DNA of 32,302 bases from a virus. Shown here in pieces: positions 1-32,302 of the stretch. Made by a program: the position numbers and the translations under genes. The stretch is from positions 1 through 32,302 of IMG/VR virus record IMGVR_UViG_3300032288_001889; one strand, written 5' to 3'. The notes beneath the pieces were generated by a model. It saw only the letters and a list, made by a program, of their open reading frames with translations, made no database searches and was not told where the DNA came from. How positions within the stretch are numbered: the first letter of the stretch is position 1; each line of letters opens with the position of its first letter.

Positions 1-149
1 AACGTGGTGATTGATTTAAGACCAGTACTGTTCAAGTTGATGATGACTGGAGCTTTCTTCTTTCCGGTAAATGAGTTCGGGAAGATGCCCTTTAAAATTT
101 CCAACTCTTTAGAAAAGTCGGTCTGTCTTTTTCCGTCAATATATAACAT
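1..149 (-). CDS. Hypothetical protein, 3' end outside window (partial)
   Basis: Open minus-strand frame starting at the ATG at 147-149 (MLYIDGKRQTDFSKELEILK...) and running off the left edge, so only about 49 residues are visible. It lies just downstream of the capsid gene and its terminator, and its start follows a TATATTTG -7-like box and an A/T-rich leader, which favours this frame over the plus-strand frame across it. The visible part is hydrophilic with a KGIFPNSFTGKKK stretch. I do not recognise the family. Its position after the capsid gene suggests a head-completion or tail gene, which is inference. Confidence 0.6.
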   Translation of the reverse strand, partial: MLYIDGKRQTDFSKELEILKGIFPNSFTGKKKAPVIINLNSTGLKSITT

Positions 150-169
150 GTTGTATTTAATTTATGAGA

Positions 170-177
170 CAAATATA
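170..177 (-). promoter_or_regulatory. Candidate -7 box (TATATTTG) for the leftmost gene
   Basis: Minus-strand TATATTTG fits TAnnTTTG and lies between the terminator at 188-203 and the start at 149. No TTTG is present at the usual 19-21 bp upstream because the terminator occupies that space, so this is only a half-match. Confidence 0.35.
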
Positions 178-187
178 AAACAAAAAA

Positions 188-203
188 GGTAGCCTTGGCT
201 ACC
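188..203 (-). terminator. Rho-independent terminator after the capsid gene
   Basis: Perfect 7-bp stem GGTAGCC/GGCTACC with a TT loop, flanked by A6 on one side and T5 on the other, so it could work in both directions. On the minus strand it lies 29 bp past the capsid stop codon and is followed by TTTTTTG. Confidence 0.8.
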
Positions 204-231
204 CTTTTTATATATGATTCCTGTACTAGGA

Positions 232-1641
232 TTACAATGAACTGTCGTACATGTAACCGCACTGCTTCAATGAGAAGAAGTCAAGACCGAAATGAGTCAA
301 GTAGTGAGTCAATCGGTTGTCGATGTCGTTCGTTGGAACAGGCGCGTTAGCTCCAGTCTCCCAAATCTTCAACATACGATCCTGACCGTTGTCACCGTTC
401 ACGCCGTAAGCAAGCTCCATGTGACGGCGGGTCATACCCTGAGCGTCTACACCTGTACCTGAAGGCATGAAGTATGCTGTGTTAGCAAACAAGTTGCCAG
501 ACACACCACCAACACCGAACACTTGTGGGTCATAAGACAAGTCAAATGAACGAAGGTTGAACACCATACCTTCTTTTACCACGCACTCGAAGTCGAATGT
601 TGCGTACATGCTCTCAACGTTCTCAGCTGCTCCGAAGATCATCTCAGCTGACTGACGACGAACCGCAGAGATGTTAGCGTTCTGGAACTCTGTAGCCAAC
701 GCAGCCTGAAGTGGACGGTTGATACCGCGACACAACCAGCCCATAAAGTTGTTGTCAGGGTTGTTAGGCTTCAATGCGTCGATCAACGCGTTCAAGTCCT
801 CAATACCAACACCTGCACCTGTAGTGTCAACGTTTACACCGTTTGCCAATGTAGAGAAACGATCCATCATACCGTGAGTTGTCTGTGACAACGATGACTG
901 ATCAGACTCAATACCTAAGATAAGCTGACCGATAGTCGACTTAAGGTGACGGAACTCAGCCTGCGTGCGCTGAACACCACCCCAGTTACCTACGAAGTTT
1001 CCGTTCTCGTCAGTCTCAGGGAATAGTTGGTCGATTGCCGCGTTACCTGTGATAAGTGCAGAAGTCTTCAACGTCTGTAGCTTGAATGAGAACTTGTCCC
1101 ATGAGCTAGACTTTGCGTTTGGCTGTCCACTGTTCTCGTTGTAAGCGTTTGAGTAGATAGCGTACTGCTTGCCTCCTGTAGGTACAGTCCAGCTTGTTCC
1201 TGTCAAAGACTTTGCTGTAACAGTAACATCACCAGATGATGGGATGTCTACAGTTATTACTTGACCACGTGTGTTTGTAGCCATGTCCATGATAAGGTCA
1301 CCCTCTGTCACGTACACTGTGCGTGTAGATCCAACGGTCTCAATCTGAGCGTCAGCAATTGTGAACTCAAGAGTTCCTCCAGTTGAACCAGCGTCAGCCT
1401 TAACTTGGATGTAAGTGTCGTAGAAGCTCTCCTCGAAGTGGAAACCGCCCGATGCGTTACGGATAGGACGTGTAGCTTGCATACGCTTCAAGAGCAACAA
1501 GTCGTCCATGAACTGACCGTACTGCTTGAATAGTTTTGTTTGAAAGTCTGGACGTACAAAGTCAGACACCGCAAGGATGCTCGACTGCTGATAGCCAGAG
1601 GTGTTAGGGGCCACCGAGTTCGGTGAATATTCTAATGCCAT
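232..1641 (-). CDS. Major capsid protein
   Basis: 469 aa, about the length of HK97-fold capsid proteins of crAss-like and related phages. It follows the TerL, portal, scaffold order and ends at a strong terminator, the usual place for the capsid gene. The N-terminus (LAVSDFVRPDFQTKLFKQYG) and the mid-protein PNNPDNNFMGWLCRG and C-terminal THFGLDFFSLKQCGYMYD segments look like a soluble structural subunit with no signal or membrane segment. The start is the ATG at 1641, preceded by an A/T-rich leader without Shine-Dalgarno, 27 bp after the upstream stop. The call rests on order, size and composition; no residue signature is decisive. Confidence 0.75.
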   Translation of the reverse strand: MALEYSPNSVAPNTSGYQQSSILAVSDFVRPDFQTKLFKQYGQFMDDLLLLKRMQATRPIRNASGGFHFEESFYDTYIQVKADAGSTGGTLEFTIADAQIETVGSTRTVYVTEGDLIMDMATNTRGQVITVDIPSSGDVTVTAKSLTGTSWTVPTGGKQYAIYSNAYNENSGQPNAKSSSWDKFSFKLQTLKTSALITGNAAIDQLFPETDENGNFVGNWGGVQRTQAEFRHLKSTIGQLILGIESDQSSLSQTTHGMMDRFSTLANGVNVDTTGAGVGIEDLNALIDALKPNNPDNNFMGWLCRGINRPLQAALATEFQNANISAVRRQSAEMIFGAAENVESMYATFDFECVVKEGMVFNLRSFDLSYDPQVFGVGGVSGNLFANTAYFMPSGTGVDAQGMTRRHMELAYGVNGDNGQDRMLKIWETGANAPVPTNDIDNRLTHYLTHFGLDFFSLKQCGYMYDSSL

Positions 1642-1668
1642 TTTTTTAAATTTTAATTATTGGTTGGG

Positions 1669-2817
1669 TTATCTATTCTGCTTCCAGCTCTCCATAGCTT
1701 GTTCTGCTGGGCTAATCACCTTACCCTGTTGACTTGGTGGTGTCACTCTTCCATTTGTTATCGGGCCGAGATTGTGCTGTTCTCGCACGATTTGTTCTCT
1801 TATCTTGCCCTCAGCCGCCTTGATAGATTCGCGGATTATGTCGTCCATCTTTGCCAACCGCAAATTGGTCTCCACCGCTTGTCGTACAGCCGCCACCCCT
1901 TCATCATCCGGGTTGGCATAGTTGAATATTCCTACCGCCATCAGGTTTTTAAGTTCAGCCCCGACCTCTGCATCGCTAACCGCGATATTAACTTGGACAG
2001 CGCCTACTCCTTCAATACCTGTGTCAACAGCCTTGCTGATCGCCTTGATAGGTGTGCCTATTGACGGAACTAAAGAGTCCCACTTCGCCTGACGCACCGC
2101 ATAATCTTGCTCTTGAGCCTTAGCTTGTTGTTGCAAATTTACAAAATAATTATCATTCGATACATACTGCTCTCTCTTTTTTGTGATAGCGTCCAACGCG
2201 TTGGTCGCCTCTATCTTTAAAAGGGCAGGGTATTTCGTGTCCTCGTTCACATACGACAGGTCGATGTTGTACTTCTGGGCAACACCCTCCATCAACTCGT
2301 CAAGTCCAACAGATGCCAGCTTCGGGTTGCTTAGTAGCATCTCGATAGCGATAGCCTTCACAGGATCCTTGGTCAGGTCATCGTCGGTCGTGTTGATTAC
2401 CGTGGTCGCAAGGTTCAAGTCATTGATACCTGTAGCCTTACTGAAGTTATTGATCTGTCTGATAGACTCGTTAGCGAACGGGTCCTTCACCATGTTCAAC
2501 ACCTTCATCTCTTCCTGAACTTGGTTGTACTGGCTCGCAATACTCTCAAGCTCGGTGAACCTGTTCAGCTTATTCTGGAGGTCATCCTCGCCAGACAAAC
2601 CAAATCTCGAGAAGTCAAATCCCTGTGGCGTTAAGTCAGCTGCTGGCGCAATGTCTCCCGCCGGTGCTGGCTCAGCCGCTGGTATATGCTCTGGTGTAGG
2701 CTCTGCCGCCGGCGCAGGATTCTGTGACGCGTATGCCGCCGCCATATCATCCGCGCTCGCGTTAGGGTTGCTAGAGCTGTAGCTCATCGCAAACTCTGCT
2801 GGTACTTGTGTGTTCAT
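1669..2817 (-). CDS. Putative scaffolding / head assembly protein
   Basis: 382 aa between portal and capsid genes. Residues about 28-65 are a low-complexity Ala/Pro/Glu linker (PAPAAEPTPEHIPAAEPAP). The rest is predicted helical and charged, with coiled-coil-like stretches around 85-110 and 215-245 and a basic C-terminal end (MESWKQNR). A disordered N-terminus, helical body and location directly before the capsid gene are typical of phage scaffolding proteins; a basic C-terminus often binds capsid. Leader is A/T-rich. Alternative: a minor head protein. Confidence 0.5.
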   Translation of the reverse strand: MNTQVPAEFAMSYSSSNPNASADDMAAAYASQNPAPAAEPTPEHIPAAEPAPAGDIAPAADLTPQGFDFSRFGLSGEDDLQNKLNRFTELESIASQYNQVQEEMKVLNMVKDPFANESIRQINNFSKATGINDLNLATTVINTTDDDLTKDPVKAIAIEMLLSNPKLASVGLDELMEGVAQKYNIDLSYVNEDTKYPALLKIEATNALDAITKKREQYVSNDNYFVNLQQQAKAQEQDYAVRQAKWDSLVPSIGTPIKAISKAVDTGIEGVGAVQVNIAVSDAEVGAELKNLMAVGIFNYANPDDEGVAAVRQAVETNLRLAKMDDIIRESIKAAEGKIREQIVREQHNLGPITNGRVTPPSQQGKVISPAEQAMESWKQNR

Positions 2818-2832
2818 GTCTTATTGTTTGTT

Positions 2833-5172
2833 TTATATTTTACCTGTAATCTCCCTTCCCTGTGCCGCCTGTAGCCTTCCCTCTAAGGTCATGGTCTCCA
2901 AGTCGGCGTTCTTCTGCGCCTCAATCTCTGCGAGCTTAGCTTGGAGTTTGTCTGCAATCTCCTTACTCTTCTCGTTCATTCTCATCTCGGTGAGCATCTG
3001 CTCGCCTTGAACCCTAGCCTGCTCAGCTGCCTGTGCCGCCTTCATATTATTCTCCGCATTTATTGCGGACATTCTCTCCTGATTCTCCTGATTCTTTTCG
3101 TCGGCTCTCTGCTCTGCAAGCGCCAGATACCAAGCGGCAAGCTCGTCGTTCCCGTCCTCTAAAGTTTTCTCAACATACAACGCGTCTGCGGTGTTGATAC
3201 CCTTCATACCGTTCCTTCCAGCAGCCAAGCTCTGCTCAATAAGCCCCATAATGTAAGCCTTGCGCTGAGCTGTCGTGGTAGCCTTTAGCTTAATCCCGCA
3301 CTCGTTGAGTGTCAAATCCTTCAAGCCGTTAACAGCTGAAAAATATACCGTACCCAAGTAGCCCTCGTAGTAGTCGGCGCACTTCTTGTCCGCCGCGATG
3401 TTGACGCGTGCCTTCTGAATAATCTTGCGTGCAGCCTTCTCCTTGATACGGATGATAGCCTGTCTTATATTATATAGCGCGTTGTTTGTGCTGTCAAGTT
3501 CCATCTGACCAACACCCACCAGCTTCTCTGGTGACGCGTTAGGTGACGCGGAAGCCGTGTCTGTTATGCCGGCGATCCTCTTCATCTGACTCTCTACAAA
3601 CATCTGGTAGTTTATCCACTCGTCGAGCTGTCTGCCGACACCGTTCTCCAACTCCACCATGGCGTTAGCCCCGCTAAACTTCTGACCAAGCTCTAGCCTT
3701 GTAGCGTAGAACTGGTTACCCGTCTCGCGGCGGATACGCGCAATCTCAAGGGCGCTGATCTTACCAAGACCTAAGTCCATATTAGCAAGTAGTCCCACAT
3801 CTATGGCCATACCCTTCGGCGCTGCCGCAAGTATTGCCGCCCTTAATTTTAGGGTGGCTATCTGCTGGTCGTCAAGAAGACTCTGCCATCTCTCGACCAC
3901 AGACTTGCCCGCGATACGCTCGCTGAAGTATGACAGGGCGCAGCTGCCGTCGCCGTTCTTGATCATGTTCTTCTGTAGACCGTAGTCGTACACATAACTA
4001 GAACCAACAACCCAGCACCCCTCGTATATATTCTGCTGATATACCTTGTCTGTCTTTCTCTCTCTACCGTCCGCGTACTTTGTCTTCACGCGGTCCTCTT
4101 TCTTGTATACGTAGTTTCCGTTTCCGGTCTTTCTACCAACATACAAGTTAAAGTCGTCGGTCTTGTACTCAAAGTCCAGCACGTCTACAAGGAAGTCGTA
4201 CCATGTGTACCTCTGTGTCACAGGATCCTTTGATGTCCACGCGTAGTTTGTAGGGTCGCTAATATTATTTGATGTGCTGTACATCCTAGCCAAACCTTCA
4301 AGCTCCTTGTCTGATAGACCCGGCAACTTGTCCTTAAGCTCGTGTATAGGGACGCGCTTTATGTAGCCCGCAAATGGAGGCTCAGCCTCGGGGTTGTCGT
4401 CGTCCCACACCGTGATGTACATGGCAGGGTTTATATACTTGACGCCAACGGCGCCTGTATTGTTTACGTATATTCTTCCACATATGAATGACGTCTGCAA
4501 CGCAGAGTCGATCATCTTGTCGCGCACCTTGTTCCAGTCGCTGATATCAAAGCCGTGCTCCGCGATCATCGACAGCCCCACCTCTATAGGCAGGCGTATG
4601 CCGTGATACTTCTCATACAGCTCCATCTCTGACTTGCTCTGTGGCTCCCAGTCTGGGGTCTTGTATGGTATACCAAGCTCTTGCTTAAGCGGGTTGGTGA
4701 CCTTGGCGTCTATGTACATTTTCCACTTGATCTTTTCTTTAAGATACTTATCTGACTTGGATGTGGAAGACACGACGACCTTGTAATCACTCTGCGTGAG
4801 CAAGCCCTTTATTACGCTAATCAATAGCGGGGCGCTGCTCACGATGCTGTTCTGGTCAAAGCCTATGTTGTTGTAACCCTTTCTTGTATTCTCGTTGTAC
4901 CCGTCTGTCCCTGCGGAGTTCGGTTTAGAGATCTCTCCCCTGTATATCTTCTTATACTTTAATGTACTCTGCCTGCCCTCTGAGTAACTCTTGAGCATAT
5001 TAAAATAGCCAAGGTTACCGTACACTGTACCACCAGAACCGTAAGGTATAGGCGCCGAATACCAGCGACCATATATAGCCTGAGCTGCTGACACACCCCA
5101 TGCCATGTCCTTCTTTTTATCGGGCGAAATTGAGTCTGATGGGAACGGTGAAATCTTTCCAGTAGGTATCAT
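2833..5172 (-). CDS. Portal protein
   Basis: 779 aa, long for a portal but in the range of crAss-like phages. The N-terminal WGVSAAQAIYGRWYS and YFNMLKSYSEGRQSTLKYKK segments recall portals of that group, where an EGRQ-type sequence follows the first helices. The C-terminal ~100 residues are a long Ala/Gln/Glu/Lys coiled coil (NENNMKAAQAAEQARVQGEQ region), as expected for the portal barrel. It is the first gene after terminator 5256-5277 and has its own promoter at 5189-5222. A portal forms the dodecameric DNA entry ring at one capsid vertex. Family call by resemblance and gene order. Confidence 0.8.
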   Translation of the reverse strand: MIPTGKISPFPSDSISPDKKKDMAWGVSAAQAIYGRWYSAPIPYGSGGTVYGNLGYFNMLKSYSEGRQSTLKYKKIYRGEISKPNSAGTDGYNENTRKGYNNIGFDQNSIVSSAPLLISVIKGLLTQSDYKVVVSSTSKSDKYLKEKIKWKMYIDAKVTNPLKQELGIPYKTPDWEPQSKSEMELYEKYHGIRLPIEVGLSMIAEHGFDISDWNKVRDKMIDSALQTSFICGRIYVNNTGAVGVKYINPAMYITVWDDDNPEAEPPFAGYIKRVPIHELKDKLPGLSDKELEGLARMYSTSNNISDPTNYAWTSKDPVTQRYTWYDFLVDVLDFEYKTDDFNLYVGRKTGNGNYVYKKEDRVKTKYADGRERKTDKVYQQNIYEGCWVVGSSYVYDYGLQKNMIKNGDGSCALSYFSERIAGKSVVERWQSLLDDQQIATLKLRAAILAAAPKGMAIDVGLLANMDLGLGKISALEIARIRRETGNQFYATRLELGQKFSGANAMVELENGVGRQLDEWINYQMFVESQMKRIAGITDTASASPNASPEKLVGVGQMELDSTNNALYNIRQAIIRIKEKAARKIIQKARVNIAADKKCADYYEGYLGTVYFSAVNGLKDLTLNECGIKLKATTTAQRKAYIMGLIEQSLAAGRNGMKGINTADALYVEKTLEDGNDELAAWYLALAEQRADEKNQENQERMSAINAENNMKAAQAAEQARVQGEQMLTEMRMNEKSKEIADKLQAKLAEIEAQKNADLETMTLEGRLQAAQGREITGKI

Positions 5173-5188
5173 GTATGTACTATTACGG

Positions 5189-5222
5189 CAAAATTACTAT
5201 AAATTGGTATAAAGATACAAAA
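5189..5222 (-). promoter_or_regulatory. Bacteroidota-type promoter for the portal-scaffold-capsid unit
   Basis: Minus strand: TTTTG (5218-5222), 21-bp spacer, TAATTTTG (5189-5196). Both boxes fit the -33 TTTG / -7 TAnnTTTG consensus of the Bacteroidota primary sigma factor. It sits between terminator 5256-5277 and the portal ATG, so it can start a head-gene transcript. Confidence 0.75.
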
Positions 5223-5255
5223 TTAGTTAATTTTCTTAACGACAGCTAAAACAAA

Positions 5256-5277
5256 AACCCCTCACGGCGGAGGGGTT
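5256..5277 (-). terminator. Rho-independent terminator between the 94-aa gene and portal
   Basis: Stem AACCCCT/AGGGGTT with an 8-nt loop; on the minus strand the 3' side runs into TTTTTGTTTT. It ends the transcript arriving from TerL and the 94-aa gene. Confidence 0.8.
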
Positions 5278-5287
5278 CTTGTTATCT

Positions 5288-5572
5288 TTAGCCTGTATAG
5301 CTCTTATTTAAGGCCGTGGCCTTACTAATCAGCTTGTGCATAGACTCGTTCTTTCCCTTGTATACAATAGGAAAGTCAAACATTACATACGCGAGTCTCT
5401 TTGTGCTGTTCTTTACAGTCACCTTGCTATTGAACACCGCGTTCATGTTCTTGACTACGGCGCTAATTGTTTCCAGAACCTCGGACTGCATAAGCATCTC
5501 CCCATTCTTTGCGATGACAGACACTCGGAATCCATTCTTTGCGTCCTTAATTCTTACGTGAGTTTGTTTCAT
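5288..5572 (-). CDS. Hypothetical 94-aa protein, possibly DUF1508/YegP-like
   Basis: Small basic protein between TerL and portal. The segment RIKDAKNGFRVSVIAKNGEMLMQS has the spacing of the DUF1508/YegP fold (KD.NG.F...A.NGE...S), followed by a helix; this is a weak resemblance seen by eye. The start at 5572 has an A/T-rich leader and a TATATTTG box upstream. Role unknown; it may simply ride with the packaging genes. Confidence 0.6.
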   Translation of the reverse strand: MKQTHVRIKDAKNGFRVSVIAKNGEMLMQSEVLETISAVVKNMNAVFNSKVTVKNSTKRLAYVMFDFPIVYKGKNESMHKLISKATALNKSYTG

Positions 5573-5592
5573 TTAAAAAAATTTTGTGTCTA

Positions 5593-5609
5593 CAAATATA
5601 TACAATGTT
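5593..5609 (-). promoter_or_regulatory. Candidate promoter with AACATTGT extension
   Basis: Minus strand AACATTGTATATATTTGT: a TATATTTG -7 box directly preceded by AACATTGT. The same AACATTGT sits just upstream of the TAnnTTTG boxes at 11589 and 15378. No good -33 TTTG is present here, so AACATTGT may be a phage-specific substitute. Confidence 0.5.
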
Positions 5610-7998
5610 AGTCATACATCTCTATAAATCCGGAGAAGTCTGATGACGTGTTATCTTTTTTTATCATATCCGGGTAAGCGCTCTCAGCCCCGAGCAGTGC
5701 CATGCCGCAAGCAGCAAAGACGTCGAGGTCTGTCATGTCGCTAAAGCTCTGTGCACTCTCGATCTCCTCGAGCAGCTCTATGTGCCTTGCCCTGTGACCC
5801 GTGTTCTTCACGTAGTCACCGAACTTGGCAAATATCTTTTCTTGCACAGCTGGCCCGGTCCTCACACCCGGGATCGGGTCGATCTTTCCGGTGGTCGGGT
5901 CGATCATGTGCATGAGGTAGCCCTCCGCGTGGTGATCCCTGAAATACTTTATAACGTGCGAGACGTTACGCTCGGTGTTCACCATCGCGCCGCAGTACAC
6001 CGCAGCAAGTAGCATGTCCTCGCAGTACTCATCCGTAGTATCCACACGGTTGTTGTAGGTCATGACAAAGTCTCCGGTCACGTGCTCCAGCGGGTCCTTG
6101 TCGCTGCCGTCCACCAGCGGGTCGTTACGCATGTACATGCCTCCACCACCGTTAGACTTCTTCTTCCCGCTGACGTCCTTGGTGTCGTAGCTGAACGGGT
6201 CACACCCGAGTACATACCTGCCCACCACATCAGGGCTTGGCCTATAAGTCTGGTTACGGTCGTCGTACATGTACTTGTTTGTCATCTCCGGTATAGGGCG
6301 CAGGCTTATTATCCACTTGCCGGGTTTAGCTGGCGTGCCGTCCACTATCCTAACAGACGACCACGGGCCGTTCACCCACTCCAAGTTCACGCTAACCGTC
6401 CTCTTGTCACCAAACTTCAAGGCGCTGATCCTTCCCTTCAGCACCCCCATGTCCCAGTAGTTCGATCGGTTAGCCTTTCGTCCAGCCTCCCTCAGGTTCC
6501 ACGGGTTGTTCCTTATCTCGTTGTTCAGAGAGTTCCAGTCCTTTATCTCCTCGTAGTACGCGCGGGTCTTCTTGAGCGTGGACTTTGCGCCCTCATCAAT
6601 AAGCTGACCCTCTAAGTTTATGTAAGGCTTCTCAGGATCCTCTATCACGGACATGCCGTACATGTCTACCCTTCCGTCGTACCCGTCGTATGCAGGCACA
6701 AACAAGGTTACCAAGCCAGAGGCTGTGATCCCGTTGTCGTTCCTCTTGTGAGAATAAGACTTCACACACAGCTCAAAGTATTCCTTACCACCGCCGCTCT
6801 CGAACTCACCGAACGTTGACGTGTACAGGGCAAAGCCGTGTATGTTCTGTCCCTGAGCGAGTGAGTTCCTTATGGTGTCGGTGAACTCGTGGAAGACATT
6901 ACCCGACTGTTTCTTTCCGGACTCGTCGTTCAGGTAGGCGTGCAGCTTGTTACCGTCGAACGCCTTGTTGGCTGACGACCTTGGCCTGATCCATCCGCCA
7001 TGCTCCACCGTGTCCCCGGAAAACGTCACGCTTCCCTTCTTGGTGAACACTAGGGCGTTGGTATCTGCGGTAGAGGCGCACGGTTTCAAGAACCATGGGT
7101 AGTGCCTCCAAGGCGCGAGTATCTTCTTCTGGTACACGTCCTCGATAGCCGTGTCCTCGGTCAGCGCCTGTATCGCAAACGTTCCCAACGAATTGTCCAC
7201 GGCTATCCTCATGCCCACATGCGACCCCATAAAGGTTGCCCCAACACGTCGACGTTTAGGGAAGACCACGCCGAACACTGTCCTGTAACCCATGTCAACA
7301 TAGTAGCCCTCATCATCTAAGATGTAGGAGTCTATCGCCTCGGTACGGACAAACTGTGCGGCGGTTGCCTTGTTATTAAAATATTTTTGTTTTACACTCG
7401 TGCCTTTCCTGTAGGTGAGTACATACTTAAACTTGGACCAAGTGGTGGTGTAAGCCCATCTAAAGAATATAAATATTCTGCGGTCAACGTCACGGTAATC
7501 AGGAAGCCTGTCCCTCCTGTTGTCGTTGTCGATTGGGGTGTAGCACAAATAGGTGTAGTGCCATCCGTCGATGTATGTGGGCGTGCCGTTGATGAAGCAC
7601 CAGTAACCACGCCTTGCCCTGTTATTAGTCGTGCGTATAAAATCTATCTCGTCTTTATAGAATAGCGGGTCGGACTCCACCTCGTCGAAGTAATCCTCCG
7701 GGAACAGCTTGTCCTTAGCCTTGAGGTTTCTCTTCCTCCTGATAATCTCCTCTATACCCTTGAGCTTGGCGGGCAATGCAAAGAACTTATTGTTTCGGTA
7801 ATAGTCAAAGGTCTGATCCTCTGGCGCCATCCCGTAGCCGTCAATTTCTTTTATCGCCTCGTCCCACGGCTTACCAAAGAACGACTCTACCGAGGGCAGA
7901 TCAACGCGGATAGCGTTCTCTCCGCCGAGGTCTGGGTCGTCCTCGTTGTACATGACATGGGTCTGCTCCTTTTTATATTTATCGTGGTACTGTGACAT
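5608..7998 (-). CDS. Terminase large subunit (packaging ATPase-nuclease)
   Basis: 796 aa. A Walker-A-type KRRRVGAT lies at residues 248-255 and a Walker B LHAYLNDES at 352-360 with the catalytic Asp-Glu, as in phage TerL ATPases. The second half has GCDPFSYD near 598-605, the first acidic residue of an RNase H-like nuclease, and a C-terminal DMTDLDVFAACGMALLG with a candidate third metal ligand. TerL drives DNA through the portal into the prohead and cuts the concatemer. Length fits crAss-like TerL. The ATG overlaps the upstream TAA by one base (TAATG), implying translational coupling. Confidence 0.9.
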   Translation of the reverse strand: MSQYHDKYKKEQTHVMYNEDDPDLGGENAIRVDLPSVESFFGKPWDEAIKEIDGYGMAPEDQTFDYYRNNKFFALPAKLKGIEEIIRRKRNLKAKDKLFPEDYFDEVESDPLFYKDEIDFIRTTNNRARRGYWCFINGTPTYIDGWHYTYLCYTPIDNDNRRDRLPDYRDVDRRIFIFFRWAYTTTWSKFKYVLTYRKGTSVKQKYFNNKATAAQFVRTEAIDSYILDDEGYYVDMGYRTVFGVVFPKRRRVGATFMGSHVGMRIAVDNSLGTFAIQALTEDTAIEDVYQKKILAPWRHYPWFLKPCASTADTNALVFTKKGSVTFSGDTVEHGGWIRPRSSANKAFDGNKLHAYLNDESGKKQSGNVFHEFTDTIRNSLAQGQNIHGFALYTSTFGEFESGGGKEYFELCVKSYSHKRNDNGITASGLVTLFVPAYDGYDGRVDMYGMSVIEDPEKPYINLEGQLIDEGAKSTLKKTRAYYEEIKDWNSLNNEIRNNPWNLREAGRKANRSNYWDMGVLKGRISALKFGDKRTVSVNLEWVNGPWSSVRIVDGTPAKPGKWIISLRPIPEMTNKYMYDDRNQTYRPSPDVVGRYVLGCDPFSYDTKDVSGKKKSNGGGGMYMRNDPLVDGSDKDPLEHVTGDFVMTYNNRVDTTDEYCEDMLLAAVYCGAMVNTERNVSHVIKYFRDHHAEGYLMHMIDPTTGKIDPIPGVRTGPAVQEKIFAKFGDYVKNTGHRARHIELLEEIESAQSFSDMTDLDVFAACGMALLGAESAYPDMIKKDNTSSDFSGFIEMYD

Positions 7999-8723
7999 TA
8001 GCTCTTAGATTCTGGGAACACTACCCCGGCCTTGGCTTGGGATGGCGGCACTGATTTTATATTCATCATCACGATCTCCTCTGGCCTGATGCCGAGCGAG
8101 GTGTACGCCATGAACTCGTCGATATCAGACTCTATAAGCCGGGACGTCTCGCCGTCAAGTATACGCGTTCGTGACTCGCTTATCGCCTGCCTGAGAAGCT
8201 CGACCGTCTTTACTCGGTGGCTCTGCTTCAGCGGGTCGTCTGGCATCGGGGTGCCGAGAACCTCCTGCAAATCCTCCTGACTCTTGAGCATAATGGCCCA
8301 GTCTGCGGGCTGCTGCAAGGTGAGGAATGTGGATAACTTTCTTAATATTAGCCTGTTCTGATTTAGCAACAGGTCAAGGTATTTGTTATCGTACTTGTTG
8401 AACTGGTCGGTCTGCACGCCGAGCTCGTCGAGAACCCACGTCTTGCGCTTGCCTATCTGCGGGTACTTCTCTATCGCTGGACTACCTGCCGAGTACATCA
8501 GTATAATGTACCTCATCACGAACTCGTTGTCAAGCCCGCCAAGGTCAACGTTGATCGTTCTCCTAACAGGCTTGCCCCTGTCGTCCTCCTCGGTCACTAT
8601 GAACGGGTGCGATGTCGCGTGAAAGATCGGCACGGCGTTAAGGTCGGGGAACGAGGTGACCACACTCTCGGAATCATCCAACCTGTGGAACGGGTACCTT
8701 ATGTTTCCGTAATTCTTAGTCAT
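7998..8723 (-). CDS. TerL-adjacent protein, small terminase candidate
   Basis: 241 aa counted from the ATG at 8723 (MTKNYGNIRYPF), chosen because it overlaps the upstream stop as ATGACTAA; a further start at 8771 would overlap the upstream gene by 56 bp. Predicted mixed N-terminal domain (VRRTINVDLGGLDNEFVMRYI) and helical C-terminal half. It directly precedes and is coupled to TerL, where small terminase genes usually sit, but I see no helix-turn-helix or other signature, so the role is positional inference. Confidence 0.55.
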   Translation of the reverse strand: MTKNYGNIRYPFHRLDDSESVVTSFPDLNAVPIFHATSHPFIVTEEDDRGKPVRRTINVDLGGLDNEFVMRYIILMYSAGSPAIEKYPQIGKRKTWVLDELGVQTDQFNKYDNKYLDLLLNQNRLILRKLSTFLTLQQPADWAIMLKSQEDLQEVLGTPMPDDPLKQSHRVKTVELLRQAISESRTRILDGETSRLIESDIDEFMAYTSLGIRPEEIVMMNIKSVPPSQAKAGVVFPESKS

Positions 8724-9405
8724 GTATTGCTGTGATATCTGCTGACCTGAAGTAGACGTACTCCTGATCAAGCTGCATGTTGTACTTGTCCTCTAACTCT
8801 CCAACAGTCCTGCCGCTACCCATGACCATCACCTTGTCGCCCGGGGCGCACTCGTTGATATGGCGACCGTTGTCGTACTTGCCATTGAATGATGGGACGT
8901 ACACCACCTCGTACTTGTCCTTGATAGGCTCGCCCATGGTGGTAAAGCTGAGGTCTAAGAACGCGTGAGGCTTTGGCATTACCTTCTTTGCGATCACCCT
9001 GTCGTTGAGTCCCACATACGTGTCGCCAGACTTCTTGAGCAGAAGCTCTGCGTATGGAATCACCATAAGGGTCTGACCCTCGCACTCGAACATAACCAGC
9101 TCGCTGTTTCTATTCTTTAGTATCTTGCCTATTGCTGATTGGCTCCACCACACCTTGTCGCCGGGGGACACCTCAAGCTCGGACTTGAACGAGTAGTTCA
9201 GGTACGGTATGTCTGTCTTGTTTGACAGCTTTACTACCTCACCACAACGGGCGGACATCTCCGCAATAGACGTGGTGGCTATAGTCTTTACTAGGATTTC
9301 ATTGCCTGATAGGTTAACGCTCTCCTTGGTCAGCTCCTCGAAACGTACAAGTACGCGACCCTCCCGCATTAGCATGCGATCTAACTGTTGTCTTGTAATT
9401 TGCAT
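8716..9405 (-). CDS. Protein with two GroES-like beta domains
   Basis: 229 aa from the ATG at 9405 (MQITRQQLDRML), chosen over 9507 because it directly follows terminator 9426-9447 and a -7 box. Residues about 14-120 follow the Cpn10 pattern: RVLVRF at the start, a GEVVKLS strand, then VSPGDKVWW and LMVIPYAELLL at the end. Residues 125-229 repeat it: LNDRVIAKKV, YEVVYVPS, CAPGDKVMV, YVYFRSADITAI. PGDKV is the usual GroES turn. It may be a tandem co-chaperonin-like fold used in virion assembly or a structural beta-barrel. Fold call by pattern only. Confidence 0.5.
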   Translation of the reverse strand: MQITRQQLDRMLMREGRVLVRFEELTKESVNLSGNEILVKTIATTSIAEMSARCGEVVKLSNKTDIPYLNYSFKSELEVSPGDKVWWSQSAIGKILKNRNSELVMFECEGQTLMVIPYAELLLKKSGDTYVGLNDRVIAKKVMPKPHAFLDLSFTTMGEPIKDKYEVVYVPSFNGKYDNGRHINECAPGDKVMVMGSGRTVGELEDKYNMQLDQEYVYFRSADITAIHD

Positions 9406-9409
9406 GAGA

Positions 9410-9417
9410 CAAAGATA
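9410..9417 (-). promoter_or_regulatory. Candidate -7 box (TATCTTTG) for the 229-aa gene
   Basis: Minus-strand TATCTTTG fits TAnnTTTG, directly after the terminator's T-run and 4 bp before the ATG. No TTTG at -33, and the start is so close that the mRNA would be nearly leaderless. Confidence 0.3.
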
Positions 9418-9425
9418 TAAAAAAA

Positions 9426-9447
9426 ACCCTCCCACGTTAGGGAGGGT
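9426..9447 (-). terminator. Rho-independent terminator after ninG
   Basis: Stem ACCCTCCC/GGGAGGGT with 6-nt loop; on the minus strand followed by eight T residues. It separates the replication/recombination block from the packaging block. Confidence 0.85.
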
Positions 9448-9529
9448 CTCTTTAAACAAAACACAAAACACATATAAGAACGTAAGACAGCGAAGCTGCC
9501 AATGCAAAAGTACACCATAGGTGCTTCCG

Positions 9530-10060
9530 TTACATCTTTTTTATTTCCTTTATACGTGCCCTGTAATGCTGTATCATCTCCTTTATCTCGGGGATTGTTA
9601 TGTTCAGGGGAAGGCTCGACTTTGCGTCAAGCTCATTGAGGCGGTCCAGACCTATCCTAGATATCAGACCCTCGCGGTACGCTATAAGGTTCCCGTGCTT
9701 GTCCCTGTTACAGTAAACGCACTGGCCGTGCACGTTGTGCTCGTGGTATCTCAGGTTTGGATAGCTACCCACACTGTAGTAGTGGCCGGCGTCGTACTTG
9801 TTACCAAGCGGACGGGCGCAGCTGATGCACGCGGTGCCCTTGTCCCTCATGCGTATGAATGTGTTGAACACAGCCTGAAGCTCTCTTCTCCACTCTGACG
9901 CTGGCTTTATCTTCTCCTTCCACTCTTTCTTCTCCGCAGCCCACTCCTTCTTCTTGACTTTCTGTGAGTACTCTATAAGGCACGAGGGTTTCTCGCACGT
10001 TGCCTGAAGCGTGCTGAAGCGTGGAGTAAACTTTTCCTTACACACCTTGCACTTTTTCAA
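9530..10060 (-). CDS. ninG: NinG-like (Rap) recombination endonuclease
   Basis: 176 aa, typical NinG length. An N-terminal zinc-binding part has Cys at 4, 7, 22 and 27. The nuclease-like part carries CISC, YDAGHYYSVGSYPNLRYHEHN and QCVYCNRDKHGN, the hallmark NinG sequence. In lambda, NinG/Rap targets branched recombination intermediates. The start is TTG at 10060, forming TTGA with the TGA of the small upstream gene; no ATG lies nearby in frame and the zinc cluster begins at once, so the unusual start looks real. It works naturally with NinB (17336) and ERF (30520). Confidence 0.88.
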   Translation of the reverse strand: MKKCKVCKEKFTPRFSTLQATCEKPSCLIEYSQKVKKKEWAAEKKEWKEKIKPASEWRRELQAVFNTFIRMRDKGTACISCARPLGNKYDAGHYYSVGSYPNLRYHEHNVHGQCVYCNRDKHGNLIAYREGLISRIGLDRLNELDAKSSLPLNITIPEIKEMIQHYRARIKEIKKM

Positions 10061-10206
10061 TTCAACCCCCTTATAGAGACCAGCTCATACATGTTGTAAC
10101 CGTAAGATATTTCACAAAATAGAAAGCGTCCACCACTATATTCTGGAGACTTGAGGTCCTCGACGTGCACGTAACGTGACGTGCCATCGTGTTTATCAAT
10201 CCACAT
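10057..10206 (-). CDS. Hypothetical small protein (49 aa)
   Basis: Open frame of 49 codons from ATG at 10206 (MWIDKHDGTSRYVHVEDLKS); a GTG at 10233 would give 58 aa (VKKRVYHSIM...). The compact body (FLFCEISYGYNMYELVSIRG) looks like one small beta fold. It fills the gap between the SSB-like gene and ninG and its TGA overlaps the ninG TTG, which supports translation. Family not recognised. Confidence 0.55.
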   Translation of the reverse strand: MWIDKHDGTSRYVHVEDLKSPEYSGGRFLFCEISYGYNMYELVSIRGLN

Positions 10207-10241
10207 TATAGAATGGTAGACGCGTTTTTTCACATCATATG

Positions 10242-10568
10242 CTAAAAGGGCAAGTCATCTGATTGATTTTCAGCAAGTTGATTTGATTGGACTGGCTTGC
10301 CTGCAGGGGACATCGCGTCAATCTTCCAAGCTGACGCCTGAGTGAACCACTTGCCGTTCCATTCGCGGCTGCTGATGTTTGCTCCAACAGTCACGGTGTC
10401 TCCAACGCTCACGCCATCAACCAAATCAACCTTGTTGTTGATAAGCTCGAACGCTAGGTTGTCCTTGTACTGCCCGTTTTGAATTTCAATTACAAAGATT
10501 CTCTTTGTAAGTTTTTCAGAGATGACGTCCGCGCCACCAATGAAAGTAACCTTTCCTTTAAATTCCAT
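10242..10568 (-). CDS. DUF3127-like single-stranded DNA-binding protein
   Basis: 108 aa. Residues 1-90 follow the DUF3127 pattern of Bacteroidota: EFKGKVTFIG, KLTKRIFVIEI, LVDGVSVGDTVTVGANISSR and WNGKWFTQASAWKID, an OB-fold arrangement. The C-terminus is an acidic tip ending DDLPF, the form used by bacterial SSB proteins to bind partners. It probably coats single-stranded phage DNA and recruits replication or recombination enzymes; the neighbours (NinG, primase-helicase) fit. A/T-richer than its neighbours. Confidence 0.8.
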   Translation of the reverse strand: MEFKGKVTFIGGADVISEKLTKRIFVIEIQNGQYKDNLAFELINNKVDLVDGVSVGDTVTVGANISSREWNGKWFTQASAWKIDAMSPAGKPVQSNQLAENQSDDLPF

Positions 10569-10585
10569 CTTAAGATGTTTTTATG

Positions 10586-10927
10586 TTATTGTTTATTTTG
10601 ACCTTCAACATTTCTGTTCAGACGGTCCGTTGTTCTTGCGTGTTGCCAATGAATTGCCTCTTCAATCTTTGTAATCGTTAAAGCATTTTCACGGCAAGGA
10701 AATGAATCGTTTAGACTTTGAAATAAACATTTAGTGTATTCAAGCAGATCTAATGCCTGAACACCGTTTACTCCAACCTCACCAATCGGGTCACTTTGAA
10801 TTTTAAAACTTACAATTGGTGCAACACCCTTTACATCATCGGTGTTTTGGATGCTAATAAAAGAATCATATCCATTAGCAGGATTGCTTTCTTTTAATTT
10901 AATTAGCGCTCTTTCTACGTGTCTCAT
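10586..10927 (-). CDS. Acb2/Tad1-hairpin-like protein, candidate anti-CBASS sponge
   Basis: 113 aa. The C-terminal half has two helices in the arrangement of the Acb2 hairpin family: a first helix around 56-74 (QALDLLEYTKCLFQSLN) and a second around 78-101 with CRENALTITKIEEAIHWQHA, matching the 'RE.AL..T.iEEA..W..A..aR' form of phage Acb2-like proteins. Known Acb2 proteins are small helical oligomers that bind cyclic oligonucleotides and block CBASS immunity. The N-terminal 50 residues (FISIQNTDDVKGVAPIVSFK) are an extra beta-type segment. Alternative: another use of the same hairpin fold. Operonic with the SSB-like and GroES-like genes. Confidence 0.5.
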   Translation of the reverse strand: MRHVERALIKLKESNPANGYDSFISIQNTDDVKGVAPIVSFKIQSDPIGEVGVNGVQALDLLEYTKCLFQSLNDSFPCRENALTITKIEEAIHWQHARTTDRLNRNVEGQNKQ

Positions 10928-11187
10928 TATATATTATTGTTTGTAAATATTACACTCGCGTTCTCTTCCTGAATCATCAGTAGCTCCTCGCTGTTGTATT
11001 CAATTTTAATGTATGCCCACTTGTCAAAGGCTACCGTGTCGCCGGGTCTTGACTCTGCCTTGTCGCCAGCAAACACAACCTCGCCCGCATAAGGCTTGGA
11101 CATAATATGCTCTGGCGCAATTATAACTGTCGACGTCACCTCTGGTGGGAGCTGGCGCACAATGATTATGTTTCCTATTGGTCTCAT
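10927..11187 (-). CDS. GroES-like co-chaperonin
   Basis: 86 aa with the Cpn10 layout: MRPIGNIIIVRQLPPE at the start, a mobile-loop-like stretch VTSTVIIAPEHIMSKP, GEVVFAGDKAE, RPGDTVAFDKW and a C-terminal LLMIQEENASVIF. Phage co-chaperonins such as T4 Gp31 pair with host GroEL to fold the capsid protein. The mobile loop lacks a clear IVL-type hydrophobic tripeptide (VII is present), so GroEL binding is plausible but unproven. ATG overlaps the upstream TGA (ATGA). Confidence 0.75.
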   Translation of the reverse strand: MRPIGNIIIVRQLPPEVTSTVIIAPEHIMSKPYAGEVVFAGDKAESRPGDTVAFDKWAYIKIEYNSEELLMIQEENASVIFTNNNI

Positions 11188-11576
11188 TTGGTTAAGAAAT
11201 AAAATGATATAGCAGACAATACCACGACAGCTATCTCGGTTATCAACACCATCACGACAAATGACTTCAGGCTCTTGTGCATCATCTCCATGTCCTCGTC
11301 ACATTTAAGGATGACCGAGTCCCTTAGCTTTACCCTGTCCTTTTCTTTACTGAGAGAATCCTGCAAGCCAGATATCTCGTAGCCCATGGCCTCGATCTGC
11401 ATACTATACTGTTCGTTCTTTAGCGGCATGTTTATAATCCTGTCCGCCACATCCTCGTACAGCTTGGCATTCTTCTTCTTTGACAGCTCGTTGTCCTTTA
11501 CCGAGAGCAAAGTATACTTTACTTTTACAAACGATCCGTTGCTGGTGGTTGTTACTGTTCCTATATCTTCCATCAC
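11184..11576 (-). CDS. Coiled-coil protein with C-terminal membrane anchor
   Basis: 130 aa. Residues about 55-105 are a charged helix with heptad-like spacing (YEISGLQDSLSKEKDRVKLR), and 106-128 are a single hydrophobic segment (FVVMVLITEIAVVVLSAISF) with only TK after it, a tail-anchored layout. No signal peptide, so the coiled coil should face the cytoplasm. It overlaps the GroES-like start (ATGA). Function unknown; a holin is unlikely with one late segment. Confidence 0.6.
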   Translation of the reverse strand: MMEDIGTVTTTSNGSFVKVKYTLLSVKDNELSKKKNAKLYEDVADRIINMPLKNEQYSMQIEAMGYEISGLQDSLSKEKDRVKLRDSVILKCDEDMEMMHKSLKSFVVMVLITEIAVVVLSAISFYFLTK

Positions 11577-11588
11577 ATTTATTTTTTA

Positions 11589-11607
11589 CAAACTTAAAAC
11601 AATGTTT
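11589..11607 (-). promoter_or_regulatory. Candidate promoter with AACATTGT extension
   Basis: Minus-strand AACATTGTTTTAAGTTTGT: TAAGTTTG -7 box preceded by AACATTGT, as at 5593 and 15378. No TTTG at the usual distance. Confidence 0.45.
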
Positions 11608-11613
11608 GACATA

Positions 11614-12156
11614 TCATGCCTCGTTAACAAAAATTGTACTTATTCCGGGGCATGACATTCTTGTCACGTCAACTATTGACTGGCAAAGTTTAGAGTGTCT
11701 GAGCTTCCTTTCCATGACAAGCTCCGGTATATAGTCAACCATTCTCGTGTATTCGTAATTGGTTAGCCTGCTCATATCAAAGGAGTTAGTGCTGAATGAT
11801 CCCGTTACCACAGACCACACATCGTCGTGACCTATGTAGTAAGAGCCGTTGCCAGAGATGATGTAAGAGCACGTCTTATAATTGTTTCCAACAAAATAAC
11901 TTATCGTTACCAGCAGCTTGTTAGACACGCCAAAGTCCGCGTAACCATATAGCTGGTCGCTCTCAATCTTCATCTTCTTCATAACGTATGACGCCTGCCT
12001 ATCGCTGTTACACTTCTTGCACAGGCAGTCGAACTCTCCCTTATACACCTTAGTGATCCTCTCGTGGTAGAACGTGTCATTGCCGCACACAATACATCTC
12101 TTTACCGTGTACTCAGAATGGAGCCTTGTCTGATGTCGGGGTCTCGTCTTGTTCAT
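11614..12156 (-). CDS. Zinc-ribbon protein, hypothetical
   Basis: 180 aa. An N-terminal zinc ribbon is formed by CIVCGN (21-24) and CLCKKCNS (about 44-49). The rest is a predicted beta-rich domain (LLVTISYFVGNNYKTCSYII). It starts inside the end of the primase-helicase gene, overlapping by 44 bp; no later ATG precedes the zinc ribbon, so the overlap seems real. Its place in the replication block suggests a nucleic-acid role, but I do not recognise the family. Confidence 0.6.
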   Translation of the reverse strand: MNKTRPRHQTRLHSEYTVKRCIVCGNDTFYHERITKVYKGEFDCLCKKCNSDRQASYVMKKMKIESDQLYGYADFGVSNKLLVTISYFVGNNYKTCSYIISGNGSYYIGHDDVWSVVTGSFSTNSFDMSRLTNYEYTRMVDYIPELVMERKLRHSKLCQSIVDVTRMSCPGISTIFVNEA

Positions 12157-14062
12157 AATCTCCTTTGTAAATTGTTTCTGTCTTTAAGAATTGATTGTTT
12201 GGTCTCATGCTATACTTCTCTACATCTAGCTCCACCTTCTGCGACTCGGGCTTTGGGATGGGTATGGATGACTGGGTCGGCGTCAGGTACATCTCGACCG
12301 CCCTGCCCATCTCGTCGACCCCGCCGAAGAGGAACCTCCTCTGCCTGAAGTCGTACTCGATGGTTATCGTCCCCTTGGTGCCGGTAATTTTCTGCTTCTT
12401 AATCTTGAGGAAGGCCACCTCGGCGGTCGGGTCTGTCGGGTCCTCTTGGTGGTTAGGCCGGTGGTACATCATTATGTTGTCCACCTTGTTGTTCCACATC
12501 GCCCCTCCTGCAAGGTCGAACACCCCGGGCATCGGGTAGTTCTGGCTGCCCTCCTTCCTCATCGCCTTGGGGTGGGCTACAATGTCCATGTAGACGTTGT
12601 TGATCTGGGCAAACCTCTGCACGTCGCTGAGGAAAGTCTCGAGGTACTTGTCGTCCCTGCCGCCGGACTTGGAATAATCATTTGCCATCTGATTGAACGG
12701 GTCTATCACACAACCGTCGACGCTCTCCTTGATGATAAGCTCCAAGAACTTTTCCTTGATATAGTCGGGCGTCGGGGTGATCGACACGGGGTCCAAGAAG
12801 AAGAAGTGCTTCGATACCCAGTCGTATGCCCACTCGTACCTTGCCCTGCTCGGCCTGCTCGGGTTAGCGACGTCGGTGCTGGCACCCAGCAGCATCTCCA
12901 CTAGGTCGATGTAGAACTCCTCCGCAGGGTTATCCTCCGGGGCAAATATCGCCCACTTCTCCTTGAACATGATAGACCTAAGAAGCATCAGGTACTTTGA
13001 CCACAGACCCTTCCCGTAGTTACCTATACCGGACAGCAGGGTGATCTCCTTCTTCCTGCGCTTGAAGTGCTTGTCGAGCATCGGTATACCCCAAGGCTTG
13101 ACAGCCTCACGGCCAGAGTCGTATATCTGCATGGCGCTCTCCTTCACGTCCTCTCCGTATAACACATCCTTCGCCTTGACGCTCGGGTCATAGAAGTCGT
13201 CGCTCCTTGAGATCACGACCTCGTCACGTGACTTAGAATCCACTAACACGCCGTTGGTCATAGTAGCAGAACCGAAAATGTTTTGAGGCGATTTATAGGC
13301 GCTCTTAATAGCCGACACACACTCCTGCTCGCTGAACGAGGAGTTGTTTATCGCGTAGCTTCCAACGATAAGGTACACCGCGTTGGTCTCCGGGATGCCG
13401 TAGCGGCAGCACGCGGACGCCAGCTTGTAGATGTACGAGTTCCTCTCTCCGGTGCGGAAGGCGTCGTTGCGGTTAGCAAGCCATTTGATGATAGTCTGGT
13501 ATATCGCCGTGTAATCCGTCACCACCTCAACAGACTTCACCTTGGTCTGGCTTAACAGCTTAGTGAACACCTTGGCGTCTTCCCTTACAAGAATCTCCGG
13601 GTCGTAAGACTCGTAGCATACACGGCTGACGTTGACGCCAGACCTGTCCACCGTAGGGAACAGCTCACGCAGCGCGTCGAAGTGTTCGCGGTGCCTCGAC
13701 CCGTCGGCTATGCGTACAAGCGCCTTGACACCGTTACCGCCGGGACTTACCCAGCACGCGTAGATATACTCTGTGGTGAACAGGTTACGCTTGAAGTCGT
13801 CGACATCCTCCACATCGTCAAAGTCTAGGACGATAAACCCGCTGTGCTCGATCAGCCCGCTGTCCACACGCTCGTTGAACTTGCCGCTGAAGCATACACT
13901 GGGCAGGTTCTTCTTTAGGTTGTTTGCCCTGTCCTTGTCGATCTGTGTCCTGATCTCCGCTATTCGCTCGGCGCTCTTACCCTTGCGTATGCGGTCTATA
14001 GCAACATCGACGCTTACATAATGCGGCGTCTTGTCGAAGATGTTTGAGAATATTGTTATCAT
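12113..14062 (-). CDS. Primase-helicase fusion (BT4734-type N-domain, DnaB/RecA-like ATPase)
   Basis: 649 aa. Residues about 1-165 match the BT4734/BF3469 domain: SGFIVLDFDD (75-83), CWVSPGGNGVKALVRI (103-118), VSRVCYESYDP (145-154); this is a primase-like fold common in Bacteroidota elements. Residues about 320-560 are a RecA-type helicase: Walker A GIGNYGKG (345-352), Walker B VIDPFNQ (452-458), AHPKAMRKEG near 496 and an arginine-bearing MMYHRP. The Walker A ends GKG rather than GKS/T. The C-terminus ends DKAPF, like an SSB tip. It should unwind and prime the phage fork. ATGA-type overlap with the upstream initiator gene. Confidence 0.85.
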   Translation of the reverse strand: MITIFSNIFDKTPHYVSVDVAIDRIRKGKSAERIAEIRTQIDKDRANNLKKNLPSVCFSGKFNERVDSGLIEHSGFIVLDFDDVEDVDDFKRNLFTTEYIYACWVSPGGNGVKALVRIADGSRHREHFDALRELFPTVDRSGVNVSRVCYESYDPEILVREDAKVFTKLLSQTKVKSVEVVTDYTAIYQTIIKWLANRNDAFRTGERNSYIYKLASACCRYGIPETNAVYLIVGSYAINNSSFSEQECVSAIKSAYKSPQNIFGSATMTNGVLVDSKSRDEVVISRSDDFYDPSVKAKDVLYGEDVKESAMQIYDSGREAVKPWGIPMLDKHFKRRKKEITLLSGIGNYGKGLWSKYLMLLRSIMFKEKWAIFAPEDNPAEEFYIDLVEMLLGASTDVANPSRPSRARYEWAYDWVSKHFFFLDPVSITPTPDYIKEKFLELIIKESVDGCVIDPFNQMANDYSKSGGRDDKYLETFLSDVQRFAQINNVYMDIVAHPKAMRKEGSQNYPMPGVFDLAGGAMWNNKVDNIMMYHRPNHQEDPTDPTAEVAFLKIKKQKITGTKGTITIEYDFRQRRFLFGGVDEMGRAVEMYLTPTQSSIPIPKPESQKVELDVEKYSMRPNNQFLKTETIYKGDYEQDETPTSDKAPF

Positions 14063-14889
14063 CCGTTGTATGGTATCTTGTTTATGTTGTCGTCTGTCTT
14101 AAACTCCCCGTGCTGCCAGCACTCGTACCGCTGCCCGTCCTTTGACCATACCTTCCAGTACACTCCGGAAGTCGGGTCGTAGAACACCCCGGGCGCACCC
14201 TTCTTCACAGACCCTGTCTTTGCGTCGAGTCGGTACTTATCGTTCTGCTCACGGCTGATCCAAGACTGCATCTTGTTCTTCCAGCTCTTCACCTTCTTAC
14301 CCTCGGCGTCTATCCACCCACACCTGTCATAGTAGTCGAAAAACACCTTGGCGAAGACGGAGTCGAACCCGTTCTCTTTTGCATACAGCTCGACCGCCGA
14401 AAACTCTGGGATGACAAACACAGGCCTTTTCTTACTTTCAGTTTTTGTTTGCAAAAAATCAAGAGAGAGATCTTTGTTTTCTTTTTCTTTTTCTTCTTTT
14501 TCTTGTATGTTAGTATTCTTAGTGTGGGGGTTCCCGATGTGGGGATTCCCGACATCGGTTATCCCGACGTTGGATCCTTCTTCTGAAAACCTGTTCACAT
14601 CAAACGTGTGCTCCCATCCAATAAACTTATTGGCTGACTCGACAACCCTAACGCTTCTTATGTATCCCTTCTTTACAAGGTTATCAAAAGTAGTACGGGT
14701 TGAATCCTTTCCGTTCTGGGCAAAGTTATGCAGCGTTGACTTGTACAGTTTCCAGTCCTCGCTGTGACTCATCAGGCAAAGGATCATCCCCTTCTCGTCC
14801 CATGATAATTTATTATCCCTTGCTATATCATTTGATATTATCACAAAATTATTTGTGTAGGTCTTTTTGCGTATGTTTCCTTGTGCCAT
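14059..14889 (-). CDS. Replication initiator / helicase-loader-like winged-helix protein
   Basis: 276 aa. The first ~105 residues form a winged-helix domain (SNDIARDNKLSWDEKGMILC, then SRTTFDNLVKKGYIRS-like wing) as in phage replication proteins. A low-complexity Lys/Glu linker near 125-145 (IQEKEEKEKENKD) precedes a C-terminal part with FAKVFFDYYDRCGW and SWKNKMQSWIS, similar to the C-terminal segment of DnaD-like phage initiators. Directly coupled to the primase-helicase. It lies just downstream of the small-RNA terminator 14908-14929, which could control it by readthrough. Confidence 0.7.
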   Translation of the reverse strand: MAQGNIRKKTYTNNFVIISNDIARDNKLSWDEKGMILCLMSHSEDWKLYKSTLHNFAQNGKDSTRTTFDNLVKKGYIRSVRVVESANKFIGWEHTFDVNRFSEEGSNVGITDVGNPHIGNPHTKNTNIQEKEEKEKENKDLSLDFLQTKTESKKRPVFVIPEFSAVELYAKENGFDSVFAKVFFDYYDRCGWIDAEGKKVKSWKNKMQSWISREQNDKYRLDAKTGSVKKGAPGVFYDPTSGVYWKVWSKDGQRYECWQHGEFKTDDNINKIPYNG

Positions 14890-14899
14890 ATTATTAAAA

Positions 14900-15021
14900 T
14901 AAAAAATCCCCGTAGTAAGGAATACGGGGACTTAGGGTTGTTTGGGGAGGGGTTAACCACCTTATTTAGCTACCCTGTTCTAATTCCTTACTCTTAGAAC
15001 AATTCAGCTTTATGTAATATG
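14900..15021 (-). ncRNA. Small RNA with two hairpins whose loops are complementary
   Basis: Bounded by a promoter at 15028-15058 and a terminator at 14908-14929, giving an RNA of about 120 nt without a credible ORF. A 5' hairpin at 14977-15000 has a 7-bp stem (GTTCTAA/TTAGAAC). On the minus strand its loop contains AGTAAGGAA, the exact complement of TTCCTTACT in the terminator hairpin (7-bp stem CCCCGTA/TACGGGG), a 9-nt match. The two could form a kissing complex within or between molecules. It lies between the tRNA-like genes and the initiator gene, so it could be an attenuator or copy-control-like RNA (inference). Confidence 0.6.
14908..14929 (-). terminator. Rho-independent terminator upstream of the initiator gene
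   Basis: 7-bp stem CCCCGTA/TACGGGG, 8-nt loop, followed on the minus strand by ATTTTTTATTTT. Ends the small RNA and any tRNA readthrough. Confidence 0.85.
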
Positions 15022-15027
15022 CTGTCG

Positions 15028-15058
15028 CAAATATATGATAAACTCACGACACATCAAA
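15028..15058 (-). promoter_or_regulatory. Bacteroidota-type promoter for the small RNA
   Basis: Minus strand TTTG (15055-15058), 19-bp spacer, TATATTTG (15028-15035). Spacing is identical to that of the tRNA promoter at 15378. The only element before the next terminator is the small RNA. Confidence 0.7.
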
Positions 15059-15064
15059 ACTTAG

Positions 15065-15175
15065 AAGTGAGAACAGGATTCGAACCTGTATGATATACAC
15101 TTTGCAGGCAACCTAATCAATGATTCAAGGCTGTATATCTTACCACATTAGCGTCTACCGTTCCGCCATCTCACT
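15065..15175 (-). tRNA. tRNA-like gene, Leu-type D-arm, abnormal anticodon region
   Basis: Acceptor AGTGAGA/TCTCACT (7 bp), Leu-style D-arm (TGGCGGAACGGTAGACGC) and a perfect T-arm (ACAGG, TTCGAAT loop, CCTGT) in correct order; no CCA encoded, discriminator T. The gene is 111 nt, about 20 too long. Between D- and T-arms lie 11 nt and then a 48-nt hairpin with a perfect 8-bp stem (15092-15099 with 15132-15139). Strict counting from the D-arm puts TAA (Leu) at 34-36 but with G33 and no anticodon stem. It is a degenerate, interrupted or specialised tRNA; the isotype is uncertain. Confidence 0.6.
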
Positions 15176-15278
15176 ATGTCGCTCGTCTTTCCGAGCCGTC
15201 ACCAAGTTTATCAAGGTGGGAATTAGTCAAAGCGATATCTAGCTTATTTTACCACAGGAAACAATGGTTAAAACTTAG

Positions 15279-15367
15279 TAGTCAGGACAGGATTCGAACC
15301 TGTAGTCAGGGTTTCTCACCCATAATGTGCATTGCATTCATTGCGTTTACCATTTCGCCACCTGACT
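15279..15367 (-). tRNA. tRNA-like gene, Leu-type, weak anticodon stem
   Basis: Acceptor AGTCAGG/CCTGACT, discriminator A, D-arm TGGCGAAATGGTAAACGC of Leu style, T-arm ACAGG-TTCGAAT-CCTGT, and a variable arm GGGT/ACCC: 89 nt, class II. Strict counting puts CAA (Leu) at 34-36, but position 33 is G and only three of five anticodon-stem pairs form. A shifted 4-bp stem AATG/CATT closes a different loop. The variable region repeats CCTGACT, the 3' acceptor strand. Transcribed first from the promoter at 15378-15408. Confidence 0.65.
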
Positions 15368-15377
15368 AATAACGTCA

Positions 15378-15408
15378 CAAATATATATACAATGTTCGGC
15401 TCGACAAA
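15378..15408 (-). promoter_or_regulatory. Promoter for the tRNA-like genes
   Basis: Minus strand TTTTG (15405-15409), 19-bp spacer, TATATTTG (15378-15385), ending 10 bp before the first tRNA base. AACATTGT lies just upstream of the -7 box as at 5593 and 11589. Confidence 0.75.
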
Positions 15409-15420
15409 AGCCAACAAGTG

Positions 15421-15708
15421 TTAAACTTCCTGCCTGATCGTCCTGTGGTACTTGCCATCCTTGTTGATTGTCGTCCGGATAGTGGGCACGGGGTGCAGGT
15501 CGTAGCACACGTTAAGCTCCACAACCTCGCCGTACACGTCGACTTTTTTATTTCTTACTACGCGCGTTTCTAATAAGTACCTGTCGCCAACCTTGTACTT
15601 GGTGTTCTCCTCTATGAACTTCTGCTCCAGCGCGACCATTGCGGCGCGGATCTCCATGTGCTTCTTGTGTGACCTAGACCTGTAGTCTAGCAACTCTTGT
15701 GGTGTCAT
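15421..15708 (-). CDS. Hypothetical 95-aa protein
   Basis: An N-terminal basic helix (LLDYRSRSHKKHMEIRAAMV) precedes a beta-rich part with KVGDRYLLETRVVRNKKVDVYGEV, an SH3-like small-barrel pattern. It overlaps the upstream 55-aa gene as ATGA and ends just before the tRNA promoter. Family not recognised. Confidence 0.6.
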   Translation of the reverse strand: MTPQELLDYRSRSHKKHMEIRAAMVALEQKFIEENTKYKVGDRYLLETRVVRNKKVDVYGEVVELNVCYDLHPVPTIRTTINKDGKYHRTIRQEV

Positions 15709-15872
15709 ATGAACTGATTTGTGTTGTAAGGTTTTAACTCCCCCGTGTCATCAATGACAAGGTAGTGCGGGCTGTTCATCACAGCCTTGACAGTGTAAGA
15801 CACCCCGTGCGTTAGGCGACGGGATGTCGGGTTGTGGGCTACCACAACAAACTCTTTAAAGAACAGGTCCAT
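15705..15872 (-). CDS. Hypothetical 55-aa protein
   Basis: Frame from ATG at 15872 (MDLFFKEFVVVAHNPTSRRL) ending in the TGA that overlaps the next ATG. The segment LTHGVSYTVKAVMNSPHYLVIDDTGELKPY resembles the small beta proteins phages use as regulators or decorations. A/T-rich leader (CTTTAAATAG). No family assigned. Confidence 0.6.
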   Translation of the reverse strand: MDLFFKEFVVVAHNPTSRRLTHGVSYTVKAVMNSPHYLVIDDTGELKPYNTNQFI

Positions 15873-15915
15873 CTATTTAAAGAAAGGGGCTATTTGTTTA
15901 ATTAGGAAGGCAAGA

Positions 15916-16941
15916 TCATTTATTCAGCCATTCAGCCACAGACCAGTACGGGGTGATCTCGTGCTTGTTAGGGTCTAGCGAGAAGCAGGGGAAGTAGTCC
16001 TGATGCTTCAGAGAGAACAGCCTCTTGCCGTACCCGCTGTTCTGCAAGCTACCGCTGTTCAACGCCACACGGGTGGTGCCGCCCTCCTTGTACTTGATCA
16101 GACCGGCAACGTGGCTATCACCTGCCGCGCAGATCTCCCTGTCGTTAGCCTCAAAGCGCATGTAGCGCATCTGCCCGTGTACAGGGTTAAGCATTGTGCG
16201 GCCCCTAAAGAAATGGGCAACAGCCAGCTTGTAGATTTCTTTACCCACCTTTATGTCAACGTGGCCAATACCCGAATGGTAGATGGTGTGGCGCTTGAAG
16301 ATCTCTGCATAGGTAGAGTAACCGACAGCGTTCTCCTCACGCATCACAGAGTGGTTGTCCCAAGTTGAACAGATTACTTTATGCTTTACGGACATCAACC
16401 AACTTTCTAAGAAACGAATTTGCCAGTATGGAGGTAGTGCGTTGTCGGAAACTTCCAGCACACCGCGTAGTTTTATGGACATTTGAAGCAAATCCCCGAC
16501 AAGGATCACATACAAATTTGGTGTGTTTATGATCTCGTCCGTGATGGCGATTAGCTTGTCATAGTCGGTAGCCCAAGACCCCATGTGCGTGTCGCCAAGC
16601 ACCAAGATGCAGATAGGTTTTTTTGTTTTAATCTCCCAGCTCGCAAAGTCCTGAGACCCCTTGTGAGCCTTGAATATATTCTGGAACTCTTTGAGCGGCT
16701 TGATAGCGTCTCTCCAATCAAACTCCCCCATCTCGACCTTGTCGGTCTTGATGTCCTCCGTCTTGTACTGCGCTAGGTCACGGTCGAGACCTTTCTTGGT
16801 CACGTTCTCGTAGTACTTGTTCGCAATGTTTGCTGGAGTCGTGTTGTACTTGGGAGATAGCCTTCTAGAATAAGCCCTGATAGCCTCGCCCTCTTGACGC
16901 GGGTCGTTTGTGAAGATCTCTAACCATCTTTGTTTTGCCAT
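15916..16941 (-). CDS. Calcineurin-like metallophosphoesterase
   Basis: 341 aa. Metal-ligand motifs appear in order: LGDTHMG (115-121), VGDLLQM (148-154), a WDNHS (194-198) at the usual GNHE site, AHF (242-244) and GDSHVAG (274-280) at the GHTH site. Residues 1-60 form a helical part with an IRAYSRRLSPKYNTTPANIA HTH-like stretch. The family covers SbcD/Mre11-type nucleases and phosphatases; in this recombination-rich operon a DNA end-processing role is plausible. GN is replaced by WDN, so it is a divergent member. Confidence 0.8.
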   Translation of the reverse strand: MAKQRWLEIFTNDPRQEGEAIRAYSRRLSPKYNTTPANIANKYYENVTKKGLDRDLAQYKTEDIKTDKVEMGEFDWRDAIKPLKEFQNIFKAHKGSQDFASWEIKTKKPICILVLGDTHMGSWATDYDKLIAITDEIINTPNLYVILVGDLLQMSIKLRGVLEVSDNALPPYWQIRFLESWLMSVKHKVICSTWDNHSVMREENAVGYSTYAEIFKRHTIYHSGIGHVDIKVGKEIYKLAVAHFFRGRTMLNPVHGQMRYMRFEANDREICAAGDSHVAGLIKYKEGGTTRVALNSGSLQNSGYGKRLFSLKHQDYFPCFSLDPNKHEITPYWSVAEWLNK

Positions 16942-16949
16942 GTGTGTTA

Positions 16950-17276
16950 TTATTTTTCGCCATCGGCGAGTATGAATGAATCAACGCCATACTTCTGTAC
17001 TGACCATGCTTTTATGAATGACTCGTACTCTACGTCTATAAGGTACTCAGCCCCAGTCATCGTTGTGATGTGGGCTATCATCTTCTCCTTCTTACCTATC
17101 AAACACTCGATACACTTTGCGGACTCGATACACTCCAAGTCAATGGCTATGGCGTACCATCCCTCCTCCACATCATCGTCATTCACAGGTATACCAAGCC
17201 TTGAAGCCTCGTCCTCAACGTCGCTGATGTTAGACCATAAGTAATGAGTAATCAAGATTCTCGCTTTGTCGGACAT
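16950..17276 (-). CDS. Hypothetical 108-aa protein
   Basis: Start set at ATG 17276 (MSDKARILITHYLW) because a promoter-like element lies between it and the ninB stop; an upstream ATG at 17327 adds a spurious hydrophobic stretch that overlaps this promoter. Acidic middle (VNDDDVEEGW) and CIESAKCIECL cysteines at about 50-60. No family recognised. Confidence 0.6.
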   Translation of the reverse strand: MSDKARILITHYLWSNISDVEDEASRLGIPVNDDDVEEGWYAIAIDLECIESAKCIECLIGKKEKMIAHITTMTGAEYLIDVEYESFIKAWSVQKYGVDSFILADGEK

Positions 17277-17294
17277 AGGCGTAAGTGTGAGTAG

Positions 17295-17324
17295 CAAAAG
17301 TATAGAACAAATCGACGCGCTAAA
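17295..17324 (-). promoter_or_regulatory. Candidate promoter for the 108-aa gene
   Basis: Minus strand TTTA (17321-17324), 18-bp spacer, TACTTTTG (17295-17302). The -7 box fits TAnnTTTG; the -33 box has one mismatch. Confidence 0.45.
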
Positions 17325-17335
17325 CACAAGGTGTG

Positions 17336-17764
17336 TTAAAAAAGTTCTACCTGCTCGTTAGGGTACGGGACCTGAACGTCTAGCGTCTCGGCAGCGAAAC
17401 GGATCACACGGTCGACGTAGTCGTTGAACTCTACCGTGCTCAAAGACTTAGTCTCCTTGATCACACTGAGCACCTCCCCTGTCTCTGGGACCACGTACTC
17501 GCGGCGACAGAACCTGTCCTTCAAGAAGTCGTGGGTCTCCTCGACGGTGACGTCCCAGCCATACTCGACCAGACGCGCGTACACGATAGGCACGACGACA
17601 GCCCAGTAGTAGCTGTTCTGCTTACCGGACCGTCGCCTAGACCTCTTCTGTATGGTGACCTTCAGGTCGGTGTCGCCAATGTTCCTTATGTAGCTGAGCA
17701 TGTCAGCCCTGTTGTAGATTATCAGCTTGCCGCCCTTCGACTCGCCATGGAAGGACACCCTCAT
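17336..17764 (-). CDS. ninB: NinB-like recombination protein
   Basis: 142 aa, the usual NinB length. The basic SRRRSGKQNSYYWAVVVPIV helix, VEETHDFLKDRFC and a C-terminal TKSLSTVEFNDYVDRVIRFA give the NinB pattern (recognition helix, then 'K....STk.f..yid.i..fa'). Lambda NinB (Orf) binds single-stranded DNA and SSB and helps load recombinases. Neighbours are a winged-helix gene upstream and a phosphoesterase downstream. The start at 17764 overlaps the upstream TGA. Confidence 0.7.
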   Translation of the reverse strand: MRVSFHGESKGGKLIIYNRADMLSYIRNIGDTDLKVTIQKRSRRRSGKQNSYYWAVVVPIVYARLVEYGWDVTVEETHDFLKDRFCRREYVVPETGEVLSVIKETKSLSTVEFNDYVDRVIRFAAETLDVQVPYPNEQVELF

Positions 17765-18036
17765 TCCTTGATCCTCCAGACGTGCTCGTTCTTTCCATAC
17801 AACCCCATGCTCTTCTTCTCAGTCTTGATGAGATACCCTTCGCTCGTCAGGTTTGTGAGCGAGCGGCGGACAGAGGTGATGGGGTAGTAATGGTTAAGGG
17901 CGACGTAGATCTGGGAAGGTTGAAGTTCTTGGAAATTTTTAAATAGGCACAGGATCACCGCCTCCTGTTTCTCGGCCTTGTTGATGCTGTTTATCAGCTC
18001 GTTTCCGTACTCGTTTAGTGTGTTGTAGTATGTCAT
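17761..18036 (-). CDS. Small winged-helix protein
   Basis: 91 aa. Residues about 22-88 fit a winged helix: AVILCLFKNFQELQPSQIYV, then YYPITSVRRSLTNLTSEGYL as recognition helix, then a beta wing ending HVWRI. Coupled to both neighbours by ATGA overlaps. Such proteins in phage operons are often local regulators; its target is unknown. Confidence 0.7.
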   Translation of the reverse strand: MTYYNTLNEYGNELINSINKAEKQEAVILCLFKNFQELQPSQIYVALNHYYPITSVRRSLTNLTSEGYLIKTEKKSMGLYGKNEHVWRIKE

Positions 18037-18911
18037 TCTTCAAAATTTAAATCTAGTTCTGTTTGATTTCTTTCGGATAGATCGTTTATTCCGCACATCC
18101 CGTTGCACTCAAACAACGGCTCTACCTTTCTTATAGGCATATCATCCAAGCACCTGTTGTTCGGATATTTAGGGTTGTGCTTGAGGAAGACAAGGATACC
18201 CTTGACGTCCGTCTTCATTCTCTCTTTTGCCTCGTTGGACTGGTCCTTCAGCATCGTCACAGGCTCACCCTTAAGTTCGGTCAGCTCATGCTCTAGGTCA
18301 GCCATCACGTTGAACTTGTCCGGGAAGTCGACCTTCATCTTCTGCCAGTAGCCGACACCTCCCTGAACACATCCGGTAGAGAAGCAGTTGTTGTTCTGGA
18401 ATCCTAGCTTGTACATGACAGGGATCTCTATGCCGTGTTCTTCTATAATTCGTAGACAGTCTTTCTTGTCGTAGGCGTAGAACATCAAAGGGTAGATAGC
18501 CTTGACCCTCTTGCCGTGGTTCATCGTCATCGACAGTGCGCGGTTCATCTCCTTCTTGTCAAACTCAAAGCCGAACACCTGATGCTTGAACGTGTTAGCC
18601 TTCTCCCACTTCTCCCTTACAAGTCGCTTCAGGTTGGTGGAGCATATGGCACCCGTCGCCGTGTTGAGTGACTTGTGCTTTCTCCATACATCAAATATGT
18701 TCCCGTACTTTTCTCCAATCCCGGTTATCACCTCTATCTCTATACCGTACCATGCCTCGCAGTCCTTCTTGAAGCGGTAAGTGTCTGGGTGCTCGTTCTG
18801 GGTATCAATCATTATTACCCTACAGCTGTCTTGGCCGTACAGGTCGATCGCAATCTTACACGCAACGGCGGAGGTTATCCCACCGCTCCACCAGCATATT
18901 ATATCTTTCAT
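18033..18911 (-). CDS. PAPS-reductase-family PP-loop ATPase
   Basis: 292 aa. The PP-loop SGGITSA lies at 9-15 after a beta strand (IICWW), followed by VIMIDTQNEHPDTYRF, the PAPS reductase fold. Cysteines at CSTNLKR, NNCFSTGCVQGG, NRCL and CNGMCG could carry a metal or persulfide. Phage members of this family are common and may act in sulfur chemistry or nucleotide/tRNA modification rather than sulfate assimilation; no partner genes for either are visible here. The SGG(I)TS loop is intact, so adenylation should be possible. Confidence 0.8.
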   Translation of the reverse strand: MKDIICWWSGGITSAVACKIAIDLYGQDSCRVIMIDTQNEHPDTYRFKKDCEAWYGIEIEVITGIGEKYGNIFDVWRKHKSLNTATGAICSTNLKRLVREKWEKANTFKHQVFGFEFDKKEMNRALSMTMNHGKRVKAIYPLMFYAYDKKDCLRIIEEHGIEIPVMYKLGFQNNNCFSTGCVQGGVGYWQKMKVDFPDKFNVMADLEHELTELKGEPVTMLKDQSNEAKERMKTDVKGILVFLKHNPKYPNNRCLDDMPIRKVEPLFECNGMCGINDLSERNQTELDLNFEE

Positions 18912-18923
18912 CCGTCTGTTTTT

Positions 18924-19124
18924 TTAATTAATACATACAGCGTTAGGGTTTTTGCTACTTGTGCTGTAGTCTCTTCCGTTAAAAGATCCCTTGCTTACGG
19001 CATGGTGAACCAATTCAAAATCATTCCCCTCGTCATCGCACGCGAAGATAACATCAAACTCTAACGCGTCGGGGTTTTGTTTTACAAACTGATTGATTAA
19101 ATCAGCGTACTGTTTTAGCGTCAT
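18924..19124 (-). CDS. Hypothetical 66-aa protein
   Basis: Small acidic protein (MTLKQYADLINQFVKQNPDA, then DVIFACDDEGNDFELV). An N-terminal helix and a strand-loop-strand, of a type common in Bacteroidota phages. Its ATG overlaps the previous TAA by one base (TAATG). Function unknown. Confidence 0.65.
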   Translation of the reverse strand: MTLKQYADLINQFVKQNPDALEFDVIFACDDEGNDFELVHHAVSKGSFNGRDYSTSSKNPNAVCIN

Positions 19125-19369
19125 TATATATCAAATTTTAAATTGTAACATGATATTATTTCCCTGATCCTGTCCCTCATCTTCAGGGCAAGTTCCACCT
19201 CCTCCTCTGAGGCGTCGCCTCCCGAATTGACTATGCTGCTCCCGTACTTGACAACGCCGCGAAGTTCTTGGTCAAGGTCCTGCATGGCGTTAACCCAGCA
19301 CGTGGACTCGAGGGCGTGGCGGGCGTTGATCTCGTCCCCGTCTTCAAACTCCAAGGTAACCTTAGGCAT
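19124..19369 (-). CDS. Hypothetical 81-aa protein
   Basis: Start set at ATG 19369 (MPKVTLEFEDGDEINARHAL): a GGGAGGTCACC stretch sits just before it and it overlaps the upstream stop as ATGCCTAA. The longer frame from 19546 would cover the neighbouring gene. A beta start, then two helices (STCWVNAMQDLDQELRGVVK and EEEVELALKMRDRIREII), a common phage small-protein family of unknown role. Confidence 0.7.
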   Translation of the reverse strand: MPKVTLEFEDGDEINARHALESTCWVNAMQDLDQELRGVVKYGSSIVNSGGDASEEEVELALKMRDRIREIISCYNLKFDI

Positions 19370-19829
19370 GGTGACCTCCCATACATTTTGGGAAGGTGCA
19401 GCCGTTGTTGCGCGTGCAGCTCTCGCCTTCTCTCTTTGTCCCATTCCAAAAACACTCGTCGTCAAGATTGCCTTCGTAGACATAGCTGCCTGTCCAGTCG
19501 TCGCTGACAGGGATGTCTTCTCCGGTGGCTGGTATGAGCATGCCATAGCCTACAGTATAGACGTAAATACCGACAGGCATTGTCCATACACCATCCTCTA
19601 ATGGGGGGAGCAACGGTATCCCGTGAAGAACCTCAGAGTCTTTTAGTGGGAGATGGGCAATTATCTTCCAATAGATATCTTGTATAACAAGATCTTCTTC
19701 TATAGGATTGGTAGCTTTAACAATATAGTCTGTCTCTGCTCTGAACAAACAGATCTCTCCTTCATCTACAATAGCCTTAGAGTCTATAACAAGTAGATAC
19801 TCCCCGGTGTTAATTATTTTATGTATCAT
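19362..19829 (-). CDS. Hypothetical 155-aa phage protein with C-terminal cysteine cluster
   Basis: Beta-rich body with GEICLFRAETDYIVKA and WKIIAHLPLKDSEVLHGIPLLPPL, the 'KIIAHLPL' form typical of a widespread Bacteroidota phage family of unknown function. The C-terminal 40 residues hold DDECFWNGTKREG and CTRNNGCTFPKC, probably a small metal site. It marks the left end of the AT-rich cassette; base use changes within the gene. Confidence 0.65.
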   Translation of the reverse strand: MIHKIINTGEYLLVIDSKAIVDEGEICLFRAETDYIVKATNPIEEDLVIQDIYWKIIAHLPLKDSEVLHGIPLLPPLEDGVWTMPVGIYVYTVGYGMLIPATGEDIPVSDDWTGSYVYEGNLDDECFWNGTKREGESCTRNNGCTFPKCMGGHHA

Positions 19830-20035
19830 TGCTCGTCTTCTTTTGTTGGGGGAATAATTGGCAAATAGTCTTCGTGGTGTATTGTCTGCACACCTTGTAG
19901 ATATGCCTCAACAATCTGCTCACGCTCCATTAATAGTAACTCACCTGTATTATTCAGCATCCAAGACTGAAAGTCAGAGTTAGATAGAAGATTCATTTGC
20001 TCAAAAATCTTTTGTACAACTGTTTGTTTTTTCAT
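19826..20035 (-). CDS. Hypothetical 69-aa protein, paralogue of 21818-22039
   Basis: MKKQTVVQKIFEQMN start and a helical body with LLLMEREQIVEAYLQGV. The same plan (MKKQTAVQ..., MEKEQMKEAAL) occurs in the gene at 21818-22039, so the two are paralogues. It starts within the GGAGGTGACAAATGA junction. Family common in Bacteroidota phages; function unknown. Confidence 0.7.
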   Translation of the reverse strand: MKKQTVVQKIFEQMNLLSNSDFQSWMLNNTGELLLMEREQIVEAYLQGVQTIHHEDYLPIIPPTKEDEQ

Positions 20036-20046
20036 TTGTCACCTCC
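20032..20046 (-). repeat. GGAGGTGACAAATGA junction, copy 1
   Basis: Carries a Shine-Dalgarno (GGAGGT), the last codons Gly-Gly-Asp-Lys and TGA of one gene, and the ATG of the next. Identical 15-nt copies at 20286, 21420 and 21818. Confidence 0.85.
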
Positions 20047-20289
20047 AATATTTTCTATTTCTAGTTTAACTTCTTGCCAATATGAAATATCACTTGTCAG
20101 TACAGTTTCAGTATATTGATCCATAAAAGGAATCCACTTATAAGGATTAGCTTTTATAATCTCATCAACTGCTATCAATGCACATTGAATAGCTTGCTCC
20201 TTACTCATTGATGGTTCTTTCAAGGTATAATCTTTTGCTTCTGTCCAAAAAAGTTCAATTAAATGCAACGCCTTTTTTTTTGCTTTCAT
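20032..20289 (-). CDS. Hypothetical 85-aa protein, paralogue of 21187-21423
   Basis: Shares KEQAIQCALIAVDEI and SYWQEVKLEIE with the 78-aa gene at 21187 (ESAKQCALIAVDEI, LYWQEVKQEIQ). Predicted as three helices. Ends in the GGDK tetrapeptide imposed by the junction. Family common in Bacteroidota phages, function unknown. Confidence 0.7.
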   Translation of the reverse strand: MKAKKKALHLIELFWTEAKDYTLKEPSMSKEQAIQCALIAVDEIIKANPYKWIPFMDQYTETVLTSDISYWQEVKLEIENIGGDK

Positions 20290-20300
20290 TTGTCACCTCC
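20286..20300 (-). repeat. GGAGGTGACAAATGA junction, copy 2
   Basis: Identical to copy 1; joins the 73-aa gene to the 85-aa gene. Confidence 0.85.
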
Positions 20301-20507
20301 TTCATTACAATAAATTTGGTCAACTGAAGTAAGGGTCTTTGGCTTGTGCTGGTCATCATGTGGAATACTCTTATTGTCTCTAATCCTTTCAAGATTACCA
20401 AGTTGTTTTTTAAAGGCATCAAGTTCCGCATTTAGAATCATCTTTTCGTTTTGCAGATTCTTGATATGTTCTTCACAGTCTCTAATTGCAAATTCTATCT
20501 TGTTCAT
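20286..20507 (-). CDS. Hypothetical coiled-coil protein (73 aa)
   Basis: Residues 1-45 form a continuous charged helix (IRDCEEHIKNLQNEKMILNA) with heptad spacing, likely a dimeric coiled coil; the rest is a short tail ending GGDK. Starts with an ATGA overlap and has no Shine-Dalgarno of its own. Function unknown. Confidence 0.65.
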   Translation of the reverse strand: MNKIEFAIRDCEEHIKNLQNEKMILNAELDAFKKQLGNLERIRDNKSIPHDDQHKPKTLTSVDQIYCNEGGDK

Positions 20508-21190
20508 TGTTTAGGCTGTTTAAGTGATTGGTTAATTGCTTTGGCTTCATCTAATAGGGAAACAATATGTTTGTAATCATAATGGTTTATCTCTCCAATT
20601 TCACCTGCTTTTAAAACATCTTCTTTTGTATATAGAGTTTCTTTGGCTTTGTTGTAACAATTTAATGCAAGAGTATATTGACTTTCCATAATAGGTCCCA
20701 ATGAACTAATTTCTATGTATTGGGGCAGACCAAGTTGTTGTTTTATAAACCTTTCAACATCATCTTCTAAATCATCATCATCTCGCATCTGATTTATTTC
20801 TTCAATACAGTGAGGGCAATTTGGGTCTTGACAAACAAAATCAAATGGATTTTTTTCTGTATATGTATCAGATACCATCTTCCCGACATCAGGAACATGG
20901 TTCACCATTTCGTTGACTTCACCAACATGGTCTATCATTTCGTTGGTGTCAACAGGATGATGGATTAGTTTGGCATAAACCCATCCTTTACTTTCGTCAT
21001 AAATTTCATTGACTATTTCAAACTCTACTTCTTGTGTAAACTTGGATGTAAAACAAGTATCCATCATTTCAATAAAGTCGGGATGTAGTGAAAGTGTTTC
21101 TCTCCAAAACTTATGTCCTACTGGTGTCTTTTCATCTACCAAGTATTCTACCACCCAACCTTGGGGCGTTTTTGTTAATGTTCCTTTCAT
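20504..21190 (-). CDS. Hypothetical 228-aa protein
   Basis: Start set at ATG 21190 (MKGTLTKTPQGWVVEYLVDE), which overlaps the upstream TGA; an ATG at 21223 would extend it into that gene. N-terminal beta part (GWVVEYLVDE), a CQDPNCPHC zinc-like cluster near 118-124 next to an acidic MRDDDDLEDDVE run, and a helical C-terminus (YTLALNCYNKAKETL, YDYKHIVSLLDEAKAIN). Repeated N/D-MxxHVxxV phrases (EMIDHVGEV, EMVNHVPDV) occur around 85-105. The TLTKTPQGWVVEY plan recurs in Bacteroidota phages; function unknown. Confidence 0.65.
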   Translation of the reverse strand: MKGTLTKTPQGWVVEYLVDEKTPVGHKFWRETLSLHPDFIEMMDTCFTSKFTQEVEFEIVNEIYDESKGWVYAKLIHHPVDTNEMIDHVGEVNEMVNHVPDVGKMVSDTYTEKNPFDFVCQDPNCPHCIEEINQMRDDDDLEDDVERFIKQQLGLPQYIEISSLGPIMESQYTLALNCYNKAKETLYTKEDVLKAGEIGEINHYDYKHIVSLLDEAKAINQSLKQPKQ

Positions 21191-21423
21191 AGCTTTTGTA
21201 TTTCTTGTTTTACTTCTTGCCAATACAATCTTTCTCTATTTTCACAATACTCATCCCTATCTTCAAGGTATTCGCTTTGTGGTAATACATTTAAGATCTC
21301 ATCTACTGCTATCAAAGCACACTGTTTGGCTGACTCATAAGAGCTTATTCTCATGTCTATATCCATGAAAGAATGTGATTCAAACTTATCTATAAGCTGC
21401 TTTGCTTTTTGTTTTGGTGTCAT
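21187..21423 (-). CDS. Hypothetical 78-aa protein, paralogue of 20032-20289
   Basis: MTPKQKAKQLIDKF start, ESAKQCALIAVDEI centre and LYWQEVKQEIQKL end. Clear paralogue of the 85-aa gene 1.1 kb downstream. Ends with an ATGA overlap rather than the GGDK junction. Confidence 0.7.
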   Translation of the reverse strand: MTPKQKAKQLIDKFESHSFMDIDMRISSYESAKQCALIAVDEILNVLPQSEYLEDRDEYCENRERLYWQEVKQEIQKL

Positions 21424-21434
21424 TTGTCACCTCC
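21420..21434 (-). repeat. GGAGGTGACAAATGA junction, copy 3
   Basis: Identical to copy 1; joins the 133-aa gene to the 78-aa gene. Confidence 0.85.
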
Positions 21435-21821
21435 TTTTACTATTTCAATTAACTTTTTTAGACAAGCAAGTTCTGCTTCTTCGTATGTGTTATAACCCAT
21501 TTTGAAATGACGTTCTTCAAGTGTTCCATATTCATATACTATTTCCCACCTATACGAATATCCACCATCCGCCTCTCCATGCCTGTTAATACTTGCGTCT
21601 GATAACTTTTTATCTCTAAACCATCTAAACGCTTGTTGGTATAGTGGTGCTGTTATTATGTTGTATATCTGATGAAATCCATTTTTTGAATTAATTATGG
21701 GATATTCTAATACACTCCTACATAACTTTTCTTCTTTATCATAATAACTTAAACAAGGTTCATCAAACCCAAGCTGTTTAAGTTCTAATGTTTGTTCGTA
21801 TGGAATAAATTCTTTGTTCAT
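21420..21821 (-). CDS. Hypothetical 133-aa protein, conserved phage family
   Basis: EFIPYEQTLELKQLGFDEPC, TAPLYQQAFRWFRDK and NTYEEAELACLKKLIEIVK are the conserved blocks of a small family found throughout Bacteroidota phages and prophages; its function is unknown to me. Ends GGDK. Starts in junction copy 4. Confidence 0.75.
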   Translation of the reverse strand: MNKEFIPYEQTLELKQLGFDEPCLSYYDKEEKLCRSVLEYPIINSKNGFHQIYNIITAPLYQQAFRWFRDKKLSDASINRHGEADGGYSYRWEIVYEYGTLEERHFKMGYNTYEEAELACLKKLIEIVKGGDK

Positions 21822-21832
21822 TTGTCACCTCC
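21818..21832 (-). repeat. GGAGGTGACAAATGA junction, copy 4
   Basis: Identical to copy 1; joins the 73-aa gene at 21818-22039 to the 133-aa gene. Confidence 0.85.
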
Positions 21833-22039
21833 GTATGTTTTGTTGTAATACTTTTCAAACTGCTTCTCAAATATTTTTCTTATAGATGTTATCCTTGTCG
21901 CATCGTGAAGCGCAGCTTCTTTCATCTGCTCCTTCTCCATTGCTAAGTACATATCCCAATTCACTACCATTTTAGTGCCTAATTTCAGTTCACGGTCTAT
22001 GCTTTCTTTTAAAAGTTGAACTGCTGTTTGTTTTTTCAT
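21818..22039 (-). CDS. Hypothetical 73-aa protein, paralogue of 19826-20035
   Basis: Start chosen at ATG 22039 (MKKQTAVQLLKESI) because the paralogue begins with the same MKKQT and the leader is A-rich; ATG 22066 would add nine residues and overlap the 51-aa gene. Helical body with LAMEKEQMKEAALHDATRI. Ends GGDK. First gene of the AT-rich cassette in the transcription direction. Confidence 0.65.
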   Translation of the reverse strand: MKKQTAVQLLKESIDRELKLGTKMVVNWDMYLAMEKEQMKEAALHDATRITSIRKIFEKQFEKYYNKTYGGDK

Positions 22040-22056
22040 TGTGTTATTTGTTTTTG

Positions 22057-22212
22057 TTAATCCCATCTATTCTCCTCGGACTCTACCTGCCTGTGGACAG
22101 TGTTCTCGTCAAGCTCCAGCACGCGAACGAACGCGTCCTTGGGCGAGAGTCTATTATCCCTAAGATCCCGGCAGCGGGTGTTCTTCTTGGGTAAGTGTCT
22201 CGGTGTCACCAT
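22057..22212 (-). CDS. Hypothetical 51-aa basic protein
   Basis: Frame from ATG 22212 (MVTPRHLPKKNTRCRDLRDN) with LSPKDAFVRVLELDENTVHR, which looks like a short helix-turn-helix. Only 4 bp follow the upstream stop, so it is probably in the same operon. GC-rich like the genes upstream and unlike the AT-rich cassette downstream. Function unknown. Confidence 0.5.
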   Translation of the reverse strand: MVTPRHLPKKNTRCRDLRDNRLSPKDAFVRVLELDENTVHRQVESEENRWD

Positions 22213-22216
22213 AGCC

Positions 22217-22426
22217 CTACACCTTAAATACTGAGACGTTCTCTATGTCACCCCACCACTCTATCATGCCAGCGTTGACGTTACTAGTTAGCCGGGAGTA
22301 TAGCGGGTCGGATGGCGATATCCTGCTATAGCTGTTCAACTCCCTGATCTCGGACTCGTCGAGGTCAATCTCCTGATAGACCATCACCTCCACCTTGTAC
22401 TGTAATCTTACTTTCATAGTGTTCAT
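22217..22426 (-). CDS. Hypothetical 69-aa protein
   Basis: Start set at ATG 22426 (MNTMKVRLQYKVEVMVYQEI), right after an A-rich leader and hairpin; ATG 22462 would read through the hairpins. Acidic beta-type protein (DLDESEIRELNSYSR, MIEWWGDIENVSVF). First gene behind the promoter at 22489-22518. Family not recognised. Confidence 0.6.
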   Translation of the reverse strand: MNTMKVRLQYKVEVMVYQEIDLDESEIRELNSYSRISPSDPLYSRLTSNVNAGMIEWWGDIENVSVFKV

Positions 22427-22435
22427 TTTTATTTC

Positions 22436-22462
22436 CGGTGGACCACCGTGCATTATCTGCAC
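22436..22462 (-). promoter_or_regulatory. Two palindromes in the leader of the 69-aa gene
   Basis: CGGTGG-A-CCACCG (22436-22448) and GTGCA-TTATC-TGCAC (22448-22462) share one base. They lie between the promoter and the ATG at 22426, so they could be an operator pair or mRNA hairpins controlling translation. CACCGTG is repeated at 22444 and 22467. Confidence 0.5.
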
Positions 22463-22488
22463 ATTGCACCGTGTGATTGTTCATGACG

Positions 22489-22518
22489 CAAACATACAAA
22501 CAAGATCGCAACCACAAA
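22489..22518 (-). promoter_or_regulatory. Bacteroidota-type promoter for the minus-arm small-gene operon
   Basis: Minus strand TTTG (22515-22518), 18-bp spacer, TATGTTTG (22489-22496), reading into the 69-aa gene and probably the cassette beyond. Confidence 0.6.
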
Positions 22519-22529
22519 ACCAAAAATTG

Positions 22530-23033
22530 TTAACGGCGCACAACACTACCCGGGTAACCACGAACCCTCGACCCCCTGTAACAGTAAGAGGGGTTGACCC
22601 AGTACACATCCTTATAACCGACAACCCCAAGTATAAAGCCATACCGCTCCAGCTCCTCCACACCGGCCTTATAAGTGTTAACACTAACCCCGGACTCCGA
22701 CAGATACCTCGGCACGTTCACCCACACGTACCCCTTATTAAGGTCCAGCTCGAAAGTCATCCACACAAACAGCCTCAGCGCCGGGTTACCGAGGTTCATC
22801 CACAGCAGCCTCCTGCCACCACCAACATACAAGGACACCTTCTCGTCGCGCTCCAAGTCCGCAGACGACGGCAGCCACAGACCGTCACGGTCCTGCTCGT
22901 AGCGGCCCTCCACGACGATAGAGCTCACCGGGATCTCCACACCCCTAGACAGCGGGTTCACACCTATGCGGGAGTCGTCCACGTCGGGGCGGTAACTACG
23001 TCTGTCAAAATTTGATTTTTTGGAAGTGGCCAT
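22530..23033 (-). CDS. RepL-like winged-helix DNA-binding protein
   Basis: 167 aa. Residues about 75-165 fit a replication/regulatory winged helix: MNLGNPALRLFVWMTFELD, a helix pair with YLSESGVSVNTYKAGVEELE, and GVVGYKDVYWVNPSYCYRGS, where the YWVNP...G end is typical of RepL-type proteins. The N-terminal 60 residues are basic and polar. As the first minus-arm gene next to the divergent control region it may bind the repeats and palindromes at 23003-23236, as initiator or repressor (inference). Confidence 0.65.
   Translation of the reverse strand: MATSKKSNFDRRSYRPDVDDSRIGVNPLSRGVEIPVSSIVVEGRYEQDRDGLWLPSSADLERDEKVSLYVGGGRRLLWMNLGNPALRLFVWMTFELDLNKGYVWVNVPRYLSESGVSVNTYKAGVEELERYGFILGVVGYKDVYWVNPSYCYRGSRVRGYPGSVVRR
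23003..23015. promoter_or_regulatory. Operator-like half palindrome near the RepL-like start
   Basis: TGTCAAAATTTGA, a near copy of the perfect palindrome at 23178-23192, located within the first codons of the RepL-like gene. Confidence 0.4.
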
Positions 23034-23087
23034 AACGTACTGATATTGTTTGTGTTACAAGGGTTTTCGGGGTCAACTCGATCCGGC

Positions 23088-23109
23088 CTATAAGGATATT
23101 CTATAAGGA
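23088..23109. repeat. Direct repeat CTATAAGGA x2
   Basis: 9-bp identical repeats at 23088-23096 and 23101-23109 (period 13) upstream of the RepL-like gene; iteron or operator candidate. Confidence 0.5.
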
Positions 23110-23177
23110 CGAAACGAGTGGGTGCGAAAATACGCACGGAGCCCTACATACACAAGCCTTTTAGCGTTTTTTAACTT

Positions 23178-23192
23178 TGTCAAATTTTGACA
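23178..23192. promoter_or_regulatory. Operator palindrome TGTCAAA-T-TTTGACA
   Basis: Perfect 7-bp arms around one base. It overlaps TAACTTTG (23172-23179), a TAnnTTTG box on the plus strand, so a bound protein could block a start there. Confidence 0.55.
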
Positions 23193-23224
23193 GCGCTTTT
23201 CCGATGACGAGGGGGTGCGATCAT

Positions 23225-23236
23225 TAACGCGCGTTA
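23225..23236. promoter_or_regulatory. Palindrome TAACGCGCGTTA
   Basis: Perfect 12-bp palindrome at the left edge of the GC-rich tract; possible protein-binding site. Confidence 0.4.
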
Positions 23237-23276
23237 TCTGGGGAATGAAACACGCGTGTGCTGGGATGGTGAGAGG

Positions 23277-23312
23277 CGTATGTCGGGGTGTCGATAACCG
23301 TATGTCGGGGTG
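23277..23312. repeat. Direct repeat CGTATGTCGGGGTG x2
   Basis: 14-bp identical copies at 23277-23290 and 23299-23312, period 22 bp (about two helical turns), so both face the same side of the DNA. Confidence 0.6.
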
Positions 23313-23858
23313 GGTGAGGTATCATGCGTGCGCGCGCGTCGGCGGCTCGGAATCGCCTTTTCCGCGAGGGAGGGGGTATAACCGCGTGTGTATGTGCGCG
23401 TGCGTGCGCGCGTATAAACCAGCGCGTGGGCGCGCGCGTATAGTCCACCGCGAGCGTGTGCCCGTCTACCATTTCGCGCGTGGGCGTGGTGTGGAAACCG
23501 TGCGCGTGCGTGGTATCCGACGGGGAAAAGCGGGGAACGTGGGCAACTTGGTGCGCTGTGGACTCACCCCCACCGCCCCTTATCCTGCCCCTCTCATGCG
23601 CCGAAACGCGCGTGTGCATGGTGTGTGTGCGCGTGTATGTGGGCACCGTCGAGCGCCCCTCTTTTGGTCTTGATTGCTCCGTATATTTTTCACGGGCACC
23701 GTCATCTTCGCTCATTTTCACCGCTCTGAACGTGCAGTGTTTGTTGGTGTTTGGTGTGTTTTGCCCCTCTGCACCCTGCGTAAACACTCGGAAAATAAAA
23801 AAAGTACCCGCATAAATTAGGGCTTTCAGAAGTTTTTCGTGTAATTTGATAAAATAAA

Positions 23859-23891
23859 TTTGGAAATTGAAAATAGTTGATAGCATATTTG
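23859..23891 (+). promoter_or_regulatory. Promoter of the plus arm
   Basis: TTTG (23859-23862), 21-bp spacer, CATATTTG (23884-23891), one mismatch from TAnnTTTG. Predicted start near 23898, exactly where the structured RNA begins. Confidence 0.6.
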
Positions 23892-23897
23892 CACCGT

Positions 23898-24212
23898 CAA
23901 ACAACGACAAGGGAGATACAGAATGCGCCCCTAGTTTATGTGAGTCCGCGAGGCATGTCACAAACACTGAAGCAAGAAAACGAACTTTACACCACTTCTC
24001 GGAAAACTAAAGTGGTAGGCGCTTAGGCAACGAAGCGAAATCAGGAGGCAGCCTGAAAATGTGGGAAACATACCACAGCCGTCATAGTATCACTGATACA
24101 GGCTAAACTGCCCCGAGCCCTGCAAATAGCAGGGGAGACGAGACAAGCGATAGGCTAGCTGCACAGGGCAGCGCGCGACGGCGTTAGGTGGTTCGAGCCC
24201 ACCGCTAGCTAC
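23898..24212 (+). ncRNA. Multi-hairpin structured RNA with tRNA-like 3' end
   Basis: No ORF, but successive stem-loops: ACCACTT/AAGTGGT (23991, 24010), CGCTT/AAGCG (24020, 24033), TCAGG/CCTGA (24041, 24052), TGTGG/CCACA (24060, 24073), AGCC/GGCT (24077, 24101) enclosing GTATC/GATAC (24087, 24095), CCCTGC/GCAGGG (24118, 24129). The 3' end is a T-arm (GGTGG, loop TTCGAGC, CCACC; 24187-24203) followed at once by GCTAGCT (24204-24210), which pairs with GGCTAGC (24153-24159) like an acceptor stem. Only 27 nt lie between that strand and the T-arm, too few for normal D and anticodon arms. It is a free RNA or the leader of the plus-arm mRNA; I recognise no known class. Confidence 0.7.
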
Positions 24213-24231
24213 TAACCAAATTTCAATTACC

Positions 24232-24591
24232 ATGTACAAGATTGCATTTCACCTAGCGCGCGGCGCTAACTTTCAGAAGTTTCAGATACGTGACGCTAAC
24301 AATGAGGCGACGTATATCGAGCCTAACGACTTCGACATTATCCTGCACAACTGCAAACTCAAAAATCAGAAGGGCGCGTCCCTCCGTATATTCAAGGGCG
24401 GCGACAAGGCTCGCTGCGCGTGGATAGAGTTCGAGCGCTACGAGGTCGTGGCTAAGGCTAACTACACGTCAGAGGTCGACGTGCGCTTCAACCCCCGTGT
24501 ATCACCTACGTGGTGCGTCGCAGGCGTCGACGGGCAGGACGACAAGACCTTCGCTCAGTTGCGTACCAACGGCCGCAAGGTCTACAAGTAA
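24232..24591 (+). CDS. Hypothetical 119-aa protein, conserved phage family
   Basis: MYKIAFHLARGANFQKFQIR, CKLKNQKGASLRIFKGG, CAWIEFE and VRFNPRVSPTWCVAG are the blocks of a small beta-rich family seen in many Bacteroidota phages and plasmids, function unknown to me. First gene of the plus arm, 20 bp past the structured RNA, with an A/T-rich leader (TTTCAATTACC). Followed by GC hairpin 24600. Confidence 0.7.
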   Translation: MYKIAFHLARGANFQKFQIRDANNEATYIEPNDFDIILHNCKLKNQKGASLRIFKGGDKARCAWIEFERYEVVAKANYTSEVDVRFNPRVSPTWCVAGVDGQDDKTFAQLRTNGRKVYK

Positions 24592-24599
24592 AAACTACA

Positions 24600-24641
24600 G
24601 CCCCGCCACGAAAGTGAGCGGGGCTTTCGCAGTATAAAACA
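24600..24641 (+). other. Intergenic GC hairpin E1
   Basis: GCCCCGC/GCGGGGC 7-bp stem, one bulged A on the 3' side, CAC/GTG upper stem, GAAA tetraloop; tail TTTCGCAGTATAAAACAA. Same architecture as 25867, 27159 and 27976. The T-run is short for a terminator. Confidence 0.7.
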
Positions 24642-24656
24642 ATTAATTTTTTCACC

Positions 24657-25019
24657 ATGAAAGTAGAACTTAACATCGGATTGGGAAACAATCCTTTTGA
24701 CGCGTCAAGCGCAGCAATGCTAGCAGCTAACGTGCTAACAAAGAACGGCGCAACAGAACTTGTGTTCCGCACCTCGCAGGGCACCTACGAAGAGAATGCG
24801 GAGCCTAACGTCATCATGAAGTTTGAATGGGATGTCGAGGGCGCCAAAACGTTCCACGGTATGTCGTTCCAAGACCTGCTCGAGGCGCTCGCAGTCATCA
24901 TGACTCAAGAGTGTATCGCCTTCTACGTTCCGGAATGGAAAGACGGCGGGCTGACCTACCGGACAGGTTTTGAAGGCGAACGTTACGACTTCGACCTTCA
25001 GTACTTCGAGCGTTGGTAG
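24657..25019 (+). CDS. Hypothetical 120-aa protein
   Basis: MKVELNIGLGNNPFDASSAA start, helix AAMLAANVLT, then EPNVIMKFEWDV and a mid helix FQDLLEALAVIMTQECIA, an alpha-beta fold typical of a common phage family. A/T-rich leader. Its TAG is 6 bp upstream of hammerhead ribozyme 1. Function unknown. Confidence 0.7.
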   Translation: MKVELNIGLGNNPFDASSAAMLAANVLTKNGATELVFRTSQGTYEENAEPNVIMKFEWDVEGAKTFHGMSFQDLLEALAVIMTQECIAFYVPEWKDGGLTYRTGFEGERYDFDLQYFERW

Positions 25020-25025
25020 GTTCAA

Positions 25026-25075
25026 GGTTAACTGATGAGTCCTAAGTGGACGAAACGCCGTGAGGCGTCTTAACC
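25026..25075 (+). ncRNA. Hammerhead ribozyme 1 (type I)
   Basis: Stem I GGTTAA (25026-25031) with TTAACC (25070-25075); core CTGATGA (25032-25038); stem II GTCC-TAAGT-GGAC (25039-25051); GAA (25052-25054); stem III ACGCC-GTGA-GGCGT (25055-25068); C at 25069. All invariant core bases are present. Predicted cleavage after 25069, between the 120-aa gene and the 44-aa gene. Confidence 0.93.
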
Positions 25076-25097
25076 AAAAAAAAAATCCATATAAAAA

Positions 25098-25232
25098 ATG
25101 AAAACATTCACTCTCATCGCGTCACTAGCATGCATGGTGACAAGCGCAGTAATCGCTGACCTGTTCCTGTTCGGGATATCCGTAGTGTCAGTGTTCAGTT
25201 CAATTCTATTAAACTTTCAAAAGACTAAGTAA
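25098..25232 (+). CDS. Small membrane protein (44 aa)
   Basis: MKTFTLIASLACMVTSAVIA followed by DLFLFGISVVSVFSSILL and a short basic tail (NFQKTK): two hydrophobic segments separated by one Asp. The ATG follows a run of A after the ribozyme. Either a two-helix membrane protein or a signal sequence plus anchor. One base separates its stop from the next ATG. Function unknown. Confidence 0.65.
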   Translation: MKTFTLIASLACMVTSAVIADLFLFGISVVSVFSSILLNFQKTK

Positions 25233-25233
25233 C

Positions 25234-25512
25234 ATGGACAAATTTGCAAGACTAGACACGGCGACAGGTCGTGGAATGAACGAGGGCTACTGCGTCAACG
25301 ACGGCGAGGCTTACTTCGAAAACGAGAGCGACCTTATCGCTTACCTACGCAACGAGTGCAACGTTGATGAGAACAACGAACTCAGCGACGAGTTCATCTT
25401 GAACGAGGCTTATAACGTCGAGACCTACTACTACACCGAGTGGGACGCGGACGATGAGGACACCTACTACATTGAGGTCGAGGGCAAGTGGCTCGAGGTC
25501 CTGCAAGGTTAA
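25234..25512 (+). CDS. Very acidic 92-aa protein, possible DNA mimic
   Basis: 25 of 92 residues are Asp or Glu against 5 Lys/Arg, a net charge near -20, with acids and aromatics spread along the chain (ETYYYTEWDADDEDTYYIEV). The start GRGMNEGYCVNDGEAYFENE is typical of a small phage family of unknown function. Such charge in an early operon recalls antirestriction DNA mimics like Ocr and ArdA, but no family motif is visible. Its TAA is part of the GGTTAA stem of hammerhead 2. Confidence 0.65.
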   Translation: MDKFARLDTATGRGMNEGYCVNDGEAYFENESDLIAYLRNECNVDENNELSDEFILNEAYNVETYYYTEWDADDEDTYYIEVEGKWLEVLQG

Positions 25513-25565
25513 CTGACGAGGCTTCATTAGCCGAAACGTGAGGTTGTGCGCCTCACGTATTAACC
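25507..25565 (+). ncRNA. Hammerhead ribozyme 2 (type I)
   Basis: GGTTAA (25507-25512)/TTAACC (25560-25565); CTGACGA core, allowed because position 7 is variable; stem II GGCT-TCATT-AGCC; GAA; stem III ACGTGAGG-TTGTGCG-CCTCACGT (25536-25558); A at 25559. Predicted cleavage after 25559 (GTA site). The stop codon of the acidic protein is inside stem I. Confidence 0.9.
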
Positions 25566-25583
25566 AATTTAAATAATACAATT

Positions 25584-25856
25584 ATGAAGAATCAAGTAAC
25601 TAAAGAATCTCTGCAAGCAGAGCTAACTGCAAAAGAGTTTGCAATGTTAGAAGAAATCATCTCATGGTATAGCTTCGACGACAACGTATGCTTTGTACGT
25701 GAAACTAGCAGTTCTGAAAAGGGGCTTATCACTCAACTGAAAAATAAAGAGTTGATATATAACTCCTTTGAAGGTATGGGGCAAGAGGGTTATGAGCGCT
25801 CTAATTGGTACCCATGCGATTTAGTTCTTGACGCCTACTGCCTTGAGCATTACTAA
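25584..25856 (+). CDS. Hypothetical 90-aa protein, winged-helix-like
   Basis: Helix LTAKEFAMLEEIISWYSFDD, then SEKGLITQLKNKELIYNSF, which has the recognition-helix-to-wing form of small regulators, and an acid/aromatic end (LVLDAYCLEHY). It is AT-richer than its neighbours. Lies between hammerhead 2 and hairpin E2. Regulator role is a guess. Confidence 0.6.
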   Translation: MKNQVTKESLQAELTAKEFAMLEEIISWYSFDDNVCFVRETSSSEKGLITQLKNKELIYNSFEGMGQEGYERSNWYPCDLVLDAYCLEHY

Positions 25857-25866
25857 TGAAATCACA

Positions 25867-25910
25867 GCCCCGCCACGTATTGTGAGCGGGGCTTTCGTGG
25901 TAGAAAACAA
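25867..25910 (+). other. Intergenic GC hairpin E2
   Basis: GCCCCGC/GCGGGGC, bulged A, CAC/GTG, loop GTATT; tail TTTCGTGGTAGAAAACAA. Nearly identical to E1 in stem sequence. Confidence 0.7.
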
Positions 25911-25926
25911 ATCAAATCAAATCACA

Positions 25927-26055
25927 ATGAAAAAAGTTATCGCACTAGCAATCATCATCATTGCGCTCGCGTCATGCAGCACCAAGAAACTTACCCACTC
26001 ACACTACACCAAGGGGGTCACTCACGGGCAGGACGGCTGCGCTTGGCACCGATAG
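25927..26055 (+). CDS. Small lipoprotein (42 aa)
   Basis: MKKVIALAIIIIALASCSTK: Lys-rich start, hydrophobic core and a LASC lipobox, so cleavage before Cys17 and lipid attachment are expected. The mature part is only ~26 residues, His/Lys-rich (LTHSHYTKGVTHGQDG). ATG 25927 is preferred to an upstream in-frame start inside the previous gene. Could be a spanin-like or surface-exclusion peptide. The last G of its TAG is the first base of hammerhead 3. Confidence 0.7.
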   Translation: MKKVIALAIIIIALASCSTKKLTHSHYTKGVTHGQDGCAWHR

Positions 26056-26112
26056 GTTAACTGATGAGTCCTAGATGGACGAAACCTAGAGCGCAAGCCC
26101 TAGGTCTTAACC
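26055..26112 (+). ncRNA. Hammerhead ribozyme 3 (type I)
   Basis: GGTTAA (26055-26060)/TTAACC (26107-26112); CTGATGA; stem II GTCC-TAGAT-GGAC; GAA; stem III ACCTAG/CTAGGT (26084-26089, 26100-26105) topped by GC-GCAA-GC with a GNRA tetraloop; C at 26106. Predicted cleavage after 26106. Confidence 0.93.
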
Positions 26113-26130
26113 AATAAATAAAAAAAAGCC

Positions 26131-26508
26131 ATGGGATTTTTCAGTTGGAAAACATCGGACACGCACGAGTCCATCAGCAACACGTACTCGAAAAGGGGTA
26201 CATTCAAGGTGCACATGCTAACACCAAGTAGTCGTTACGTGGAAGACAGCTACGAGGGCTACGGCGTCTTCGGAGGCAAGGACTTCTACGAACTTGTTTA
26301 CGAACTCAACAAGGACCTTTACCTTGGGGACGACAACTGCGAGAGCAGAATCAAGGGTATCATGATGGCGCACGACAAGGCGCTGGAAGGCAAGCTAGTG
26401 CTGCCACGTTTCGCTGAGTTAGCGGACAGCAAATACGAAGACCTAGCGGACAGCGATAACTGCCCCGACCAAGGCTACTTCTACAACAACAATTTTTACA
26501 AATCATAA
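26131..26508 (+). CDS. Hypothetical 125-aa protein, conserved phage family
   Basis: MGFFSWKTSDTHESISNTYS and YEGYGVFGGKDFYELVYELN are the signature of a widespread phage family with unknown function. The following RIKGIMMAHDK and a C-terminal acidic/aromatic segment (SDNCPDQGYFYNNNFY) complete it. Leader AATAAATAAAAAAAAGCC follows hammerhead 3 directly. Confidence 0.8.
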   Translation: MGFFSWKTSDTHESISNTYSKRGTFKVHMLTPSSRYVEDSYEGYGVFGGKDFYELVYELNKDLYLGDDNCESRIKGIMMAHDKALEGKLVLPRFAELADSKYEDLADSDNCPDQGYFYNNNFYKS

Positions 26509-26514
26509 AACAAC

Positions 26515-26889
26515 ATGAGCAAAACAACGCGCGCTATTGGACAGCGCAATTCATTCACCAAGGCTTCAGAGTCTGCACCATTCAAAGTTAACCGCTTCGA
26601 GGTAGCTAAGCTAGTGAAAGCACAAACCGACGCCGTGAAGAGCGGAGTATGGGACTACCCCATGGATTATAAGTTCGCCAACAGCGGCGAGGTATGGGAC
26701 GCGGTCAACGCAGGCAAGAGCGTGCAGATGTTTGTGAGACAGTGCATGGTCGAGTTCGGCACCATCACGGGAGCCCTGCTAGGGAGTCAGCTAAACCACG
26801 TGTCCCACAGCAGCAAGCACGCCATCAGAAAGGGAGTGCTGAGAGCGCAGCAGTACAAGCAAATCATCGAGCAACTAAAAGCAAAGTAA
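26515..26889 (+). CDS. Hypothetical 124-aa basic helical protein
   Basis: Predicted mostly helical, with VNRFEVAKLVKAQTDAVKSG, a middle AVNAGKSVQMFVRQCMVEFG and a basic end (HAIRKGVLRAQQYKQIIEQL). Short A-rich spacers on both sides place it in the same unit as its neighbours. No family recognised. Confidence 0.6.
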   Translation: MSKTTRAIGQRNSFTKASESAPFKVNRFEVAKLVKAQTDAVKSGVWDYPMDYKFANSGEVWDAVNAGKSVQMFVRQCMVEFGTITGALLGSQLNHVSHSSKHAIRKGVLRAQQYKQIIEQLKAK

Positions 26890-26891
26890 CC

Positions 26892-27152
26892 ATGAGCATA
26901 CAACGTATCATCGAGATTCCCATCGAAGAATTACAGACCGAGCACGCGCGCAGCAACTGGGGTAACTTCAACACCGACCAATGCTGCCTGTGCGGCAAGA
27001 AGGTAGGCAAGAATCCTAGGTATGTGCACTACCTCACCAACGGAAACATCGTCAGCTATGGCGGCGACGACATCGAGGATAGCCAAGGCATGTTTGCTGT
27101 CGGCAGCGAGTGCGCCAAGAAGCTAGTCATAGACTTTGCCTTCTCCATATAA
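26892..27152 (+). CDS. Zinc-finger-like hypothetical protein (86 aa)
   Basis: Start at ATG 26892 (MSIQRIIEIPIEELQTEHAR), 2 bp after the previous stop; an earlier in-frame start would lie inside that gene. CCLCGKK near 32-38 and SECAKK near 76 with His 46 suggest a treble-clef-like zinc site (VHYLTNGN between). Small phage proteins with this plan are common; function unknown. Confidence 0.65.
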   Translation: MSIQRIIEIPIEELQTEHARSNWGNFNTDQCCLCGKKVGKNPRYVHYLTNGNIVSYGGDDIEDSQGMFAVGSECAKKLVIDFAFSI

Positions 27153-27158
27153 TACCAA

Positions 27159-27201
27159 GCCCCGCCGCGTAAAGCGTGCGGGGATTTGGCGGTAGAAACA
27201 A
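27159..27201 (+). other. Intergenic GC hairpin E3
   Basis: GCCCCGC/GCGGGG(A), bulged T, CGC/GCG, loop GTAAA; tail ATTTGGCGGTAGAAACAA. Compensatory change CAC/GTG to CGC/GCG relative to E1 and E2. Confidence 0.7.
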
Positions 27202-27220
27202 TTTAAAAAACAAACACAAT

Positions 27221-27595
27221 ATGGGACGTTCAGTAATGACGCTAAGCGGGGCGCAAATGACCGCATACATCGGAGGAAGCAAAGACTTCGAGTGGGACTA
27301 TCTTATCGAGGACCTGCAAGAACTCGGGATGGAACTTGGGATGAACAAGTCTAGCAGATGGGAGGACAGGGAGGTTCTGATCTTGCTCGAAGGCAACGGA
27401 GCCGAGGTTGGAATCGCGGAGTACGGCGACGTGATATCTTTCGGCATACGAACCGAGATGGAGGATGACCCGAGCGCGGCACGCTGGATTGACAAGAACG
27501 GTCCCGACCTAGTCAAGCTATTCCATAGCTACGGCGACCCGATACGCAGCGTCGGCACATTCAGCAACGGAGAAACTGTTTACGAAAAAAGATAA
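27221..27595 (+). CDS. Hypothetical 124-aa protein
   Basis: ATG 27221 (MGRSVMTLSGAQMTAYIGGS) follows an A-rich leader, so the longer frame is rejected. Contains YLIEDLQELGMELGMNKSS, a WEDREVLILLEGNGAEVG strand pair and EYGDVISFGIRTEM, an alpha-beta pattern. No family recognised. Confidence 0.6.
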   Translation: MGRSVMTLSGAQMTAYIGGSKDFEWDYLIEDLQELGMELGMNKSSRWEDREVLILLEGNGAEVGIAEYGDVISFGIRTEMEDDPSAARWIDKNGPDLVKLFHSYGDPIRSVGTFSNGETVYEKR

Positions 27596-27599
27596 TACC

Positions 27600-27953
27600 A
27601 TGAGCGGAAAAAAGTTTTACAACAGCGGCAGGATTGCCAACGTGTTCAGTCATCAAGACAGGCAGCGCCTGCTACACCACCACTCGATGACCTACAAGAT
27701 TTTTGTGGAGCTAAGCGAGGCGGGCTACTGGATGAAGCCGTCACTCATTGCAGAGTTCGAGGCTTGGAGCGACGAGGTCGAGATACGCATGGGCAAGAAG
27801 CCCGACAGCGACTACAGCTACAAGGTGCTAGAGAATTGCGCGGACTACGGACCGCTCACGCTGGCAGAATACTTCGAGGGCTGCGCTAGGCACACGCAGG
27901 CATTGTGCGAGAGCCTTGGCGCGGAATACAACGACCACCTGCCACGGATTTGA
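27600..27953 (+). CDS. Hypothetical 117-aa protein
   Basis: Starts 4 bp after the previous stop. N-terminal basic part SGKKFYNSGRIANVFSHQDR, mid helix SLIAEFEAWSDEVEIRMGKK, and a C-terminal YFEGCARHTQALCESLGAEY. Lies just before hairpin E4. Function unknown. Confidence 0.6.
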   Translation: MSGKKFYNSGRIANVFSHQDRQRLLHHHSMTYKIFVELSEAGYWMKPSLIAEFEAWSDEVEIRMGKKPDSDYSYKVLENCADYGPLTLAEYFEGCARHTQALCESLGAEYNDHLPRI

Positions 27954-27975
27954 TATTAGTTTGGTTACACTATCA

Positions 27976-28016
27976 CCTCGCCATCCTTCGGGAGGCGGGG
28001 TTTTGGTGGTAGAAAG
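27976..28016 (+). other. Intergenic GC hairpin E4
   Basis: CCTCGCC/GGCGGGG (one T-G pair), bulged A now on the 5' side, TCC/GGA, TTCG tetraloop; tail TTTTGGTGGTAGAAAG. Sequence differs from E1-E3 but the fold is kept. Confidence 0.65.
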
Positions 28017-28039
28017 TCATAATAAAACACAAACACAAC

Positions 28040-28207
28040 ATGAAAGTAAAGACATGCACTATTTTAGCGGCGACATTCACCGCTTACTGTATCGCCATGG
28101 CGGTGACAATGAATGAGGCGCACAAGTACAGCAAGACCAAGCGGTGCTTGGAAGAGTACGGCGAGGGCGACGTTGGGATGTGCATGTGCTATGAAAACTG
28201 TAAATAA
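28040..28207 (+). CDS. Small secreted cysteine-rich protein (55 aa)
   Basis: MKVKTCTILAATFTAYCIAM resembles a signal sequence or anchor; the rest (HKYSKTKRCLEEYGEGDVGM, then CMCYENCK) holds four cysteines that could form disulfides in the periplasm. No lipobox at a fitting position. First gene after hairpin E4, A-rich leader. Function unknown. Confidence 0.6.
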   Translation: MKVKTCTILAATFTAYCIAMAVTMNEAHKYSKTKRCLEEYGEGDVGMCMCYENCK

Positions 28208-28225
28208 TTTAAACCAAATAAAAAG

Positions 28226-28555
28226 ATGAAGAGATACTTCACATACCAGAAACAGCGCATGATATTCGAGAGCGCGATGACCCACGTCATAATCGAGGAG
28301 ACCACTAATCAGACACAGTCATTGAAGCTAAGGAAGGGGGTGCACCTCTCGGACTGGATGATGACCAAGGAAGAGGGCGAAGCGAGGCTCGAAGAGATTG
28401 CCAAGTACGAGTGCGACGGGGCCACCATAGAAGACGGCGCCGTATCCAACGAGGGCAGCAGGTACCAACTGCACAGCATAGAGACACTGAGCGAGATTGA
28501 ACTACTTAAGATGTCGCGCGTGCTACCACTAACGTTTAAAGTATACCAACCATAA
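28226..28555 (+). CDS. Hypothetical 109-aa protein
   Basis: Basic start (MKRYFTYQKQRMIFESAMTH), then KLRKGVHLSDWMMTKEEGEA and an acidic middle (YECDGATIEDGAVSNEG). Probably a small alpha-beta protein. A-rich leader (AAATAAAAAG). No family recognised. Confidence 0.6.
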   Translation: MKRYFTYQKQRMIFESAMTHVIIEETTNQTQSLKLRKGVHLSDWMMTKEEGEARLEEIAKYECDGATIEDGAVSNEGSRYQLHSIETLSEIELLKMSRVLPLTFKVYQP

Positions 28556-28559
28556 AGCA

Positions 28560-28796
28560 ATGAACATGAAACTAAAAGGGTATCAGCCCATGGCCATGAA
28601 GATTGGCAACGGCGAGGTCGGTCTAGATGACAACGACTTCATCGAGTGGAGAAATTTCTACAAAAACAAACTGAGCGGGATGTTTGTCGACTTCATGGTC
28701 GACGAGTTAGAGGCGGCCATGGAGATGGGCGAGGACGGGTTCACGCTCATGATATATAACCAATACAAGGGGCTACTCACCCCCGCACTAAACTAA
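28560..28796 (+). CDS. Hypothetical 78-aa protein
   Basis: Acidic helical protein: DDNDFIEWRNFYKNKLSGMF, VDFMVDELEAAMEMGEDGFT. Starts 4 bp after the previous stop; a second ATG two codons on is equally good. Function unknown. Confidence 0.55.
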   Translation: MNMKLKGYQPMAMKIGNGEVGLDDNDFIEWRNFYKNKLSGMFVDFMVDELEAAMEMGEDGFTLMIYNQYKGLLTPALN

Positions 28797-28802
28797 CACA
28801 GC

Positions 28803-28982
28803 ATGCAACAGGTAATCTCAAAGCAGGGGACGTTCCGCAAGGAAAACTCCATCACCGTGTTCGAGGGAGACGTCACGGTGAAAAGCGACGACAGGTACAC
28901 CACCATCTCGGGCACGCACTACAGGCACAACTACGACTGGGGCAAACATTGGACGGTAAACGGAGGCAGGATATGGAAATAG
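28803..28982 (+). CDS. Hypothetical 59-aa protein
   Basis: MQQVISKQGTFRKENSITVF, then GDVTVKSDDRYTTISG and HNYDWGKHWTVNGGRIWK: a single antiparallel beta sheet pattern. Its end overlaps the next start (ATGGAAATAG), which supports translation. Family not recognised. Confidence 0.55.
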   Translation: MQQVISKQGTFRKENSITVFEGDVTVKSDDRYTTISGTHYRHNYDWGKHWTVNGGRIWK

Positions 28983-29149
28983 ACAACCTAATACTCATCA
29001 CGTTCCTGTCCTATTGGGGCAGCCTAATTCTGTTGGCTAGTCAATGGTCAAGAAAGAAACCAATCACGAGGCTATCACTCATACTCCTATCAATCGCGCT
29101 CGCGTGGTTGACGGGGTACCTAGCATGGACATCGATATGCGCTGGTTGA
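28973..29149 (+). CDS. Two-helix membrane protein (58 aa)
   Basis: Hydrophobic segments NLILITFLSYWGSLILLASQ and LSLILLSIALAWLTGYLAW separated by a basic SRKKPITR loop, so both ends should face the periplasm. Start overlaps the previous gene by 10 bp. Holin-like topology, but no other lysis gene is seen here. Confidence 0.6.
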   Translation: MEIDNLILITFLSYWGSLILLASQWSRKKPITRLSLILLSIALAWLTGYLAWTSICAG

Positions 29150-29301
29150 CATGGACAATATCTATAGCCGTCTCAGTCAGTGTGCTGTGCTGGTACTATA
29201 GCAGGGGTGGGAGGGGAGTCTTCTACCTAATAGCGGGGCTCATCATGCTCAGCATCGTGAGACCACACATGAACAGGGCAACCGCGCGCAAAGTGTGGTA
29301 G
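29125..29301 (+). CDS. Two-helix membrane protein (58 aa)
   Basis: Start at ATG 29125 (MDIDMRWLTWTISIAVSVSV), overlapping the previous gene by 25 bp; ATG 29137 is possible. Segments WTISIAVSVSVLCWYY and VFYLIAGLIMLSIV flank a GGRG turn; basic C-terminus. With the previous gene it forms a pair of tiny overlapping membrane proteins. Function unknown. Confidence 0.55.
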   Translation: MDIDMRWLTWTISIAVSVSVLCWYYSRGGRGVFYLIAGLIMLSIVRPHMNRATARKVW

Positions 29302-29499
29302 CTTATCTAGGCGCATAAACTAGCGCGTGATTGATAACATATATAAGAATCTATGTTCCGATTGAAATTATTTATAAGACTTTCGACCCCTAGTTCGCAT
29401 AAAAAATGTAACTTTCAGCACGCGTTAGTTGGCGCACACTAAACCATTTAAGTATATAAATTTCAAGCAGTTAATAAAATTAAAAACAAAACAAAACAG
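29302..29499. promoter_or_regulatory. Intergenic control region with inverted repeats
   Basis: AAACTAGCGCGTG (29317-29329) and its near inverted copy CACGCGTTAGTT (29419-29430) are 90 bp apart, with a partial third (CCTAGTTCGC) near 29389. No TTTG/TAnnTTTG pair is visible on the plus strand. It splits the small-gene array from the ERF block, so it probably holds a regulated promoter. Confidence 0.5.
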
Positions 29500-29904
29500 A
29501 TGTACAAGATACCAACAACATGTCTCGGGTGGATAGACCTGCTGCCCGCAGAGGTAAGACAGCAGGCGATAAAGAACGCCAGCCCGAGGTCATTACAGGA
29601 CGACTGCAACAGCATGTACGACGCCTTGGCAATCTCATTCGTGTGGAAGAACACGCCCGAGGGCGAGGAGTACTGGAAGGATATGGCTGACAGTCATACA
29701 CCAAACTTTCTCTCGTTCATAGTACAGTTCAGGGACTGCATCAACCTGTCGGAGGTGGCTAGGTTCGGCGGTATAAAGCGCCAGACATTGGAAGATGCGC
29801 TGAGGGATGAGGACAAGCACACGCCTGCCATGAACCAGCGCATCATGACCATGTTTACTCAGATGCAGAGGGCACTCAACGAGATAAACAGCGATGAGGA
29901 GTAG
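29500..29904 (+). CDS. Helix-turn-helix-like regulator (134 aa)
   Basis: C-terminal half NLSEVARFGGIKRQTLEDAL has the form of an XRE-type helix-turn-helix, followed by TPAMNQRIMTMFTQMQRALN. The N-terminus (LGWIDLLPAEVRQQAIKNAS) is helical. First gene after the control region with inverted repeats, so it may bind there. A weaker reading is a ParB-like or structural helix bundle. Confidence 0.55.
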   Translation: MYKIPTTCLGWIDLLPAEVRQQAIKNASPRSLQDDCNSMYDALAISFVWKNTPEGEEYWKDMADSHTPNFLSFIVQFRDCINLSEVARFGGIKRQTLEDALRDEDKHTPAMNQRIMTMFTQMQRALNEINSDEE

Positions 29905-30121
29905 AGAGTCAAGGGCGCTGTCGATAATCAAGTTCTTCATAGACAACCCGATCCCGTACAAGAGGGCGGCAAAAGTATTCTACCCCTCACGTGAGAGGGC
30001 GCTGCTGATGAGGGTCTTCAAGAACAATAACGACTACGACGACGAGGACTTGAGGGTCTGGGAATTAATCATAAAACAGATAAGAGAGTATGACAAGAAG
30101 GTCAAGAAAGAGGCGGGCTAA
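29894..30121 (+). CDS. Hypothetical 75-aa basic protein
   Basis: Overlaps the previous gene by 11 bp. Helical with FFIDNPIPYKRAAKVFYPSR and a Lys-rich end (REYDKKVKKEAG). The N-terminus RSRESRALSIIK is basic. Function unknown. Confidence 0.5.
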   Translation: MRSRESRALSIIKFFIDNPIPYKRAAKVFYPSRERALLMRVFKNNNDYDDEDLRVWELIIKQIREYDKKVKKEAG

Positions 30122-30518
30122 CGCGGGACGTTACCGCCTACCAAAAGAGAAGAGGTCGAGGGGCCCATCTAAACTAGCCATGCTGAGAGAGGAGCAGAGG
30201 GTGACACTCACGGTACGGATGGGTGACGCCAAGGTCGAGCAGAGGCTGGTTAGGACTATAAAGCAAGTCCTAGACAGGCTAGACAACCCGACGTACAGGA
30301 CACCACTTAGGATGGCGGTATACTTTGACCACCTGTTCGTCACCATCGAGCCTAACCACATGAAGCGTAAGCGCAGGCTGATGAAGATGTTCAGACTGAG
30401 GCCCACGGTGGAGGACATAAGGTGGGTCAACCTCATATGGAAAGAGCAGAGCGCCATGGCCGTGAGGTCGAGAAGGCTTGGCATAAGGACAGGTATAATA
30501 AACAAACAAATATCATAG
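30090..30518 (+). CDS. Hypothetical 142-aa strongly basic protein
   Basis: Starts with MTRRSRKRRANAGRYRLPKE and stays rich in Arg/Lys (KRKRRLMKMFRLRP, VRSRRLGIRTG), so nucleic-acid binding is likely. It overlaps the previous gene by 32 bp; no later ATG before residue 30. Directly precedes the ERF gene. Family not recognised. Confidence 0.5.
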   Translation: MTRRSRKRRANAGRYRLPKEKRSRGPSKLAMLREEQRVTLTVRMGDAKVEQRLVRTIKQVLDRLDNPTYRTPLRMAVYFDHLFVTIEPNHMKRKRRLMKMFRLRPTVEDIRWVNLIWKEQSAMAVRSRRLGIRTGIINKQIS

Positions 30519-30519
30519 C

Positions 30520-31152
30520 ATGAATTTACTACAGAAACTACAGGCCATCCAGTCAAAGGTGAGGGCCGTGGCAAAGGACAACGACACGCAGAGTCGCTTC
30601 AACCCTAACGGATTTAAGTACGTGAGCGGGGACAAGATTATCGGAATCATCCGCCCGTTGATGGACGAGTACAAGGTGATCCTGAAGAGCGAGGTGCTGG
30701 CGATAAACAATTCAGTCCAGCAATACACCACAAGCAAGGGCGCTACAAAGAACGAGGTTCTAACTAACATCTCGATGAAGATGACTTGGATAGACACCGA
30801 GACAGGGGAGCGCGAGGAGTGCATGTGGGGTGCCAACGGGATGAACGACTGGGACAAGGGGTTCGGAAGCGCCGTGACCTACGGCATCAGGTACTTCATA
30901 CTCAAGTCATTCCTAGTGAGCACGGACGGTGATGATGTGGATGCTATCGTTAGGGATTACGAGGATCAGGAACGTGCCCCGTCTAACGCAGCGCCAGCAC
31001 CAGAATCCGACAAGCCTTGGATTGAGGACAACGCAGAGGCCATGGCTAAGGTCGAGGGCTTTATGTCCAACGGCGGATCAATCGACGACGTGTATAAGAA
31101 GTATCGCATGAAGAAAGTTACAAAGGAACGTTTAATTAAACTAAGCAAATAA
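30520..31152 (+). CDS. erf: ERF-family single-strand annealing protein
   Basis: 210 aa. LLQKLQAIQSKVRAVAKDND, FKYVSGDKIIGIIRPLMDEY, a central beta part MKMTWIDTETGEREECMWGA and KGFGSAVTYGIRYFILKSFL are the ERF blocks (G.a.TYg.Ry.l...f). ERF proteins pair complementary single strands in phage recombination and genome circularisation. The C-terminal tail (KPWIEDNAEAMAKVEGFM) is typical of Bacteroidota phage ERFs. Coupled to the next gene through TAATG. Confidence 0.85.
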   Translation: MNLLQKLQAIQSKVRAVAKDNDTQSRFNPNGFKYVSGDKIIGIIRPLMDEYKVILKSEVLAINNSVQQYTTSKGATKNEVLTNISMKMTWIDTETGEREECMWGANGMNDWDKGFGSAVTYGIRYFILKSFLVSTDGDDVDAIVRDYEDQERAPSNAAPAPESDKPWIEDNAEAMAKVEGFMSNGGSIDDVYKKYRMKKVTKERLIKLSK

Positions 31153-31622
31153 TGAATCAAGTACAGCTATTCAACCAAGACCTCATGAGCAGGGATGGTA
31201 TCAAGAAATTATCGGACGCCATCGTGCAGTCACTAGAGGACGGAGACTTCAACCCGCTAGACTTTAAGCTAGCGGCCAAGGGCTTCGAGAAATTAATGGA
31301 GGCCGTAAAGAAACCTATCGACAGGGCGGCGATGACCGAGGCGGAGAAGTACTCGGCAAAGAACTTCACGTACAAGGGCGCCGACATACAGGTGGCGGAG
31401 AACCTAGGCGTGTCTTACGACTACAGCGGATGCAACCACCCCGAGTACATCAGAGTACTCGAAGAGTTCAACGCCATAGCAAAGCGAAAGAAGGAGATAG
31501 AGGCTCAGCTACAGGCTACCAAGCATAGCTTCACCATGATCGACGAGGAGACGGGCGAGGTGGTGACGGTGTACCCTCCAGTCAAGTCATCCACATCAGG
31601 TATCAAGATTACCATAAAATAA
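31152..31622 (+). CDS. ERF-associated hypothetical protein (156 aa)
   Basis: Helical N-terminus KKLSDAIVQSLEDGDFNPLD and FKLAAKGFEKLMEAVKKPID, then coiled helix VLEEFNAIAKRKKEIEAQLQ, ending in a beta part (VVTVYPPVKSSTSGIKITIK). A gene of this plan often follows ERF-type recombinases in phages of this host group, so it probably helps recombination or protects ends. ATG overlaps the ERF stop. Confidence 0.6.
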   Translation: MNQVQLFNQDLMSRDGIKKLSDAIVQSLEDGDFNPLDFKLAAKGFEKLMEAVKKPIDRAAMTEAEKYSAKNFTYKGADIQVAENLGVSYDYSGCNHPEYIRVLEEFNAIAKRKKEIEAQLQATKHSFTMIDEETGEVVTVYPPVKSSTSGIKITIK

Positions 31623-31629
31623 TAAGCAC

Positions 31630-31863
31630 ATGAAACTAATGAAGGGGAAGGTCATGATCAAGCCAGTGCTTGAGAAGGCCAGCGAGCTGATCGATATCGA
31701 GCAGAGGCGCGTAACCAAGGCGGTGATTGTACAGACAGGCGAGTGCGAGTACGTGAGGTCAGGCATGACAGTGCTCATCAAGCCTACAGGACTGAAGATG
31801 TTCACGCAGAGCGAAGACCAGACGCTGATCGTGGACGAGGACAGCATACTCGCGGAGGTATGA
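31630..31863 (+). CDS. Short GroES-like protein (77 aa)
   Basis: MKLMKGKVMIKPVLEKASEL resembles a Cpn10 start, RVTKAVIVQTGECEYVRSGM, then TVLIKPTGLKMF and a C-terminal LIVDEDSILAEV close the beta barrel. The mobile loop would be only about ten residues. Third GroES-like protein in the window after 8716 and 10927. Call by pattern only. Confidence 0.45.
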   Translation: MKLMKGKVMIKPVLEKASELIDIEQRRVTKAVIVQTGECEYVRSGMTVLIKPTGLKMFTQSEDQTLIVDEDSILAEV

Positions 31864-32174
31864 ACACCACACCGTGCAAGTTTTACAGGGCAGGATCTAT
31901 AGCACGATCCGCCCTTGACTTTGTTGATGCCGAGATGGGACAGCTGGTCCATGTGTACCCTGCGGACAACAACGAAAATCTGGCGCTCATCATTGACGCA
32001 AGAGGCGACTTCATCACTACCTTTGTTAGCTTTGTCCGTATCACAGACGTGGGCAGGGAGGACAGGATAGAGAGGATGATATCCGAGATACTCAAAGTGT
32101 CAAGGGCCTACGTCCCGTCGATGATCAGGGACCAGTACGAGAGGGATATTATAAACATAAAAAGAAAGCCATGA
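31860..32174 (+). CDS. Hypothetical 104-aa protein
   Basis: ATG 31860 overlaps the previous TGA; the longer frame covers the previous gene and is rejected. Acidic N-terminal half (ALDFVDAEMGQLVHVYPADN), then a FVRITDVGREDRIERMISEI helix and a basic tail (RDIINIKRKP). Function unknown. Its TGA overlaps the next ATG. Confidence 0.6.
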   Translation: MNTTPCKFYRAGSIARSALDFVDAEMGQLVHVYPADNNENLALIIDARGDFITTFVSFVRITDVGREDRIERMISEILKVSRAYVPSMIRDQYERDIINIKRKP

Positions 32175-32302
32175 AAAAGAAACTAATTATAGGCGGAGTG
32201 ATTGTGCTGATAGTCACAGCCGTGATACTAATCATGCGAGACGACAAGCCTCAGCTATCGGCAACCGACCAGCTCATACAGGATGAGATCGACCACATCA
32301 AG
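32171..32302 (+). CDS. Membrane-anchored protein, partial
   Basis: MKKKLIIGGVIVLIVTAVIL is a single N-terminal membrane segment, followed by RDDKPQLSATDQLIQDEIDH, an acidic helix that continues past the window edge. A spanin-like or other inner-membrane-anchored protein is possible; only 44 residues are visible. Confidence 0.6.
   Translation, partial: MKKKLIIGGVIVLIVTAVILIMRDDKPQLSATDQLIQDEIDHIK

Follow-up and report, generated by a model that had tools for sequence, protein, structure and literature searches.

Three predicted type I hammerhead ribozymes between small phage genes, probably members of a widespread compact class

Clustered hammerhead ribozymes in prophages were described by Perreault et al. 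(2011), who proposed that they process transcripts into single-gene mRNAs; they observed in vitro cleavage for three tandem arrangements and cleavage in E. coli for one (PMC3088659). In the clusters presented there, e.g., a triple array in Agrobacterium tumefaciens and further ones in Azorhizobium caulinodans and Clostridium scindens, several hammerheads flank single genes or short blocks, as is the case in the phage DNA studied here. The proposed role is common to both, but cleavage has been shown for the arrays of Perreault et al., whereas it is predicted for ours; further, ours are all of the same compact type, with 6 bp in stem I, 5 nt in loop II and an A on either flank, and probably derive from a Bacteroidota phage. 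A second related system in the same text is HHphage of the haloviruses HF1 and HF2, a phage hammerhead in an early operon, followed after 13 nt by a start codon, for which a transcript 5′ end maps at most 3 nt from the cleavage site (PMC3088659). Unlike our hammerheads, HHphage is described as having a variant core, lies upstream of one helicase gene and belongs to a haloarchaeal host. The initial annotation had called a tandem intergenic series which partitions an operon unusual. This could not be upheld, since clusters and the partition idea had been published in 2011 (PMC3088659) and such loci were numerous among the matches listed by our scans, with up to 10 copies per record. The array is a case of an already known kind, namely clustered phage hammerheads: where at least two close copies flanking phage genes would be looked for, three occur in 1.1 kb among plus-strand ORFs.

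The window, meaning the whole stretch of DNA analyzed, is the 32.3-kb virus record IMGVR_UViG_3300032288_001889 (32,302 nt). It contains phage portal and terminase genes whose closest matches are found in Flavobacterium and Cellulophaga phages, and its primase carries a BT4734-like domain. For these reasons, Bacteroidota are the likely hosts, as judged from gene content, and the phage is related to Flavobacterium and Cellulophaga podoviruses. A DNA-level search of deposited phages detected no close relative of the window. A 64.7-kb relative, here called G001, holds an orthologous stretch with four hammerheads.

The three motifs were examined by pattern search, folding and a covariance model. 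This model, R1, was built from an alignment of 52 hammerheads of other viral contigs, which had been fetched with a pattern silent on stem I and included no sequence of the window. In the alignment, 13 of 15 pairs vary on both sides; complete pairing had been a selection criterion, so these pair counts weigh less. The motifs are:

25026-25075, plus strand: HH1, type I hammerhead; predicted cleavage 25069/25070; R1 68.6 bits, E 6e-18
25507-25565, plus strand: HH2, type I hammerhead; predicted cleavage 25559/25560; R1 56.0 bits, E 3.6e-14
26055-26112, plus strand: HH3, type I hammerhead; predicted cleavage 26106/26107; R1 55.3 bits, E 5.7e-14

Positions, strand and spacing within 1.1 kb are as initially annotated, and the cleavage sites given there (25070, 25560 and 26107) agree with the predicted ones. 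The core CUGANGA...GAAA is intact and exact in all three, and each has a stem II of 4 bp with a 5-nt loop. The annotated type I core, the shared stem I (GGUUAA/UUAACC, identical in all copies), the A-U-closed stems III of unrelated sequence and the C or A at the cleavage site were likewise confirmed: H17 is C, A and C in HH1, HH2 and HH3, giving the triplets GUC, GUA and GUC, all of the NUH type. Covariation within the window, also claimed originally, holds for stems II and III but not for the invariant stem I. In MFE folds and R1 alignments, stem I is open and stems II and III are loop-closed in a three-helix topology; the MFE fold is exactly the hammerhead secondary structure in each case (z of −2.5, −3.8 and −3.3 for HH1, HH2 and HH3). 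The hammerhead pattern search of the window gave three matches on the plus strand and none on the other. A structural descriptor recovered all three, with a single match in 200 dinucleotide shuffles of the window searched on both strands. The bare core pattern CTGANGA...GAAA was found six times against 2.9 expected, which is not significant; the significance therefore comes from the stems. By sequence and predicted fold, HH1 to HH3 are type I hammerhead ribozymes, and self-cleavage is predicted for them.

A search with the Rfam models, proposed earlier as a check in which a missing hit above threshold would count as refutation, had a divided outcome: none of the three exceeded a gathering threshold, which taken literally would refute them, while R1, trained on other phages, gave scores of 55-69 bits. 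Rfam's Hammerhead_1 (RF00163) shares type I topology and core with HH1, but at an E-value limit of 1 HH1 reached 29.5 bits, below the gathering cut-off of 34. At the same limit, HH3 was a weak match as type III, again below the gathering threshold, and had no Hammerhead_1 match, and for HH2 no match was listed. Further, R1 detected 50 hammerheads in 20 related loci (L134-L153), and not one of them attained any Rfam gathering score. Because R1 recognizes all three motifs, their failure in Rfam reflects a shortcoming of the Rfam models. Consequently, annotation which relies on the gathering thresholds of Rfam overlooks this class of phage hammerheads, and its abundance is probably underestimated.

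The initial annotation placed each hammerhead between small genes. This is right, as the flanking ORFs are co-oriented on the plus strand, but it understates how closely stop codons and ribozymes are interlaced. The ORFs are:

24657-25019, plus strand: ORF of 120 aa upstream of HH1; weak match to phrog_11722 (E 4.5e-4)
25098-25232, plus strand: ORF of 44 aa, first after HH1; conserved in G001
25234-25512, plus strand: ORF of 92 aa; its TAA stop (25510-25512) coincides with the final three bases of HH2 stem I
25584-25856, plus strand: ORF of 90 aa after HH2; an unrelated gene takes its place in G001
25927-26055, plus strand: lipoprotein-like ORF of 42 aa with a hairpin upstream and HH3 downstream; homolog in G001 (L090)
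26131-26508, plus strand: ORF of 125 aa after HH3; not at this place in G001

The TAG stop of the first ORF (25017-25019) lies 6 nt before HH1 stem I, and the counterpart of this ORF in G001 extends to the TAA inside HH1 stem I. HH3 stem I shares its first G with the TAG stop (26053-26055), as the final base of that codon, of the upstream lipoprotein-like ORF, whose LPAM_1 match (E 0.0016) is below the LPAM_1 cut-off. From the cleavage site to the next start codon, the leader comprises 28 nt for HH1 and 24 nt for both HH2 and HH3. As claimed initially, the hammerheads are placed such that the predicted cleavage would give gene-sized transcript units.

Comparison with G001 showed how the ribozymes change in a relative. 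In stem II of HH3, two base pairs have changed in a compensatory manner (UCC/GGA versus GUC/GAC), and an A-C mismatch in stem III of HH3 is G-U in G001. HH2 has the same stem III, with differences in loop II and N7 only, and HH1 differs in one base of the stem III loop. In the same stretch, whole genes are swapped or inserted directly after each of the three hammerheads; the stretch 25234-25512 is 95% identical in DNA.

A second kind of intergenic element, GC-rich hairpins placed like the hammerheads, was observed in the same operon and is also present in G001:

24599-24625, plus strand: GC-rich hairpin AGCCCCGCCAC...GTGAGCGGGGCT in the gap before the hammerhead block; fold −21.8 kcal/mol, z −5.3
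25866-25893, plus strand: similar GC-rich hairpin after the gene following HH2 and before the gene upstream of HH3; fold −20.9 kcal/mol, z −4.4

Further hairpins with CCCCGC-like stems are located in gaps at 27158-27184 and about 27978-28000. None of the four is a typical terminator, since a proper U-run is lacking. In front of the gene MKVELNIGLGNNPF..., the gap is filled by a hammerhead in G001 (L164, 2866-2919) and by a GC hairpin in the window (24599-24651); because the same gap is occupied by either, the two spacer types can replace each other. Many adjacent gene junctions of the operon have no ribozyme, and separation is therefore not needed for every gene. Promoters between the hammerhead-flanked genes were also considered and dropped, as the scans gave no support: no promoter-like or terminator-like excess was found in the hammerhead region, and a promoter pattern of the Bacteroidota type matched only once, far downstream.

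Scanning relatives for the same spacers, as suggested initially, was productive. The same kind of spacer recurs, and at least about 400 distinct hammerheads were found; almost all belong to phage contigs, a single record has as many as 10 copies, and the copies of a record invariably share one strand. A match was present in 45 of 47 records searched whole (10 in G031, 9 in G005, 7 in G006 and 5 in G004). Among loci with two or more copies, all lay on one strand in 90 of 90 cases, at a median spacing of 518 nt. Deposited phages with a member include Cellulophaga phi19:3 and phi18:3, Flavobacterium elemoF 6-3D and Agrobacterium OLIVR1. The hammerhead of phi19:3 and phi18:3, found in this analysis, is not part of the record's annotation; in phi19:3, a phage of Cellulophaga baltica #19, it is located at 21768-21818 on the minus strand, and the annotated upstream gene gp051 terminates within its stem I, as seen in the window, but both phages have one copy per genome and, unlike the window, represent a cultured phage-host pair.

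Conservation of the core was assessed with a search that specified the two arms of stem I (G[GA]UUAA ... UUAA[CU]C at a distance of 34-70 nt) and left the core open. This returned 292 candidates with a perfect core, four with one change (U4C in every case) and none with two, while the remaining candidates resemble the chance background of a reversed control. As a core pattern had been used to fetch most of these loci, a fairer picture is given by the 33 arms outside that pattern, of which 29 have a perfect core and four carry U4C. Based on the arm-search counts and their background, the sequences argue that the catalytic core is kept by selection. The U4C variant is described in PMC3088659 as retaining sufficient activity in vivo to permit viroid infectivity. 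Positions outside the search pattern are conserved as well: in cases with a 6-bp stem I, an A stands directly before stem I in 355 of 367 (97%) and directly after it in 353 of 367 (96%), and loop II reads U-N-A-N-U. The conserved A/A at the end of stem I and this loop would be compatible with a peripheral contact between stem I and loop II. When stem I was left unspecified in the scan, it was again 6 bp long in 48 of 59 hammerheads, with many different sequences.

The geometry of stop codon, ribozyme, leader and AUG is uniform in the survey. Among 301 hammerheads with a clear upstream ORF, the stop ends between −6 and +10 relative to the start of stem I in 262; these stops include the TAA of stem I (96), the TGA of CUGA (44), a TAG sharing the first G (40) and an abutting TAA (32). 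Stops at +6, +10 and +20 are inherent in the ribozyme sequence, and TTAA was also set by the search pattern. Of 333 hammerheads, 312 contain stops in two or more frames and 173 in all three, the third frame being closed by loop II. The close fit of stop and ribozyme is therefore partly a consequence of the motif itself; stops at −6 to +1 (118/301) are not explained in this way. Downstream, the distance from cleavage site to AUG has a median of 22 nt (quartiles 21 and 25). An upstream stop together with a downstream AUG on the same strand was observed at 217 of 290 hammerheads versus 13.6% of random positions. With stem I unspecified, the architecture is similar, but the leader is somewhat longer and more variable (median 27.5). 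The leader is rich in A, especially at −12 (82%), −3 (70%) and −6 (58%); A at −3 is a positive determinant of initiation in Flavobacterium johnsoniae (PMC6847099). In the literature searched (most subscription journals lay outside it), we found no description of this stop and leader geometry, and we claim no priority for it. As a separate observation, the hammerheads of one locus (L072 of G006) are followed by a conserved repeat, aaaagtcaggtgcagactataacagg, instead of a short leader.

With a probability of roughly 0.7, we propose that HH1 to HH3 are members of a widespread compact class of type I hammerheads which form spacers in small-gene operons of dsDNA phages and whose transcripts cut themselves. 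The polycistronic RNA would cut itself at each hammerhead spacer while being transcribed. From hammerhead chemistry, we infer that the upstream mRNA would keep its stop codon and end in the folded stems II and III of the ribozyme, carrying a 2′,3′-cyclic phosphate, and that the downstream mRNA would start with 5′-OH-UUAACC, about one ribosome footprint before its AUG. The short, unstructured, A-rich leader (24-28 nt in the window) would suit Bacteroidota initiation without a Shine-Dalgarno sequence. The purpose may be to obtain independently translated, end-defined, gene-sized mRNAs. Tandem phage hammerheads do cleave in the experiments mentioned above, but 4 of 18 consensus hammerheads were inactive in vitro, and in 2011 it was stated to be unclear what hammerheads of bacteria and phages precisely do (PMC3088659). 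The uniform geometry, i.e., a stop at or in stem I, the ribozyme, an A-rich leader of about 22 nt and the AUG, which recurs in some 300 hammerheads and in arrays with as many as 10 copies, makes the function testable, and the members in the cultured phages phi19:3, phi18:3, elemoF and OLIVR1 open the class to specific, cheap tests. A ribosome terminating at the stop codon would cover stem I and the core and may thus delay ribozyme folding. A more far-reaching version is tentative and probably goes too far: upstream translation would gate cleavage, and the freed one-footprint leader would serve the next gene in a translation-interlocked module. If true, termination, cutting of the RNA and re-initiation would be linked at one gene after another along the array.

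Other readings of the hammerheads were weighed against self-cleaving spacers. Cleavage might mainly tune RNA decay, acting as a built-in stabilizer or destabilizer which sets the relative amounts of neighboring proteins. The unusual ends are generally known to change access of 5′- and 3′-dependent nucleases, and GC-rich hairpins fill equivalent gaps of the same operon; however, decay tuning alone explains neither the constant 22-nt leader nor the overlap with stop codons, and we regard it as unlikely to be the main role. A recombinational role, in which hammerheads mark the borders of exchangeable gene cassettes and are kept as recombination homology, draws on the gene exchange right after all three hammerheads in G001 and was also prompted by counts of junctions with homology on one side. 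Yet both neighbors are conserved in 16 of 118 pairs with a hammerhead versus 52 of 265 without (gap of at least 20 nt; p = 0.19), i.e., turnover is similar at control junctions and no marked excess is seen; moreover, neither the catalytic core nor compensatory pairs would be maintained by recombination on its own. Consequently, cassette borders were rejected as an explanation and are quite improbable. The related idea that a hammerhead always stays with its upstream gene holds between the window and G001, but generally 120 pairs had homology upstream only and 77 downstream only, with similar stem III likeness, and it was likewise abandoned.

Slightly more improbable still is that segments between hammerheads are circularized or re-ligated through their 5′-OH and 2′,3′-cyclic phosphate ends. 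Such ends would suit RtcB-type ligation, as is generally known, but none of 32 phage records encodes RtcB, while the positive control was found in 9 of 14 genomes; a host ligase could take its place. Spliced or circular products were sought by Perreault et al., and none were found (PMC3088659). Finally, the absence of a match at Rfam gathering thresholds could suggest chance matches or decayed relics. This reading has a negligible probability and is refuted by the shuffles, the R1 E-values (6e-18 to 6e-14) and the conservation with compensatory changes in relatives.

Two features outside the hammerhead region were noted in passing. On the minus strand, a 111-nt tRNA-like RNA (15065-15175) adjoins tRNA-Leu(CAA) at 15278-15367; it was not called by ARAGORN and has about 50 nt in place of the normal anticodon/variable region, while its acceptor, D and T arms match the Rfam tRNA model (35.8 bits). 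Also on the minus strand, a phage-encoded phosphoadenosine phosphosulfate reductase-like gene is located at 18033-18911 (phrog_424, E 8e-53).
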